A stretch of 64,000 nt of DNA from Aurantiochytrium sp. KH105. Lineage: Eukaryota > Sar > Bigyra > Thraustochytrida > Thraustochytriidae. A program made the translations under genes and the position numbers. The stretch is from assembly GCA_003116975.1 (NCBI GenBank), contig BGKB01000059.1, positions 1 to 64,000 on the forward strand, read 5' to 3'. Numbering within the stretch: the stretch's first letter is position 1; each line of letters opens with the position of its first letter. Shown here piece by piece: positions 1 to 64,000 of this stretch. Under the pieces are notes generated by a model that worked only from the letters and a program-made list of their open reading frames with translations, searched no databases and was not told where the DNA came from.

Positions 1-150
1 GATACACACCTTTTCGACGCGCTCTCTACTAGTGGACGCAGGGACAGCGCGTGCGGCAAAACCAAATCACCAAGAGAGAGCGCGGAGAGCGAAGTCGAGG
101 ACGCCGGGTCGCAGGGCGGGGCCGCGGGCGCCGCGCGAAGAGAAAGGAGC

Positions 151-180
151 GGGGCGGCGGGGGGGAGGGGGGGAGAAGGG
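151..180 (+). promoter_or_regulatory. G-run tract, possible G-quadruplex in the 5' leader
   Basis: Four or more runs of at least three G lie in 30 bases, 24-53 bases before the ATG at 204. This fits the G3+N1-7 quadruplex pattern on the sense strand. Transcript boundaries are unknown, so placing it in the 5' UTR is inference. Confidence 0.35.
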
Positions 181-203
181 CGCGGGCGCCGCGCGATCGA
201 ACG

Positions 204-3200
204 ATGAATCGCGAGGCCAAAGGCAGGTCGAGTCTCGCGAGAGAGACCGTGGGGAGGGTGAAGAGCTTGATTGCGCTTTTCAACTCAGGTCGCGTTGGCA
301 AATCGTACGCTAAGGCCGAGGTGTACGAAGTCGCGCGGGCAGAAGCGGAGCTCCAGACTGCCGCCTCTGAGCAGAGAGAGGCGTATCTAGAGGTTCCCAA
401 GGTCATCGACGATCTTACCGTCCTCGTCGTGCACGATCCCACAGACGAGACGGTGGCCGAGCAGCTGGTTGACGCGATCCAGCCCCGCCTCAGCTTGCCC
501 GTACGCATCGCCAGCCACGTCGCAGAGACCGAACAGGAGGCCAAAAATGCCGAGGTCGCTCTCCTTCTCGTCAGCATGGCATTTGAAGACAATTGGGAGC
601 TCATTGAAGCAGTGGCAAAGGTGCTCCCCAACTCACTTGTTCCAATCCTCATCGACGAAGCCATGGTTAATCCAAAGGAATGGAAGGGCGCGCTTGCCTG
701 GTACATCTCCGATGACCTGCTCATCGACTATTGTAAGCCCGCAATGGACGCCACTAACGAGGTGATGACCGAAGCTCTTGCTGCAAAAGGCCGTGTCGCA
801 GATGCGCCTTGCTACCGGAGCTTTCACGCCTTCCTCTCGCACGAGCGGGGCAAAAACAAATGGGTACACAAGATGGCCATCGAACTCGCGTTGCGACTCC
901 GTGACCACGACATTGACGTCTGGCTCGACGCTCAGCAAGTGTCTGGTAGTATTCATAAAAGTGTGGCTGGTGGCATCGACTCGTCTACCGTATTCCTCGT
1001 TTTCGCGACCGAAGGGTACATGCAACGGATCAACAACGGCGACAAAACAGACGACTGCCTCAAGGAATTTGTATATGCCAGCAACAAACGCTTCAACCAG
1101 ACCGTGGTCGCCGCGTTAGAATCGGACATGGCCCGGCCGGCAACCATGTGGACGGGCCGATTCAAGCTCGCCCTCGCAAGACAGGTACCGGTGGACCTTT
1201 CGCAAAACATGGGCGAAACGTTTTCGGACAAGGCGATCAAACGTCTCGCCAACGCCATTCGCACGCGCATTGAGACCCCCTTGGCTTCATCGGGCCTCAC
1301 CCCACTGCAACGCAACTTCTATTCTCGCATTGGCCCTTACGACTCAGAGGTATGGGCCAGGGGCAAGGCGGAGAGTTTCACTGCTGGCACGCGGAGCTGG
1401 ATCATTGACGAGCTGTGCGATTGGTACAAAATGGAGCAGAGTGCCGTCTTTCTTCTCGTGGGCGACGGCGGCATCGGCAAGAGCGTCATCATGGCCGAGC
1501 TTTGCCACCGTGGGGGCGCTCTCATGACTGACGAAGATGTCAAAAAGAGCCAGGCTGATGAAAGCACTGTGTTACGCCGAAAGTCGTCTCGGGTGCGCAG
1601 CTTGTGGCGTCGTAGCAAGAAAGAGCGCCAGCCAATCTTGGTGGCGGCGTACCATTTCTTTCGACACGATGATGGGACCGCGGCTTCACCTACTGAAGCA
1701 CTCTTGAGCGTTGCTTGGCAACTTTGTAAGACCGTGCCGGGCTTCCCTGAAGCACTCGACCAAGCAAGCTTTAAAGGCCTTCGTGAAACGTCACTAGCGG
1801 GTCTTTTCAAGACTTTTCTCGCCGATCCTCTGAACAAGCTCGGCTCAGACCAGATGCGTCAAGTGGTTGTGCTCGACGCTCTCGACGAAAGCAGTAACAG
1901 TGACGGTATTCTACGCGATATCATCCGCACGTGGGAAAAACTGATGCCGGCATGGCTCCGCTTGGTTGTGGGCATGCGTCCCGAAGGCGAGATTCAGCGC
2001 GGCATCACCAACAACAGTCTTGACTTCAAAGTGCTGGAGCTCAACGATGAAGAGAACTTTCGCGACATCGAGTTATACATCGAGAACCTGCTGCGCGACA
2101 AGAGAGATATCGTGGAACAAAAGGACGTTGCATCTTGCGCCAAGATTCTTGTTGAACGCTCCGAAGGTCTCTTTCTCTGGGCGAGCTTCCTGCCCGAGAC
2201 CCTGGAGCGGATGCACGAGGGGAAAAAAGGGGGACTGCTGACCTTGCAGGACATCTCTCACGAAGACGCCATTCCTAATGGGCTTGGCGGCATGTTTCAC
2301 GAGTACTTTGGGCGTCTGCAAGACAAAGTTGGCGGAGAGACAGTGTACAAGATGCTCTTAGCGCCGATCGTAGCAGCTCGCGAACCGCTGAGCGTCGAGC
2401 AGCTAAGCGTAATTCTACAATTGCACGAGGATGAGATGCACGATATGCTTGACGACGCAAGATGCCTCTTGTTCCGAGGCGGCGATGGCCGAGTGGCACT
2501 GATCCATAAGCGCATGGCAGACTGGCTCTCAGATAGAAAGCAGAGCGGAAGACGACTATGCGTGAAAAAGGAAGATGGACATGAAGCCTTGGCCAAATAC
2601 TGCAGCTCGCACGAAGATGCCTTCTCGCTCCGCCACGCCATCTTTCATAGCGTCAAGAGCGGCGACCAAGCAGGTGCCTTCAAGCTTCTGAATGACTTTG
2701 CATGGGTGAAAAAGGTCATTTCTATCGGTGACGACGAAGGGCAAAGACGCGCTACAATCGGGAACCTCATTCGCGACTGCGTCAAACTCGGCATCTACTT
2801 TGCCCGCGAAAGTGATACGCCCCTCTTTCTCAGCAAAACAGTGCATGCCCTCAGCTACGATCCCAACGAACTTGCCTCGCAAGTTCTGGCGCGTCTAGGT
2901 CACAACGCCGAGGATCCCATTGCACTCGATCTGCAAGCACCCGATCGGCCATGGCTGGAGCCTATTTGCGTCACCCTTCCTCATCCTCGCGACCCCTTGC
3001 TCCACGAGCTAAAGGGGCACTCTGGCACGGTCAGGAGCGTGGCGATACAGGGCGAAATTATCGTTTCCGGTTCCTACGACAATACGGTGCGCATCTGGAG
3101 CGCTGCTTCAGGCGAGGAGCAGCACTTGCTGAATGGCCACTCTGGTCCGGTATATAGCGTGGCGATTCAGGACGACGCAATCGTGTCTGGGTCTGAAGAC

Positions 3201-3932
3201 AAGACGGTGCGCATCTGGAATGCCACGGTTGGCGAGGAGCAGCACATCTTCGAGGGGCACACTGACCGGGTCTACAGCGTGGCGATTGATGGCAATACAA
3301 TTGTTTCTGGATCAAGGGACAAGACTGTTCGAATCTGGAACGCTACGTCGGGCGAGGAGGAGCATGTCTTGAAGGGGCACTCTGATTGGGTCAGGAGCGT
3401 GGCGATTCAGGGTGCTACAGTCGTGTCAGGATCCGACGACAAGACGGTGCGCATCTGGGACGCTACGTCCGGCGAGGAAGCGCACGTGTTAACAGGGCAC
3501 TCCGATTGGGTCAGAAGCGTGGCGATTGAAGGCGAAACAATCGTTTCTGGGTCCGATGACAATACGGTGCGCATCTGGAACGCTACGTCGGGCGAGGAAC
3601 AACACGTCTTGAAGGGGCACTCTGATTCGGTCACTAGCGTGGCGATTGAGAGCGACATAATTGTTTCACAGTCTGATGATGAAACGCGGTACTGGAACGC
3701 CCGAACGGGCGAGGAAGTCGACGCAGAGGAGGCAGAAGCCTCGATTCCACCTGGAACGAGCACGTTGGCGAACGTTGAGAACGGAACGCACTTGAAGCTT
3801 GCCGGAGGCATTGGTTTCACGACAAATCGCAACATCAATGGGAAAGTTCGACAGGGGAATGTCTACGTTCTCGGCGACGCGAGCGGAATGGTTCACATTT
3901 TGCATGCTCAAAGTATCGAATCGGAGACCTGA
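204..3932 (+). CDS. TIR-NACHT-WD40 protein (NLR/STAND-like signalling NTPase)
   Basis: About 1242 aa from the ATG at 204. The frame stays open upstream to a GTG at 51, but that stretch is Arg/Gly-rich leader. Residues about 70-190 look like a degenerate first TIR-like alpha/beta domain. Residues about 205-300 are a clearer TIR domain: an FHAFLSHE strand, a DVWLDAQQV box 2 and CLKEF, whose Glu sits where catalytic TIR NADases carry theirs. The NACHT NTPase has a Walker A GDGGIGKS near residue 420 and a Walker B VVVLDALDES near 555. Six 40-residue WD40 units follow (about 936-1170), unusually alike, then a divergent tail. The family works as oligomerising switches: WD40 senses, NACHT assembles, the N-terminal effector signals. 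A role in self/non-self recognition or cell death is inference from architecture. The architecture call is firm; ligand and output are unknown. Confidence 0.87.
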   Translation: MNREAKGRSSLARETVGRVKSLIALFNSGRVGKSYAKAEVYEVARAEAELQTAASEQREAYLEVPKVIDDLTVLVVHDPTDETVAEQLVDAIQPRLSLPVRIASHVAETEQEAKNAEVALLLVSMAFEDNWELIEAVAKVLPNSLVPILIDEAMVNPKEWKGALAWYISDDLLIDYCKPAMDATNEVMTEALAAKGRVADAPCYRSFHAFLSHERGKNKWVHKMAIELALRLRDHDIDVWLDAQQVSGSIHKSVAGGIDSSTVFLVFATEGYMQRINNGDKTDDCLKEFVYASNKRFNQTVVAALESDMARPATMWTGRFKLALARQVPVDLSQNMGETFSDKAIKRLANAIRTRIETPLASSGLTPLQRNFYSRIGPYDSEVWARGKAESFTAGTRSWIIDELCDWYKMEQSAVFLLVGDGGIGKSVIMAELCHRGGALMTDEDVKKSQADESTVLRRKSSRVRSLWRRSKKERQPILVAAYHFFRHDDGTAASPTEALLSVAWQLCKTVPGFPEALDQASFKGLRETSLAGLFKTFLADPLNKLGSDQMRQVVVLDALDESSNSDGILRDIIRTWEKLMPAWLRLVVGMRPEGEIQRGITNNSLDFKVLELNDEENFRDIELYIENLLRDKRDIVEQKDVASCAKILVERSEGLFLWASFLPETLERMHEGKKGGLLTLQDISHEDAIPNGLGGMFHEYFGRLQDKVGGETVYKMLLAPIVAAREPLSVEQLSVILQLHEDEMHDMLDDARCLLFRGGDGRVALIHKRMADWLSDRKQSGRRLCVKKEDGHEALAKYCSSHEDAFSLRHAIFHSVKSGDQAGAFKLLNDFAWVKKVISIGDDEGQRRATIGNLIRDCVKLGIYFARESDTPLFLSKTVHALSYDPNELASQVLARLGHNAEDPIALDLQAPDRPWLEPICVTLPHPRDPLLHELKGHSGTVRSVAIQGEIIVSGSYDNTVRIWSAASGEEQHLLNGHSGPVYSVAIQDDAIVSGSEDKTVRIWNATVGEEQHIFEGHTDRVYSVAIDGNTIVSGSRDKTVRIWNATSGEEEHVLKGHSDWVRSVAIQGATVVSGSDDKTVRIWDATSGEEAHVLTGHSDWVRSVAIEGETIVSGSDDNTVRIWNATSGEEQHVLKGHSDSVTSVAIESDIIVSQSDDETRYWNARTGEEVDAEEAEASIPPGTSTLANVENGTHLKLAGGIGFTTNRNINGKVRQGNVYVLGDASGMVHILHAQSIESET
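3013..3700 (+). repeat. In-gene tandem array of 120-bp WD40 units
   Basis: Six consecutive units of about 120 bp each encode one WD40 blade, with GHS near the start and VRIWNATSGEE near the end. Units 3-6 are nearly identical at DNA level, including silent positions. Neighbouring coding sequence is not repetitive. Such homogeneity points to recent duplication or gene conversion within the gene. Confidence 0.9.
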
Positions 3933-6224
3933 ACGTGTGCCCTGGCGACCGACTCTGATCCCATGTGATCGCTTACTGCATTCGCGGCAATTGTAGCGCA
4001 CCTACAATTTCTTGCACGTGTTAAGTTAACATCAGGAAGGAAGATTTTGAGGAGGTTTGTAATTTTTTTTGGCAGCAAAACGCGGAAATAGTAAGCACCA
4101 ATTATTCGAGGCGGCTAAAGTGGACTTTCTACTTTCTCTGGTGGGGCTAGGCTCCTGAATAGTGTCCCTGAGGTAAGCCATCCGCAAATGAGGTGGTTGG
4201 CGTCAGAGTCTCCTCTCGGGGAACGCCAGCGACGTCACAAACTCCGATGGCATGACGACGATTGCGAGAAGAATTCACAGCCTGCTTTTGTTATACCCCC
4301 ATGATTTTGCCGATGAGAAGAGATGATGCGAATTTGACCGAAATCTGAAGTAAGGAGTGGCTTGGAGATCGTGAGCAGCAGCATGAAATGGGTTGCAGCA
4401 ACTTTGATGGCAGCATTCGCGTTGCGGTGAATTGCGTTGCGGTGAATTGCGTTGTGGTAAATTGCGTTGCGGCAAATTGCGTTGCGGTGAATTGCCTTGT
4501 AGCAGCAAGTACAGAAAAGTCACTCCTGACCTGCTGCACGCTTCGGAGAAACAATAAGCGTTCGAAGCAGAGCTCAGCACATCCTGACGAGCGCTGATCC
4601 CATGGCAGGCGGCCCGTTGGAGGACGCGCGACGAGCACTGTCCAGCACCATCTCATTCTACAGTCGGAAAGTACTGCGCTTCCAGACGTACGTCATTGAG
4701 CTGACGGCCATGGGCTGGACCCAATGACGCAGAATCACATTCGTACCATTGAGAATGAGGTCCTCGCCATGTTGCGCCTGCGCTGCTGAGCGGTCGTTGC
4801 TGACTTTGATGACTGCTGTGTTCTCAAATGTGGCGTTTGCACATGCTGCTTTTGCGCATCGTGCTTGCAGGACACAGGCGATGGCACAGATGCTTAACAT
4901 CAGCACGTGGCAAGATGCGCGTCAAAGCCAGATGACGAAGAAGACCCGTTCTTTAGCGATTTCGCTGTCGTACAGCAAGCATGGACTAGGCCTCTAGCAC
5001 AGCGTCGACATCGGTACACGGCAGAGAAAAGTGAGGACGCACAGGTACGTGCCAATGTCCAGAACAAGCTGCGCCCACTCCTTAATCCGGACATTGTCGG
5101 CGAGAACTTCAGGTTCGAATGATTAATACCGGGAACTTTTGCGACGTCGGCCATCGAGCTCTCTGCCTCGATGAAGTGCTCACCGACGCTCGACATATTG
5201 CTAGCTCTCTTTCTCACTCCACGACCTTGCATGGAATAAAATGTGATGGAATGATCAAAACCAATCGCCAAAACTCGCTGTAGCCCAGTGTGGTGCTAAT
5301 CATCTTGTTGGCGAACATTAGTTCTTGGGTCTCCTTCTGGATGATAATGAGCTTGTTGCGCATGGAGGTTGCTCTTATCGCATGACATGACGTGGCGGAA
5401 GTGGTCGTTAAAGTGCGCTTTCACGAGACGGAAAAGCTCAAGCTGGCTCATGGCCTCGGCGTTTTCCATGCGTGTGACGAACTCTGGGATCTCGCGCAGA
5501 GGGCCGGTATGCAAAGCAAGTTTCTTTGATGTTGCATCTCGGCGCCGCTTGGTCTCCCTCCTCCTGCTGCAAGTCCTCAGCGTTCATCATAACAACGCGA
5601 ACTCTCCCTTCCCCTAGGCCGGCGCCGGGCTGGGTCGCTGGCACAGCGCGTGTGCATCCCGTCATCGCGGTTTCGCGAGGTTCTTCCCTCTTTGCGCTTT
5701 TTTCTCGCCCTGGCGGCCAGGCGAGAAGTCACGGCGCCAGCGATGCGATCCTGCGACCGCGTTGTCCGGCCTACGAGCAACGCCATCGGGCGCTGCGCCT
5801 GGCCGCGGCCGCGCTCCCCTCGAGCGAAGCAGCCTCATGCTGTTCGAGTTTTGAAATTCAAACCCCGCGAAATTAGACCAGCGCAGGGCAGAGGAGCAAG
5901 GGGAACAAAGAGAGGTCGAGACCCGGCATCATGATGGAGGCCAGGAAGCAAAGCAGCAGCAGCAGCTGCAGCCGCTGCAGGCGCGGCAGCCAGAGCCGGA
6001 TCTCGGCGGAGCGCGACTGCCGCTGGCGGGTCGGGGCGGCGCGCATCCTGGGCTGGCCTGGGCTGGCCTGGGCTCACTCGCGGTCTCCGCGCCGGGCGGA
6101 CGGCGCGCGCGAGCGCGTGCGGCGCCGGCCAGCGTCTGTCTGTCTCCGCGTGTGCCTCGCAGAAACGCCCCGGCGTGCGCGCAGTGGTTGCCGTCGTCGG
6201 CGCCGCTCGCGACCCGCGGCCGCC
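3933..6224. other. Intergenic region, 2.3 kb, no confident gene
   Basis: Only short open frames occur here. Two (minus strand 5296-5514 and plus strand 4907-5122) have non-repetitive, protein-like composition and could be decayed coding remnants, but I match neither to a family. A 15-bp minisatellite lies at about 4419-4495. From about 5640 onward the sequence becomes GC-rich and is probably the promoter and leader of the downstream kinase. Confidence 0.5.
4419..4495. repeat. Minisatellite, 15-bp unit, about 5 copies
   Basis: The unit GCGTTGCGGTGAATT repeats about five times head to tail with single-base variants (GTGGTAAATT, GCGGCAAATT). It lies in non-coding DNA. Confidence 0.85.
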
Positions 6225-8129
6225 ATGGGCCACCGCCACGCGACGCCAGCGCGCGTGGACGCGGGCCTGGCACAAGGCAAGGGCGACGTGAACCTTGCAG
6301 GCGTGCGCGAGGACAAGGAAAATGCGGCGCGCGAGGCGGGCAGAAAGCCCAAGTCTGTACAATTTTCCCAGGACGTGGCCCGTGATGCGCCGAGGGCCGC
6401 GGCGCCGCCGCCGACCACCAAGAAAAACCTCAACAACAATAACAACAACGAACAGCAGGATTCGCGACAATCATGGTCCGTTCTGGACCCTGACAGCGAT
6501 GAGGCTCGCCGCAAGGTGTCGGATGATTACGAGGTATCGAGCAAATTGGGCCAGGGCAGCTACGGGAAAGTTCGCTTGGCCACGTGCAAGGCCACAGGAA
6601 GGCAAGTGGCTGTGAAAAGCGTTCTTAAAAAGAACATGCGGCGATTGCAGACGCTGCGACGCGAAATCTCCATTATGCGCAAGGTCCGCCACCCAAACAT
6701 TATTCAACTCATTGACGTGTACGAGGACGACGCCTTTTTACACATCGTCATGGAGCTCTGCTCCGGAGGTGAACTCTTCGACAAGATCATTCAAGCAGGT
6801 CACTACACGGAAGAGGACGCCCGCGCTCTAGTGTACCAAATGCTTGACGCCGTGCAGTACCTGCATGGCATGCACATTGCGCATCGGGACCTCAAGCCGG
6901 AGAACTTTTTGTTTGCCTCAGAGGATGCCGGTGCGCCACTCAAACTCATCGACTTTGGTCTCTCGCGATTCTACCAAGACAATTTGTGGATGCGTACGCG
7001 TGCGGGCACACCATACTATCTCGCCCCCGAGGTGTTGGAGAAGCGCTACGATAAAAAGTGCGACGTGTGGTCTTGCGGCGTTCTCATGTACATTTTGCTT
7101 TGTGGGTACCCCCCCTTTTATGGCGACAACGAGCGGCAAATTTACAACATGATTCGTCAAGGCGTCTTTGACTTTCCCGAAGCAGAGTGGGGCGCAGTGT
7201 CTTCGACGGCCAAGGATCTCGTTGTGAAATTACTCGATCTTGATCCGCACACGCGTCCAAGCGCCATGGAGGCGCTCGAGCATGACTGGTTTCGTGGTCT
7301 CCCCGCGCCGCATCGCCCTGGTGCCGAAGGCGCCCAAGCGGCTGCTATTGCGCGCGCCTCCTCCTCCTCCTTATCGGTGTCGTCGCTCCCTTCATCATCG
7401 GCGGCGTCGCCTGCGGCGTCTCCTGCGCCCTCTCCTTCCTCGGCAACGTCCAAGGCGTCTCCGGCTCCGGTTGCCTCAGAAAGTGTCACTTCCAAGGATG
7501 AACAAGCCAGCACGAAAATTGAAACCAACAGCAACGACTCCAAAACGCCCGTGGCGGTGGCGAGCCCACCATCGTCGCGTCGCTCCGTCGGGCAGACTTC
7601 GGCTGCATTGACGCAATCCCTCGACCCGGCCGTCGTGGACCGCCTGCGCAGTTTTGCCAACAGCAACAAGATGAAACGCGCCGCATTGGGCGTCATCGTG
7701 CGATACCTCAACCGCAAGGAAATCAGTGCGCTCCGTGTCCAGTTCGAGCGCTTTGACGAGGACGGAAATGGCTTTGTCTCAGGAAATGAGCTTGCGCAGG
7801 CCATGCGCCGCGTAGGCCTGGATCCATCAGATGAGGAGGTGGACCACTTGCTTTCTGCGCTCGACGAGGATCACAATGGCAAGATCGACTATGAAGAGTT
7901 TCTTGCGGCATCAATGGACCGTCACGTGTACTTGCGGCAAGAGCTGCTCCAGACGGCATTTCATTATTTTGATGTTTCCAACAAGGGCTGTATCACTGTC
8001 CAGGACCTCGAGGCCAGGTTAGGCGCCGAAGACGCTTCGCTCGTTCAGCATATACTCAAGTCCTGGGACGCCAACGAGGACAACCTGATTAGCTTTGAAG
8101 AGTTTGCCAAGATGATGAATGAAGGTTGA
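6225..8129 (+). CDS. CDPK: Calcium-dependent protein kinase (CDPK)
   Basis: I start at the ATG at 6225 (context GCCGCCATGG), giving 634 aa that begin MGHRHAT, a plausible N-myristoylation signal. An in-frame ATG at 5931 would add 98 Arg-rich residues that look like leader. The kinase domain spans about 101-355: glycine loop GQGSYGKV, VAVK lysine, HRDLKPEN catalytic loop, DFGLSRF and APE, so it should be active. A Ser/Ala/Pro-rich linker of about 100 residues follows, then the autoinhibitory junction (VDRLRSFANSNKMKRAAL) from about 467. Four EF-hands follow (about 511, 547, 583, 614). EF1, EF2 and EF4 keep Ca2+ ligands; EF3 (DVSNKGCITVQD) lacks an acidic residue at loop position 5 and is probably weak. 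CDPKs convert Ca2+ signals directly to Ser/Thr phosphorylation. The long kinase-junction linker is unusual for the family. Confidence 0.93.
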   Translation: MGHRHATPARVDAGLAQGKGDVNLAGVREDKENAAREAGRKPKSVQFSQDVARDAPRAAAPPPTTKKNLNNNNNNEQQDSRQSWSVLDPDSDEARRKVSDDYEVSSKLGQGSYGKVRLATCKATGRQVAVKSVLKKNMRRLQTLRREISIMRKVRHPNIIQLIDVYEDDAFLHIVMELCSGGELFDKIIQAGHYTEEDARALVYQMLDAVQYLHGMHIAHRDLKPENFLFASEDAGAPLKLIDFGLSRFYQDNLWMRTRAGTPYYLAPEVLEKRYDKKCDVWSCGVLMYILLCGYPPFYGDNERQIYNMIRQGVFDFPEAEWGAVSSTAKDLVVKLLDLDPHTRPSAMEALEHDWFRGLPAPHRPGAEGAQAAAIARASSSSLSVSSLPSSSAASPAASPAPSPSSATSKASPAPVASESVTSKDEQASTKIETNSNDSKTPVAVASPPSSRRSVGQTSAALTQSLDPAVVDRLRSFANSNKMKRAALGVIVRYLNRKEISALRVQFERFDEDGNGFVSGNELAQAMRRVGLDPSDEEVDHLLSALDEDHNGKIDYEEFLAASMDRHVYLRQELLQTAFHYFDVSNKGCITVQDLEARLGAEDASLVQHILKSWDANEDNLISFEEFAKMMNEG

Positions 8130-8780
8130 CGGATAACATGAAATCAAAGTGAAATTTAGGAAAACAAAAGAGCTGCTCCCTGTTTTCATCATCATCATCA
8201 AACAAACGCAAAAAGTCACGAATTGGGCTCACGGAGTAAACGTACACATGCAACAAGATGCGGTTTGTTCGCGCAAAGAAGAAAAAGAATGGAACAGAAC
8301 GCAAAAAAAGGTGGTTTTGACATCTCATCGGGCGCGCTTTGTCTGTATGGCGTGTGATAACACAGAAAAAGATCATGATTTTCTTGGTTGATGTTGACCT
8401 TTCATCGGGCGCGCTTTGTCTTTGTGGCGTGATAACACAGAAAAAGGTCATAATTTTCTTGGCTGATTTGGACATTTCATCGGGCGCGCTTTGTCTGTAT
8501 GGCGTGTGATAACACAGAATAAGATCATAATCTTGTTGTTGGTTTTGACATTTCATCGGGCGCACTTTGTCTTTGTGGCGATCTCGGGCTTTGTGTTGGA
8601 AAGGAGTCAGACGGCAGAAAATGAACGAGGTTTGTCTGTTTTTGATCGATTTCGTTCCTTTTGCCTCTTTGAGGTGGGGTGATCGAGGGCTCTCAAAGGA
8701 TGCGCCTTCGTTCATGAATGAAAAAAAAGATGTGGTTGGCCGGGCGTGAACAATACCTTGACCTTTTGAACGCAATTGCG
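8130..8780. other. Intergenic region with direct repeats
   Basis: The 3' flank of the CDPK gene and the promoter of the BUD32 gene. Apart from the 77-bp direct repeats listed separately I see no gene. An in-frame ATG at 8718 could extend the BUD32 protein by 21 residues. Confidence 0.5.
8313..8590. repeat. Direct repeats, about 77 bp, about 3.6 copies
   Basis: Each copy contains CATCGGGCGCGCTTTGTC, then TGTGGCGTGATAACACAGAA and a TTCTTGGTTGAT-like end. Copies start near 8317, 8396, 8467 and 8541, the last truncated. Variants alternate between TGTATGGCG and TTTGTGGCG, giving an ABAB order. No coding frame persists. Confidence 0.8.
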
Positions 8781-9645
8781 ATGGCGCGGTCGCTGACACT
8801 CGGCGGCGAGGCCGTCGAGCTCGGCGCGCTCATGGCGCAGGGCGCCGAGGCGGTACGTCAGACAGACAGACAGACAGACAGACAGCGAGAGAGACTGATC
8901 GATCGTTTGTCAGACAAAGAAACAGAGCAGTCGGCAAGGAAGACGGACCCGGCAACGCAAGGGTGACTAACCAACCCACGTCGTCGCGTGCGCGCAGAAG
9001 CTCTACTCGTGCAGCTACCGAGGCAAGGACGCCGTGGTCAAGGAGCGCATCCCCAAGGCGTACAGGCACCCCGAGTTAGAGGCACAGCTAACCAAGTCTC
9101 GTTTCACACAAGAAGTTCGCTGCGCAGCTCGAGCCCAAGAGGTGGGCGTCGATACGCCCAATGTGCTATACTCTGACCCCGTGCAGGGTATCATCGTCAT
9201 GGAAAAAATAGACGGTCGCCCACTACGCGAAGTCTTCGACGATGCAGCACTCAAACCCGCCGAGGCCATCGAGCTAGGCCAAGCTCTGGGCAGAGCTGTC
9301 GCCAAGCTACACAATGCAAACATTATTCATGGAGACCTTACAACGTCGAACGCGATGCTGCGCCGCGACGGAGCTCTTGTCTTGCTCGACTTTGGGCTTT
9401 CCAAGGTGGATCTCAGCGCGGAGGAAAAGGCTGTCGACATGTACGTTTTGCAACGAGCCTTTACGTCGACTCACCCCGACACCGAGGCAGTCTTTGACGA
9501 GCTGCTCGCAGCATATCTGGCTGCACTTTCCGACGCGGACCGTGAAAAGGTTGCCAAAAAATTTCCCAAGGTCCAACAACGTGGGCGCAAGAAGCGTCCG
9601 CCTCCCGATGCGGTAGCAGCTACGGCTGCCGCTTCGTCGTCGTAG
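8781..9645 (+). CDS. BUD32: BUD32/PRPK (TP53RK) atypical kinase, KEOPS/EKC subunit
   Basis: Two exons: 8781-8852 and 8998-9645. They are joined by a 145-bp phase-0 intron with a GTACGT donor, a GACTAAC branch site and a GCGCAG acceptor, giving 239 aa, the normal size. Exon 1 supplies the start of the glycine-loop region (MAQGAEA, continued by AKLYS-like residues in exon 2). Exon 2 has VVKERIPKAYRHPELE, the diagnostic helix TKSRFTQEVR, the catalytic loop IHGDLTTSN and DFGLS, all hallmarks of the Bud32 family rather than ordinary kinases. The protein works with Kae1 in the KEOPS complex for tRNA t6A37 synthesis and is known more as an ATPase than a classic kinase. The intron is filled by a CAGA microsatellite. 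The start could lie at 8718. Confidence 0.92.
8858..8884. repeat. (CAGA)n microsatellite inside BUD32 intron
   Basis: About six CAGA units lie just after the GTACGT donor, inside the intron 8853-8997. Confidence 0.85.
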
Positions 9646-10345
9646 ACCCAAGCACTTGTGATCTTCTCGCGGGTCAAGGATCGATTGAAGTACTTTCTGC
9701 TCAAATATACAGCAAATTTCCCCCCAAATAACGAGCAAAGACTTGGCTCTCGCTTGCGTATCCCACGAGAACCCTGGCGGTTCAACCCGACACAGAACTT
9801 CTCGATTCTCATTCTTCTTGTCCTCGTCCCTTCCCCCAGCTTCACTTCTTCTCAAGCGAAATCAAGGCATTCCTCCCCTCGCAGTCATGGCAGCATCCCC
9901 TCTCTGCCCTGCTCGTCCGCCGTCGCCTCGCCCTAGCTCCCTTCCCATCCCTCCTCCCGCAATTCCTGCATGGCGCTTCTGTGCTTGCTCGCTGCGGAAG
10001 GCGAGGGCCCAAGCAGGCGGCCTCCCCTCCTCTCCGCATCCTCGCCCGCCGCGGCCGCACGCGAGCAGGCGCGCATCGACCGCGGCGGACCGCGGAGGCC
10101 GGCGGCGAGGGCGCGAGGCAGCGGGCGCAGCGCGGCGCAGCGCGCGCGGACCGCGGCGCGGCGAGCGGCGCCGGCTGCTGCGGCGGCAGGCAGGCGGGGC
10201 GAGGGCGGTCGGTCGGTCGGTCGGTCTCACCATCGTCGCCGTCGAGCCCGCGACCCGGGCGCGGCGCCCAGGGCAGCGCGCAGACGGGCGGCGCGGGCGG
10301 GCGGCGCGGGCGGGCGGCGGCGCAGGCGCGGCGACCGCGGGCGGC
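9646..10345. other. Intergenic region and GC-rich leader
   Basis: The first 250 bp are ordinary intergenic DNA. From about 10000 the sequence is very GC-rich with CGGTCGGTCGGTCGGT at about 10205 and GGGCGGC repeats, as in other leaders of this window. I see no supported gene; the long open frames here are compositional. Confidence 0.45.
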
Positions 10346-11929
10346 ATGGCCGGCGAGGTCCCGGCCGCCGCGGGCGAGCAGGAGCCCCGGCCCGCGGAGC
10401 TCGAGACCGCCGCGGCAGAAGACGCCGTTACGAAGCTCGACGAGGCGGCCGAGCACCGCGACGACGAACACGACGACGAACACGACGATGGCGAGGCTGC
10501 CGCGGATGCCGTCGCTGCCAAGGCAGAGGCAGAGGCAGAGGCGGAGACAGAGACAGAGGTCGCGGCGCTCGAGGACGGTGAGCAAGCTGAGGAAGAACGG
10601 GACGAAGATGACGATGACAAGGTCGTAGAGGAAGAGGACGAGCACGTCGCGAATGGCGACAACATCGAGAACGTGAACGAGGACAACAAGCGTCACGGGC
10701 ATCAGCAGTCTAGCAGCGACCAGGATGCCAAGCTCTCCGAAGAGACGCACCGCGCTCCGATCGAGGACAACGGCCGCGAAGAAATCGAGGATAAGCGACC
10801 AGACCACGATGAAGATGATTCCGAGCCCCTGGCGAACGTCGCCACTGCTGCTGATGCTGCTGATGCTGCTGACGCTGAAGTTGGCGATGATGCTGCCCCA
10901 ACAGCCGAAAGCGCAAGCAGTGGCGCTGGCACGGAGGACGTCGTCGCGGATGATACGGGCGAGCCACAGCCGCAACCGCAGCCGCAGCAGCTCAACGAGA
11001 AGACACACAAGCAGGCCGACGAGGTACTGCACAAACAGTCATTGGCGGGCAGCAGCAGCACGCTGGCTGCCGCCAAAGCAGCCAAGGCAGCAGCAAGTCT
11101 GGCCGCAAAGGCAAGCAGTGGCGGTGAGCAGTCGACCGGCGCGGCGTCCTTGCCGCGTCTGGCACCCAGGGTCCGGGGCGGGTCCTCGCGCCACGGAACC
11201 ATGCGACCAATGACGTTTGGCGGAACGAGCAATAAACGCCTCAGCTTGTCGCTGAGGCACCTCGAGGACCACGATTCGCGCCCATGTCCCTCGCCCCGTT
11301 TCGAAAAAATACACGAGAATGCCAAGTCACGCGAACAGCTTACCTCCACGTTGCAATCTGTTCTGTCTGTGCTCAGCGACGCCCGGCTCGCAAGTGCAAA
11401 CAATAACCAGTGTACCTTACAAACCGTCGCGCAGCTCGAGCAATGTTCTCAACAACCATTGTCGCAGGCGCCCGCGGTCCCATTACGCCAGCTCGAAAAT
11501 GTTGTCAAGCAACGTGCTCATGCTGCACAAAACGCCTATGGCCTGGTCAAGGGCCTCGACCTGCAGCCGAGGCGAGCGCCTTCCGCGCTTCAGCCGCCGT
11601 CGCCGCTACCAGAACCTAAACCGTCCGAGGCAGTCGTTGACGAAACAGCGATCAAGGAGGTCCGTGCTCAGCTCGCCGCGTCGGAAGAGAGGGTCCGCGC
11701 ACTCGAAGAGAATGCGAGCGCCAGTAAAGATGAGACGGCCATCGTCGAGGTTCGCGCCCAGCTCGCCGCGTCAGAAAAAAGAGTACGTGCTCTCGAAGAA
11801 GAATTGCGTAAAGAGCGCGCCAATCGTCTCGAGGCCCTTGCAAAGGAACGTCAGCGCACATTATTGGCCGGGAGTGCGTCAGCCTTCATCACCTTTCTCG
11901 CCTTTTTCTTGGCTTCCGAGCCACAATAA
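10346..11929 (+). CDS. Acidic coiled-coil protein with C-terminal tail anchor
   Basis: 527 aa from the ATG at 10346. The frame is open upstream to a non-ATG start in GC-rich leader, which I exclude. Residues about 30-220 are highly acidic and disordered (Asp/Glu/His and Ala-Glu runs). A Gly/Ser/Arg-rich middle follows. Residues about 430-492 hold two tandem copies of a 30-residue heptad segment (core VRAQLAASE..VRALEE) forming a coiled coil. The last about 20 residues (LLAGSASAFITFLAFFLAS) form one hydrophobic helix ending three residues before the stop. This is the layout of a tail-anchored membrane protein with a cytosolic N-terminus. I do not recognise a family; an organelle tether or adaptor role would be a guess. 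Confidence 0.7.
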   Translation: MAGEVPAAAGEQEPRPAELETAAAEDAVTKLDEAAEHRDDEHDDEHDDGEAAADAVAAKAEAEAEAETETEVAALEDGEQAEEERDEDDDDKVVEEEDEHVANGDNIENVNEDNKRHGHQQSSSDQDAKLSEETHRAPIEDNGREEIEDKRPDHDEDDSEPLANVATAADAADAADAEVGDDAAPTAESASSGAGTEDVVADDTGEPQPQPQPQQLNEKTHKQADEVLHKQSLAGSSSTLAAAKAAKAAASLAAKASSGGEQSTGAASLPRLAPRVRGGSSRHGTMRPMTFGGTSNKRLSLSLRHLEDHDSRPCPSPRFEKIHENAKSREQLTSTLQSVLSVLSDARLASANNNQCTLQTVAQLEQCSQQPLSQAPAVPLRQLENVVKQRAHAAQNAYGLVKGLDLQPRRAPSALQPPSPLPEPKPSEAVVDETAIKEVRAQLAASEERVRALEENASASKDETAIVEVRAQLAASEKRVRALEEELRKERANRLEALAKERQRTLLAGSASAFITFLAFFLASEPQ

Positions 11930-12454
11930 GTCCTCTATGTCTTCTTATCGTGAGCTGTGTGATGCATGATAACCATTTTCCGTTGCCCTTGCTCGTTTTT
12001 GCTTCTTTATTTTTCTTTTCTAAAATTCTCCCTTTCCCCGTTCCGTTCTCCCTTCTTTGTTGTTGCCACGTACCGTCCGCGGCTTTTCTCCAAGATTTTT
12101 GCTCGCCGTCGGGCATCGCCATGGAAGAAAAAGAAAACTTGTTTCTCACATGCACCATTTCTTCCTTCTTGTTTATGTGCTTTTCAAAAAGTCTCTCTTT
12201 CATCGGCCCTTCCGACGTTCGTCGTCGGGTGTCTACCTCTCTTAGAGCAGTTTCCCGCCTGGCATTAGGTCTTTGGGAATGTCCACTTCATTATTGTGGA
12301 TCAATACGGGGTCATAAATTGACGCTTGACGACCATTCTGTCATTTGGTTCTCAAAAAAAAAAAAAATCAATTTTAGAATAGTAGAATCAAGCAGACAAC
12401 CTCAGGCTTGTCATCTCGCCATGACATGCATGCGTTCCACCGTGAACAAGACGT
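11930..12454. other. Convergent 3' intergenic region
   Basis: Lies between the stop codons of two converging genes. It is pyrimidine-rich on the plus strand with a run of 13 A at about 12354. No gene or other feature is visible. Confidence 0.5.
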
Positions 12455-13540
12455 CTAGTATCCCATGAGCCATGACGAGGCGTTGGACAATGCGCTGCTC
12501 ATTTTGCCAATGAGACGCGAGCTTTTTTCGAGCTTTCGCGCCTCCTCCTCCCTACGTTGCTGCTCAAGTCGGGCTTCCAAACTGCTAAAGCCGTGTCTCG
12601 CGAGACGAGCCCCCTCCTCGCTCAGATCGTCATCATAGTCTTCTTCTTCGAGATACTCTGGGTAATCGTCGTCTTCGGCTTCGTCACCGTCAAAGCCACC
12701 GTAGCCTTCGTAGTTCTCGCAGTCATCACTGTATTCGTCGCCGTCCTCCTTGGTCTCGGTCACATGCGAGCGCGCGGCGCCCGGGGCGACGACAACCTTG
12801 GCCAGATGGCCTGCAAGAGAGAGCGCGCGGACGAGAGCACGCTCCACAATGTCAATCTCGTCGCGCGTTCCAATGCGAACAAAACCTCGAGACGGGTTTG
12901 CTGTGACGGAAATGACGCCCTGGACCTTGATGACGACCGTTTCGACATCGGACCGAACCTCGTAGTTCTCGAGTCCGTCCATGGCGAGCGTAATGGTCTC
13001 CAGCGAGCGGCTGGGCCTTGAAAAGGAGGTCTCACGCCCGGCGCCAAGCCAGTCGTTGTCTCGCGCACTGGCAAAAGGGTCGCACTTCTTCTTGCGAACA
13101 CTATGGCGCCACCCAGACGTGGCATTTGTACAGTCAACATTTTCCGCGTCCACGTTGTTTTCCTCGTCTTCGTCTCCGTCGCTGCTCTCTCCGCTTGGAT
13201 AGCCACGCACAGGAACGCCGAGGTTAGCAAGAGTACCGCGCGCGAACTCGTCGAGCCTTGGGTTTTCGTGTGATCGGGTCTTTGCGAGCTTTACGTTTTC
13301 CACGAGCGCGGGAAACTCCCGCATCGCCGTCTTGTTCTTCGGGTGGCTCGACAAGAATTGCAGAGCGCGCGTCGCAATGAGCACCACGTCAATGTCCTCA
13401 TGCTGCACATACTGCACGAGGCCTGCCAGACACCCTTGCTCCTGCACAATAAAAGGCTGATTGTCTGGGTCTTGCGCGAGCGTCAGCAGCTGTTTCGCAA
13501 TGGCTCTGCTGTTTGGGACGTCAATCCCGGCCGTGTCCAT
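12455..13540 (-). CDS. ARMC1: ARMC1-like armadillo-repeat protein
   Basis: 361 aa from the ATG at 13540 (MDTAGIDVPNS). The open frame extends 34 codons upstream through a GCAGAGCAGGG repeat, which I take as leader. Residues 1 to about 110 form armadillo-type helices with PFIVQEQGCLAGLVQYVQHED, very like the N-terminus of animal ARMC1. Residues about 178-250 (LENYEVRSDVETVVIKVQGVIS) match the C-terminal HMA-like ferredoxin fold of ARMC1, without metal-binding CxxC. The C-terminus is acidic, then basic-helical, ending in SNASSWLMGY, again like ARMC1's SWL ending. Animal ARMC1 sits on the mitochondrial outer membrane with MICOS/MIB components and affects mitochondrial distribution; the same role here is inference. 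Confidence 0.8.
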   Translation of the reverse strand: MDTAGIDVPNSRAIAKQLLTLAQDPDNQPFIVQEQGCLAGLVQYVQHEDIDVVLIATRALQFLSSHPKNKTAMREFPALVENVKLAKTRSHENPRLDEFARGTLANLGVPVRGYPSGESSDGDEDEENNVDAENVDCTNATSGWRHSVRKKKCDPFASARDNDWLGAGRETSFSRPSRSLETITLAMDGLENYEVRSDVETVVIKVQGVISVTANPSRGFVRIGTRDEIDIVERALVRALSLAGHLAKVVVAPGAARSHVTETKEDGDEYSDDCENYEGYGGFDGDEAEDDDYPEYLEEEDYDDDLSEEGARLARHGFSSLEARLEQQRREEEARKLEKSSRLIGKMSSALSNASSWLMGY

Positions 13541-14064
13541 GGTGTCCTGTCCTGCGATTCCCTGCGCTATGCCTTGTACGCTGTCCTCCGTCCCTCTGCT
13601 CTGCCCTGCTCTGCTTTGCCCTGCCCGCACGGCGCGGCGCACGCGCGCGTCAACGAGTGCTCGTTTCCTTTCCCTGCAATGCGGTTCTGGCCCCCCAGCC
13701 CGCTCACCTCACCGACAACTTCTCCAAAGAAAGGCCAGACTACAGGCAGGAGGAGACGCGGGCTCTTTATGTTCTTGCAGTGCTGGCGCGGGTCTGTCGC
13801 TCTCCAGAGGAGGCAAATGCTCGTCGCGCCCATCCGTGCTCGCTCGCTTGCGCTGCGTCCCATGCCGCGCGCCGCGCTAGTGGGGCAAGAAACGGCGCCC
13901 CAAACGGTGTGCACCGCCGAGTTCTGGCCCAAGCGCACGGACGCGTCGCGCCGGGCCGTTTGGGTCGCTTTAGTTTTGGATTTGCTCTAAAGAAAAAAAA
14001 AAAGTGGAAAAAGTAGGCCTATCCCAAAACAGGAAAACGCGCACAGGGACCGACCGTCAAGCTC
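13541..14064. other. Divergent promoter region, ARMC1-like / BPNT1-like
   Basis: Shared 525-bp upstream region of two divergent genes. It has a GCAGAGCAGGG-type pentamer tract near 13590-13625 (read on the minus strand), next to the ARMC1-like start. No separate gene is supported. Confidence 0.5.
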
Positions 14065-15336
14065 ATGGCGGCTGCAGGTGGCGAGATGGGGCGCTTTGGC
14101 AGGGCGCTTCAGGCAACCAAGCTAGCATGGTACGTGCGTCTCGAGCGACAACCACTTCTTCCTCAACAGAGTGACTGACTGACTGACTGACTGACTGACC
14201 GACTGACTGACGCCATGTCGCGCAGCGACCAACTGGCGCCTCTCGTGCGCGAGCTGTATAAGAGCGCAGGCACGCTCAACGAGCTCAAAGCAGACGATAG
14301 CGTCTTCACCGTAGCCGATGGCCTTGTTCAGGATCTGCTGACGCGCGGACTGTTGCGCAACGGCGAGGGCTTCAAGGCCATTGTCGGCGAGGAAGACGCG
14401 ACGAGCACAAACTTGCAGACCCGACCCTATACGGTGTCAGGGCTTCGCGTTCCAGAGCAGCTTTTTGAGCGCATTGAGCGCACACGGGATGCCGTGCAAC
14501 TTCTCGGTCGCGAGCTTAGCGCCGCGGGTGACGCATCAACTTATAGCGATTGCACCGTCTTCATTGACCCGATTGATGGCACCCGAGAGTTCTCCACCAA
14601 CCTCGGCGAGCAATGCACCATTCTTGTCGGTTTTGCGGTAGGCGGACGCCCGACTGCAGGTCTCATGTACAGGCCGATTCCCGATCCGACATCTTGGGCG
14701 CTCGGTTGCAAGGACGAGGGTCTCTTTGACGCTTGCTTGGACGAAAGTGCCAGCGTTCGCACCACGACCTCGGCGACCAACTCCCACGGCCTGCTCACAT
14801 CAAACGGGCATATTTCACCCTTTCTGGAGCAAATCATCAAGGACATTGCGGAGCAGAATGATGCAACTGCTGCCGATACGAGTGAGCTTCGCGTTCGCGC
14901 GGGAGGCGTGGGCAACAAGCTCATGAACCTCCTCGAGCACAAGGGCATGTTTTACATTCAAGATCGTGGCGTCTCGCGCTGGGATACTTGCGCGCCACAG
15001 GCCGTCATTGAGGCGCGTGGCGGTCTCCTCGTCAAGTTGTCCTGTCTCCTCCGGGCCGGCAGTCTCGAGTCCTACACGTACGAAAAGACCTCCACAAACC
15101 TTGATCTCAATGCTGACTTTCCTGTAGAGCTCGGCAAATACAACCTTCGCAAGGACGCCGACGCCAAGGGGTCCTGCGCCGACCCACAGGCACAGGCGGC
15201 CGCCGTTAACGCTTACTCGAATATCTGCGGCTTCCTCGCGCTCGACGCCAAGACCGCTACTGATTCGACGCAGTTGCAGAGCGTGGTGGACTTGGTACGT
15301 GCCGCTGCCGCAAAGGCATCGCCCACATTTACCTAG
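14065..15336 (+). CDS. BPNT1-like bisphosphate nucleotidase / inositol-phosphatase family
   Basis: Proposed exons 14065-14129 and 14226-15336, joined in phase 2 (391 aa). The intron has a GTACGTGCG donor and a GCGCAG acceptor. Without splicing, translation could start at 14215 and lose only the first helix. Conserved Li+-sensitive phosphatase motifs are present: GEED (metal-binding Glu), DPIDGTREF (the paired metal Asp) and WDTCAPQAVIEARGG, which is closer to BPNT1's WDTCAPE than to IMPase or INPP1 forms. GGVGNKLMNLLE also matches BPNT1. BPNT1 hydrolyses PAP to AMP in sulfate-activation metabolism. Substrate is inferred; an inositol polyphosphate 1-phosphatase remains possible. The Ala-rich C-terminus extends beyond the usual 308-residue length. 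Confidence 0.8.
14171..14211. repeat. (GACT)n microsatellite in putative first intron
   Basis: Ten tandem GACT units with one GACC variant end 14 bases before the proposed splice acceptor. They put stop codons in every frame, which supports this stretch being intron or leader. Confidence 0.85.
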
Positions 15337-16097
15337 ACCTGGTCGATCAACATACATATCATCGTTGAGACGCGTAAATTGAGGGCGCCTTTGCTGCGGT
15401 GTCTCTCCTTTTGACAATGGGGCCACCACCATCTCCTCGGACGATCTGTAGCAACGCCATTGAATCTTACACCATGCGGCGCTGTACCATGGATCAATCG
15501 TCAGACTTTAATGCGCGCACCGTACACACGCAAATGCCCGCTGCCAAGCATCTTTTGCTCACGCATTCATACTCTGGACAAGGTTGGGAAGTGCAGTAGA
15601 CGGGCTGCATCGGACAAAAGTGCCCAGACCTGCGAGCAGACCCCTTGAGATCAGCAAGTACTTTCGTCAAGCAGCCACGAGAGCCGAACTCGAATGCGAC
15701 TCATGATTATCCCGACGACGCTCCCGTGCAAAGAACGAAAAATCCCTGGCATCGATCTTTGTTTGGGTAGTTTTTTTTTGAACTCATGAGGTGACATCAC
15801 GCTGGTTTTGTAAGAAAAAAAAATTGAATCTTGTTTCCAGGTTGCAGAGGCACAGCGTGCAAAGGATGCAGACGACGATTCGGTAAAGTTGACAAGATTG
15901 AGCTACCAAATTTTTCACAGTTTACAAAGATTAGTTGGTTTGAATCATGGTAGCATAACAAAAGTAGAATGCAAATGCCTGGTCGCTGCAGCAAAACCTT
16001 GTCGCTTGAGATCCACAAGTACGTTGCGCGCACGCGTTAGTCATGCGACATACACGGATGACATAAAGGTAAGGGTAAGAAGGCGGCGGCTTCTTGA
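15337..16097. other. Convergent intergenic region, 760 bp
   Basis: Lies between the 3' ends of the phosphatase and CENP-A genes. It is less GC-rich than the coding sequence, with short poly-T and poly-A runs near 15770 and 15815. No coding frame, RNA gene or repeat family is evident. Confidence 0.5.
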
Positions 16098-16769
16098 TTA
16101 GTCTCCTCGAATGCGACGTGCAAGCTGAATGTCCCGCACCATGAGTGTAACGCGCTTGGCATGCAAGGCACACAGGTTTGCGTCTTGAAAGACGCTTACT
16201 AGGTACGCCTCGGCGGCCTCCTGAAGCGCGGTGAGCGCCTCGGACTGCCAGCGGAACTCTTGCGACTGCGTGTATCTCTCCGTTTCCTCCTTGACGACAC
16301 GTGCAAACGGGAGCTTCTGAATGAGCAAGTTTGTACTCTTTTGGTACCGTTTGATTTCCTTGAGCGCGCGTTCTCCGGGCCGCAAGCGCTGCACGACGCC
16401 AGGGGCCCCGTTACGTCGTGGGGTCCCGCTTTTGCGTCTCTTGCGCAGCGACTGCACTCCCGACGAGAGCATGCGGCCGTACTTGGCACGGCGCCCGCTT
16501 CCACTGCGCGCCGAGAGGCTGCTGGCGCTAGTGGCGAGGCTGCGGAAGCCGCTCTGCGCGCTCTGCGCGCTCGCGGGCCCGCTGCGCACGCTCGCGGGCC
16601 CGCTGCGCGGCGTCGCCGTTGCATCGCGACGCACTCGCGTGGGCGTGCGCACGAGGCGTCTCTCTTCCTCCTCCTGCTCCCCCTCGCTGTCGGTCTCTGC
16701 TGCGCGGCCGCGGCCCCGTCCTGCTGCCGCCGCCTCGCCCGCGCGCCCGACCGCGCCCCGCGACGCCAT
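16098..16769 (-). CDS. CENPA: Centromeric histone H3 variant (CENP-A/CenH3)
   Basis: 223 aa from the ATG at 16769. Residues about 127-223 form an H3 histone fold: [21 protein letters not shown] (alpha-N and alpha-1), [20 protein letters not shown] (alpha-2) and [20 protein letters not shown] (alpha-3). Three features separate it from canonical H3: loop 1 is two residues longer ([12 protein letters not shown]); the FRWQ tryptophan matches the FNWQ of animal CENP-A; and the 126-residue tail lacks the ARTKQTARKS start and is Arg/Ser/Pro-rich with SGPAS repeats and TPR motifs. CenH3 replaces H3 in centromeric nucleosomes and founds the kinetochore. It diverges from a possible plus-strand gene about 100 bp away. 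Canonical H3 is excluded by tail and loop. Confidence 0.93.
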
Positions 16770-16879
16770 CTCGCCCGCAACTCTCGTCCGCGTTTTCGCT
16801 CTGCTTGACAAAATCTCTCCTTTTTTCCCCCCTTCGTGTTCATTTATTTCAATGCGCCTTGCTGCCTTCCTTCGCGCAG

Positions 16880-17609
16880 GTCACGCGTTTTCTGAGCGCG
16901 CGGAGGCTTGTGGCATGGCCGGCACGCGGGCGCGCTGGCTGGATGGCTGGCTGGCCTTCCGGCTGCTGCGACTTGGCCTTCGACAACGTGAGAGATTGGC
17001 GCGAGGCGTTCGAGCAGCTCCCGTCCAACGGTGGCCCCGAAGGCCCCTCTTTCGTCGCTCATTCTTGTGATTTCGGCGAGGTCACATCACCCGACGGGAC
17101 GTACGTGACCACACCGCGGCGGCGGTCTTTGTCTCCTCGAGTCTCTCTGTCTGCCTGGCAGTCTGTCTTTCGGTCTGTCTGTCTTTCCGGCTGGCTGGTC
17201 GCCTGGTCGATCGTCCAGCAGTCAGCACGGAGCATCCATCAGTGGCCACACAGAAAGACAAGGGTCGAGCCCCCCAGCCGCGATCGCCGCCAGCTGCGGC
17301 CACAGTCGAGTTGGCCACCAACCTAACAGACAGACAGAAAGGAAAGACAGACTCACATCATGAGGAACCGGGTTTGGCTGCTGCTCGGTCTTGCGCTTCG
17401 AGGCGCACCAGCCTGATTGGCGTCAGCGACGCGGCGGGAAATTTATTGTCAACATGCGGCGGCGACCTTATTAGAAAGCCCAGCCAGAACAAGGCGTGCG
17501 TTTGCAAAGGCCGTCTCTCTGTCTGTCTGTCTGTCTGTCTGTCTCCAGCGATTTTCCTGAAACGGATCAACGAGGTTGCTTGGAGCAAGAGTCTCGCGAC
17601 AAAACGTAG
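16880..17609 (+). CDS. Possible small spliced gene, unknown product
   Basis: Tentative. An open segment about 16880-17100 encodes non-repetitive protein ([17 protein letters not shown] onward) and stops at a GTACGT donor in phase 2. An 84-nt segment, 17412-17495, then fits between a CAG acceptor and a GTGCGT donor. After a 53-bp pyrimidine-rich intron, 17549-17609 ends at TAG. The three pieces join in one frame ([16 protein letters not shown] across the first junction). The junctions resemble those of the BUD32 gene, and a CTAAC lies at 17322. The first exon start is not defined and no family is recognised. Confidence 0.32.
17517..17544. repeat. (GTCT)n microsatellite at putative 3' splice site
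   Basis: About seven GTCT units run directly into a CCAG acceptor and would serve as the polypyrimidine tract of the proposed 53-bp intron. Confidence 0.8.
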
Positions 17610-18639
17610 GCGTGCGTGTTGATGAGAAAAAGCAATTCTGCTTGGCTGGCTGGCTGGATGGTTAGCTAAAGAGCTGCCGAGCCTAGGATAAGGATAAGGA
17701 AAACGTCCGCTCCGTGTTTATAGGTACTGTTACAAGAGGAAAAACCATTGCGCGAGCGCTAGCAGCGCCAGCAGCGAGCGTGGCAGAGTACCCAGGCTTA
17801 ATCTCCCCACCACGTCTGGAGTTGCCGCGCGTGAGAGTGAGAGCCTCGCCTTTCCAAGTCTCCGCGCAGAGGCCTTCGAGATCACAAACGAATTTTTGTA
17901 CATGAAGGAACTGGAGGCCCCCAGTAAATGTCAAGGCCTCGCCAGGGTCAGCACGCACTTTGACTCTTTTCGATCCGCCGAATCGACTCCGTGCCACCCA
18001 CGCCATGCCACGCCATACCGTGCCATACAAGGCAGACGGGCTGCGCGCGACGCGACGCGCAGCAGTCCTCCGCGCCTCGTGGCGAGACGCTCCTCGCAGA
18101 GATTTCGCGAGTAAGCAGGCAAGCACGCAAGGCCGCCCACAAGTGCACAATGAGCGCTCCCAAGTGCGGAATCCCGCATTCCCTACTGGTGGCTACTGTG
18201 CGCGTCTGGCTGGCAGCCCCAAGCAAACAAACCACCAAATCAAATCGCCACGATCATCACCTCAACCCAACGCAGCGCAACCCCGCCAGCCACGCTCCTC
18301 GCCGCCAGAGGCCGCAGTCGGAGCCCTCCTCCTCCTCCCCTCCCTCCTTCCCCGCCAAGCAGCGCAGCCCTGCGCGCTCGCGCGGCCTGCTTCGCTCAGC
18401 CTCTGCCTCCTCCTCGCCGCTGCCGCCGCTGCAGCCGCCGCTCGCCGTGGTCAGCTTCCCGCTCCGCAGCGAGTCCGCAGCGCGCCGGAGCCCCGCCGCC
18501 CCGCACGCACGCGCGACCAGCGCCGTGCGGGCGCAGCAGGCCCGGCCACGGGCAGCGCGCATGCCTGCAGCGCGGCGCGGGCCCGCGAGGACGCAGCCGG
18601 CGGCAGCGGGCCGAGGGCAGCAGGGCGAGAGCGGAGCAG

Positions 18640-18705
18640 ACGCAGACGCAGAGCGGAGCAGAGCGGAGCAGAGCAGAGCAGAGCGGAGCGGAGCGGAGCA
18701 GGCTG
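18640..18705. repeat. GAGCA/GAGCG pentanucleotide tract
   Basis: Interspersed AGAGC and GGAGC units repeat about twelve times. The same pentamer family recurs near 13600, 42740-42820 and 43190-43230. Confidence 0.8.
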
Positions 18706-19431
18706 GTTCATCTGATCGACCGGGAGACGTTTCCGTTGCGCCGCCGCGAGAGACTGGTCGCCGCGCACGCCCTGCGCCCCGCGCGCGTCGAGGGCGGGGA
18801 GGGCCGAGCCCCGGCCGCGCCTGCGAGCCGCCTCGAGCGAGCAGAGCGGAGCGGAACGGAGCCGAGCGGAGGAGCGGAGCGGGGCAGAGAGGAGCGGAGT
18901 GGGGCTGGAGAAGCCCCGCCCGCCGAGGGGTTCCTCCTGCAGCTCCTGCAGCTCCAGCTGTACCAGCAGCGACGCGAGCGAGCGCCTGCAGTGGCAGCAG
19001 CGCCTGCAGCAGCGCACGCGAGCGGGAGAGGCCTCGCGCGCTGCAGCCGGCCGGCGCGAGGGCGAGGGCGAGGGCGAGGAGCTGCAGCTGCAGCTGCTCG
19101 AGCCAGCCGTCTCGTCTAGCCGTCTATCCATCCATCTATCCATCCCTCCGTCGCTGGCATCGCTCGCTCGCTCGCTCTGCAGCCAACCGAGTGGGAGGGA
19201 GGAAGGGGAACAAACAGCCACACGCAGCTCCGCGTCTTCGGCCTCGCAGGCGCAGGAGACGACGACCGTGACGATCGAAGCCTGTCCTCGCGCCGAGCGA
19301 GCCTTGCTGCGTCGATCTCTCGGTCGCGACGATCGTTGGCTCCGTCGTATCTATCCGTCGTGTCGCCGCTCTTTCTCTGTGCCAGTCTTTCTTTCCCTCT
19401 TTCTTACTTTCTTTCCTTCATTCTTTTCCTG

Positions 19432-19526
19432 GTGTGTGTGCGTGTGTGTGTGTGTGTCTGCAGCCCGGACGCTTGGCCTCGCACAGTCGCGGGAGAGAAG
19501 GAAAGAAAGAAAGAAAGAAAGAAAGG
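19432..19526. repeat. Adjacent (GT)n and (GAAA)n microsatellites
   Basis: A GT dinucleotide run with one GC interruption (19432-19458) is followed 40 bp later by about seven GAAA units (19499-19526). Both are in the non-coding leader of the AP2 gene. Confidence 0.8.
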
Positions 19527-20053
19527 GAAAAGGAGGAAACGAGGCGCCAGCCTCTCGACCAAACCGCGTACTCCCCGTAGACGGACAGCCGCCGCGCGCC
19601 GCGCTCTTCGCGCCTCCCGCGTNGCCTTCATTCATCCGCGCGCCGCCGAGCCAGGCAGTGCGGGCCACAGCCGCGCGCTGCGGAGCGCCGCCCCGCCGCG
19701 CCCCGCCGCGAGCGAGCCCTGCGCCGCCGAGGCAGCCGCGCCCGCCGCGCGAGACGCCGCGCCGCGCGCGCGCAGCGGCGGCCGGAGCGAGCGCGCGAGG
19801 CGGCCGCGGAGGCTGCCCGGACAGGCGCGCCGCGCGTCGCTGCCTGCGCCCTGCTTCGCCGCCTTTCTTTCCGGTTTCTGATATTCTCCCCCTTCCTCTC
19901 CCTTTCCGGCGAGGGCCGTGATATCCTAGGCGGAGACCGAGGATATCCGGGGAGAGGCGCCGGCAGAGGCGAGAAAGCAGGCGAGGGAAAAAACGCGAGC
20001 CGCGGCGCCCGCGCAGAGCCGCAAAGGGGAGCGAGCCGCGACTCGCAGCGGAC

Positions 20054-20055
20054 GG

Positions 20056-20087
<32 letters not shown>

Positions 20088-20088
20088 C
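20054..20088. repeat. (GGCA)n microsatellite
   Basis: About eight GGCA units lie 120-155 bp before the AP2 gene's ATG. Confidence 0.85.
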
Positions 20089-20210
20089 GCGGTAGAACAG
20101 GGCAGGCACGGCCAGGCCCGGGTCGACCCGCGAGCCCCCCGCCCATCCCGATCTCGCCCTGACAGCACGCACGAGCAGCAGAAGCAGAAGCAGAAGCAGC
20201 GAAAAGAAGA

Positions 20211-21806
20211 ATGCCGCGCGCGAAAAAGGGCACCTCGAAACGCGGCGGCGGCCGCCAGCAGCAGCAACAACAGCAGCCCATGCCGCCGCAGCAGCAACAG
20301 CCCGCGCTCGACCCCGTGGACCCCTCGCGCCAGCCCCATGCGCTCCTCCTCCAGCAACAGCAACAGCACCACCAGCAGCAGCCCCAACAGCAGCAACAGC
20401 CCCAACAGCAGCACCAAGGAGGCCAGCTTCAGCAACACCAAGGTGGCCAAGACGGCCAGCAACACCTCATGCACCAAGGAGGCATGGGTAACGGAGAAGG
20501 CATGGACGGACCGCCCATGGATAACGGCATGGGCGCCGGGGGACAGGACATGAACGGACGACACGGACAGACACCGCCCGACCCCAACATGCCCTTCCCC
20601 AACTACCCGCCCAACATGATGTACCACTTCATGGGCCAGCACATGCCAAACTCCGGCATGTATCCCATGATGAACCCCCTCGGCCCCCACGGCTCCTACG
20701 GCGCCGGCGGCCAAGGTGGTCAGGGCGGCCAGGGCGAGTCCAGCAACCAGTTTCCCCAGTACCCCTTCATGCAGCACGGAGGCATGATGGCCAACAACCC
20801 ATACCTCATGGGACACGGCGCAGACATGTCCAAAAACGGCGGCCAGGGCGGCAAGAACAACGCCGCAGCCGCTGCAGCCGCAGCCCTCAACAACCCCTGG
20901 GCCAGCATGATGCCCGGTGGCGCTGGCCTCACCGGCCGGCCCGGCGCCGCCGGCTACCCGTACGGCCACACCCCGCACCCCGGCATGGGCCCCGGTGCAG
21001 GTGGACCCATGGGACTCGGCATGGGCTTTCCCATGGGCATGCCCCAGGGCCAAAACGCCAACGGATCAGGCTCGCAGCGCGGATCCAAGCGCTCCGCATC
21101 GGACGATCGCAAGGGCGGCCGAGGCAACGCCGGCAACAACAGCAGCCGCCGCAAGCGCTCCAAGAACGGCAGCAACTCCTCCCAATATCGCGGTGTATCA
21201 TGGCACAAGCGCGACCGCCGCTGGATTGCACGCGGCTGGGTCAACGGCAAGACCGTCAACCTGGGCTCCTACATGTGGGAGAAACAGGCTGCCCTCGCCG
21301 TCGACTACAAGACTCTCGAGGTGACACCAGAATCCAGCCGTGGCGACCTCGTTCTCAACTTCCCCACCGTCGATGACCGGAAAAAGGTGCTCGAACAGCT
21401 CTTGGATAAATCCTTCCAGCTCAACCTTTCCCACAACCGATGCCGCGGCGTTGACCCAGACTTCCAGTCCTGTCCTGTACAGCCGGACTACAACACTTTC
21501 CCCGTCGTTGAGCGCATTAATGTTCCCATCGATTCCATCGAGGCCCCCAAGCATTTGCCCTCCCGATCCGACATGTCCTCTGCCGCATCGCATTCCGCCG
21601 GCATGGGACACATGTCTCAGTTCAGCCCCGGCCACATGCCTTACCCGCACCACATGCACGCCATGGGCATGCATCATTTGACAGGCCATGGCATGGGCGG
21701 CTACCATAATCTTGGGCTTGGCGGCCACTCTGGCCACATGCCTGGCGGCGGACTCCCGCCACATATGCAAGACCCATCAAACGCCAGTGGTCAAGGCGAC
21801 GAGTAA
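20211..21806 (+). CDS. AP2-domain transcription factor with polyQ N-terminus
   Basis: 531 aa from the ATG at 20211. Residues about 15-90 are Gln-rich (mixed CAG/CAA) with a basic start MPRAKKGTSKR. Residues 90-300 are rich in Gly, Met, Asn and Pro. A basic NLS-like segment (RRKRSKNG) precedes one AP2/ERF-type DNA-binding domain at about 324-385: SQYRGVSWHKRDRRWIARGW, then NLGSYMWEKQAALAVDYK and LNFP. This matches the three-strand plus helix pattern, with the YRG and WxA residues of plant AP2. The C-terminal about 140 residues are His/Met/Gly-rich. Single AP2 domains in stramenopiles and alveolates bind DNA; targets here are unknown. Low-complexity flanks suggest activation or condensate-forming regions (inference). 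Confidence 0.88.
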   Translation: MPRAKKGTSKRGGGRQQQQQQQPMPPQQQQPALDPVDPSRQPHALLLQQQQQHHQQQPQQQQQPQQQHQGGQLQQHQGGQDGQQHLMHQGGMGNGEGMDGPPMDNGMGAGGQDMNGRHGQTPPDPNMPFPNYPPNMMYHFMGQHMPNSGMYPMMNPLGPHGSYGAGGQGGQGGQGESSNQFPQYPFMQHGGMMANNPYLMGHGADMSKNGGQGGKNNAAAAAAAALNNPWASMMPGGAGLTGRPGAAGYPYGHTPHPGMGPGAGGPMGLGMGFPMGMPQGQNANGSGSQRGSKRSASDDRKGGRGNAGNNSSRRKRSKNGSNSSQYRGVSWHKRDRRWIARGWVNGKTVNLGSYMWEKQAALAVDYKTLEVTPESSRGDLVLNFPTVDDRKKVLEQLLDKSFQLNLSHNRCRGVDPDFQSCPVQPDYNTFPVVERINVPIDSIEAPKHLPSRSDMSSAASHSAGMGHMSQFSPGHMPYPHHMHAMGMHHLTGHGMGGYHNLGLGGHSGHMPGGGLPPHMQDPSNASGQGDE

Positions 21807-23122
21807 CAATGCTGCTTCTAAACATTCCCATATCCACCTTACCTTCCCATCCATCTCCGCTTCCCAATCCCTTTTCCTTCCCCCTTCTTTCTGCCCAAAA
21901 AGGAATAAACAAAGACAAACCAACCTCTTCTACTTTTCTCTCTTTTCCTCCTCTTTTTTTTTTTTTCCCGGCCGACTTGCAACACGTCGAGTCTTGTCTT
22001 CTCCCGCACATGTGAACCAAGTGCCCATCACTTCTAGCTGCTGCTGCTGCTGCTGCTGCTGGTACCACTGCAGCTGACAGGGCTGCTGCTCATCGCACGA
22101 AAGCTGTGCGTTCTTCCAGCCCACGGTCACACATCAACACAGCCCAATCTGTGGGCACAGAGACACTGTTGGCACCAGACACACACAGCCCGCGCGTAAA
22201 ATTGACCGAACATTACTTCATTTTTGGAGTTCAAGGTAGAGAGACAAGGGGAGGTCATGCAGTTGCCCGCGAGCGCTGGTGTCTTTCCTTCTGTCGTAGT
22301 CTTTAGCGCACGACTAATTCTAAAAATTGACTTCCGACCATCTTTGACTCCAAGTCGTTTTCGCCGTGATACCTGGGCACGCTTCTGTTGCATATGATAC
22401 CTGGGCACGGTCGTGCTGACGATTAATTACAAAGAAGAAAGAAATTGACAAAAGTATACAGCGTCGAAAGTCAAAAGGTTTCGCCCCAATGGACAAGCTC
22501 TCACCTCTCCTGACCAAAGATTTTCTCAATTTCTTCTGGATCGTCCAGAGTCCTCGCCAACAAATAATCCCGTTTCGTATGTAATGCGCGTGGTAAACAA
22601 AATGTCATTCGTACTCTGCGGAAAAAGGAAATGACGTGAGCAGACCTCTGCGCCACAGAAGCGGTCAGTGTCAATATTGCACCCATGCAAAGTCTCTTGA
22701 AGACTTGCCGCGGCAAATTCCATCCTATCTTGGCAGACACTACCATCCCATCTTTGACAGACACGAGTTCATGCGATATATAGAGGTGCGTCTAAAAGCG
22801 TTTGTAGCATGAACGAGCACGGTCAAGAGATTTGTGACTGGCAAGCTCTCCCCTACATCGTCTGGACAAAGCTTATAGGTGACGAGACCCCCGAACTCTA
22901 CCACCACACCAGTTCGTCTCGTCATGCCTAAATCTACCCAGGAGTACATCGCTTTGTTACCAATCCATTTGACGCTAGCAATTGCACCAGGATTTTCAAC
23001 AACATCATTTCTCGCTTTTCACTTTTTATCACTTTCCACAAAATCGAAATGGTACACCACAAAATGATGCACGAGAGTAACTACAACGCATGCGCTTCCC
23101 TTCCATGTGGAACTGATTTACT
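21807..23122. other. Convergent intergenic region, 1.3 kb
   Basis: Separates the AP2 and VPS13 stop codons. It includes a poly-T run at about 21954-21966 and a CTG run at 22036-22062. The part from 22100 to 23100 is less GC-rich and holds no frame longer than about 90 codons with protein-like content. A CATATGATACCTGGGCACG motif near 22390 repeats a TGATACCTGGGCACG at about 22367. No gene is seen. Confidence 0.5.
22036..22062. repeat. (CTG)n trinucleotide repeat
   Basis: About nine CTG units in non-coding DNA downstream of the AP2 gene. Confidence 0.85.
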
Positions 23123-26100
23123 TTACTTATTTGATGTAATCATACTTGCAAAAGCCACTTCGAGAGACTCTACCTTGCCTCCCTCGCGACCAGCGTACGC
23201 ACGAACGAGAGCAAGCACAACAATAGGTGATCGCTCCGAAAGCTTCGAAAGTGCGAGGGCTTGCGCAAGCACCTCGTCGGCCGCTCCCATTTGCTGAGCC
23301 TTTTGCAGGATGGACACAAACTCTCGTGCGTTTCTCAACGGCGGATATGCAACATTCACGCGAGCAGAAATTTGCTCTGCAAGCTCGCGCACTGCCGGAG
23401 ATGGCCCCTCGCCCTGCGTCAATCTCGCCCTCACTTCCTTGCACGCCCGCTGCGCAGCAGACTCGCACTGCATGAGAGAACGGCTACCCAGTCGATCAGA
23501 CCATCGCTGCAGTGCCAGTTCCACGCCATGGGTAGTTGGCATCGACTGCGCCTGCATCCACAAGAGCTGAGTGCTCAACGAAGCCTCGAAATCCTCAAAT
23601 TCGCGCTGCTCAGGACCGGCCAAAAGCCATCCTTCTCGATCACCACGAGGGGGCGGAGGAGGCGGACGAGAACCACCCCCGCTCGCTGCTCCTGTCGAAG
23701 ATCCCGCCGCCGCCGACGACGACGACGAACTGGAGGAAGAAGAAGACCCAGACTTGGAATACGTCAACAGGGCCACGTGGGTCTGAGTGTGTACCAAGAC
23801 GAGCGCCAGTCGTGACTCGATAACAAAGTCCGTCACGTACACCACGTCTCCGACAGCCCTGCCCGTTCGTGCCTCGCCATCGCTACGAATCGCGCGAAGA
23901 CATTTGGAAATGAGACACGTGCGAAACATATCAAAGGTCACCAGCTCCTTGCCGCCCTGAACACCCGGAAAGAGTCGACGCGGTCGCGTGCGAACGTGAA
24001 GCTGTCGCTCCGACTCAAGCTGGCCCGGAGGCTTACTCCGCGCCGCAAAACCCTCCGATGTAGACGCAACAGCGGACGCCATTCCCGACACGGGCTTTGC
24101 AAACAGGCCATAAAGGCCAGAACCTACACCCTCCACCGCACCGAGAGCACCGCCCTTGGCGTGGCCCTCACGCGGTTTGGACAAAAGCCCCGCAAACCCG
24201 CTTTTAAAGCCGTCGCGTACCTGCTTACCGCCCTGCGAAAAGCCCTCCTCGAGACCGCGCGGTTTGGCATCGCGCTTCTTCTTGTAATCGAGGTCGACCT
24301 TGGCCACGGCTGTACCCAACGATCCAATAGAAGCCAAGGCAGCGTGCATTGCGCTACCTGGGTTCGTACCCAGCGCGCTCAAGAGCTCTCCAGGGTTGCC
24401 TGGCAACGCGTATCCAATGATGCGCAGCACACGACCCTGCACTTCGCCACGGTAAAAGACGCGGATATCATCAAGGATTCGCGCTCGCGTCGTCGCAAGG
24501 TGCTCGCGCTCAAAGGGATCCAAAACCACCGGAGCACCTTCCAAGTCTGTCACCTTGCTACGAAAGTAGCTGATGCGCAGCTCCACCTTTCCTAGGGTCA
24601 TCGTGCGCACGTAAAGATACCGCGCCCCATCGCCACCGGTACCCTGCAAGCCCCGCTCGCTTTGCGCCTTAAGATCCATGCTCCGACGCAACGAAACGTC
24701 CTTGGGCGTGCCTCGACGCTCGGTAAGACTTGGGCCTCCAGCATCCAGCAGCGCAGCGCGTCGCGGCATGCTCACCTGCGTTGCCATCTCCTTGCATGCT
24801 GAAATAAAGTTCTCGTCAATCTGAACGTCCATTTTGGCCAGTCGAACGCTGAGGCTACGAATGTAGCGCACATTCAACCGCGTGTGCTTCTCACTCATCG
24901 AAAAGCTGAGCACAGGCGGTAGACCTTGAGGCGACTCCCCCACGTATGAGCGCTTCAGCAGGTTCGCATAGGTCGGGTCGTCGAGACAATTGTCAATCCG
25001 CAAACTTTGCAACGTAAAGTCGAGCGCCCGTCCCAAGTTCGTGTCGTGGAAACGCAACGAAAGCTTGCCCGTCACGTAAATGACTTCCGAAGGAAAGGCG
25101 TTTCTGGTGCGTGAGATCACAGAAATGCCAACATCGCTCAAATCCACGCTCAAGCGAACTCGTGTCATCTCCGCAACCTGCTGCTCGCTCGAATCACCTC
25201 CCTCCGCCGAGGCGCCCAAGGAAGTCTCCATGATACGAACCACGCGGCTTTGGGCATCCACATCCACAATGACAAACACCGTGCGTGACTCCAGACTACG
25301 AATGTTACGCAGCGCGCTCGCGCCAAAGGTCGCGCCGTCTCTGCTGTCGCCATCACCGCCGCCCTGTGGCATTTCGAGCCCAATGGTTTGGGATCCCGCT
25401 GGCCCACCCTTGCCGTTAGAACTGACACCAAGACGAAGTCCAGACCCAACGCTTCCCACGTCACGCCGAGGTGCCGACTCGACGCCAAACGAGTCCGTCA
25501 GCTCGACAAGCTCGCCGGCAGACTTTCCTGTCAAGACCCACCACATTCGCGGGTCGTTCGCCTGGCTCTGCGCCTGCGAAGATCCCGCCACGCCCTCAGT
25601 CTCCTGGCCCGAGATACCAGCGTCCACAGAGGCCAGCTTCCATCCAACTTCAGTTCCTGAGAGCTGCATCAAACGCCGCTCGAGACCGTCGCTTGTTCGA
25701 GTAAAGATCTGCACACGCTCGCCGTATCGCAAGGGTTTACCACGAGGTCGGTCATTGGTCGAGGACTCGCCACTCTGCCCAACATGCACTTGCTCATCCT
25801 CTGCTTCTTCCGCAACGAACACAATGGCTGAAGCCTGGCCCTCGCTCAGACCCAGAGTCCACGCTCTACGCTTGCTCGCGAGCACGTCGTCCAGAACCGA
25901 TTCCGCAACGGGGGGCGGTGCACGCGCAACCCAGCGTGTGTTTCCAGGGCCACTCAAAAAGTGCCGAAGACCACCGCAAACATGCTTCAGATCTTGCGCG
26001 CCGCCGTCCTCGGCAGTGACGCGCTGCGCTGGCAGCACGACTCGCGTTTCGCGACCAATCTTGGTCAAATCCACCGTCGCCTTTACCGCGCCCTTGGAAC

Positions 26101-29100
26101 CTTCACCACCATAGCCGCCAATCTCAAGCTGCAACAAGTGGCTCTTCATGGGCTCAATCCATGCAAAGGGGGCGCTGTCGTACGGGCCCACATCGACGGC
26201 CATCGAGGGATCGTCGGCCGCTTGCACGCTTGCCTTGCTTTGTGTGCATTTGATTCGTTCCAACGAAACGTTCTCGATCCGGTACATGGGTTGCGACTCG
26301 CTGTCTGCGCGGAATACGACCAACATCGTCGACTCCACAGACCCGCGCCGAACCTCAACCACGACTCGACCCTTGTGACCGGGGACTGCCATGCAGAATT
26401 CGTCGAGCGTGTGAATTGGAAACGGCGCAGACCACGACGACGAATCAAGCTGAATCTGCAGTTTGGCATCTCCAGGGCTCTTGAGCGGCTCGTGCCACCA
26501 CAACGGTGCCGGGTCCCCGGAGAGCACGATTGGATCCTGATATGTGTTTGCCTGGATGACGCGCACTGTAGCGCCGACCTGGTTGACCAGCACAACGCGC
26601 GGCGAGACCATGCATAAACGCGTACGCGCTACTGTCGGATGCTCTGACAGTGACATCACCAGTTCGTAAAACGACTTGTCTCCATCGTCTGGCGATCGAC
26701 GCATCGGGAAAACGTTGCTTGTGCCTATGGTAAAGTTCAGGGGACATGGCGTCGACCACGCCACGCGACTCCCCGATCCAGAGGATGGGCCAGTTGGCCC
26801 GCTCTGACGCAATCCCACGAGACAAGTATCAAAGCCAAAGACGCGCGTGGAAGTTGAGGCTGCTCCAAAGGCCTTGTCGCCGTCTCCTGCGCTTCCTTCC
26901 TGCGCAACGGGCTTGAATCGCGTCCGAACCCATCTACGCCGACGCACCATACGGGCCCACGACTCTTCCGGCTTCCACGCCTCACCTGAAAGCGCATTGG
27001 CGTACATCCAGCCACCAGCGCCGGCATTGGGCGCATTCGTGTCGACAACCCAGTCCGTCTCCCAGGCCCAACCTGGATCTTGTCGGGGAAGCCGCACTCC
27101 TTCGCGCAGCCGTTCTTCCGTACCGCTCTCATTGCTCCACACAGGTCGCTCGCCTGGAAGCATGCGTTGGACCCAGCCCTGGCCAACATATAACCGCTGG
27201 TTCTCCCATGTCTCCTCAACGGCACGCAACACAGATCCCTGGACAGGCGCGTCCAAGAGCTCCATGGTGTCCTCGCGCGCCAAAGCAAGGTCTAGTCCTG
27301 TGCCGTTCACGACCCAATAAGGGGCGGATATCGAGAGGCCCCGCGCCGAGGCGCGCAAATGCAATTGCTGCACGCGGCGGCTTGCACGATCTTCAATCAG
27401 ATAAGTGCTCGTACCTTGTCGCTGTTGCACACGCACCAGAGGCCCAAAGACCTCGGGTGCGTTCGGAAAGGCGAATCGGACAAAGAGATTATCCGTGTCC
27501 GACGGATAAAGTGGCCACAAATCACCTGAACGAAGCTCGCGCTCCGCCTCGAGGCGGGCCTTTGTACCCGTACCGCCCTCGCCGCCACCCTGCGACTTCA
27601 AAAGCTGCACCCGTAACGCTCCTGGAAGCTCGTTTTCGAACACAGTAAAGGGTCGAATGTGGATTCGGCACAAGGGTCTGCATTCGTTGCGAACAACCTC
27701 AGCCATCATAATCGCAGAGTTTTCGGCCAGAGCCAAGGGCAAGGTCTCGTCGACGCGGCTGTCTGCCTCATACTGAAGTGGGACCATCGACCAATTATCG
27801 TCCTCGGTAAGTCGTACGACCATGCTGCAAGAGCGCCAATCGAAACGCGGGGGAATGTAGAACCGCCGCCCAGGCTGCACAGACTGCTCAACTTGCGTCT
27901 CGCCATCCACAAGCACTGCCATGCGTAAAACCATATCGCAGTCGTTGCAGCTCACCATGCCTGAGGCCAAGGTCACGACAAAGCCGCCTTCGGTTCCGTC
28001 CTCAGCCACGCTGTCCGCCGCGACAATGTGCTCAACCCAAGCTCCAAATCGTGCGCTGCCAAGCGCCTGATCCTTGCGGTCAACGAGCGCCAAGTCCATG
28101 GCTTCTTCGCCAAGGCGAACGTTGATGCGCATGCTCGCCGTTTGCACAGCTACCTCGCCATGAGCCGGAACCTTGGTGTCACCGTTCACCATGGCATCCA
28201 TGTCTGTCTTGTTGACAATGGTACAGCGACGATAGTTCGAGAGCTTCAAGCCACCCGTATCGCTTTCCCCGGCAATGACTTCTTGCATTTGCTCCATTAC
28301 GTCTTCGGTCTCGTCCATAATGCGACGAAGGTGATCCACGTGTACATTGGCACGCAACGGTCGGCTCGAGCGCAGCGCGAGCTCAAAGCCATTGTGCGGC
28401 TTTTGCGGAATAGTTCGTATCTCGCTCGAAAGATCGCATGGCTCGAGAACAGGCTCCCACGCCATGTTTGTAGGATTTAGCAGGCAAATGTCAATGGAGC
28501 GAATTGTCAGGGATCCCTTGAACGCACTGCTAGAGATACTCTCTGAAGATCCAATCGTCTCTCCGGATGCAATCGAGTTATCTTGAATGCGAAATCGCGC
28601 AAGAGGCAGCGAGCGACCAAACAAAACTGCATCGAAACCACTCACGGTGACCTCGACCTCGTATTTTGTGCCATCAAAGCTTTCCAATTCGACACTTTCT
28701 TCTTGACTTGGGGCTTCTTGCGTCTTGCCCGCTTCCGAGAGAATCGCCCGTTGCACCAGCGACCGCGAGGGAAGCGTACGCAGTGTAGCGTTCACCACGC
28801 GATGAAGACGCATCAGCATTGGCGCCTGGAGCTCGAGCGACACATCATTAACATTGAGCACAAATGAAGACATGAGTCTGACGCCGCTCAACTGGTAAGC
28901 ATTTCGAAGAATGAGAATTACGCTTGCGTCGTCCAGTAGCGAGTGCTCGCGAGTCACCTCTTGCATTTCGCCCAGAACACAAAGTCCGCAGCTCGTGTTC
29001 GCTACCGTGAGCCGCACCACGCGTTCGAGCTGCGTCTCGGTCTGCTTGCTCTCGACAATTGCAATGACCTCGGAACGGAGCACAATTGCAACACCAGGGA

Positions 29101-32100
29101 CGTCCTCCGGCGCAACCTTGACGCTCAGCTCCTTGATGCACACGCGGGTCTGCACAGATTTGTTCGTCTGTAGTTCCTTGGACGGCGGTTCAAGTTCGCG
29201 AAGGAGAATGTTCGTGGTCCGCAGCGATTCAAGAATCGACTGAAATTCGAAAACCGCCCGCAGCAGCTTGGGTTCGTGCGACAGTCGAGCTGTCTGGGCG
29301 TCCACAAAGAGCTCTGTTTGATGCAACTCGCCTTCCATCCTCGTTTGCATGCTCACGCTTGCCTGAGTGATTGTGGCCACTGATTTCACGACAGGCGGGT
29401 CGCTCGGACGGAGTCGAACGTGGCTGTCAAGCTGCACCATCGACGACTTGACATCGAGCGAGTCGGACATGCCGTCAAAATTCACAGCAAGACCAGAAAA
29501 CGTGAGAGAGGCAAAATGCTCCACTTCCGACTCGTCCGTACCTTCGACAGGCGGGCGCTCCAGTTCTAAAAGAATCTGTTTCGAGCGAAGCTCCAGCATG
29601 AGCGCTGTGGAGTCCTCAGATGCGAGCTCATAGCGCGGCCGTGCATCGCTGGGGAGCAAAAGGTTCGAGTTCAAGGCCGAGTTTAGCTGGTAAATGGACC
29701 TCGGGTCGGCACGCAACGAGAGTGCCTTTTCAAGATCCACGTTGACCTTGAGCTGTCCGGGTTCGGACGATGATATCGAAAGGTGAAGGGGAAACTTGCT
29801 CGAGAGAAATTCCACGTCGTCGAGGTCCACGTCAATTTTCCCATTTCCATGCACTGTGAGTCCACTCGTGCCACACCGCACTTGCAGATTCCCAAGTTTA
29901 GGACGAAAGCTCTCAAGGTCAACAACGACGCCTGGCAATTCCAGCTCGAAAATGATCTCTTCGCTCGCTTGATTGCTGCTGTTGCTGTCGCTGCTGCTGC
30001 CGCCGCCGCCCATTAGCTCTTGCACGGCGTTGCCGCACCACTGCATGGTGTGCCCCAACGTTGTCGCAACCGCCTGAGACGTTGGCGTGAGACGAAAGTT
30101 CGCCTTGCCGTGCCCAGTTCCGCGCACACTGCTCCCACCAACAAATACCTCCATGATGCCACTCTCATGCTCGCTCTCCCACTTAAGCATGTCCGCACGC
30201 GTGTCGCTGTCTTCATCAAATAAAGAAAGCCCTCCAAGGCTCACAGTGTCGCTCTTGTATCCGATATTTTGCGCCAAGAGAATCACACCACCCTCGTTTG
30301 CAACATCGCGCGTGATGACGCGAATATCCTTGATAAGCACCTGAAGTGTCGAAGCCTCGCCTTGGCTCATCGGCGCGCTGCTGCCACTAGTGCTCGGCTG
30401 CGATGAGGCGCCTCCCGCCAATTCAACCACAGAGCGCGCAGCATCGGTAAGAGTATGGGCCAACCGTCGCGTTTCCGGGTTGAGAATAGCTTGTACGCGC
30501 TCCACAACGAGTCCGGTCTCATTGTCGAAGCGAGCTTCTTCCAAAGACATGACCTCATGCGATCCGTCGAGAATCACCGAAATTCCCTCCAAAAACACGC
30601 CACTTTTACCGGCACGAAGACCCTTGGCGCGTGCTTCGCATGTTGGCCCATCTGCGGCAAGAAATTCGATGACAAAGGGTTCGTTGGGGCGACGCAATTT
30701 GAGCTGCACGTTTCCGCCATTTCCTCTGCTCGCGCCAGCGGCTTCCGCTGCTGCAGATCCGGGTGCCACCACCAAAGACGAAGATGACGATACGGCGGAC
30801 GACGTCTGGGCGACGAGAGTGTGCTCTCGTGGAGGCGCGGATGACGCAGAGAGTGAAGCCGGTGGCTTAAAAGCGAGAAGCGCGCGAAACACTTTTTGGT
30901 CCAGGACGAGATGCATGGGATCCATTTCAAGTACAGCGCCCTCTTCGGCAGTCCAATGTACGATGAGCATATCCTCGTCTTTCGAGGTTTGATCCCCCGA
31001 GAGAAAGAACAGCTCGCGGTCCGCAGTGACGGCTCGAAGAGAACGCACACGCGCGCGCGTGGCCGATGTAGTGTACTCGGCCTCTACGTCCTCAATCTCG
31101 CACGAGAGAATGAGATAGGGCGGCGGCGGCGGCGACAACGTTGTTTCTTCCTCCTTGCTATCGTTGTCATCGCGCAGAAACTTGACTTCGAGCGCTTCAG
31201 CCGAGAATTTGTACCTTTCTTCCGTCGAAAGAGCGCTCGGCTTCTTCTCCTTTGCTTTGTCTTTTACATCCGTCTTGACGTCATGAACGTGGCGCGTGGC
31301 CGTCCCGGCTGTACGCTGCGAAAGATCGGCCATGGTGCTGTATATGCCTTGGACAAAGCTCGTCGGAAAATTAACTCGGACGGCGCCTACCTTGAGACTG
31401 ACGCTTCGCGTGTAACCTTCGAAAATAGGCGACTGCGGCTTAAGAGTTTGCATTTCCAGGCGTACGAGCTCGGAACCCTCCTGCGGCGACCAAATATCGC
31501 GTTCACTGGCCAGATCCTTAATCGAGAACGACCCGGCTTCGAAGTCAAGAGCGCCGTCAAAGGTACGCTGGACATAGGTGGACTTGAGGCTGTTGAGCGA
31601 GACGCGCGTTCGAAGGTGCGGAAGGTCGCAGCGTACGCTGGCCTCATCGAGGTGAGCACGAAATCGAAAGGCAATGCGCGCAGCGAGGCGCTCCAAGACG
31701 GCTGCATCGCTGGGCAGCGAAATGGAGTCAGCGTCACTTTCTGTCTCGTGCTCACTTTCCCAATCTTCTCCATCAACGTCCCCAACGAGAGCATCCGAGC
31801 CCGTGCCCTGCTGGAAGGATTGCGCGATGGTCAAAACCGCGTCCAGGGCATCAGAGTCGACTTGCACGCGCACGGCGGGCACTTCCACACCAACGTCGAC
31901 GCGAGGCTGAGGCTTTTCGTTTGCATCGAACGCCGATGTGCAGAGCACAAGCGACGAGTGAAAACTCACGTCTGACAAGAGGTCCTGGGTCCACGCAACT
32001 GCACCTTGATCGTCGTCGCGCTCCACCTTGGCGAGAATGTTGGAACCCTCGAGATGCCAGGTGTCTTGGCTGTGCTGCGACAAATCGAATGCACCAAGAC

Positions 32101-34255
32101 GCAGCTCGAGACGCGGGGCTCCTGGCTCCGTGACGCTTGCTGGCACCACGATTCGTGGCGTCTGGATTCGTACACTCACGCTCGGCACCGAGTTTAAGTC
32201 GACCATTTCCTCGATGGTAGACCCCGTGTAGGCAGCATAATACGCATCCCATGCCGAGGGCGACGCGGTCCCTGCAGGACCCGGCCCGGTCTCGCCATCG
32301 AGCGGAGCCCAATCATTAGCAGCAATCGCGTCGTTGCCATCTTGTTCGCCTGATGCGAGGGGTGGAGACACGTTTTCGGGGGCCTTCATCGTCTCCAAAA
32401 TGTGCTCAACCAAGGGCGCGCTGTAGACAAGGCGGACCGGTTGGTCCAGATGGCAATCCACGACAAGCGGACCGTGACGCTTCCCGTCTTTACGGCCAAC
32501 CTTGACGACGAGAAGATGCGGTACGTCTGCACTGGCCTCTGCGTCCACGGCGGGACCAATGACGCTGCGAAAGAGTGTGTTTGGCGTGAAATCGTCTTGC
32601 ACCACAAGGGACTCGGCGACGAGGTCGACGGCTTGCAGACTCCCCTGAAAATCGACGCTGCAGCGCACCTCGCCCAGATGAGCGCGCGCAGCCTTTTCAT
32701 CCGAGGGTCCAATTCGAACATCGACGCTGGCTACGGCAGCGCTCAGTTGCAAATGCATCTTGGTCAGGTCAACAATGTCATCTTCTTCAAGGTTGGGGTC
32801 GTACCCAATCGTCTCAAAGAGACGGTTCCGCTCCTCGTCGGTGACCTCGGCACGAACCGCCTCGAGAGAGGCCTCTTCAGGTTGTCCCTTGGACTCGTTC
32901 TTACTGCCACCGCCCCACCATGAAGAGAGCCAGCCCTTTTGGGCTTGTTCTGCCTTGGCACGAGCCTCGGCGCGGCGACGGCGAACTTCAGGGTCATCTC
33001 TGCGCTCCTGAACCGCGTGTACTGCCCCGCCAACGCGCATGCGCACTTCCTCGTAAGCAATGCGACGCAGGCGCACAATGTGAGCAAAGGTCAATTTTTC
33101 GCTCTTCTCCATGAGCTCGAGACGCTCGCGATCCCGTGTAGAAAGGTCCGGGAGCCAGCCGCGAGTAGCCTCGAGCGTTCGTTTAAAGAGTTCCAAGTAT
33201 GGCTCGCGACAGGCCTTGAACCATGCCTCGCGTTTGCGCTCGCGGAGACGCTGCTGAGCTTCGGCGCGCGAAAGCCTGCTGGCGCGTTCCCACTTGGTTT
33301 CGCGGAGCCGTCTGCGTTGGCTGTTGGCCTTGGCAAGTACCGCGCTGCGAGCACTGCCGCCTGCGGGCTGCAAATCGCCGATCGCGAGCACTTGGTCTCG
33401 CTCGACAGTAACCCGCGTTGCTTCCATGGCGAGATGGACTTCGACACCTTCGGTGACACGGGTCCCATTGGGCCCGGACGGGCCTTTGCGCAGCGTGATT
33501 TTCGTGACGATGCTTCGCTGGCGAAAAATTTCCCCCAGCATGGGCTTGCCCTGGTCATCCACGGGTCCTACCAGGACTCGAGGATTGCGGATGCGAGCAA
33601 TCTTGCGCATGACGTCTGCTCCGGAGACAAAGGCCTCGTGCCAGTTTGCATCGACAGAAAGAAGAGCGACTTCGTCAATGTGCACTTCAGCTTGGGCTTT
33701 CGTGCTCTTGACCGAGATGCGAATGTCCTGCAGCACGAGCTGCAGGTTGTCGAGAATCTTGGTTGCAAGCTTCATCCAGAACGAGGACCCCTCAGTCATG
33801 CCGCTTCCATCGTCTGCTTGCGCTGCTGCGGTTTCGATGCGCTCCAGCTGTGCGAGACGCTGCATTTTCGCCTCCACACGCTCGCGGAGCGCATCCGCGG
33901 GGTCTTTGGCATCCTCCGCGGCGCCATGGCCTTGCTGTAACGGGTCTGCCTTTGGGGCGTTCGACGCGTCCACCTGTTCGGCCTCGATCTCGATGCCGGT
34001 GAGCCTGATCACCACCGGCTTGCTCTGCAACTTGGACCACGGCACGTCCACGCTCAGTCTCCTGATCTTGCTCTTGGCCACGCGCAGGTCTAGCCCGAGC
34101 ACCTGCTGCAAGGCGTGAGGCTCAAGCTCCAGGTCCTCAATCTCCATGTGCCCGCTCCATAGCGACACCACGAGCCCATCCAGGCTCGCGTCGTCCACGC
34201 ACAGGTACTCGCGCGCGTACCGCCTGATCAGCGCCTGCACCGCGCCCTCGAACAT
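23123..34255 (-). CDS. VPS13: VPS13-type bridge-like lipid-transfer protein
   Basis: One uninterrupted 3710-codon frame from the ATG at 34255. The N-terminus (MFEGAVQALIRRYAREYL, then GLDLRVAKSKIRRLSVDVPW) is a chorein_N domain with the conserved loading-end helix and first strands. Thousands of beta-rich residues follow, as expected for the hydrophobic groove. Around 2060-2700 are VAB (SHR-BD) repeats, e.g. SAPYWVVNGTGLDLALA and RVVLVNQVGATVRVIQAN. Residues about 3220-3420 match the VPS13/ATG2 C-terminal region, with GSLGTAVAKVDLDYKKKRD and the Gly/Phe-rich GLLSKPREGHAKGG helices. A PH-like stretch and a Ser/Pro linker follow, then an extra helical tail of about 200 residues not typical of VPS13. 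VPS13 proteins move phospholipids in bulk at membrane contact sites; which contacts is unknown. The start lies in a divergent promoter. Confidence 0.93.
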   Translation of the reverse strand: MFEGAVQALIRRYAREYLCVDDASLDGLVVSLWSGHMEIEDLELEPHALQQVLGLDLRVAKSKIRRLSVDVPWSKLQSKPVVIRLTGIEIEAEQVDASNAPKADPLQQGHGAAEDAKDPADALRERVEAKMQRLAQLERIETAAAQADDGSGMTEGSSFWMKLATKILDNLQLVLQDIRISVKSTKAQAEVHIDEVALLSVDANWHEAFVSGADVMRKIARIRNPRVLVGPVDDQGKPMLGEIFRQRSIVTKITLRKGPSGPNGTRVTEGVEVHLAMEATRVTVERDQVLAIGDLQPAGGSARSAVLAKANSQRRRLRETKWERASRLSRAEAQQRLRERKREAWFKACREPYLELFKRTLEATRGWLPDLSTRDRERLELMEKSEKLTFAHIVRLRRIAYEEVRMRVGGAVHAVQERRDDPEVRRRRAEARAKAEQAQKGWLSSWWGGGSKNESKGQPEEASLEAVRAEVTDEERNRLFETIGYDPNLEEDDIVDLTKMHLQLSAAVASVDVRIGPSDEKAARAHLGEVRCSVDFQGSLQAVDLVAESLVVQDDFTPNTLFRSVIGPAVDAEASADVPHLLVVKVGRKDGKRHGPLVVDCHLDQPVRLVYSAPLVEHILETMKAPENVSPPLASGEQDGNDAIAANDWAPLDGETGPGPAGTASPSAWDAYYAAYTGSTIEEMVDLNSVPSVSVRIQTPRIVVPASVTEPGAPRLELRLGAFDLSQHSQDTWHLEGSNILAKVERDDDQGAVAWTQDLLSDVSFHSSLVLCTSAFDANEKPQPRVDVGVEVPAVRVQVDSDALDAVLTIAQSFQQGTGSDALVGDVDGEDWESEHETESDADSISLPSDAAVLERLAARIAFRFRAHLDEASVRCDLPHLRTRVSLNSLKSTYVQRTFDGALDFEAGSFSIKDLASERDIWSPQEGSELVRLEMQTLKPQSPIFEGYTRSVSLKVGAVRVNFPTSFVQGIYSTMADLSQRTAGTATRHVHDVKTDVKDKAKEKKPSALSTEERYKFSAEALEVKFLRDDNDSKEEETTLSPPPPPYLILSCEIEDVEAEYTTSATRARVRSLRAVTADRELFFLSGDQTSKDEDMLIVHWTAEEGAVLEMDPMHLVLDQKVFRALLAFKPPASLSASSAPPREHTLVAQTSSAVSSSSSLVVAPGSAAAEAAGASRGNGGNVQLKLRRPNEPFVIEFLAADGPTCEARAKGLRAGKSGVFLEGISVILDGSHEVMSLEEARFDNETGLVVERVQAILNPETRRLAHTLTDAARSVVELAGGASSQPSTSGSSAPMSQGEASTLQVLIKDIRVITRDVANEGGVILLAQNIGYKSDTVSLGGLSLFDEDSDTRADMLKWESEHESGIMEVFVGGSSVRGTGHGKANFRLTPTSQAVATTLGHTMQWCGNAVQELMGGGGSSSDSNSSNQASEEIIFELELPGVVVDLESFRPKLGNLQVRCGTSGLTVHGNGKIDVDLDDVEFLSSKFPLHLSISSSEPGQLKVNVDLEKALSLRADPRSIYQLNSALNSNLLLPSDARPRYELASEDSTALMLELRSKQILLELERPPVEGTDESEVEHFASLTFSGLAVNFDGMSDSLDVKSSMVQLDSHVRLRPSDPPVVKSVATITQASVSMQTRMEGELHQTELFVDAQTARLSHEPKLLRAVFEFQSILESLRTTNILLRELEPPSKELQTNKSVQTRVCIKELSVKVAPEDVPGVAIVLRSEVIAIVESKQTETQLERVVRLTVANTSCGLCVLGEMQEVTREHSLLDDASVILILRNAYQLSGVRLMSSFVLNVNDVSLELQAPMLMRLHRVVNATLRTLPSRSLVQRAILSEAGKTQEAPSQEESVELESFDGTKYEVEVTVSGFDAVLFGRSLPLARFRIQDNSIASGETIGSSESISSSAFKGSLTIRSIDICLLNPTNMAWEPVLEPCDLSSEIRTIPQKPHNGFELALRSSRPLRANVHVDHLRRIMDETEDVMEQMQEVIAGESDTGGLKLSNYRRCTIVNKTDMDAMVNGDTKVPAHGEVAVQTASMRINVRLGEEAMDLALVDRKDQALGSARFGAWVEHIVAADSVAEDGTEGGFVVTLASGMVSCNDCDMVLRMAVLVDGETQVEQSVQPGRRFYIPPRFDWRSCSMVVRLTEDDNWSMVPLQYEADSRVDETLPLALAENSAIMMAEVVRNECRPLCRIHIRPFTVFENELPGALRVQLLKSQGGGEGGTGTKARLEAERELRSGDLWPLYPSDTDNLFVRFAFPNAPEVFGPLVRVQQRQGTSTYLIEDRASRRVQQLHLRASARGLSISAPYWVVNGTGLDLALAREDTMELLDAPVQGSVLRAVEETWENQRLYVGQGWVQRMLPGERPVWSNESGTEERLREGVRLPRQDPGWAWETDWVVDTNAPNAGAGGWMYANALSGEAWKPEESWARMVRRRRWVRTRFKPVAQEGSAGDGDKAFGAASTSTRVFGFDTCLVGLRQSGPTGPSSGSGSRVAWSTPCPLNFTIGTSNVFPMRRSPDDGDKSFYELVMSLSEHPTVARTRLCMVSPRVVLVNQVGATVRVIQANTYQDPIVLSGDPAPLWWHEPLKSPGDAKLQIQLDSSSWSAPFPIHTLDEFCMAVPGHKGRVVVEVRRGSVESTMLVVFRADSESQPMYRIENVSLERIKCTQSKASVQAADDPSMAVDVGPYDSAPFAWIEPMKSHLLQLEIGGYGGEGSKGAVKATVDLTKIGRETRVVLPAQRVTAEDGGAQDLKHVCGGLRHFLSGPGNTRWVARAPPPVAESVLDDVLASKRRAWTLGLSEGQASAIVFVAEEAEDEQVHVGQSGESSTNDRPRGKPLRYGERVQIFTRTSDGLERRLMQLSGTEVGWKLASVDAGISGQETEGVAGSSQAQSQANDPRMWWVLTGKSAGELVELTDSFGVESAPRRDVGSVGSGLRLGVSSNGKGGPAGSQTIGLEMPQGGGDGDSRDGATFGASALRNIRSLESRTVFVIVDVDAQSRVVRIMETSLGASAEGGDSSEQQVAEMTRVRLSVDLSDVGISVISRTRNAFPSEVIYVTGKLSLRFHDTNLGRALDFTLQSLRIDNCLDDPTYANLLKRSYVGESPQGLPPVLSFSMSEKHTRLNVRYIRSLSVRLAKMDVQIDENFISACKEMATQVSMPRRAALLDAGGPSLTERRGTPKDVSLRRSMDLKAQSERGLQGTGGDGARYLYVRTMTLGKVELRISYFRSKVTDLEGAPVVLDPFEREHLATTRARILDDIRVFYRGEVQGRVLRIIGYALPGNPGELLSALGTNPGSAMHAALASIGSLGTAVAKVDLDYKKKRDAKPRGLEEGFSQGGKQVRDGFKSGFAGLLSKPREGHAKGGALGAVEGVGSGLYGLFAKPVSGMASAVASTSEGFAARSKPPGQLESERQLHVRTRPRRLFPGVQGGKELVTFDMFRTCLISKCLRAIRSDGEARTGRAVGDVVYVTDFVIESRLALVLVHTQTHVALLTYSKSGSSSSSSSSSSSAAAGSSTGAASGGGSRPPPPPPRGDREGWLLAGPEQREFEDFEASLSTQLLWMQAQSMPTTHGVELALQRWSDRLGSRSLMQCESAAQRACKEVRARLTQGEGPSPAVRELAEQISARVNVAYPPLRNAREFVSILQKAQQMGAADEVLAQALALSKLSERSPIVVLALVRAYAGREGGKVESLEVAFASMITSNK

Positions 34256-34708
34256 CCCGCCCGCCTCGCCTCGCCGCGCCGCGCCGCGCCTCCTCGCCGC
34301 GCGTCCTCGCGTTGTATCTTTGCCGCCTCCGCCGCCAGTCCCGTGCGACCCGAGGCTCTCGCCGCAGCATCTATCTAGTACGACCTGTCTGCCTTTAACA
34401 AACTGTTAGCCGGTGCACAGTTCCGTTCGGGCCGCGACAGCGACGAGGCGCTCGCGACGTTCGCTCGAGCAGGGGGAGCCAGACATCCTCGAGCGAGCTC
34501 CACGTGCGCGGGGACCCTTGGCGCGAGGATTGCGGATGGGGTGGACGACGCTGGAGAGGAGGACGAGGAGTCGCAGGATGAGCGGGATTTGCTTGTTGGG
34601 ACGGGCTGGCTAATGATGAGGGTCTTTCTTGCGAGGCAATCACTGTCAGAGACGAGCACTCATGCGAAGAAGCTTTGTCTTGCGCTGCTTTTCTTATCTC
34701 GTTCCTCT

Positions 34709-34740
<32 letters not shown>

Positions 34741-35001
34741 GCCGCGATCCCGACGAGAGTCTTCACGAGCACGCACCTCACCTCGCGTAGTCTCTTGTTT
34801 GAACGGTTTTTGCGAAGACGACGCCGGGAAAAAACCGCAGCCGAAGAAACACTTCCTCGGCAAGCAAGCAAGCAAGCAAGCAAGCAAACAAACAAACAAA
34901 CGAACAGAGACAGACAGATAGACACACCCGGCGCGTGGGCGCGCCCGGTGGCGAGGCAGAAGGCAAGACGCTCGCTGCCTCCCTCGCTCGCGAGGAGCGC
35001 G
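34256..35001. other. Divergent promoter region with inverted microsatellites
   Basis: Shared upstream region of VPS13 (-) and the coiled-coil gene (+). It contains (CTTG)n at about 34710-34740 and (CAAG)n at about 34861-34886, listed separately. No gene is supported; the open frames through it are driven by the tetranucleotides. Confidence 0.5.
34710..34901. repeat. Inverted pair (CTTG)n ... (CAAG)n
   Basis: Seven CTTG units at 34710-34740 and about six CAAG units at 34861-34886 (followed by CAAA units to 34901) are exact reverse complements over at least 25 bases, with a 120-bp spacer. A transcript of either strand could fold into a long stem. Confidence 0.85.
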
Positions 35002-37497
35002 ATGCGTAGCGCTAATGCGAGGGGACAGCAGGCCTTCGCCATGCCACCCACGGTCCGCAAGATTGGCGGCGCTGCCAAGGCTTCGAACGGAGACGGCCAA
35101 CAGAGACCAGGTCGGCTCCTCGTCTCCGAGGTGGACCGCCAGGGCTGGGTGGTACCCCTCGCCGTTGCGGATGACGAGCTCCCAGACTGGGACTCTTTCG
35201 ACACCGGACCCTCACGAGCCCAGCGACCTTTGCGAACAGCTGGTCCGAGGTCCGTGGCGTCCTCTCCTTCAGGAGTCACCATTAGTGCATCAGGATTCCA
35301 GGGTCTCGCCGGCACGGCAGAAGCAGACGGCAGCCTCAAAACCAAGGCGCGTATTCATCGCAGTGGGAGCGTAGACATTCTCATTCCAGGGGCTGGCGGG
35401 GAGCCGAGTCCCTCTCATGCCTCTTTGGCCAGTCCCTCACGGTTCTCCGTAGTCTCGCCACGCTCCGAGACAACTCGCAAAAGAAGTCCTGCGCGAAGAC
35501 CAAGTTTTCCGCAGGGACAGACGCAGAAACAACCCATTGTACATGAAGACAAGCATCAACTTGAGGGACCGTATCGCGCATTTGCGCCGTCTACCTTATT
35601 ATTCTCAGGGGCAGCAGAGCGCGCGCGTCCAGTCTCGGTTGCGGCCCGAGAGCGAAAACCATCAGCCGCGCCGCGAACGGAGACGCGACAGGCTGTGTCT
35701 AAAGACCCATCAACGAGAGATTTAGAACGATTCTTTGCTGACCAGCAGCAGCGACTTGATCGCACGCTTCAATTCGAGCGGGAACGTCAGTTGCGACAAG
35801 GCTATCGCACAGAACTTCTTGAAATGGAAAACACGGGTGATCTTAATGCCGTTGCCGCACTAAGTGGCCTCGTGCAAGTCACAGAATCCAAAGATACAGG
35901 CAGTGCAGCCGTGTCAAAACAGCGGCCGGCGCCTCGGCAACTCCAGCTTGACGTTGCGCCGGCAGAGCCACGAAATGGCGCGGCAAGCCTCGCAGACGAG
36001 GTGAGCTTTTGGGAACTTCGACGGCGTCGAGACGTTGGAGACGACGAGAATGACGGGGAAGCTTTGTTTTCTTCCAATGCACAAGTCCGCGGACGCAAGC
36101 AGAACAGTGACGCCGCCACCGTTTCGCAAAAGTCCCGCGCTGCCCTTGGCATCACGTGGCTGAGACACGAGTTTGAGGTGTGTTCGGCCAAGCTCTTTGG
36201 CAACGGAGAGACCGCTTCGCCGGCAGTGCCCCGCATGCGTCAGCTGCCGCCGGACCTCAAGAGCGAGAAAGGCTTGTACGGCTTGTGGTGTCTTTTGGAT
36301 GAGACAGTGCACGCCTGGATTCAACGCGAGCGTCATTTGCGCAACATCAACAAGGAAGGCGCCGAGATGTCACAGCGTGCGCTTCGACAAGCGCACGAAG
36401 TCCGCCGTGCCGAAAAGGTCAACTTACAAATGGATTTTGTCAAGAAAATGGAGGAAGCCAAAAATAAGGCCGACGAGGCGCGTGCGTTGGACAAGGAGCA
36501 ATTCGAGTCGCGCATCAAAGAGCTCGAGGACCGCCGCCGCGCGTTGGAGCTCAAGTGCATTGAACTTTCCACCGAAAAAAAGCAGCGCGATGCCGCGCTC
36601 GTGCAGCTGCGCGAGCAAGAGCAAAGGTCGAGAACTGCTGAAGAGGCGAATCGTAAGCGCATCGAGGCAGACCTTCAGCGTGCCCTCGAAAAGGCAGAAA
36701 CTCAGCTCGCGACTTTGCAAAAGGAAAATGCGTCGCTCAGAGCATCACGCGAGGCCGAGGTCACGAGCTCTTCGCAACGCGAACGCGCCCTCGAGGCCGA
36801 GCTCTTGCGCATTCGCGACGAGCTTGGGATTGATCACAGCGAGGAAATTGCAGAACTCAAAAAGCAGCATGCACAGCGCTACCGTGAGATCGAGCACAAG
36901 ATGCAACAGCTGATGGCCGAGCATGATTCCTTTGTGCGCCAGTTGCAGGCCGAACACGACGACAAGACCGCTGCTGTCCGCAAGGAGCACAACATGCAGC
37001 TGGAGATGGCCCGTCGGGCGACATCAAATGCTGAAAAGTCTGCGCTCGAGCTCAAGGAGAATCACAAGGAGCAACTGCGTCGCCTTCACGTGCACCAGCG
37101 CGCTAAGGAGGCCGCGTACGAGAAGGATTTGCAGCGCATTCGTCGCCAAGCTTCGCGTAAGGACCGAACTTGGGTTCTCCCACCTCCGGCTTTGCAAGCG
37201 TCGCGTACAGATGGTGCAAATTCACTCTTTCCAGGTGCTGCGCGGGTATTTTCGCGAGGGCAACGTTCGCCGCCCCCGCCCCCACCACCTCCAAACACGC
37301 GCCCAGAACTAAACGCAGCAGCATCAGCAGCTTTATCAGAGCCTGCGGCTTCGGGACAAACGCGAACTCCGGGATCAACGACGACAGAAACGATAGCGTC
37401 CCAGCACGAATCGCCGCCTCCTTCTCCGCCCCCGAGCCCTCCACCACCAGATCCATCCTACACGGCGCTCTTGGATGAATACATCATTGATCCATGA
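35002..37497 (+). CDS. Coiled-coil protein, unknown function
   Basis: 831 aa from the ATG at 35002 (MRSANARGQQ); an ATG at 35041 is also possible. The upstream open frame through the microsatellites is rejected as leader. The first about 430 residues are Ser/Arg/Pro-rich and mostly disordered, with two short conserved-looking blocks (RQGWVVPLAVADDELPDWDSF near residue 50; KGLYGLWCLLDETVHAWIQRE near 425). Residues about 440-720 are a continuous, highly charged coiled coil with no long breaks. The C-terminus is Pro-rich (PPPPPPP and SPPPSPPPP), ending in LLDEYIIDP. Layout resembles centrosomal, basal-body or other cytoskeletal scaffolds, but I match no named family. It diverges from VPS13. Confidence 0.72.
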   Translation: MRSANARGQQAFAMPPTVRKIGGAAKASNGDGQQRPGRLLVSEVDRQGWVVPLAVADDELPDWDSFDTGPSRAQRPLRTAGPRSVASSPSGVTISASGFQGLAGTAEADGSLKTKARIHRSGSVDILIPGAGGEPSPSHASLASPSRFSVVSPRSETTRKRSPARRPSFPQGQTQKQPIVHEDKHQLEGPYRAFAPSTLLFSGAAERARPVSVAARERKPSAAPRTETRQAVSKDPSTRDLERFFADQQQRLDRTLQFERERQLRQGYRTELLEMENTGDLNAVAALSGLVQVTESKDTGSAAVSKQRPAPRQLQLDVAPAEPRNGAASLADEVSFWELRRRRDVGDDENDGEALFSSNAQVRGRKQNSDAATVSQKSRAALGITWLRHEFEVCSAKLFGNGETASPAVPRMRQLPPDLKSEKGLYGLWCLLDETVHAWIQRERHLRNINKEGAEMSQRALRQAHEVRRAEKVNLQMDFVKKMEEAKNKADEARALDKEQFESRIKELEDRRRALELKCIELSTEKKQRDAALVQLREQEQRSRTAEEANRKRIEADLQRALEKAETQLATLQKENASLRASREAEVTSSSQRERALEAELLRIRDELGIDHSEEIAELKKQHAQRYREIEHKMQQLMAEHDSFVRQLQAEHDDKTAAVRKEHNMQLEMARRATSNAEKSALELKENHKEQLRRLHVHQRAKEAAYEKDLQRIRRQASRKDRTWVLPPPALQASRTDGANSLFPGAARVFSRGQRSPPPPPPPPNTRPELNAAASAALSEPAASGQTRTPGSTTTETIASQHESPPPSPPPSPPPPDPSYTALLDEYIIDP

Positions 37498-37598
37498 CAG
37501 AACAATGCTCACGGACAAGGGAAGATGGAAGTTCAAAAGGGAAGAAAAAAATAACCCAGGAACAGAAACTTCGGTAAAGAAGAAGATGATTGTGTGTA

Positions 37599-37629
<31 letters not shown>

Positions 37630-37788
37630 ACGTTGGATTTGCTAAGATTGTGTGTGTATCTGTGTACGAAGGGAGCGATCGAGATGGGCCCGAGCGAGCG
37701 CTTCGCTTCGCTGCCTATCTCATGTCTTTGCTATTTGTTCCGGGGCTGTCCTTTTTCTCTTCTTTCTGTTCTTTGTTGTTTCCCACTC
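37498..37788. other. Convergent intergenic region with (CTG)n
   Basis: 291 bp between two stop codons. Ten CTG units lie at 37600-37629. Nothing else is evident. Confidence 0.6.
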
Positions 37789-40700
37789 TTACCCGGAACG
37801 TCCACTCGCGTCGTCTTCGTCCTCATCTTCATCGTCATCGACTTCGTCTTCGTCCTTGAGAACATTGTTAACAAAGATGCGGTTTGCCAGCTGGTAAATT
37901 GCCGAGGACCATGCACTGCAGGTTTCCGAGGCCTCGAGCGTGTGCAGCCAAGCGTCCCGCTCACTCTTGGACCCCCAAAGGACGCGAATGCGCCGGCGCT
38001 CCTCCTCGTTCTCCTTGTCGTCGACCATCATCACATCATCGTCTTCGTCGTCGTCCTCGACAACATTGTTGCTATCGCGTTCGTAACGGCGGAATCGAAT
38101 GTACGCGGTCCGGGTGTCCTTCTCGTTCAAGTCGATCGTTTCACCATTCTCGAGCTCAATGATCCAGAGATCGTTTACCCGATCCATCGATAGGTACGAG
38201 GCTGGCTTAAAACCCTTGACCTTGCCATTTACGAGCGTAGATCCCGATGGCCCGTTCGCTGCAGCGTCACCTTCTGCCGGCTCGAGGTCACACCGCACGC
38301 GAAGGTCGTCCGGGAACATGCGCTCGAGATGAGTCATCATTTCGATGCGCTTCGCCTCTGCGCCCGAGACCTCAATATCTTCCTTGATCTCGATATTCGG
38401 TTCTTCCTCTGTTGCCTTTGCGGCTGCCTCGGCAGCATCAACCTTGGTATTCGTCGTCTTGCCACCTTCAGCTTCGCCCTTGGCATCAGTGCTCGGCTCC
38501 TCCATCTGATCATCCTCTTCCTCGTCATCAACGTCCTCAGCTCGGATATCCTCCTCCTTCTCCTCTTCCATTTCCAGTTGCTCTTCTTCTTCTTCTTCTT
38601 CTTCCTCGTCCTCTTCGTTGTCATCGGAAGACGCGCCCTCCTTGTAGTTGACGCGCTTGACGATGCGCCCACTGAGAGTGGCCTCTGGCATTTGTTCGCC
38701 GCGGCGCTGCTTCTTTTGCACCTGCGAACCCCGCGTCCGACGCCCGCTTCGCGTTGCAGCAGCACGCCCACGCTTGCCTGCCGCCCGCGTCGTGCGTGTC
38801 TCGTTCCGCCGCTTGCGAGCCTCACGCATGGCAACTCGCTGGGCGGCGCGTTCCTTCTCGAGGGCCTCGCGCATTTTCTCCTGGCGCAAGCGCTCGGCCT
38901 CATCGAGAACCTTTTGCTTTTTGGACGCGATCACAGCCTCGGTTGCAGCTTGTTCAAGCGTGATGCACAAGTGCTCGAGCTTTTTGCGGGACGCGACGTC
39001 AAAGGTCACGGAATCAACGCTGGCCTCAGCTGCGTTTTGGCCACTATCCTCTGTCTTGACTCCCTCTTTCTTCTCTTCGTTTTCTGCCGCCTCGTTTTCG
39101 TTGCCGTTGGCTTGCTCCGAGTCAGCCTCGCCTTCGGCGGCCATGGTACTGAGAATGTCGCTGGCTTGCTGCACGAAATCATCCTTGCCGTTCTCCATGT
39201 CAAACTTGCCGCCTCGTGTCTCGATGAATTCGGCAAGCTCGCCGAGATCCTTTTTCAACACGCGAGCCGTCACGTCTGGGCGTTCAGCGTTCTTAAAGAG
39301 CTTGAGATCAAAGTCGTCAAGAAAACTGTCCTCCGGATCGGGGTCCCGAATATCCAGTTCCCGGCCATTAACGTGGTTCATCAAGTTGCGGTACTTGCGA
39401 AAGGCCTCGGGTTCTTTGTCGGTCCAGGTCTTAGTGAGACGGCGACGTCCCTTCTTCTTCTTGGCCGGAGCCTTGGCCTCCGCCTCTTTGGCCAATGCCT
39501 GTTTCGCTGCCTTGCTCATTTGGCTGCTTCGCATTTGCACCTCCGCAACCTTTGCTGCGTTACGCTTAGGACGATGCCGCGAACGGACTTCCACAAAGTC
39601 ATCCATCTCGACTGGGGTGGTGTTGTTGTCGTTATCGTTGCTCCCGCCATCCTTGGCGCTCGCGGACTCCCCATTCGTCGCATCTTCTGTGCCCAAAGGT
39701 TCAGCGTTAGCAGCCTTGGTTTCGGCCTCCGCTTTGGCAAGACGTTCCTTTTCTTTGGCAGCTTCCTCTTCAGCACGCTTGCGTGCGGCCTCGCGGTCCT
39801 TTTCCGTTTCCATGTCGACAATGATAAAATCGCGAAAGTCCGTCAACGTCTTTTTCAGGTGCCTCTCGCGCGTGCTCAGTGGGTCAAGCGACGCGGCAAG
39901 ACGGTCAATGTCCTCCACTGTGTCGTAAAAGCGCCATGTTTTCAGAGACTCGCGCGAGGTCGGGCTTGCGCCGGGCACAACCGCTGCTCCTTCGGCGCGA
40001 GAAGGCGACAGCGGCGTCTCCATTTTGGTGTCCACCGTTGGCACGGGAGGCAGGGCGGCCTTGTTCTTGGGCGGACGGCCCCTGCGCTTCTTGGGCGGAG
40101 GCGAATCAATGCTCTTGGGCGAAGCGGCGTCCGCCTTGGCCTTCTTTTCCTTGGCTTTGCGTTCTCTTTGAGCCATCTCCTCCAAGGTGACCTCGCCGGC
40201 GTCCAGTCGACGTTGAAACTCAGCCTCCTCCTCTTTTTCCTGTGCTGTGAGGCTGCCAGGTAGATTTTCCCGGGCTTGTTTCTCTCCACGGACGCCCGGA
40301 CCATAGATCCAAAGGCGCCCCGGGTCGCAGCGGAAGGTCCAGAATGCATTGCCCTTGCTATCCTTTCCCCACGCTTCGGCTCGCAGGCGAAAGTTTGCAT
40401 ATTGGTGACGAGCGTGCTGCACGACAATATCCGACTTTTCTTGTGTGAGCTCCTTGAGTCGCTCCTCGAAAAAGGTCTTGCGTTCCTTGAGCTTTGCGCC
40501 CGTGATTGGCGACGCTTCTTTCGTCAGCTGTTCAATGGTTTTCATTTTCTTGAATTTTCGTTTGCTCCCTCGCACACTGCGGCCATTGCTCGTGGACTTG
40601 CTATTACTCGCGTTTTCGTCGTCGTTTTCGGCATCTTCAGCGTCCGAATCGCCGCCCTCTGGCGCGGATTTGCTATTGTTCTTCGCGTTGCCCATTCCCG

Positions 40701-42354
40701 TTGCAAAGGCTTCGTCATAGTGCGTATCCAATTTCTGATCAAGAAGCGCCTGGTGCATCTTGACCAGCGTGAGCTGACGACGGACGGACATGTCCTGATG
40801 GTAGAGGTTGGTGGACTCCTGCACGAGCTCCTTTGCGAGACGATCCACCTCTTCGACCATTTCCGGGTGCGACTGAACCTCGTCAATGAGGGCACGGATG
40901 ATGGCAATCTTTTGCGGCATGGACAGAGTCACGTAGCTCGCCGTCTGAAGGTGGCGCTGCGCCGCAACGAGGTCCTCGTACGGTGGCCACTCGGGCCCCA
41001 AGAGAGCCGTGCTGCGCACCAGATAGCGACGGAGAATCTCCTGCCACGTAAGCGAGTTGAGCATCTTGAACCAATCCCAGCGCACGACCTTTTCGTCCTG
41101 CTCCATCTCGGGCTCGAGACAGAGGCCGAGGAAAACCAGGTGCAGCTCGCGCAGCAGCGGAACGATATCGTTAGCAGTCAGCGCCTTGTACAACATTTCT
41201 GCTGAAAAGGGCGTGAGCTTGACGATGTGCGAAAAGTCGCTGCAGAACTCTGCGATGGCCATGAGGTCCTGCACGATCTTGGGCTCGAAGGGAAGGTCCA
41301 TGACAGGGAGAGGAGGCTTGGGCAGCCCTGGCGTGACAGCCTTCTTTTTCCTCCGTTTCACCTGCGTGGCGTCCTTGTCGCTCTTCTTCTTCCTGCCCGG
41401 TTTCTTCTTTTCCTTGTCGTCGCCCCCGAGTTCGGCCTTGGCTTTGGCGCGCTCGGCGGCCTTGGCGTCGCGTCGTTCCTGGGCCTTTTTCCTGGCTTCC
41501 TCCTTTTTCTCGGCGGCGCGTTTGGCCTTGCGTTCCTTCTCCGCGAGCTCCTCCAAGGTGACCTCGCCGGCATCCATCCTGCGCTGAAAGTCGGCCTCCT
41601 TTTTCTCGCGGGCTAGTCTGTTCTCGTTCTCGCGCATCTTGGCCTGGAGCTTTCGGTCCAGCTTGATTCTATGGCCTTGCTTGACGATGATCTTGTCCTT
41701 GACCATGCGCTTGATCGTCAATTGATAGTGCTGCGTGAAGCGCCCGGAGCCGCAATCGTATTTGTTGAGCATTTCCTTCTTCAATTGTTGGGTCGAGACC
41801 CCCTTGGTAGACCGCCGCCGATCATAGAGGATCTTGATCACCAGGTCGACGAAGCTCTTTTTGCCGCGAAGGTCGTTGGTCTTCTTCCGCTTGGCGCCCG
41901 ATTTCTTTCCGCTCTCTCCGTTGTCGGCGTCGCCATTGTCGCCGTCCTCATCCTCGTCGTCGCTGCTGAGACCTTCCATGAGCGCGGCGATGTCCGAGTC
42001 TTCGTGGGGCTTGGCCTTCATCTTGATGATGATTTTGGGCTTTGCCGACGGAATCGCGGCGTCGGCCCCCTGCTGGTCGCTGGGCGCCGCAGCAGGCGCT
42101 CCGTTTCCGGCCTTGGTCGCGGCGGGTCCGCCGTCGGCCGCCGCCTGCGCACCATCGCCGCCGTGCTCCTCGGCGCGCTCCTCGTCGTCATCGTCGTCCT
42201 CCTCCTCCTCTTCCTCCGCGGCGCCGTCGTCCTCCCCGTCGTCGGAGTTCTCGCCGGCCGAGGAGTCCGTCGACGACTCGCGGCTGGGCGAGCTCTGCAC
42301 CTCGTCGCCGGCCTCGGCGCGCTGGTCGTCCTCGGCGAGGGCGGCGGCGTCCAT
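37789..42354 (-). CDS. DDT/WHIM chromatin-remodelling subunit with N-terminal H15 domain
   Basis: 1521 aa from the ATG at 42354 (MDAAALAEDD); the frame continues upstream only through GC-rich and GCAGA-repeat leader without ATG. Order: acidic disordered N-terminus; linker-histone-like H15 winged helix at about 162-238 (KSFVDLVIKILYDRRRST, IKRMVKDKIIVKQGHRIKLD); basic Lys-rich helix; DDT domain at about 351-435 (AIAEFCSDFSHIVKLTPFS, LLRELHLVFLGLC, WQEILRRYL); WHIM1 at about 441-520 (LGPEWPPYEDLV); WHIM2/3 at about 618-695 (RAEAWGKDSKGNAFWTF, DPGRLWIYG); acidic and Lys-rich region; a C-terminal small beta domain at about 1355-1421. DDT-WHIM proteins are ACF1/BAZ/RLT-type partners of ISWI ATPases that space nucleosomes. 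Having H15 in the same chain is unusual. A 25-residue segment (QRRxDAGEVTLEE) occurs twice. Confidence 0.87.
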   Translation of the reverse strand: MDAAALAEDDQRAEAGDEVQSSPSRESSTDSSAGENSDDGEDDGAAEEEEEEDDDDDEERAEEHGGDGAQAAADGGPAATKAGNGAPAAAPSDQQGADAAIPSAKPKIIIKMKAKPHEDSDIAALMEGLSSDDEDEDGDNGDADNGESGKKSGAKRKKTNDLRGKKSFVDLVIKILYDRRRSTKGVSTQQLKKEMLNKYDCGSGRFTQHYQLTIKRMVKDKIIVKQGHRIKLDRKLQAKMRENENRLAREKKEADFQRRMDAGEVTLEELAEKERKAKRAAEKKEEARKKAQERRDAKAAERAKAKAELGGDDKEKKKPGRKKKSDKDATQVKRRKKKAVTPGLPKPPLPVMDLPFEPKIVQDLMAIAEFCSDFSHIVKLTPFSAEMLYKALTANDIVPLLRELHLVFLGLCLEPEMEQDEKVVRWDWFKMLNSLTWQEILRRYLVRSTALLGPEWPPYEDLVAAQRHLQTASYVTLSMPQKIAIIRALIDEVQSHPEMVEEVDRLAKELVQESTNLYHQDMSVRRQLTLVKMHQALLDQKLDTHYDEAFATGMGNAKNNSKSAPEGGDSDAEDAENDDENASNSKSTSNGRSVRGSKRKFKKMKTIEQLTKEASPITGAKLKERKTFFEERLKELTQEKSDIVVQHARHQYANFRLRAEAWGKDSKGNAFWTFRCDPGRLWIYGPGVRGEKQARENLPGSLTAQEKEEEAEFQRRLDAGEVTLEEMAQRERKAKEKKAKADAASPKSIDSPPPKKRRGRPPKNKAALPPVPTVDTKMETPLSPSRAEGAAVVPGASPTSRESLKTWRFYDTVEDIDRLAASLDPLSTRERHLKKTLTDFRDFIIVDMETEKDREAARKRAEEEAAKEKERLAKAEAETKAANAEPLGTEDATNGESASAKDGGSNDNDNNTTPVEMDDFVEVRSRHRPKRNAAKVAEVQMRSSQMSKAAKQALAKEAEAKAPAKKKKGRRRLTKTWTDKEPEAFRKYRNLMNHVNGRELDIRDPDPEDSFLDDFDLKLFKNAERPDVTARVLKKDLGELAEFIETRGGKFDMENGKDDFVQQASDILSTMAAEGEADSEQANGNENEAAENEEKKEGVKTEDSGQNAAEASVDSVTFDVASRKKLEHLCITLEQAATEAVIASKKQKVLDEAERLRQEKMREALEKERAAQRVAMREARKRRNETRTTRAAGKRGRAAATRSGRRTRGSQVQKKQRRGEQMPEATLSGRIVKRVNYKEGASSDDNEEDEEEEEEEEEQLEMEEEKEEDIRAEDVDDEEEDDQMEEPSTDAKGEAEGGKTTNTKVDAAEAAAKATEEEPNIEIKEDIEVSGAEAKRIEMMTHLERMFPDDLRVRCDLEPAEGDAAANGPSGSTLVNGKVKGFKPASYLSMDRVNDLWIIELENGETIDLNEKDTRTAYIRFRRYERDSNNVVEDDDEDDDVMMVDDKENEEERRRIRVLWGSKSERDAWLHTLEASETCSAWSSAIYQLANRIFVNNVLKDEDEVDDDEDEDEDDASGRSG

Positions 42355-42744
42355 CCTGCCGCGCCTTCCTTGCGCGCCCGCCGGCCGTTCTGCGCCGCCG
42401 CCTTCTCCGCGCCGGGCTCGCGGGCCGCGGATTCCTCGCGCCTCGAGCTGCTCTCCCGCCTGCAGCTGCGGCTTTTGCAGCTGCGGCTGCTCCTCCTCCG
42501 CCAGCTGCAGCTTCGGCTTTTGCAGCTGCAGCTGCAGCGCCGCGTCGTCGCCGCGGCCGCCGCCGATCTGCGCGCCGCGCGCCGCCGCGCCTCGCGCCGC
42601 GGCCGCCGCGCGCGGGCCGCCGCCGCCGCCGCCTCTGCGCGCGCCGCCTGCGCGCCCCGCGCCGCTCTGCCCGCCGCCCCGCGCGCGCCGCGCGTCTCGG
42701 CGCGAGGGCTTGCCGCGAGATCGCGCTCTGCTGCTCGCTTTCTC

Positions 42745-42820
42745 GCCTCTGCTCTGCTCTGCTTGCTCTGCTTGCTCTGCTTGCTCTGCTTGCCCTGCCT
42801 GCTCTGCTTGCTCTGCCTGC
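42745..42820. repeat. (TGCTC)n/(TGCTT) pentamer tract
   Basis: TGCTC and TTGC units with period 5-10 repeat about a dozen times; on the minus strand they read GAGCA-AGCA. They cause a false Gln/Ala/Glu-rich extension of the DDT frame. Confidence 0.8.
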
Positions 42821-43184
42821 TCGGCCAACAGCTTGTGGGAGCCCGGCCGCTTTTACGGTTAGGTCGCGCCGGCGCAGCCACGGCGCGCCCGGCGCGAGGC
42901 CGCGTTCGGCGCGGGGCTCGCGCGCGCGCGGTCGCGCCTGGTCTGGCGGCGGCCGGCGCGCTCGCGCGGGCGCTTGACCGGGCCGACCGGCCGGCCGGTC
43001 GCGAGGCGGCGGCCGGCGCGAGGCGCGGAGGGACGCGGCGGCGCAAGGCGCGCTACGGTTAGGTGGGGGGAAGAGGCCCAACTGGAGAAAAGGGGCTATT
43101 CTGCTCTTTCGGTACGTTACGTTTGGCGGGCGCGCGCTCGCCGCGGACGCACGGGCAGAGAACTTCGGACTCCGGCCTGCTCAG

Positions 43185-43230
43185 AGCAGAGCAAGCCAGC
43201 AGAGCAGAGCAGAGCAGAGCAGAGCAGAGG
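43185..43230. repeat. (GAGCA)n pentamer tract
   Basis: About seven AGAGC units lie 265-310 bp upstream of the DRC5 ATG, the reverse complement of the tract at 42745-42820. Confidence 0.85.
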
Positions 43231-43494
43231 CAGAGGCAGTGCGGAGCGAGGCGGATTTGCGCTGCGCTACGCTGCGTCTCGCTGCGTCTGGCTTGGCTTG
43301 GCTGAGCCAAGCGCGAAAGACTGAGAGACAGATACGCAGACGGTCATAGAGAGCGACGCGCGCTCGTCGCTGCGTTTTGGCCGGCTCGGGGCGCCGTGGA
43401 GCAGACTGGAACGCGATCGATTGGAAAAAGAAAGCGCCGTGGACACCTCTCTCGCTCGTCAGCAAACGAGCAAACAGAAACAGAGCACAGAGAA

Positions 43495-44805
43495 ATGATG
43501 GAAGCCGGCATCGGGAGCACAACGACGGCCATTGCGGTGGCAGACGAGGTGAAGCGGTTCAAGAGCCGCGTGCTCGAGGCAAGACCAGGCAAAAATCCCG
43601 CACGCCATCAACATCGTGGAAGCCTCGATGAAGAAGGTCCAGTACTCTCGCTTCGCATGTGGTGCCTAAAAACCATTGCAAAGAACTTTGAGCGTAGCCC
43701 AATGATGACTAGAGTCCCCGACTCACAGGTACCCAAACTTACCGCACTCCTCGATCTCAATCTCAACATTGAAGTTGCCGCAGCGCACATCTATGACGAG
43801 AACTATTGGAAACGCAGATCCATGGCCAAAGCGTGGAAGCATCTTGAAATTGCAAATCATGGCATGACCTGGAAACAGCTCTACCTGGAAAGAACCCTGC
43901 AAGACTTGCTCGAGGAGTACTCGCCCGAAGGAGGCAGCGATGCCATCACTGAGGAGACCATTCTTGAACATTTGCGCGCCTCACAGGACTTTGTCTTTCA
44001 GCTGCGCATCGGACAGCTTCTCTCACACTTTGACCCAATGCTTCTCTTCGAACACCTACCAAATTTGAGCCGCCTCGAGCTCACGTACGGCGTTCGTCGC
44101 GTCGGCATGCAGTATGAGCGCTCGCTCTTTGGCATGCGCATGTCCGATGCCGGAAGTCTTGCGCGGGCGATTAAAGCTTCCTCGACGTTGACCACCATCT
44201 GTTTGCCTTGCAACCTTGTTGACGATGACATGGTGCAAATGCTCATGACTGGTCTTATTTCCAACTGCACCGTGACGCACCTGGATCTTTCGCACAATAA
44301 GATCACCAATCACGGTGTGCGGCTTCTTGTCAAGCTTCTTGGGCCCAAGTCCGTGGTGTCCACGCTCAATCTTTGCGACAATCAGATTCACGTTGAGGGT
44401 GGGCGCTACCTTGGTCGAGCGCTGCGCCACAACGCCAGTCTCCTTGACCTTAATCTACGTCTCAATCGCCTTACGGACGAGGGCGGTCGTCTTTTGCTGG
44501 ATGGTGCCATGCGAAACAGTTCACTTATGATGCTCAACCTGAGCTCCAATTCCCTCGCCTCCAAGTCGGGAAACTCATTATGTGCCCTCTTTGACACCGG
44601 CATCGCAAGTCTCACGGCTCTCGACCTCTCCTGCAATGAGTTTTCGGAAGAGGATGGGGAAGCTCTTGTGAAATCGCTCGGCAAGTTTCCTAGTCTCGTG
44701 TCTCTCGACGCGCGCAGGAACCTCTTGGGCAGCGCGCTCGACACCCTGTCTAATATTGTCAAGCGCAACGAGCTCGCTGCACGGGGTGCAGAGGGCAAGT
44801 ATTGA
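43495..44805 (+). CDS. DRC5: Dynein regulatory complex subunit 5 (DRC5/TCTE1), LRR protein
   Basis: 436 aa from tandem ATGs at 43495/43498; the frame upstream has only a GTG. Residues about 98-130 carry the family's signature block (DENYWKRR, then WKQLYLERTLQDLLEEY). The next block (RLELTYGVRRVGMQYERSLFG, SLARAIKASSTL) matches TCTE1's VGM and LAxAIKAxxTL region. About seven ribonuclease-inhibitor-type leucine-rich repeats follow (about 216-415), e.g. VTHLDLSHNKITNHGVRLL and LLDLNLRLNRLTDEGG, the latter almost diagnostic. DRC5 belongs to the nexin-dynein regulatory complex that links axonemal doublets and tunes ciliary bending. Its presence implies a motile flagellated stage. It converges on an EMAP-like gene, though clustering may be chance. 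Confidence 0.88.
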   Translation: MMEAGIGSTTTAIAVADEVKRFKSRVLEARPGKNPARHQHRGSLDEEGPVLSLRMWCLKTIAKNFERSPMMTRVPDSQVPKLTALLDLNLNIEVAAAHIYDENYWKRRSMAKAWKHLEIANHGMTWKQLYLERTLQDLLEEYSPEGGSDAITEETILEHLRASQDFVFQLRIGQLLSHFDPMLLFEHLPNLSRLELTYGVRRVGMQYERSLFGMRMSDAGSLARAIKASSTLTTICLPCNLVDDDMVQMLMTGLISNCTVTHLDLSHNKITNHGVRLLVKLLGPKSVVSTLNLCDNQIHVEGGRYLGRALRHNASLLDLNLRLNRLTDEGGRLLLDGAMRNSSLMMLNLSSNSLASKSGNSLCALFDTGIASLTALDLSCNEFSEEDGEALVKSLGKFPSLVSLDARRNLLGSALDTLSNIVKRNELAARGAEGKY

Positions 44806-45022
44806 CTGCGTTACCTTGCTCTTTTTGCAAAAAGCAGACCAAGGAAGCGAAATGGATACTATAGAAAATGCTTCATCTTGTTCTTTGTGTCGTCGACATT
44901 ATTTTTTGAGACGTGACGGACCGGCTTGAGCTCATGAACGAATAACGGATTGATAGGGAGCATTCGGTCGTCATGGCTTCGCTCTTTGTGCTAACGAGTC
45001 CTTGATTGAGATACTTTATCGT

Positions 45023-45055
45023 TGCTTGCTTGCTTACTTGCTTACTTGCTTGCTC
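45023..45055. repeat. (CTTG)n/(CTTA) microsatellite
   Basis: About eight CTTG units with two CTTA variants lie in the 255-bp convergent spacer between DRC5 and the WD40 gene, ending just before the latter's stop. Confidence 0.8.
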
Positions 45056-45060
45056 ATAAG

Positions 45061-48000
45061 TCATGTCTTGTATGCGAAAGGAGCACCATTGACAAGCAAA
45101 GTCGCAAACAGCGGTGACGTCATTGCGGACAAAGCGCGCCCTCCTGTGCGCACCGGCGCAGATGTGGCTCCTTCAGAAACAAAGTGAAGCGCCTCCACCT
45201 CTCGAAGGACTTGGGCGTGTGGCCAAAAGTACACGAGTGACATCGTGCCGACGTCGAGAATGTAAAGATCGTTGGCTTGCGAAGCCACAGCGAGAACCTG
45301 CTCGTCCGGGCTCAAGGCCACTGTCTTGACGGGATCGTCCAAAATAAAGCTGCCCATTACCGAGAGAGAGTCGTCCATAATCCTGATTCGGTCGCCACCT
45401 ACCGAGAGACGCCAGTTTCCACGCAGCTTGTATTGAAAGGTGAGTGCCTTTGAATTGGCTCGTTGAGATGCAACCAGCGTCGGAATTTTTGGCAAGTCCA
45501 AAGTCGCATTAATGTGATGCGAGTCAACAGGATTGCGATTTGCATACACATGTCCATCCGCGGTTTGCGCCAACACTTCTTGGGTAGCCACATTTCGGAA
45601 AACAGCAACGACAGGTTGCGCGAACGATGTACGCTCGCTTTTGCGCACTTGGATTTCCTGCAGCGACGTTGACCACAGCTTGACAGTCCCTGCTGCATCT
45701 GCACTGACAAAACCTGCTTTATCGTGGTGGATCGAGAGAACTGCGCTCTCGCGTGCATGTTCTACCGCCGCGCCATCAGGGTCATCTACGCGTCGCAGAT
45801 ATCCGTCAAGAGTACCAAAGACCCCAGCATCACAGAGACATGTTGCACCCACGTCAGGTCTGGAGCATTTTGCATCAAGAATCAGCGCGTCATCTTGCAG
45901 CCGCCAAATCTGAAGTCCTCCTGAAGCGGTGACGCGCGCAAGGCACGATCCAAGTTCATGAACTTGGACGAACTCGAAGCCAAGAGTTGCCTCATTGGCG
46001 ACTGCGACGCTGGTCAAAAGAACTCCTGTTTTCCAATGGAAAACGTAAATCATCTGCGATGTACTGACCGCAAGACGACTCTCTGGGCCAAAGGCCACGG
46101 CCTGGGTTGACCCCTCAACCCTCAATTTGTAATTGTTCACTTGGACCAGCCCCTGATCCGTGGCCACGGCAAGAATGGGTGCCTCACTCGTCTCCCGGCC
46201 GGGAGTCAGCAGTGCGAGAGCTTTTACTGACTTGTTATTGGTGCAGACAATTGCACCACCCGTTACCTCGGCCGTCTTGGCGCCACGCTGCGTCGCCCAC
46301 GTCGAGGCCTGCGCCGTCTTGCCGATGTCGATACGGAAGACGCGTCGCAAAAATAGCGGAAGCTCCTTCGCTCGCACGCCCTGATATGCAGACACATTTG
46401 CAATGGGCTCGACTTCGCGAATCAAAAGTGCCCCTCCGACGGGCACAACCCTCCTGGTGGTTGGAGCTCGCTCAGGGACAAGAGTTGAGACAGGTGAGGT
46501 GAGCTGCTTCCAAGTCTTGGTATCCCATGCGGTGTCTTGTGCTCGGGCAAGCGCAAGTCCGCCCTGCGGCAGCGATACGAAACGCAAGGATACCGCGGCC
46601 TTTGCAGGATCAAAAGAGAGCTTGTGAAGAAAGACACCCGACGGAATGGATCGAATCTCGATCACGTGAGATCGACTGCAGCTTGCTGCGAGATAACCTT
46701 CCGAGGCGGCCAGCTCGTCGATGTGAGCCACACTCGAACACACAATCCGCGAGCCAGAGGCTTTTGCATTAGTCTTGCCAAAATCGGCGACCGTAATGGT
46801 GCGTTCACCCATCGCAAAGAACACACGCGTGCCAAGACCAGCAAGTGCCGTGATACGATGCTCGGAGGCGCAAAGCGTGCCGGCGCACACGAGTACATTT
46901 GAGGGACCCAGACGCCAAAGCTGCACACGAGAGCTATCGCCAGCCGTTACAAAGGTGTCGGAGGATGTCCAAGCCGCAAGAACAGGCTCGCTTACCGTTC
47001 CGTGGCCGTATCGCATCAGGGTCCATCGCTGTTGTGGCTGTTCTGCAAAAGAAAATCGCCACATGACACTTTTTTGGGTGACAACAATGATTCCAGAAGC
47101 GCCAGACGTGAGGCAGGCCACTGGACTTGCGGTCTCGCTTGCAGAAGCCGGGGTTTTGGAGTCAGGGACGATCTCGAGCGATCGCGAGGACACGAGACAG
47201 AGTGTGCCATTGTCGAAGCCACAAACCACGACACTGGCCCCACGCGACAAGTCGTTTGTGACTGCACTCACCTTCGCACTGCCTCCACCCTCGATCACAT
47301 TGTGTTTCGTGCAGACATCGCCACTCCACAGATAAAGACAGCCGGTCTCCTTTGACGCAGTTACAAAAGAGCGGCCATCGGGCAGAGCTGCGAGCGAGGT
47401 CTGCACAGCCTTGGGTGCAGTTTTGCCCCAGCGCATACGCCGAAGAGAGCCTTCGGTGTCGACACGGACCACTTGCGCGCCAGCAAGAACAACACTCGAC
47501 TTGGAGACCATTTCTGCGCACCGCGCATCAATCTCCGTGGACAAACGCGCACTCCGAATGAGTGAAAGACGGCCCGGAGCGCTGACATCGTAAAAGGCGT
47601 AGGTTCCTTCATTCGTGTTCATGCAAAAAAGTGTGCTGCCGCACTTGCTTATTGTCACAATGTCGGCTCCCGACACGACAGCATCAATACCAAACTGAAT
47701 GTCCATTGAGGTGGCGTCCCACATGAGGAGCTTGCGCGAGTCAGCCGCAGCGCTCGCAATCCATCTTCCATTTGGATGCACGGCTAATGCTGTCACTTGT
47801 GCGTGATGCGCGGTGAAGTAGCGAGTGGTGCCCGGTTCACTTGTGCTGCGCGAAATCTGGTCGATCGCAATGAGGGGTCCGACGGCAAAGACGACTTCGC
47901 TTTTGGCAAGTTGAAGCGGCGGAATGCTGACGCTAAAACCTGTCGTGGCAATAAGTCGAGAGGTTGATGGGCCTTGCGCCGTTTCGTCTTCCGTCTGCTG

Positions 48001-49134
48001 GATCACGCTCCGAGCTGCCGACCTCCAAACTCGATTCTGCTGTGGAATACACCTCGCACGTCCTGGCATCATTTTCGAAATGAGTGGCGTCGCTAGCGCT
48101 CGAGCGCGAGCGCGAAAGGCTACGTCCTCTTCATCTTCTCCGTCTTGTGCAGCATCCACTTTGGCTTCGAGAAGCGTGGCACTTTCCTCGATGGGCTTGC
48201 GTGCCGCGGGAGCGGTGTTCATGTTGTCCTTGTCCATTCCAAGATTGCGCAACGTTTCAGTGGCACCTGTGATCCCTTCGACCTCTGCAGTACCCGTAGC
48301 ACCAGCGGCGGCATCCCGGGGCGCGATAATATCAAGGTCACTCTCCTCATGCTCACTGATGAGGACTTCCGCGTACTCTTGTTCAGACTTTGTGTTTTTC
48401 AGCGAGAATCTGCCGTTGCGAAGCGCAATGACACCAGCCCCAATTGTAGCCAAAGAACCTGTCTGCGCAAAGACCTCAGCAGTTCCATTAGCAGCGAAAT
48501 GTTTTGCGTGGCCATTGACGGTAATTCTCAAGTCTTCTTCGACGACGTCTGGACTGACTTTTAGCACTTTGACTCGCATTCGGATGGGGCGATGAGGAAA
48601 CTTGTCAAGCCATGTCTCGAGCTCGCGGGAGGTGCACGCCAAAAGATCGCTTTCTTCTTGAAGCACACGTCTGCCATCGAGGGCCAAACTCGCGCCATTC
48701 ACTACGGAGGCCAGATTCAGAGGCGAGATGAGCATGCAGCGGTCTTGAAGATGCGCGAGCTTTTCTCTTCGCGAAAGCTGATTTGAGGCTAGCACAAGTG
48801 CGCCTAGCACCTCAAATGCATCGGCACAATCGGGCACGGACACGAGTTGAAAGAGCGCAAAGAGTTTTCCCAGAGGAGTATTGCTTGGCATCAGGTCGTG
48901 TGTTGCAACCGCGCCTGCGCTGGCAACGTTCAGAGATGCTGCATGTGTGTCTCCACGAACCTTGACCTCGATGTCGATGACCCCGAAAACTCTGTCAAAG
49001 GCCTCCCCGTGCAGGTACACGCCGCTGGCCTCATCGATGAGCGCGTCCCAGATGCGCTCGAGACAGTCCGAGGGAAGGTCGCGAAATTCCTCAGGCAAGG
49101 CTGCGCGGGCCATCAGTGTGCTCGAGCCGGCCAT
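45061..49134 (-). CDS. EMAP-like multi-WD40 protein
   Basis: 1357 aa from the ATG at 49134 (MAGSSTLMAR); the frame above it begins at a GTG. Residues about 15-130 resemble a degenerate EF-hand pair (GKLFALFQLVSVPDCADAFE, SRREKLAHLQDRC) without Ca2+ ligands. From about 440 onward there are many irregular WD40 blades, probably two to three propellers, e.g. HHAQVTALAVHPNGRWIASA and ADSRKLLMWDA. The entry block (VVFAVGPLIAIDQI before that blade) resembles the start of the EMAP/EML propeller. EML proteins bind microtubules, and similar large EF/WD40 proteins occur in cilia; a cytoskeletal or axonemal role is inference. There is no signal peptide or membrane segment. It could alternatively be a CFAP-type WD40 protein. 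Confidence 0.72.
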   Translation of the reverse strand: MAGSSTLMARAALPEEFRDLPSDCLERIWDALIDEASGVYLHGEAFDRVFGVIDIEVKVRGDTHAASLNVASAGAVATHDLMPSNTPLGKLFALFQLVSVPDCADAFEVLGALVLASNQLSRREKLAHLQDRCMLISPLNLASVVNGASLALDGRRVLQEESDLLACTSRELETWLDKFPHRPIRMRVKVLKVSPDVVEEDLRITVNGHAKHFAANGTAEVFAQTGSLATIGAGVIALRNGRFSLKNTKSEQEYAEVLISEHEESDLDIIAPRDAAAGATGTAEVEGITGATETLRNLGMDKDNMNTAPAARKPIEESATLLEAKVDAAQDGEDEEDVAFRARARALATPLISKMMPGRARCIPQQNRVWRSAARSVIQQTEDETAQGPSTSRLIATTGFSVSIPPLQLAKSEVVFAVGPLIAIDQISRSTSEPGTTRYFTAHHAQVTALAVHPNGRWIASAAADSRKLLMWDATSMDIQFGIDAVVSGADIVTISKCGSTLFCMNTNEGTYAFYDVSAPGRLSLIRSARLSTEIDARCAEMVSKSSVVLAGAQVVRVDTEGSLRRMRWGKTAPKAVQTSLAALPDGRSFVTASKETGCLYLWSGDVCTKHNVIEGGGSAKVSAVTNDLSRGASVVVCGFDNGTLCLVSSRSLEIVPDSKTPASASETASPVACLTSGASGIIVVTQKSVMWRFSFAEQPQQRWTLMRYGHGTVSEPVLAAWTSSDTFVTAGDSSRVQLWRLGPSNVLVCAGTLCASEHRITALAGLGTRVFFAMGERTITVADFGKTNAKASGSRIVCSSVAHIDELAASEGYLAASCSRSHVIEIRSIPSGVFLHKLSFDPAKAAVSLRFVSLPQGGLALARAQDTAWDTKTWKQLTSPVSTLVPERAPTTRRVVPVGGALLIREVEPIANVSAYQGVRAKELPLFLRRVFRIDIGKTAQASTWATQRGAKTAEVTGGAIVCTNNKSVKALALLTPGRETSEAPILAVATDQGLVQVNNYKLRVEGSTQAVAFGPESRLAVSTSQMIYVFHWKTGVLLTSVAVANEATLGFEFVQVHELGSCLARVTASGGLQIWRLQDDALILDAKCSRPDVGATCLCDAGVFGTLDGYLRRVDDPDGAAVEHARESAVLSIHHDKAGFVSADAAGTVKLWSTSLQEIQVRKSERTSFAQPVVAVFRNVATQEVLAQTADGHVYANRNPVDSHHINATLDLPKIPTLVASQRANSKALTFQYKLRGNWRLSVGGDRIRIMDDSLSVMGSFILDDPVKTVALSPDEQVLAVASQANDLYILDVGTMSLVYFWPHAQVLREVEALHFVSEGATSAPVRTGGRALSAMTSPLFATLLVNGAPFAYKT

Positions 49135-49532
49135 GATTTTATTCGTCTCTTTCTTGCGCACAAGGCTCTCTACACGCACGCGTTCGACGACGCCACGAGC
49201 CTCGCGCCTTGCGCCTGGGCCACGCAGGTTTGGGGCTGTTTGAGATGAGCAAGCTTCATCAGCGCCAGAACGACTGACTCATCTCAAATTAAATTTTTAA
49301 CGGCGCTCAACGGAAACTTGAGTAACGAAAAAAGATTTTTTTTCTACTTTTGGCTTTTTTATGTATGTGACAAAAACGGAGCAACGATGATGGGATCGCT
49401 ATGCTCCGCATAGGCGAGAATCGCCGCGGCGGAGAAAGACCACCGTCTTCCATAGCATTCTCTCTTCTTCTCTTTTGAAAGATATATTTGTTAGAAGAAC
49501 ATCGTTTTGTTGTTAGGGTACAACAGAAAATT
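49135..49532. other. Short intergenic region
   Basis: Lies between the sphingosine kinase stop and the EMAP-like ATG, both on the minus strand. It is AT-richer than its surroundings, with an A/T-rich block at about 49283-49340. No gene is seen. Confidence 0.5.
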
Positions 49533-51290
49533 TTAAGAGCAAGAAAGCCTGGACCGAGAGACGGCGTGGCTGTACACGCGCATGAAGCCGCGCATATTTT
49601 GCATTTGAAGTGCAGAGTACTCAATCTCTTCGCCGTCAATCGCGATAATGCCCTTTCGATTACGACCATCAAGGCCCGGAAGCGGCTCGAGCCGGTAGGC
49701 TTGGGTCGGTGCCATCTCACAATAGGAAGGGTGGTCGCCCGTTTCGAGTCCAAGCAAGAAGACAACAAATTTCCATCGACTCATCTTTCCGTGAGGAGAC
49801 TCGTCGCGAAGGAAATTGAGCTGGATGAGGCCGTCGGCGACCGTCGAGTCCTTTGCGACGAGGTCAGTCCCGGTCATCCATGGAACATTGCAGTTCCACA
49901 TGCACCAGAACTTGCCTTCAGCTGTCTTCCAGTGCGATGGGAGAGGAGCACCAGGTTCCGGAAGTAGGTTGAGGTGCGGCGACTCTGCAGCGAGATCATC
50001 AATGAGATCAGCATGCTCGGTCCAATACGAAGGACCTGCAGCTTGCTCATGATCGCTGAGATCCTTTGGCGTCCGGGCAGACATGGATTCGTCATCCGAG
50101 CAAGGCAGATATGAGATGCGGCCGCTGTATTTGCGTGTAAAGATTGCGCGCTTCACGCCCTCAATTTGGAAGCGCAGAGCTCCAAGGAATCGCATATACT
50201 CTGATCCGATGTCAATATCGGCAATCATGGCCCATTCCAAAGAAAGAAAAGAGTAGATTCGGCGCACCTTTTGGTGCATGCCTTGGCTCGGATGGTCTGC
50301 ATTGTAAATGTCCACGGCAGCGACGTCAAGCAATTCTGCGTTGCCCTTTGCAATAAGAAAGGCAGAAGATTCCGCACAGTGCGCCAGACTGGCCTCATCG
50401 TTGAGTGACTTGGCGAGGCCATTCCCTGAGCCGCCAGGGAGGACGCCAAACGTGAGTGTCTGCATGCATCGCGCCCAGTCGGCCCGCTGCATCACACCTT
50501 GAAGCACTTCATAGACGAGGCCATCTCCACTGACGGTGACGATGCCTTTGTAGGCGGCGCAGAGGTCTTCGTGGCTGCGTACCAGCTCGAAGGCGTGATT
50601 GGCGCGATCTGTGACGACGACCTTTACGTTGTGACCAGCGTCGGCGCAAATGATGCTCATGGGGCCATTTCGCCACATGGTCTGCGCGCTTCCTGCGCCC
50701 GCGTGTGGATTAATCAAGACGAGCAGAGGCAGGTTTTCGCGAGGCCCACCACGGCCAAGAGCTGCCAAGGTGGCAGTTCGCCATCGCGTTGCAAGGTTCT
50801 CGTTTTCTGCAACGAGCAAGATTTCCTTTCTGTGCAACGTGCGATTCTTGGTGCTTTGGCCGGATGCAGGCTCGGGCTTGGCGCCGAGTAGGTTCGCGAA
50901 AAAGGACAAGGGAGCGCACGCCTCGTACCCGACGAAACACAGAGTCCGTCCGCTTTGGTGGACTCCCACAAGGGACTCCCACGACATGCGCAAGTTGACA
51001 TGCTCGAGAGAGAAGAGGCCGCGGGCCTCGTCGAGCTCCAAGTCGCTCACGCGAGCTCCCCCCTTCTCAGGCCAGGTCCAAATGCCCGGGCCGGCCCCGT
51101 TCTCGAGGCTTGACTTGTTGCTGCTCGAAGACAGAAGCATCGTGACGTGCGCTCGCTGCTGATTCTCTTCTTGACTTTCGCGTTTGATTGCTTCCTTCCC
51201 GCCGATTACGCCTTGCACTGCAGAGAGTGAGGTTGTGCCAATGACATTATGACTCGCGGTTTGGTAAAAATGTGAACGTTTTTTTGACAT
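49533..51290 (-). CDS. Sphingosine kinase-like lipid kinase
   Basis: 585 aa from the ATG at 51290 (MSKKRSHFYQ); a second ATG at residue 51 is possible. Residues about 70-180 form a PH-like beta-rich region. The DAGK-type catalytic domain starts at about 186 (LPLLVLINPHAGAGS), with the nucleotide-binding GIVTVSGDGLVYEVLQG near 245 and LPGGSGNGLAKSL near 285 (PAGSGNALA in animal SphK). LDVAAVDIY and FLSLEWAMIADIDIGSEYMRFLG follow, as in the substrate region of SphK. Near the C-terminus are DGLIQLNFLRD and GIIAIDGEEIEY, the closing strands of the family. It should phosphorylate sphingoid bases to sphingosine-1-phosphate analogues; ceramide kinase is less likely. There is no signal peptide. It is the first of three minus-strand genes running 51.3 to 45 kb. 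Confidence 0.9.
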   Translation of the reverse strand: MSKKRSHFYQTASHNVIGTTSLSAVQGVIGGKEAIKRESQEENQQRAHVTMLLSSSSNKSSLENGAGPGIWTWPEKGGARVSDLELDEARGLFSLEHVNLRMSWESLVGVHQSGRTLCFVGYEACAPLSFFANLLGAKPEPASGQSTKNRTLHRKEILLVAENENLATRWRTATLAALGRGGPRENLPLLVLINPHAGAGSAQTMWRNGPMSIICADAGHNVKVVVTDRANHAFELVRSHEDLCAAYKGIVTVSGDGLVYEVLQGVMQRADWARCMQTLTFGVLPGGSGNGLAKSLNDEASLAHCAESSAFLIAKGNAELLDVAAVDIYNADHPSQGMHQKVRRIYSFLSLEWAMIADIDIGSEYMRFLGALRFQIEGVKRAIFTRKYSGRISYLPCSDDESMSARTPKDLSDHEQAAGPSYWTEHADLIDDLAAESPHLNLLPEPGAPLPSHWKTAEGKFWCMWNCNVPWMTGTDLVAKDSTVADGLIQLNFLRDESPHGKMSRWKFVVFLLGLETGDHPSYCEMAPTQAYRLEPLPGLDGRNRKGIIAIDGEEIEYSALQMQNMRGFMRVYSHAVSRSRLSCS

Positions 51291-51409
51291 GTGTTTTCGC
51301 CGGCTTCAAGTTTACCAGAATCTTCGAGCGCCACATCATATTTCACTGCAGGGACGACGTGTTTGGGAGAGTGGGCCTGCCTGACGTGGACTATAATAGT
51401 TTGGTAGGC

Positions 51410-51990
51410 AGAGGCATTGGCGATGGGCAATGGCAATGGCAATGACGATGGCGATGGGCAATGGGCAATGGCATTGGGCAATGGCAATGGCAATGGGCAA
51501 TGGGCAATGGGCAATGACAATGGGCATTGGGCATTGGGCATTGGGCATTGGGCATTGGGCAATGGCAATGGCAATGACAAGTCAATAGCAATGACAATGT
51601 CATGGCAATGGCAAGGACAGTGGCAATGACAATGGGCAATGGCAATGACAATGTCAATGACCATGACAATGGCGATGGGCATTGGGCAATGGCAATGGGC
51701 ATTGGGCATTGGGCATTGGGCATTGGGCATTGGGCATTGGGCATTGGGCATTGGGCAATGGCAATCGCAGTGGTCAATGGCAATGACAATGGCAATGGCA
51801 ATGACAATGTCAATGACTATGACAATGGCGATGGGCATTGGGCATTGGGCATTGGGCATTGGGCATTGGGCTATGACAATGGGCATTGGGCATTGGGCAA
51901 TGGCATTGGGCATTGGGCGATGGGCAATGGCGATGGCAATGGCGATGGGCAATAGGCAATGGGCAATGACAATGACAATGGCAAAGGCGA
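51410..51990. repeat. Compound minisatellite of GGCAAT, GACAAT and GGGCATT units
   Basis: About 580 bp built from 6-mers (GGCAAT, GACAAT, GGCGAT) and a 7-mer (GGGCATT). The units occur in blocks: 6-mer stretches alternate with pure 7-mer runs at about 51524-51560, 51694-51755 and 51836-51870. Some larger blocks, such as AATGTCAATGACTATGACAA, recur, giving a higher-order pattern. Confidence 0.92.
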
Positions 51991-52076
51991 GAGGAAGGCA
52001 ATGGCCGACGAGGGGGGTTCTCCAAGTATGGAATGTCCGGCTCTTTATTGACAAGAATCAGCTCTTGTTAAGCAGG

Positions 52077-52190
52077 ATCGGCCTTCAGTATCGGCCTTCA
52101 GTATCGGCCTTCAGGAACGGCCAGTAGGATCTGCCAGCAGGAGCGGCTGCTGCCAGCATTTTTGGTCAGCATGTTTGGTCAGCATAATTG
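52077..52190. repeat. Short direct repeats (ATCGGCCTTCAGT and TTTGGTCAGCAT)
   Basis: A 13-bp unit GATCGGCCTTCAGT/ATCGGCCTTCAGT occurs three times at about 52077-52115, with a decayed fourth. TTTGGTCAGCAT occurs twice, at about 52160-52185. Non-coding. Confidence 0.7.
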
Positions 52191-52292
52191 GCCTGATCTA
52201 GGTCGGGCAGCGGCCCGGCAGCGAGGGGCAAAAATCACGTGCATGTACGATCATCTCTAGGTTGGCTATACAGATGTATTTATGTATGTGAG

Positions 52293-53843
52293 CTAGCTGA
52301 TCTGCGATTGCGGGGGCTGGGCATGGTCAGAAATGGGCGCCTCCTGTCCCTCTTGGCCAGGTTGACTGGAATCTGCGTCGACCGCCGCTTCTTCGGTGGC
52401 GGTCTTGTCGTCGGTGGCGGTCTTGTCGTCGGTGGCGGTCTTGTCGTCGGTGGCGGTCTTCTGAGACTCGTCCTGCGTAGCGGCGCCTTGAAGAACCTCT
52501 CCAAGATGATCATGTTCGGCGGCGGCCTCAAGGCACGCAGCGTCAAGGTGAGCGCCATTCTTCAAAAGCGTGGCAACGGCCTCTTGATCTCCGGCCTGGG
52601 CGGCCATGAGGAGAGGCGTGCGCTCATCTGCAGCCTTGACATTAGGATCGGCACCTGCACCCAAAAGGTTGCGGAGAGCAGAATAATTGGCAACCTGTAC
52701 GGCATGGTGCAGAGCACGGTAGCCATCCTCGTCTGGATGTTCAATAATTGCCCCAGCATCCATGATCATTTTCACAAAGTCATTGCGCTTGACGAGAACA
52801 GCAATATGAAGCGGTGATAGCATGCTGGCGTTGCAAATATTGACGTCAGCCTTTTTGCGAAGAAGCGCTTGCACAGCGGTAAACTGAAGCTGATGGACTG
52901 CAAGGAAAAGCGCGGTCTGGCCGTTGGCGTCTTGAGCATCGATGGCTGCGCCGGCTTTGGTAAAGGTTTCGATGAGAGGCGAGTCGCCGACCATGGCCGC
53001 GAACATGAGAGCCGTGGCGCCGCCTTCGGTCCTCGCGTCTACACTCGCGCCAGCCTTGAGCAGACTGGCAATGACGCGATGTTGCTTTGCAAGGACTGCC
53101 ACCATGAGAGCCGTCGCGCCATCGGAACGGGGGAAATCCACGCTTGCACCCGCAGCACAAAGGTCGTCAACGACATCTACATTGCCTCGCTCGGCAGCCC
53201 ACATAAGAGGCGAAGAGTCCTGGCCAAGGACGTCGAGCGGCAGCTTGCGTTCGACAAAGATTTTCACGATTTCGCGCTGCCCGCGCTGTGCCGCGAGATG
53301 CAAGGCTTGAAGCTCTTCGTCGTTGTTGGACATGCAGGGATCGGCGCCGAGGTCGAGAAGCGTCTTCACGGCCGTGGGGGAGTTGGCCATGACGGCGGCC
53401 TGCAGCGGGCAAGATTCGTGATTGATGTCTGCGCCAGCCTTGGCGAGCGCCTTGATGGCGCCGGATTTGCCGCTGCTGCAAGCGGCTTTGATGAGATTGG
53501 TGCCGTCGCTCAGCGTGGCCTTCGGGTCGGCACCTGCCTTGAGCAGACTGGAGATCGAGTCGAAGAGACCCTTGTACGCAGCCGCGAAAAGTGGTGTCTC
53601 CCCGCTGGCAGTAGAGATGTTCGGGTCGGCGCCAAACTCCAAGAGGGTCTCTAGAAACATGGGTTCGTCCGAGGTGGCCGCAACAAAGATTGCAGGCTTG
53701 CCGGAGCCGTCGTCGACGTTCACATCGACGCCCTTGACAGTGATCTCCGTCAGCAGACCGTCGAGGTCTTTGTTCCTGATGCACTCCTTTAGCGTCTCGC
53801 AGGCGCCAGCCGCCGAGCGCGTCTTGCTGTCAGCGTCCGCCAT
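52293..53843 (-). CDS. Ankyrin-repeat protein
   Basis: 516 aa from the ATG at 53843 (MADADSKTRS). The frame extends 35 codons upstream through microsatellites, with a non-coding look (Arg/Ala/Ser/Lys/Gln). Residues about 45-440 are about twelve ankyrin repeats, e.g. GETPLFAAAYKGLFDSISSL, GATALMVAVLAKQHRVIASL and ERTPLLMAAQAGDQEAVATL, with the usual GADPN/GASVD turns. The C-terminal about 60 residues are disordered and acidic, containing about four tandem KTATDD units (residues about 461-485) encoded by an 18-bp repeat. No catalytic, membrane or targeting domain is visible. Ankyrin stacks mediate protein binding; partner unknown. Confidence 0.88.
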   Translation of the reverse strand: MADADSKTRSAAGACETLKECIRNKDLDGLLTEITVKGVDVNVDDGSGKPAIFVAATSDEPMFLETLLEFGADPNISTASGETPLFAAAYKGLFDSISSLLKAGADPKATLSDGTNLIKAACSSGKSGAIKALAKAGADINHESCPLQAAVMANSPTAVKTLLDLGADPCMSNNDEELQALHLAAQRGQREIVKIFVERKLPLDVLGQDSSPLMWAAERGNVDVVDDLCAAGASVDFPRSDGATALMVAVLAKQHRVIASLLKAGASVDARTEGGATALMFAAMVGDSPLIETFTKAGAAIDAQDANGQTALFLAVHQLQFTAVQALLRKKADVNICNASMLSPLHIAVLVKRNDFVKMIMDAGAIIEHPDEDGYRALHHAVQVANYSALRNLLGAGADPNVKAADERTPLLMAAQAGDQEAVATLLKNGAHLDAACLEAAAEHDHLGEVLQGAATQDESQKTATDDKTATDDKTATDDKTATEEAAVDADSSQPGQEGQEAPISDHAQPPQSQIS

Positions 53844-54694
53844 GGCTGCGTGCCGGCGTGCTCGCTCGCTCGCTCGCTCGCTTGCTTGCTTGCTTGCTTT
53901 TGCTGTCTGTCTGTCTGTCTGTCCTGGTTTGTTGTGCAACTTGGACACCCAACAGGCCGGACGTGTGCGTGCGTGCGTGCGTGCGAGCGAGCGAGCGTAC
54001 GGGGGCGCGATTCTTCTGGTCTGTCTCCGCTACTGCTGCTCGAACGGCACTTGCGGCTGCCTTCGCGCGGACCACTCGCCTTTGTCTCGCGGCAGCGCCT
54101 TGTGCTTTGCTGCTGCTGCTGCTGCTGCAAACGTGGCTCTTTTAACCTGGACAATGATGCTTCCACGCGTGTGCACATGCTTATACAGAGATCAAATTTC
54201 ATCACGTGTTACTAACGGAGACACGGGACATGCAAAGCAAAAGGTTGGCCTGCAAGCCTCGGATTTTTCGGGGCAACGCAATGGGGGGGCAGGAGCAATC
54301 GAATAATAGATAGGAAAGCCAGCTTGATAATTTCTTTTACGCTAGGCCAGAACAACCAGCCATGCAAACTCTGAAAGGTGTTCCATGGGCGGGCCGCAAG
54401 GCCCCATTACTACATGGTGAGTGGGAACTAGAGGAAGAAAGAATCAGACATGAAGATGCAAATGATTATATGATTCTGGTCCGTACAATGTAACATCGTC
54501 GACGAGGCCGTAGAGAGTGGCGCGCCCACCGCGCTCAGTTCAGCTCAGCCTCGCCGCCGGAAACCTTTATGAGCCGCACTACTTCTTGGGCACTCAAAAG
54601 TCCTTGTGGCACCACGCCACGTTTTGAGGAGAGAAGTGACTCGACAGTTTTTGTTATGGTTGGTCGTTGCAGATGTTGTTCATGACGATGCTTG
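53844..54694. other. Intergenic region with tetranucleotide tracts
   Basis: The first 160 bp upstream of the ankyrin ATG carry (CTCG)n, (CTTG)n, (TGTC)n, (GTGC)n and (GAGC)n tracts in succession. A GCT run lies at 54109-54128. The remainder (54200-54690) shows no gene. Confidence 0.5.
53856..53996. repeat. Series of five tetranucleotide microsatellites
   Basis: CTCG (about 53860-53880), CTTG (to about 53897), TGTC (about 53903-53924), then GTGC (about 53962-53980) and GAGC (about 53981-53995). All lie within 155 bp upstream of the ankyrin gene's ATG. Confidence 0.85.
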
Positions 54695-56848
54695 CTATGG
54701 CTGGTGGTGCTGGTGGTGCTGGTGGTGGTGCTGCTGCTGATGCTGGCGCTGTTGCATCATCGAGAATTGCTGCTGCTGTTGTTGATGCTTTGTCAACGTG
54801 GCAATGATGCTCGCAAGCTGATCGGGAGAGGCAGCCGCAGCCACAGCAGACGCCGTAGCAGAAGGGCCATCCATTGGCCGGCCAGCCAAAGAGGGCAGAT
54901 GGGGCAATTTGAACATGGGAGACGATGTGGGCGAGGAAGCGAACGAAGCTCCGATCATGTGCGCGGCGGAATGGTCTCCGCGGCGCATGCGGTCGACGCG
55001 CTGGCGATAGTCTTCGTAGCGGTCCGAGAACTCCTTGGGTAAATCCTGCATGCGTTTCTTGCCATGCTGTTTCGCAAAAACACGGAGATCCGGAGCCTTG
55101 ACGATGGCCTTGATCTTACCGTACGTGCAAATGACTTCTACGGTGAAACGATTGGCAATTCGCCGGTGCGCGTCGAAGAGTGCCACATTTTGAGGCAGAA
55201 TCGAAATGTCGAGTATCACGAGGTCGTCCCGGACGTCGACCTTGGAAGCGCGGAGTTTGATGAGGCCATGCCTGTTGTTGGCGGCGCCAACGTAGTTTCT
55301 TTGATCGGTGCGAGACCATGTCACAACTGAGTCAAGCTGGCCGTCTTTGTAGGTGGCCCGTCCGTAGTTGTCGACGCCTTCGCCCTGACGCACGCGCACT
55401 TTGCCCCGCATGCGAATTGCAATTTTGTCGGGCGGGAATTGCACATTGTTGTTGGCGGCGCGCACGACGAGGTGCATCCTGCGGTACTTTGCATAAGCGT
55501 AGTAAACTTCCTGCTCGTACTGCGTTGGCGGCGGCAAGACCATCTTCAAGAGGTTTCGATCATAGTTGCGGTCGTCATCGGCAGGCTCAACGGCTTGGTT
55601 CTTTTTGGTCTTGGTCATGGTTTCGGGAAGACGTTGCGACTCGTCGCGCGCGCCGTCGGCCTCGACTTTTACGGGGTCCTCCTCTTCTTCGAGTTCTTGC
55701 GTGGCTCCGTACAGGTCATCCTGAGGTTCTCGTGCAGCAGAGTCTGGGGCGTGCAAGGCGGGACCGGCGAATTTAGGTGTACTCGCCACTGTGCCAAAGC
55801 AAAACATCGGGCTCTGCGCAGAGAGTAGCGGAGCTTGGTTGTTCGAAGAGGCCGCTGCTGCAGCGACGGCCGCGGCGTTTGAAAGCGTTGCGGGGAGCTG
55901 GGTCGACGGGCTCTTCTTGCCGCCGTTGCCGCCGCCATCATTATTGTTGTCATGGTCATTGGTGTTCTTCTTGTTGTTGGCGCTGTTGGCGAGGAGGTTC
56001 GCAAAGTTAATGTGGCTCGCGGCTTTCCTCTCGCCATCCATAACAGAGAGCATGTTTGCCAAATTGGGCACGGACGCCGTCGGGGACCCCTTGGCGGCAT
56101 TCGCGAGAACAGCAGCAAGCATGGCTGTCATTTTTTCGGGCGTGAAGGCAGGTTTCTTCACGGGCAAAGAGGGAGCCCCTGTTGGACTCGAGGCGTCAGA
56201 GCGAGCCTTCTCATTCGTGGCAACTTCTGACAGCGCTTCGAGGCCTGCAAATTGTCCTATGGGGGATTGTGCCTGCGACTCGGACTCGGGCTGCGGTAAG
56301 GGAACGAAGGAGACCAAGGGAAGTGGGGACGAAGACAGGGTCGAGGACGAGGAAGACGAGGTCATGGACTGTGCCGAGGAAGACGACGACGACGACGACG
56401 ACGACAACGACGACGAGGCAGTGGGGAAGGGTGCAGAGGAGGCGAAGGCTGCGGATGCAAATGGGCCGCCGGGGAGTCCTGTGCGTACCGAGGGTGGCCG
56501 TAGCGCCTCGAGCAGGTGCTCTTTGGCGGCAAGGCGCTGCGCGCCCTGCGTCGCGTTCGTCTTCGCGGTTCCCCCGAGCCCAAACCGCTTGAGCGCGCCC
56601 GCGTCCGCGCGTGCGCCGCGGCCCGGGCCCGGGCCGGCGGCGGCGTCGGGCGCTGCGCCTGCGCCTGTCTGCGCCTCCTCCGCGCGCCCCTCCCCCCCGC
56701 GCTCGGCCGCGACGCGCGCGTGCTTGTCGCCGCCGGGGGCCGCGTGCAGGAGGCGCGTGTCGGCGGCGGCATCATGGTCGATCTCCTCGCGCTTGCGCTT
56801 CGCCGCCTCGCCGCGCGCGCCGCCGGACATACTCGCGGGCTGCGCCAT
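54695..56848 (-). CDS. Putative regulatory protein with unrecognised domain (paralogue A)
   Basis: 717 aa from the ATG at 56848 (MAQPASMSGG), followed by an NLS-like KRKREE. The frame above it starts at a GTG. Residues 60-430 are low-complexity (Ser runs from a GAC-type repeat at 56383-56409, Asn/Asp runs, Ala runs). Residues about 439-624 form a compact, beta-rich domain beginning EVYYAYAKYRR, with KIAIRMRGKVRVRQ, LVILDISILPQNV and KAPDLRVFAKQHGKKR. The same domain, clearly related, is in the 61569-62435 gene. I do not recognise it; its size and setting suggest a DNA- or protein-binding domain of a transcription factor (inference). The C-terminus is a Gln/His-rich tail (QQQQQQ, HHHQHHQHHQP). 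Confidence 0.7.
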   Translation of the reverse strand: MAQPASMSGGARGEAAKRKREEIDHDAAADTRLLHAAPGGDKHARVAAERGGEGRAEEAQTGAGAAPDAAAGPGPGRGARADAGALKRFGLGGTAKTNATQGAQRLAAKEHLLEALRPPSVRTGLPGGPFASAAFASSAPFPTASSSLSSSSSSSSSSAQSMTSSSSSSTLSSSPLPLVSFVPLPQPESESQAQSPIGQFAGLEALSEVATNEKARSDASSPTGAPSLPVKKPAFTPEKMTAMLAAVLANAAKGSPTASVPNLANMLSVMDGERKAASHINFANLLANSANNKKNTNDHDNNNDGGGNGGKKSPSTQLPATLSNAAAVAAAAASSNNQAPLLSAQSPMFCFGTVASTPKFAGPALHAPDSAAREPQDDLYGATQELEEEEDPVKVEADGARDESQRLPETMTKTKKNQAVEPADDDRNYDRNLLKMVLPPPTQYEQEVYYAYAKYRRMHLVVRAANNNVQFPPDKIAIRMRGKVRVRQGEGVDNYGRATYKDGQLDSVVTWSRTDQRNYVGAANNRHGLIKLRASKVDVRDDLVILDISILPQNVALFDAHRRIANRFTVEVICTYGKIKAIVKAPDLRVFAKQHGKKRMQDLPKEFSDRYEDYRQRVDRMRRGDHSAAHMIGASFASSPTSSPMFKLPHLPSLAGRPMDGPSATASAVAAAASPDQLASIIATLTKHQQQQQQFSMMQQRQHQQQHHHQHHQHHQP

Positions 56849-57067
56849 GCCCTCCTCGCATGGCCCGCGCCGCCCCCGCTCGCGCCGCGCTCTCGCTCGC
56901 TCGCCCGCCGCGCTCGCCGCGCCTCCGCGACGCGAGAGAGCGCAAGAAAGCACGAAGCTGGACTGCCCCAGCGAGCCGCCGCCCGCTGCCGCGCTAGCCG
57001 GGCCCTAGGACCCCCTACGCCGCCCTGGCTGGCTGCATGCACGCCGCCGCCGCCGCCGCCCCTGCGC

Positions 57068-57265
57068 NNNNNNNNNNNNNNNNNNNNNNNNNNNNNNNNN
57101 NNNNNNNNNNNNNNNNNNNNNNNNNNNNNNNNNNNNNNNNNNNNNNNNNNNNNNNNNNNNNNNNNNNNNNNNNNNNNNNNNNNNNNNNNNNNNNNNNNNN
57201 NNNNNNNNNNNNNNNNNNNNNNNNNNNNNNNNNNNNNNNNNNNNNNNNNNNNNNNNNNNNNNNNN
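57068..57265. other. Assembly gap (198 N)
   Basis: Undetermined bases flanked on the left by a GCC-repeat and on the right by GC-rich DNA. The true length is unknown; frames crossing it are meaningless. Confidence 0.99.
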
Positions 57266-57859
57266 AGGAGGCCCTACCGGCTGGGTCCCCGCCTGCTTGC
57301 GAGGATTTTTTCCCCTTCGTGCTCGCTCGCCAATGCCGCGCCCGGATCCGGGATGCCGGCCGCGCCTCGCGCCCGCAACGCCGCTGCAGCGCGCGGAGGG
57401 CGGAGGCGAGGGAAGGGAGGAGGCGAGGGCGCCGCGTGCGACCGCCGGGCCTCGCGGGCTGCGCGGGGCCGCCGAGGCAGGCAGGCCCATCTTGTGTCCT
57501 GGCAGCCAGGATGGGTGCTCTCGGTAAAACGGCTTGGGCCGTGCACTTTGGAGGAGGGAAGGAAGGAAGGAAAGAAGAGGCGAGTGGGGGACGATGAGAG
57601 CGTCCCGACGGGTGGGATGTGAGGCAGAAGGCATCTTGGGCAGTGAGACGGAATGGTGTGTGCGCGCGAGCACAAGCGGTCGTGCGCATGAAGTTGCTGC
57701 GCGAGAACTCAATGAAGAAGAATAGATCAGATGAACAAGATTCAATCTTGCTGCTGCGTGTAAATGCGCTGGCTTGCATCTTTTGCTTTGCTGGATGATT
57801 CCTATGATCTACTCCATTCCTTGAAACGATAGTCAACATCTAGGAGAATGATTTCGCGC

Positions 57860-58050
57860 TTGTATGCACCCCCGGAAAGAGCGCTCTTCTTTCGCAAGAT
57901 TGTCAGCTGTTTGTTTGGCTGGCCCGTCCCCGCCAATTTTCTTCTTGCTGCTGCCCTGTTAGAAGAAGGATAATTAGCACGTCGGTGAACAATTTTCAGC
58001 TTGGATACACCCTCGGAAAGAGCGCGCTCTTTCGCATGAGAGTCAGTGGC
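57860..58050. repeat. Two imperfect copies of a palindrome-containing element
   Basis: Copy 1 (about 57857-57905) and copy 2 (about 57999-58050) share GCTTG-AT-CACC-CGGAAAGAGCG, then CTTTCGCA and TCAG. Copy 2 holds a perfect 18-bp palindrome, GAAAGAGCGCGCTCTTTC, at 58016-58033. Copy 1 has the shorter palindrome AAGAGCGCTCTT. Confidence 0.65.
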
Positions 58051-60097
58051 CTGCCAGCCATTCCTCTTGCACCCAAGAATCGAACTCGCGCTTGCCCATG
58101 ATTGCTCGCCTTTCTCTCAGTTCACTGTGAGTCTTATTTAGCAATGCATACGCGCACCGTAGCAGTCAATCATCGCGCGCCGGAAACGAGGCTAGCCCCC
58201 TTCTTTTTCGTTTGTCCACTGTCCGAACCTTGAGACCCTATTTCTTTCCTGTGTGTTCGATCGATCGAGAAATAGCGCGAAGCAGCCCATTTGACCTTCG
58301 AGAAGGGCGTCTATGAACGCATACGTGAACTATGTTTTTACTTGCTCCGATAGGTTTCCGCTCGGAACAGTCGCAGCGCTTGTCGCGACCCCGGGCGCAA
58401 CTCCTCGACTCTCGACATTGCTCTTCGAAGCATCCACTTTCGTGACATGAGATGCACCCACATCGGGCCCGCACTCCCGCTTGCCGCCTCCCGAGATCCC
58501 GCTCACTCCCCCAGCTGTCTGATCGGTCGGTGGTCCACGCACCACGCATACTTTTCGTGCGAGTGGAGAATGAAAATGAACGAATGATTCTTCTCGTCTA
58601 CGCGCCTGGGCTCGTCAGACCTACGTCTCACTATCAATGCAGCCTAACTTGACGCGGCGCTCTCGAGCTTCCACATTTGAGCTGTCTGCCTTTCCATTTA
58701 GTTCATTTGCCTATCTTCTTCCGTGCAGCCGGGCTTCCGACCCGTCCGCCTCCGTGTCCGCGTCCGTCGCGTGGCGCGGCGCTTCCCGCTCCACCACCAC
58801 TGCGCGCGTCGCACAAGCTTCGCGCTGCCCTCTGCACTGCGCGTTGATCATCGGAAGACTCCCATGCGATGTGATTTTGAAAGTAGGTGCGCCCGCAAAT
58901 ACCGCAGCGACACGCTGCTCCGCGATCCGTGCGACTGCCAGGGCTGAGGAAGCCTTTTCTGTGCAAGTTTGCTCTCTCACGGTCAAGCCCTCGCTCGCCT
59001 GCGTTCTTCAAGTTTGACGTTCGACGGGGCGCGCAAATGGCGCGGCGGCGCAGGTCAAGTACCTCTCGGGCGAGACGCACCCACTGCCTCCGCTTGGGAT
59101 CGTGCGCTTCCTCTCTCTGCATCATCTTGACAGAGCATCGTGCACCACGTGAGGAGCGTGAAAAGGGAAAATAAACATTCTCGGGCCGTGACTATCACAT
59201 CAATCTTCTCGATCCATCGATCCATCCATCATCTCGATCATTTTTTTCTGCAAGTCCGAGACTATTTCCCCGCCGCACGCGCCCCCTTCGTGCCTCCATT
59301 GCTGACGGAACGACCGACCGACCGAACTACTCTCGTCGACATCTTCATGCAAAGCGCGAGGGTGAGCTGCGCTGCGCCGCGTTGACGATGCCGGTGCAAA
59401 CGGCGAGAGGCCGTGAAGAACGCCGGCCACGGCCGTGGTCCTCCCTCCTCCCTCGGGGGTCGCCCGTGTTGGTTGTGTGCTGCAACTGCAGCCTGCGGTC
59501 TGTCTCCTGTCGCTGCCAGACGGCCGCAGGCTGCTCCTCTGCGCGGCAGGGCGCTTGCAGCTAGCTGTAGCCAGCTCTCTCACTCCGGTCCAGACATCTG
59601 TTTCTCTGGCCACTGCAGGCCGCACGGCCGGCCATCTATCGATCCAATCCATCGACCATTCACAGTCAATCTCTCGGGCTCAGCTTTCCTTCGTTCATCC
59701 ACCAGCCAGTCAATCCTTGTATGGCATGGCACGGCCATGGCATGGCAACCCTCGCTTCTTCTTCCACTCGGCACGCACGCTTGCGCCAGACAGCCAGCTG
59801 CAGCCAGCCATCCACAGCCACCTCCCCCCCACTTTCCCCCAAAGCTCGCACCACAGCCGCGCTCGATCAGGAGGGGAGCAAAAATTCTTTTTTTTGATAA
59901 CAAATTTTAAAAATAATTGTAATCCCCGAAAAGAAAAACCCATCTTCCTATTTTCTCCCACAGATACATTCCCACAATTGCGGGAAATGTTTAAGGGGCA
60001 CGAGACTTGGAAGCGAGCAGGTCTCTGGAGACGATTCGCCTAGGACCCGGCCGGCGCACCTTCCAAGAGGCATGGCAGGCGTTGCGCAGGAGGCTAC

Positions 60098-60165
60098 TCC
60101 ACGACACGAGGCACGAGACGAGGCACGAGACGAGGCACGAGACGAGACGAGACGAGACGGGACGA
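60098..60165. repeat. ACGAGGCACGAG / GAGAC tandem repeat
   Basis: The 12-bp unit CACGAGACGAGG repeats about four times and grades into pure GACGA pentamers. Non-coding context. Confidence 0.8.
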
Positions 60166-61568
60166 CTCGACGCGGCACGGCACGGCACGCCACGCCCTCG
60201 GCCGCAGGCTGCGCCCGCATGCACATCATCGCAAAAGGCAGCCTGGGAAGGGAGCCTGGCCTGGCCTCGTCGCGTTCGCCCTCGCTCTCTCGCTCGGTCG
60301 CCCGATCCATCGGCTGCAGCCGGTGGCCTTGCCCGCACGCACGCACGCGTCTTCATGCCAGCGCCTCCCCCTCTCCCTTCCTCTCGACGCGGCGCGGCCC
60401 GGCCAAGCTCGACATCCGACTCGCGCCCTGTAGCTCTTCTCGGGCTATAGCACGATTACTGCCAACCGCGCCAATGAAACATCGAGCGAAGGAACGAATC
60501 AATGAATGAAAGAGCCGTCGAAGTCGAGGCTGCGGCCAGGGCCGGGCTGCTCGCGCAGGTCCGTCGCTTGGCGCGTTTCGAATCGAGTCGCCGCCGCCGC
60601 CACCACTCCTTGGGCTCGAAGGCGGAATGGAAGCGGCGCCCGGGCCTCCTTCGCAAGCAGGACACGGAGACCATTCTTCATCGCGAAGCACGCTCGAAGC
60701 AACATCCTCCTGACCACAGAAAGAAACAAGAAAATTGAGACTCCAGACAATGAGAGAATGAGAGAAATTTGAAAAGAAAGAAGGGATGAAAGAAAACTTT
60801 GAACTGAAAAAAAAAGTCTTTCCCGCGCTCGTGCCTTTTCTCCGCACGCGCCTTCGTTCCTGGTGCGAAGGCTCCCAGCTCGCTCGCTCGCTCGCTTGCT
60901 TGCTCGCTATGCTACGCTGCGCGAGGCTCGATCCATCCTCTCGCTCGCTCGCTAGCTCGCTCGCTCACCCCGTCCACCCGTCCGAGCTAGTCTGGTGCAG
61001 ACAGGGAGCCTGGCCGGCCGCCAGGTCTCGCGAGACGGAGTCGCGAGGAGCCCTGGCCGGGCCTTGCCTTCCTTTCAAGTGACCGTGCTCCTTTCCCCCC
61101 CGCTCGTGCCCGGCCGGGTCTCGCAAGACGCAAACACGCGCGGGACCCGGACTTCTTGCTCGCAGTCGCGCCGGCCGCCGCCACCGCCGTCGATCGGAGT
61201 TCATCGGTCTCAGTCTCGACCTGGTGCGTGTGCTTGCGTGCGTGTGCAGCACGTGCACACGTTACGGCTCTTCAAGGGGAGGAGACTCACTGTCAAAAAG
61301 ACACCGGCGAGAAGAAACAAGTTTTTTTTTTTTTTTAGAGAGGTGAGTGACCACCTCTCCCATACCGCATCAAAGCGGCTTTCTCCTGCACGAGTCCGCG
61401 GCGGCGGCGAGCATCAGGACACCGCCGAGGACATGGTCGAGGACTAATACGAGGACAGACGATCAGGACGCGACGAGACAAGCCAGGACGCGCGGGCTGC
61501 GTACAGAGCCGGGACGGTGCGGGCAGCGAGAGAGACCAAAGTCGCGAAGCGCAGAGCGGAGCAGAGGC

Positions 61569-62435
61569 ATGGCGACGAGAGGGACGTGGACTCGAGAGGT
61601 TGACGAGATGGCAGAGACTTCCGGCAGCCCGCGGAAAAGACGACGGTCGCTTTGCTCGGCAGACGACACGATCGAGAGCTACTCGATGGCAGCGACCGTG
61701 TTGAGCTCGCCGGGGCAAGGGGTCGAAGACAGCGAAGATCTCCTACGTATCGTTGGTCAGCGTCCCGAGAACCAAGACCTCGCCGCAGCCGACGACGACA
61801 TGTTCTCCGTGCCTCCCCTTGAAATTCCAAAGCCTGAAGTCCTTGTGGCCTCAAGATGTGTTTACCACGCATTCACCGACTATCGAAAGTGGGTCGCGGT
61901 TCTCGATACGCAAAGATCCGACATACCATTGGAAATAAGCATCATTATGTCGGGGAAATGTCGTATCAAAATGGCTCAAAGACGAGATTGCGAAGAAGGC
62001 CAGAACTTCATTGTAGGTAATTGGTTGGACGAAGCGACCTGGACACACGACATTCCCCGGACTGTCGTGCAAGCTTCGGATGCACCCACGTTCATCTTAC
62101 AGGATAAAGCCTTGGTCCAAAGCGGGTGCGGGCGAGTCTTCCTTCAGGTCCCAATGAAGCCGTGGAAACTCGCACTATTGCTCCCTCAGGGAAAAAAACG
62201 CAATCTTTTTGACATCAGTGTCCGCTGTCGGTTTAGAGATGCAACAGTGCTAACCGTCAAGCTGCCACAAGTTGAAATTTTTTCGAAACCGCACAGAGGA
62301 ATACGTAATCTTCCTGATTCCTTTTGCTCTGACTTTGAACAGAAAAAGAATCAATACGAGCGTTTCCGTGACGAAACCTCTAGGACCTTACTGCATTTTA
62401 AATGTCGCGCAAAACCTCGTACTTTGCTAACATGA
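61569..62435 (+). CDS. Protein with unrecognised domain (paralogue B)
   Basis: 288 aa from the ATG at 61569 (MATRGTWTRE). A short basic/acidic N-terminus (KRRRSL) precedes one domain at about 97-280. It aligns with the C-terminal half of the 54695-56848 product: VYHAFTDYRKW with VYYAYAKYRRM; ISIIMSGKCRIKM with IAIRMRGKVRVRQ; VKLPQVEIFSKPHRGIRNLP with VKAPDLRVFAKQHGKKRMQD; then a closing charged helix. It lacks the low-complexity flanks of that protein. Function unknown. It converges with the minus-strand gene ending at 62681. Position 4.7 kb from its paralogue suggests an old local duplication. Confidence 0.72.
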   Translation: MATRGTWTREVDEMAETSGSPRKRRRSLCSADDTIESYSMAATVLSSPGQGVEDSEDLLRIVGQRPENQDLAAADDDMFSVPPLEIPKPEVLVASRCVYHAFTDYRKWVAVLDTQRSDIPLEISIIMSGKCRIKMAQRRDCEEGQNFIVGNWLDEATWTHDIPRTVVQASDAPTFILQDKALVQSGCGRVFLQVPMKPWKLALLLPQGKKRNLFDISVRCRFRDATVLTVKLPQVEIFSKPHRGIRNLPDSFCSDFEQKKNQYERFRDETSRTLLHFKCRAKPRTLLT

Positions 62436-62680
62436 CAACTATCTCTTTTACCATTGCTTTGCATTCTGCTTTCCTCTATCTCTCTCTCTCTCTTTTCTTC
62501 TCCACCTTGATTGGCCTGCACACAGCTTGACGATCATGGGCCGACTCGGAATTTGGGGCTCTGGTTCTCAGAGCGTTGCCTTCGAGCAACATGATGTCGA
62601 GGTGTGTGTGGCTTCAAGGAATGAAGAAATCGTGCTGGTTTTCATTGACAGAGTTTTTTCAAAGAGTTATACAAAATACA

Positions 62681-64000
62681 TCAATACTCGGAGCGCAAGT
62701 GCTTGCTGCGCGTGTCACGCTCGGCCTCGACATCGGGGTCTCGAAGACGCTTGTCGCTGGTGCTGCTCCGACTGGAGGAATCGGCGCTGTCGGCATCGTC
62801 GTCGTCGTTCTCGCCATCCTTGCTCTGATCGTCAGGTGTGCCAAAAGTGGGTTCCGTTTTGCAATCCTTGAGAGCGTGCATGCTGTTTGTGTACACGAGG
62901 ATACCGGCAAACCACTGAAAGAGCTTTGTGAGAAGGTGCTTGGGGTCCGTATTGTGCATCTGACTAAAAAAGTCCAAAAGGGGCCAGGTGCCCATCTGGG
63001 GAACCTTTGCCAAGGATTCCATAATGGTGAGGGTGAGGTCCTCGTTTTTCCAGACAAGCTCGAGGGCGTGGCGTACGTGGGGCACCGAGACCTTGTTGTA
63101 CTTTGGAAAGTGGTTGCGGTTCTTCTTGTTCTCGGGCCACTGCATGTAGATTTTGCACTCAGCCAATGGCCCGGCGAGTGAGGCCCATGCTTTCGCCACC
63201 TCGGGGTTCGCCTCGGCATCGCCTTTGTACTTTTCAATGGCATTCTCCATCGCTGATGGCGTATTGTTGCTGGGCATGGGCGTCTCGATGATACTCTGCA
63301 CAAAGCAGCGAAGATGGCGGAGCGTCCGATCGGTCGGGAGGGCGGAGCGGCGGGTCCTTTGCACGTCTCTGATACCCCGAAACACAGAAAGTAGCGCCTC
63401 AGAGTACTGCGTGGTGGAAAGCATGCGCGATTTCGTGCTCTCGGACTTGGTGTGGAGGTACCCGGGAAGACCATGGAGCGCGCGGTGGAAAAGTCTCTTG
63501 AGAATTTCGTCGCTGACAGGGAGCTGGTAGCCCTCGCTGCTGCCTCGGGACAGCGAGGAGTTTACCGTGGTGCTGTTGTGCGGCGCCGATGCAGTGCGGC
63601 GCATCGCTTGAAGGCTGCCTTGGGAAAGTGCTGAGCCTTGCTGTGCGCCAGTTATTGATGGCGGGGGATAGGAAGGAGGGACTGGCGGCCTATTGTTTGG
63701 GTGTGAATTAGTGTAGTGGGACGTCGAGCATTGCGAAAACGCTGCATCAGCAAGGAGATGGTTGGCCGGGTGGATCTGGGCTCCTCCGTTCATCATCGGG
63801 TACGACCGAGACATCTGGTTCATCTGAAAGTAGTTGTCATTGGAACGGGCCATTCGCTGTTGACAGGCTCCAATGTTGCGGGTCTCCATTCCAGGCACCA
63901 GCTCGTTCGTATAGTACATGGTTTGGACTTCGTGCGGAGGTGCAAGTTTGTACTCTTGGCTCGCCAAGCGACCGAGCTGGTCTGCTCGGCCGCCGTTTTC
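62681..64000 (-). CDS. Unknown protein, 5' end possibly beyond window
   Basis: The frame is open to the window edge. The first in-window ATG is at 63919 (MYYTNELVPG, 412 aa), but protein-like sequence continues above it, so it may be truncated. The N-terminal about 140 residues are Asn/Ser/Met/Pro-rich and disordered. Residues about 150-370 (numbered from 63919) are mostly helical: VSDEILKRLFHRALHGLPGY, then LRHLRCFVQSIIETPMPSN, AWASLAGPLAECKIYMQWPE and LLDFFSQMHNTDPKHLLTKL. The C-terminus is acidic, then basic (SDKRLRDPD, RSKHLR), perhaps an NLS. I recognise no family. The composition suggests a nuclear regulator, with low certainty. Confidence 0.65.
   Translation of the reverse strand, partial: ENGGRADQLGRLASQEYKLAPPHEVQTMYYTNELVPGMETRNIGACQQRMARSNDNYFQMNQMSRSYPMMNGGAQIHPANHLLADAAFSQCSTSHYTNSHPNNRPPVPPSYPPPSITGAQQGSALSQGSLQAMRRTASAPHNSTTVNSSLSRGSSEGYQLPVSDEILKRLFHRALHGLPGYLHTKSESTKSRMLSTTQYSEALLSVFRGIRDVQRTRRSALPTDRTLRHLRCFVQSIIETPMPSNNTPSAMENAIEKYKGDAEANPEVAKAWASLAGPLAECKIYMQWPENKKNRNHFPKYNKVSVPHVRHALELVWKNEDLTLTIMESLAKVPQMGTWPLLDFFSQMHNTDPKHLLTKLFQWFAGILVYTNSMHALKDCKTEPTFGTPDDQSKDGENDDDDADSADSSSRSSTSDKRLRDPDVEAERDTRSKHLRSEY

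Follow-up and report, generated by a model that had tools for sequence, protein, structure and literature searches.

Hypervariable WD40 NLRs that exchange their repeat units have been described from fungi, some of them as incompatibility genes that act at cell fusion (PMC1805685, PMC12222747). In the part of that literature available to us, diversifying selection in the HNWD genes of Podospora (het-d, het-e, and het-r) falls on codons 7, 9, 25, and 27 of the WD40 unit, around conserved codons 8 and 26 (PMC1805685), and a 2025 numbering of the fungal sites lists more positions (PMC12222747). Remote similarity between HET and TIR, and HET homologs in Stramenopiles, have also been reported (PMC4986451). 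TEP1 has been described in a preprint as an active NADase (PMC13174449). In brown algae, ROCO-LRR and NB-TPR proteins are candidate immune receptors whose repeats are shuffled and that have sites under positive selection (PMC11378527).

Here, we analyzed a gene at the start of a 64,000-nucleotide window (positions 1 to 64,000 of contig BGKB01000059.1, here C59) from Aurantiochytrium sp. KH105. The gene and its family share with HNWD genes the order NACHT then WD40, exchange of units within and between loci, and a varying number of repeats. The WD40 units, highly alike within an HNWD gene, reach high internal identity in some members here and 72% in the window gene itself. By our own mapping, HNWD codons 7, 9, 25, and 27 (around 8 and 26) are codons 7, 9, 23, and 25 (around 8 and 24) here. 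The unit is two residues shorter between the two codon pairs, and codon 6 is variable in addition. Furthermore, the effector is, judging from its sequence, a TIR with the NADase Glu rather than HET, there is an additional N-terminal alpha/beta domain, and the host is a stramenopile.

In TEP1, NWD1, and NPHP3, a TIR-like effector likewise adjoins the NACHT, in several with WD40 repeats behind, and the NTPase of the window protein matches NPHP3_N. However, the effector there is DUF4062, while it is TIR_2 here, and we know of no hypervariable units in the human proteins. Plant and metazoan TIR-NLRs also combine a TIR effector, a STAND switch, and a repeat sensor; those of plants use NB-ARC and LRR. 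The brown-algal genes are likewise stramenopile candidate receptors with repeat shuffling and selected sites, but their LRR/TPR units lie on separate exons and are moved by exon shuffling, and no TIR-NACHT-WD40 protein was seen in the accessible text (PMC11378527). The NACHT/TIR sensors that bacteria diversify through DGRs are also STAND/TIR conflict proteins, and their sensor is hypervariable; as far as the accessible text describes them, they use a C-type lectin variable region and adenine-directed mutagenesis (PMC10907252), a direction that was not seen here.

The window gene encodes a TIR-NACHT-WD40 protein

The features of the gene are as follows, all on the + strand.

204..3932, +, whole TIR-NACHT-WD40 NLR-like gene; 1242 amino acids, single exon, at the extreme start of contig C59
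387..818, +, N-terminal alpha/beta domain, predicted flavodoxin-like (residues 62 to 205); conserved in 31 rows; AlphaFold and Foldseek
831..1247, +, TIR domain, putative NADase effector (Pfam TIR_2, residues 210 to 348); E = 9.1e-10; PDB profile matches
1065..1067, +, E288 in the CLKEF stretch, putative NADase residue; the C88 copy has Asp
1386..1934, +, NACHT-type STAND NTPase (Pfam NPHP3_N, residues 395 to 577); E = 9.8e-17
1461..1484, +, Walker A GDGGIGKS (residues 420 to 427); GKS in 32/32 family rows
1866..1889, +, Walker B VVLDALDE (residues 555 to 562); 32/32 family rows
2001..2843, +, strongly conserved stretch from the NTPase to the WD40s (residues 600 to 880), putatively helical/winged-helix
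3009..3728, +, putative sensor propeller of six 40-residue WD40 units, 120 nucleotides apiece; Pfam and unit analysis
3729..3929, +, C-terminal segment, probably the final propeller blade(s)

The open reading frame runs from the ATG at 204 to the stop codon at 3930 to 3932. We identified a putative allele at C88:1187-4912 (95% amino acid identity), and since its open frame starts one codon ahead of the same ATG, the start at 204 is supported. Pfam found an effector, a STAND P-loop NTPase, and C-terminal repeats in one chain (WD40 in six stretches, E = 1.4e-48), including the NACHT-WD40 core of the fungal HNWD type. The window gene is an NLR-like TIR-NACHT-WD40 protein, in the domain order that the original prediction had given and with the Walker A and B motifs intact, as it had also proposed. 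Several family matches reach over the C-terminal segment, to query residue 1237 to 1242.

The prediction had placed a TIR at residues 205 to 300 and read the Glu of CLKEF as the one at the NADase position. The TIR_2 match scored 39.5 bits against a cut-off of 28, and the TIR profile was found in 31/31 family members tested. CLKEF spans residues 285 to 289, so its Glu is E288. We searched PDB sequences with a profile built from 19 TIR domains of the same genome, which matched Cat1, TIR-1/SARM1, AbTIR, Roq1, and RPP1; the TIR of one family member (L021), used as a single sequence, had no PDB match. The conserved Glu of the profile, and with it E288, aligned with the Glu of DWVHKE in Caenorhabditis elegans TIR-1 and with that of DWCWDE in Cat1, while the local alignments to 3h16, 7uwg, and AbTIR (8g83; profile residues 1 to 69) end before the Glu. 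In the predicted structure, E288 is model residue 275, inside a helix (271 to 286) located after the third strand of the TIR. Foldseek with this two-domain model (pLDDT 72) ranked SARM1 third (E = 5.3e-4, probability 1.00), below two non-TIR matches of low TM, and the TLR1 TIR ninth (TMt 0.62). The Glu site is present in 31/32 family rows and holds Glu in 30 of these 31, the C88 copy alone having Asp. We regard the TIR domain as a putative NADase effector with a catalytic Glu. The E288D change may leave the C88 copy catalytically dead, or Asp at this position may keep some activity.

A second, degenerate TIR had been proposed ahead of the clear one. A real, conserved alpha/beta domain lies there (AlphaFold pLDDT 84.7, pTM 0.84), but it is no more than a possible TIR: hhalign against the TIR alignment gave a probability of 0.9%, and a search against PDB sequences returned nothing under E = 0.21, with no TIR among the matches. 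The Foldseek matches were nonspecific, with AdiA chains best, then receivers and TIRs. The model suggests a flavodoxin-like fold, which may or may not descend from TIRs. DUF4062 was absent from residues 14 to 380 of the window protein (all three matches up to E = 10 inspected), and its best match in two other family members had E = 0.23.

The gene is one of a large labyrinthulomycete family

TTA occurs nowhere inside the mitochondrial COX1 and stands twice at its end (TTA TTA), which is NCBI code 23. The host is therefore a labyrinthulomycete, and this bears out the stramenopile assignment made from the window. We found at least 37 long places of the family, including the window gene, and at least 53 related WD40 arrays. 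The assembly appears to hold both haplotypes, so the 37 places apparently span two of them, compared to ten members in Podospora anserina. The same genome encodes many further TIR and NACHT proteins, including DUF4062-NACHT proteins. NCBIfam and PADLOC gave weak matches only. When genome contigs were scanned with the TIR-NACHT alignment (two peptide patterns), the matches listed comprised three loci at 27 to 28% identity, and we set aside a prokaryotic origin because no close prokaryotic kin were among them.

Gene bodies look mosaic as well, and they are under purifying selection, with mean pN/pS of 0.34 in the TIR, 0.32 in the NACHT, and 0.33 in the stretch that follows (435 pairs from 30 loci). 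Of the 23 members on contigs of 100 kb or more, 13 are no farther than 15 kb from a contig end (2.0 expected); over all contigs of known size, and thus leaving out six of the 37 members, the count is 21 of 31 (9.6 expected). This may be a subtelomeric or an assembly-break effect. The exact repeat (TTAGGG)4, the one telomere repeat searched, had no matches.

WD40 proteins number 290 and 306 in T. aureum ssp. strugatskii and H. fermentalgiana, compared to about 200 in other close species, according to the accessible text (PMC8917795). No description of this family was found among the listed titles and abstract openings on thraustochytrids, labyrinthulids, and protist NLR or TIR-NACHT proteins, a set with subscription journals mostly outside it.

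Five codons of the WD40 unit are hypervariable

In the homogenized members, the 40-residue WD40 units differ very little outside codons 6, 7, 9, 23, and 25, which are sharply bounded by nearly invariant neighbors. Entropy at these five codons is 2.59 to 3.61 bits, compared to at most about 1.5 at the other 35 positions (176 units, 27 loci), and they correspond to the WD40 hotspots R1-2, R1, and D-1. Among the 18 genes that have four or more canonical units, mean amino acid identity exceeds 85% over all 40 positions in four, and backbone identity (35 positions) is at least 87% in 12. In 13 of the 18, pN at the five codons is 3.1 to 24 times the pS elsewhere in the same gene; the other five, including the window gene and the C88 copy, have no such contrast (ratio 0.9 to 1.5).

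Four-site combinations are diverse, with 141 distinct among 156 units. Fifteen units from nine loci have an identical 105-nucleotide backbone and 15 different sets of variable codons, while those loci differ by 4 to 19% from the NACHT onward and by 7 to 42.5% in the TIR. WD40 units thus move between loci, sharing backbones despite divergent gene bodies. Amino acid change is raised 6-fold at these codons when all 156 units are taken together, and 31-fold in 111 close pairs, a contrast partly built in for the close pairs, and likewise for the identical-backbone set, because both were chosen for backbone identity.

These data bear on two explanations other than recognition. Neutral concerted evolution of an ordinary STAND signaling family with no non-self role seems improbable to us. 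Unequal exchange by itself can homogenize repeats, and Protista WD40 proteins of raised internal identity are described (about 2% above 0.4 in the accessible text of PMC5587647). Pooled pN/pS at the five codons of the 156 units is also near 1 (1.0 to 1.3), in a per-codon test that is blurred by saturation and path counting and in which codon 20, with its two serine codon families, also reaches 1.28. However, such homogenization would homogenize the five codons too, and these five are the ligand-facing ones.

We consider it still more improbable that a dedicated mutator, DGR-like or other, rewrites the five codons with selection secondary. The sharp edges between highly variable and nearly invariant codons would fit, as would the difference among all 15 backbone-identical units and the near independence of the five codons from one another. 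Adenine-directed, DGR-type mutagenesis was rejected, since the 21 backbone A positions vary like other bases (mean minor fraction of 0.034 versus 0.020 to 0.037). Pairs with the same amino acid switch codon in 19% at the variable sites (0.11 to 0.37 by site) versus 8% in the backbone (maximum 0.26), a mild rise compared to the 6-fold and 31-fold change in amino acids. Synonymous change is high at these sites (pS of 0.43 in close pairs), but path counting inflates pS in multiply changed codons, so we did not take the value to prove a mutator.

The window gene is an old-type member

The 72% mean identity of the window gene's WD40 units rises to 78% over the backbone, and, with the five variable codons set aside, its five canonical units diverge by 21% of nucleotides. 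A comparison of C59 with C88 shows differences at 4/90 nucleotides in the five codons and at 23/630 in the rest of the units. Five of the six units have no change at the variable codons (0/75 nucleotides), while the sixth and last has three of its five variable residues changed. A frozen sensor was thus discarded, and our claim is, because of this sixth unit, one of no excess change at the five codons between the putative alleles of this old-type gene.

It is doubtful, in our view, that this gene is a retired or decaying receptor whose sensor stopped diversifying and of which one copy lost the catalytic Glu. E288D on C88, the old WD40 units, and the lack of excess change would agree with decay. 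However, the two copies are each full length, with a low pN/pS for the pair (0.015/0.142 in the NACHT and 0.022/0.068 in the TIR). Three variable residues are changed in the last unit, and Asp at 288 may keep some activity. A stable sensor would equally fit a conserved ligand, and slow change is also found in another pair (L059 and L061, three units).

Proposed function

The interpretation as an NLR-like TIR-NACHT-WD40 protein in a protist is supported. Three facts shift its weight: the family is large, many of its members have WD40 sensors that are hypervariable at the sites known from het-d and het-e, and the window copy is of the old type with an E288D putative allele. We propose, with a probability of roughly two in three, that the family consists of non-self receptors that diversify, signal through a TIR NADase, and have converged with the fungal HNWD NLRs. 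In our model, sensing would fall to the WD40 propeller, switching to the NACHT ATPase, and output to the TIR. Once a ligand binds the propeller's top face, the NACHT domain would be freed to oligomerize, bringing TIR domains together to cleave NAD+, and the cell would die or arrest its growth. Specificity would be renewed as near-identical WD40 units are swapped between loci, with diversifying selection acting on five codons per unit at the ligand-binding hotspots of the propeller.

The non-self in question could be the organism's own kind. Under allorecognition, variants of own proteins would be sensed after contact or fusion, as het-d and het-e sense HET-C, rather than pathogens. The variable positions do match those of the fungal incompatibility genes, but we know of no candidate for a partner gene, and the abundance of further receptor-like TIR and NACHT genes points to a general defense repertoire. 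We therefore hold allorecognition to be possible but unlikely.

For the diversifying non-self receptors that we propose, we lean slightly toward the more specific reading that a stramenopile independently evolved the fungal propeller code, as a TIR-NADase NLR repertoire whose units circulate between loci. This reading takes in loci that are often near contig ends and five top-face codons per unit that would diversify under selection; its upshot would be a large germline non-self recognition system.

Here, the same sites vary alike in a stramenopile, behind a putative TIR output. If our reading is true, the propeller code would be a general solution that depends on neither a fungal host nor a HET domain. 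Two questions then become testable: which proteins are bound by the variable propellers, and whether suicide by TIR NADase serves these protists against the viruses or neighbors they encounter.

Anatomy and conservation of the receptor

Pfam profile searches agreed with the original prediction that a TIR effector, a NACHT switch and a WD40 sensor are combined in one chain. The gene lies at the start of contig C59, whose first 64 kb make up the window.

204-3932 (+), intronless ORF, TIR-NACHT-WD40 gene of 1,242 aa
residues 210-348, TIR_2 (E=9.1e-10)
residues 395-577, NPHP3_N (E=9.8e-17)
six stretches, WD40 (E=1.4e-48)

Downstream of the gene, a short tandem array (4420-4500) has a unit like "aattgcgttgcggtg" by eye. 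Elsewhere in the window, two proteins without a Pfam match at E<=0.001 (54695-56848, minus strand; 61569-62435, plus strand) look alike by eye toward the C terminus (APDLRVFAKQHGK... and LPQVEIFSKPHRG...).

The Glu of CLKEF (E288) was present in all 19 rows of a TIR alignment that included other TIR proteins from the genome. Searched against PDB sequences, the profile of these TIRs aligned it with the TIR-1 Glu in DWVHKE and the Cat1 Glu in DWCWDE, the NADase Glu of those proteins. Profile alignment thus supports its predicted NADase position. The profile also matched SARM1, AbTIR, Roq1, and RPP1, and the PDB title "Sarm1 E642A" is consistent with an NADase role for the aligned residue. Within the family, the site was covered in 31 of 32 rows, 30 with Glu and one with Asp, the latter being the putative allele on contig C88. 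The Walker motifs, predicted to be intact, were found as GKS (A) and VVLDALDE (B) in 32/32 rows. Mean pN/pS was 0.34 for the TIR, 0.32 for the NACHT, 0.33 for the region that follows, and 0.53 for the N-terminal domain (435 pairs, 30 loci). Judging from these sequences, the effector and switch parts are maintained by purifying selection.

Where a second, degenerate TIR-like domain was proposed ahead of the clear one, 31 rows share a conserved region (residues 62-205) that is predicted to adopt a flavodoxin-like alpha/beta fold (pLDDT 84.7, pTM 0.84). Foldseek ranked ten AdiA chains first, at E values between 3.1e-4 and 6.1e-4, followed by receivers and TIRs (TcpB, 1.1e-3; RPS4, 8.8e-3). In the NWELIE stretch, neither the Trp nor the Glu is conserved. 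The ancestry of this domain could lie with the TIRs, as a degenerate member, or with receiver-like domains.

Host lineage and receptor repertoire

The sole COX1 match in the genome (76 Mb, 367 contigs) lies on contig C366, in a locus of 37.6% GC. Its frame has no TTA until two successive ones at codons 532 and 533, while the shifted frames contain 26 and 15. Two long frames lie nearby. In one, the only TTAs are codons 8 and 38, both ahead of the probable start; in the other, codon 251 is the first of seven and probably marks the end (boundaries placed by eye). Under NCBI table 23, the code of Thraustochytrium mitochondria in which TTA is a stop, COX1 terminates at the TTA pair, consistent with a thraustochytrid-type code. 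C72, which also bears receptor family members, and C155 match a PfaA-like PUFA synthase (930 bits; cut-off, 1010), of which C290 and C61 hold a further part. This is supporting evidence only, since this family also matches below cut-off in 11/14 control genomes. Judged by the mitochondrial code, the host is a labyrinthulomycete, as expected from the predicted stramenopile origin. Both haplotypes appear to be present in the assembly, since many matches are paired and C59 and C88 match near both 1 kb and 196 kb.

The window protein has at least 37 long matches in its own genome, a lower bound with both haplotypes counted (37/636 candidates scored): itself, the C88 copy (95%), and 35 more at 61 to 76% identity. 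Three of the 37 carry one in-frame TGA each. A homogenised query, i.e., one with near-identical WD40 units, found at least 53 separate arrays at >=60% identity, its own included (104/651 candidates scored). The genome also holds at least 150 TIR_2 matches (150/258 scored) and 80 NPHP3_N matches (138/138 scored). Pfam scans of ten other loci gave one Roc-COR-TIR and four that are COR-TIR over the stretch scanned; the remaining five were an ankyrin-TIR, a lone TIR, two DUF4062-NACHT proteins, and an NPHP3_N-WD40 protein. From this mix, the family is part of a broad receptor-like repertoire.

The DUF4062-NACHT proteins, L001 (C59:196119-196655) and L003 (C145:17547-18125), have an NWD1-type winged helix, L003 additionally with TPR, and are of a TEP1/NPHP3-like class; L002 and L004 are likely their second copies. 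(Roc-)COR-TIR proteins (L038, L022, L026, L031, and L040) form a second large receptor-like class, and some such open frames hold WD40 stretches found by the homogenised search at 40 to 44% identity (C60:4552-5403; C137:193200-194075). The ankyrin-repeat protein L025 (C36:463111) has a C-terminal TIR near-identical to that of L028 (C17:491007).

Five hypervariable codons in exchanged WD40 units

Among 176 WD40 units of 40 aa from 27 loci (>=20/40 consensus matches), entropy at positions 6, 7, 9, 23, and 25 was 2.76, 3.61, 3.22, 3.53, and 2.59 bits, compared to at most about 1.5 bits elsewhere. These codons vary at all three nucleotides between nearly fixed neighbors in 107 units from 18 homogenised loci, a set whose cut-off (>=30/40 matches) by itself reduces backbone variation and which excludes nine loci, that of the window gene included, whose units are old-type (divergent) or few. 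Taken gene by gene (156 units with >=26 matches), 13/18 genes had a pN at the five codons that was 3.1 to 24 times pS elsewhere in the gene, and in five (L009, L010, L061, L063, and L065) it was 0.9 to 1.5 times. When all 156 units were compared pairwise, pN was 0.58 at the five codons versus 0.10 elsewhere and pS 0.51 versus 0.34; pN/pS inside the five codons was 1.0 to 1.3, where counting saturates. In 111 within-gene pairs picked for backbone similarity, pN was 0.54 versus 0.018, with pS elsewhere 0.045.

An identical 105-nt backbone is common to 15 units from nine loci, all different at the five codons (3 to 13 of 15 nt; mean, 8.1). Among the smaller identical-backbone sets printed, two L019 units also agree at the five codons, the mark of a recent duplication. 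Body divergence among the nine loci is 4 to 19% from the NACHT onward and 7 to 42.5% in the TIR. Identical backbones in genes with such divergent bodies indicate that WD40 units move from locus to locus, with differences at the five codons preserved. Gene bodies also seem to recombine, given uneven divergence such as that of L013/L018 (24% in the TIR versus 4% in the NACHT). Nearest relatives differ along the locus for flanks (upstream of L016, L017, L020, and L068) and body parts (L013/L018), an apparent sign of ectopic recombination.

A special mutator acting at the five codons could also be considered, and the codon differs in 19% of same-amino-acid pairs at variable sites versus 8% in the backbone. 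This synonymous rise is mild, however, compared to the much larger rise in amino acid change, and adenine-directed variation was rejected because 21 backbone adenines were as stable as other bases. The five codons are almost fully independent of one another, with weak links 6-7 and 6-9 (96 units). Point mutations under selection together with unit exchange would suffice, and a special mutator is the less likely reading.

The C59 and C88 copies of the window gene differ at 58/1,242 residues, E288D included; over six units, 4/90 nt differ at the five codons and 23/630 in the rest. Units one to five have no change at these codons, and the degenerate sixth is changed at residues 6, 23, and 25. L016/L017, which may be alleles or paralogs and have bodies 94.9% identical, differ over nine units at 46/135 nt of the five codons versus 53/945 elsewhere (summed); among the rows listed, L068 and L020 have the upstream flanks closest to theirs. 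Variable residues differ in 2/3 units of L041/L043, 3/3 of L066/L054, and 0/3 of L059/L061, so slow change is not confined to the window gene. The units of the window gene are old, with 21% nucleotide divergence outside the five codons and 72% amino acid identity, and the gene can be read either as a stable family member or as one being lost.

Comparison with known systems and proposed mechanism

In the HNWD units of fungi, selection acts on codons 7, 9, 25, and 27, around conserved 8 and 26 (PMC1805685); by our mapping of the register, variable codons 7, 9, 23, and 25 of the present units correspond to these four. R1-2, R1, and D-1 are interaction hotspots of WD40 top faces (PMC3419727), and unit codons 7, 9, and 23 would, in our register, be these positions.

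Anatomy, conservation, and the pattern of variation are observed here, and function can be outlined by analogy. As in APAF-1, TIR-NLRs, and HET-E, the receptor would rest as an autoinhibited monomer until a ligand, a pathogen's or a conspecific's protein, binds the top face of the propeller. The NACHT domains would then form an oligomer, and the TIR NADase output may end in cell death.
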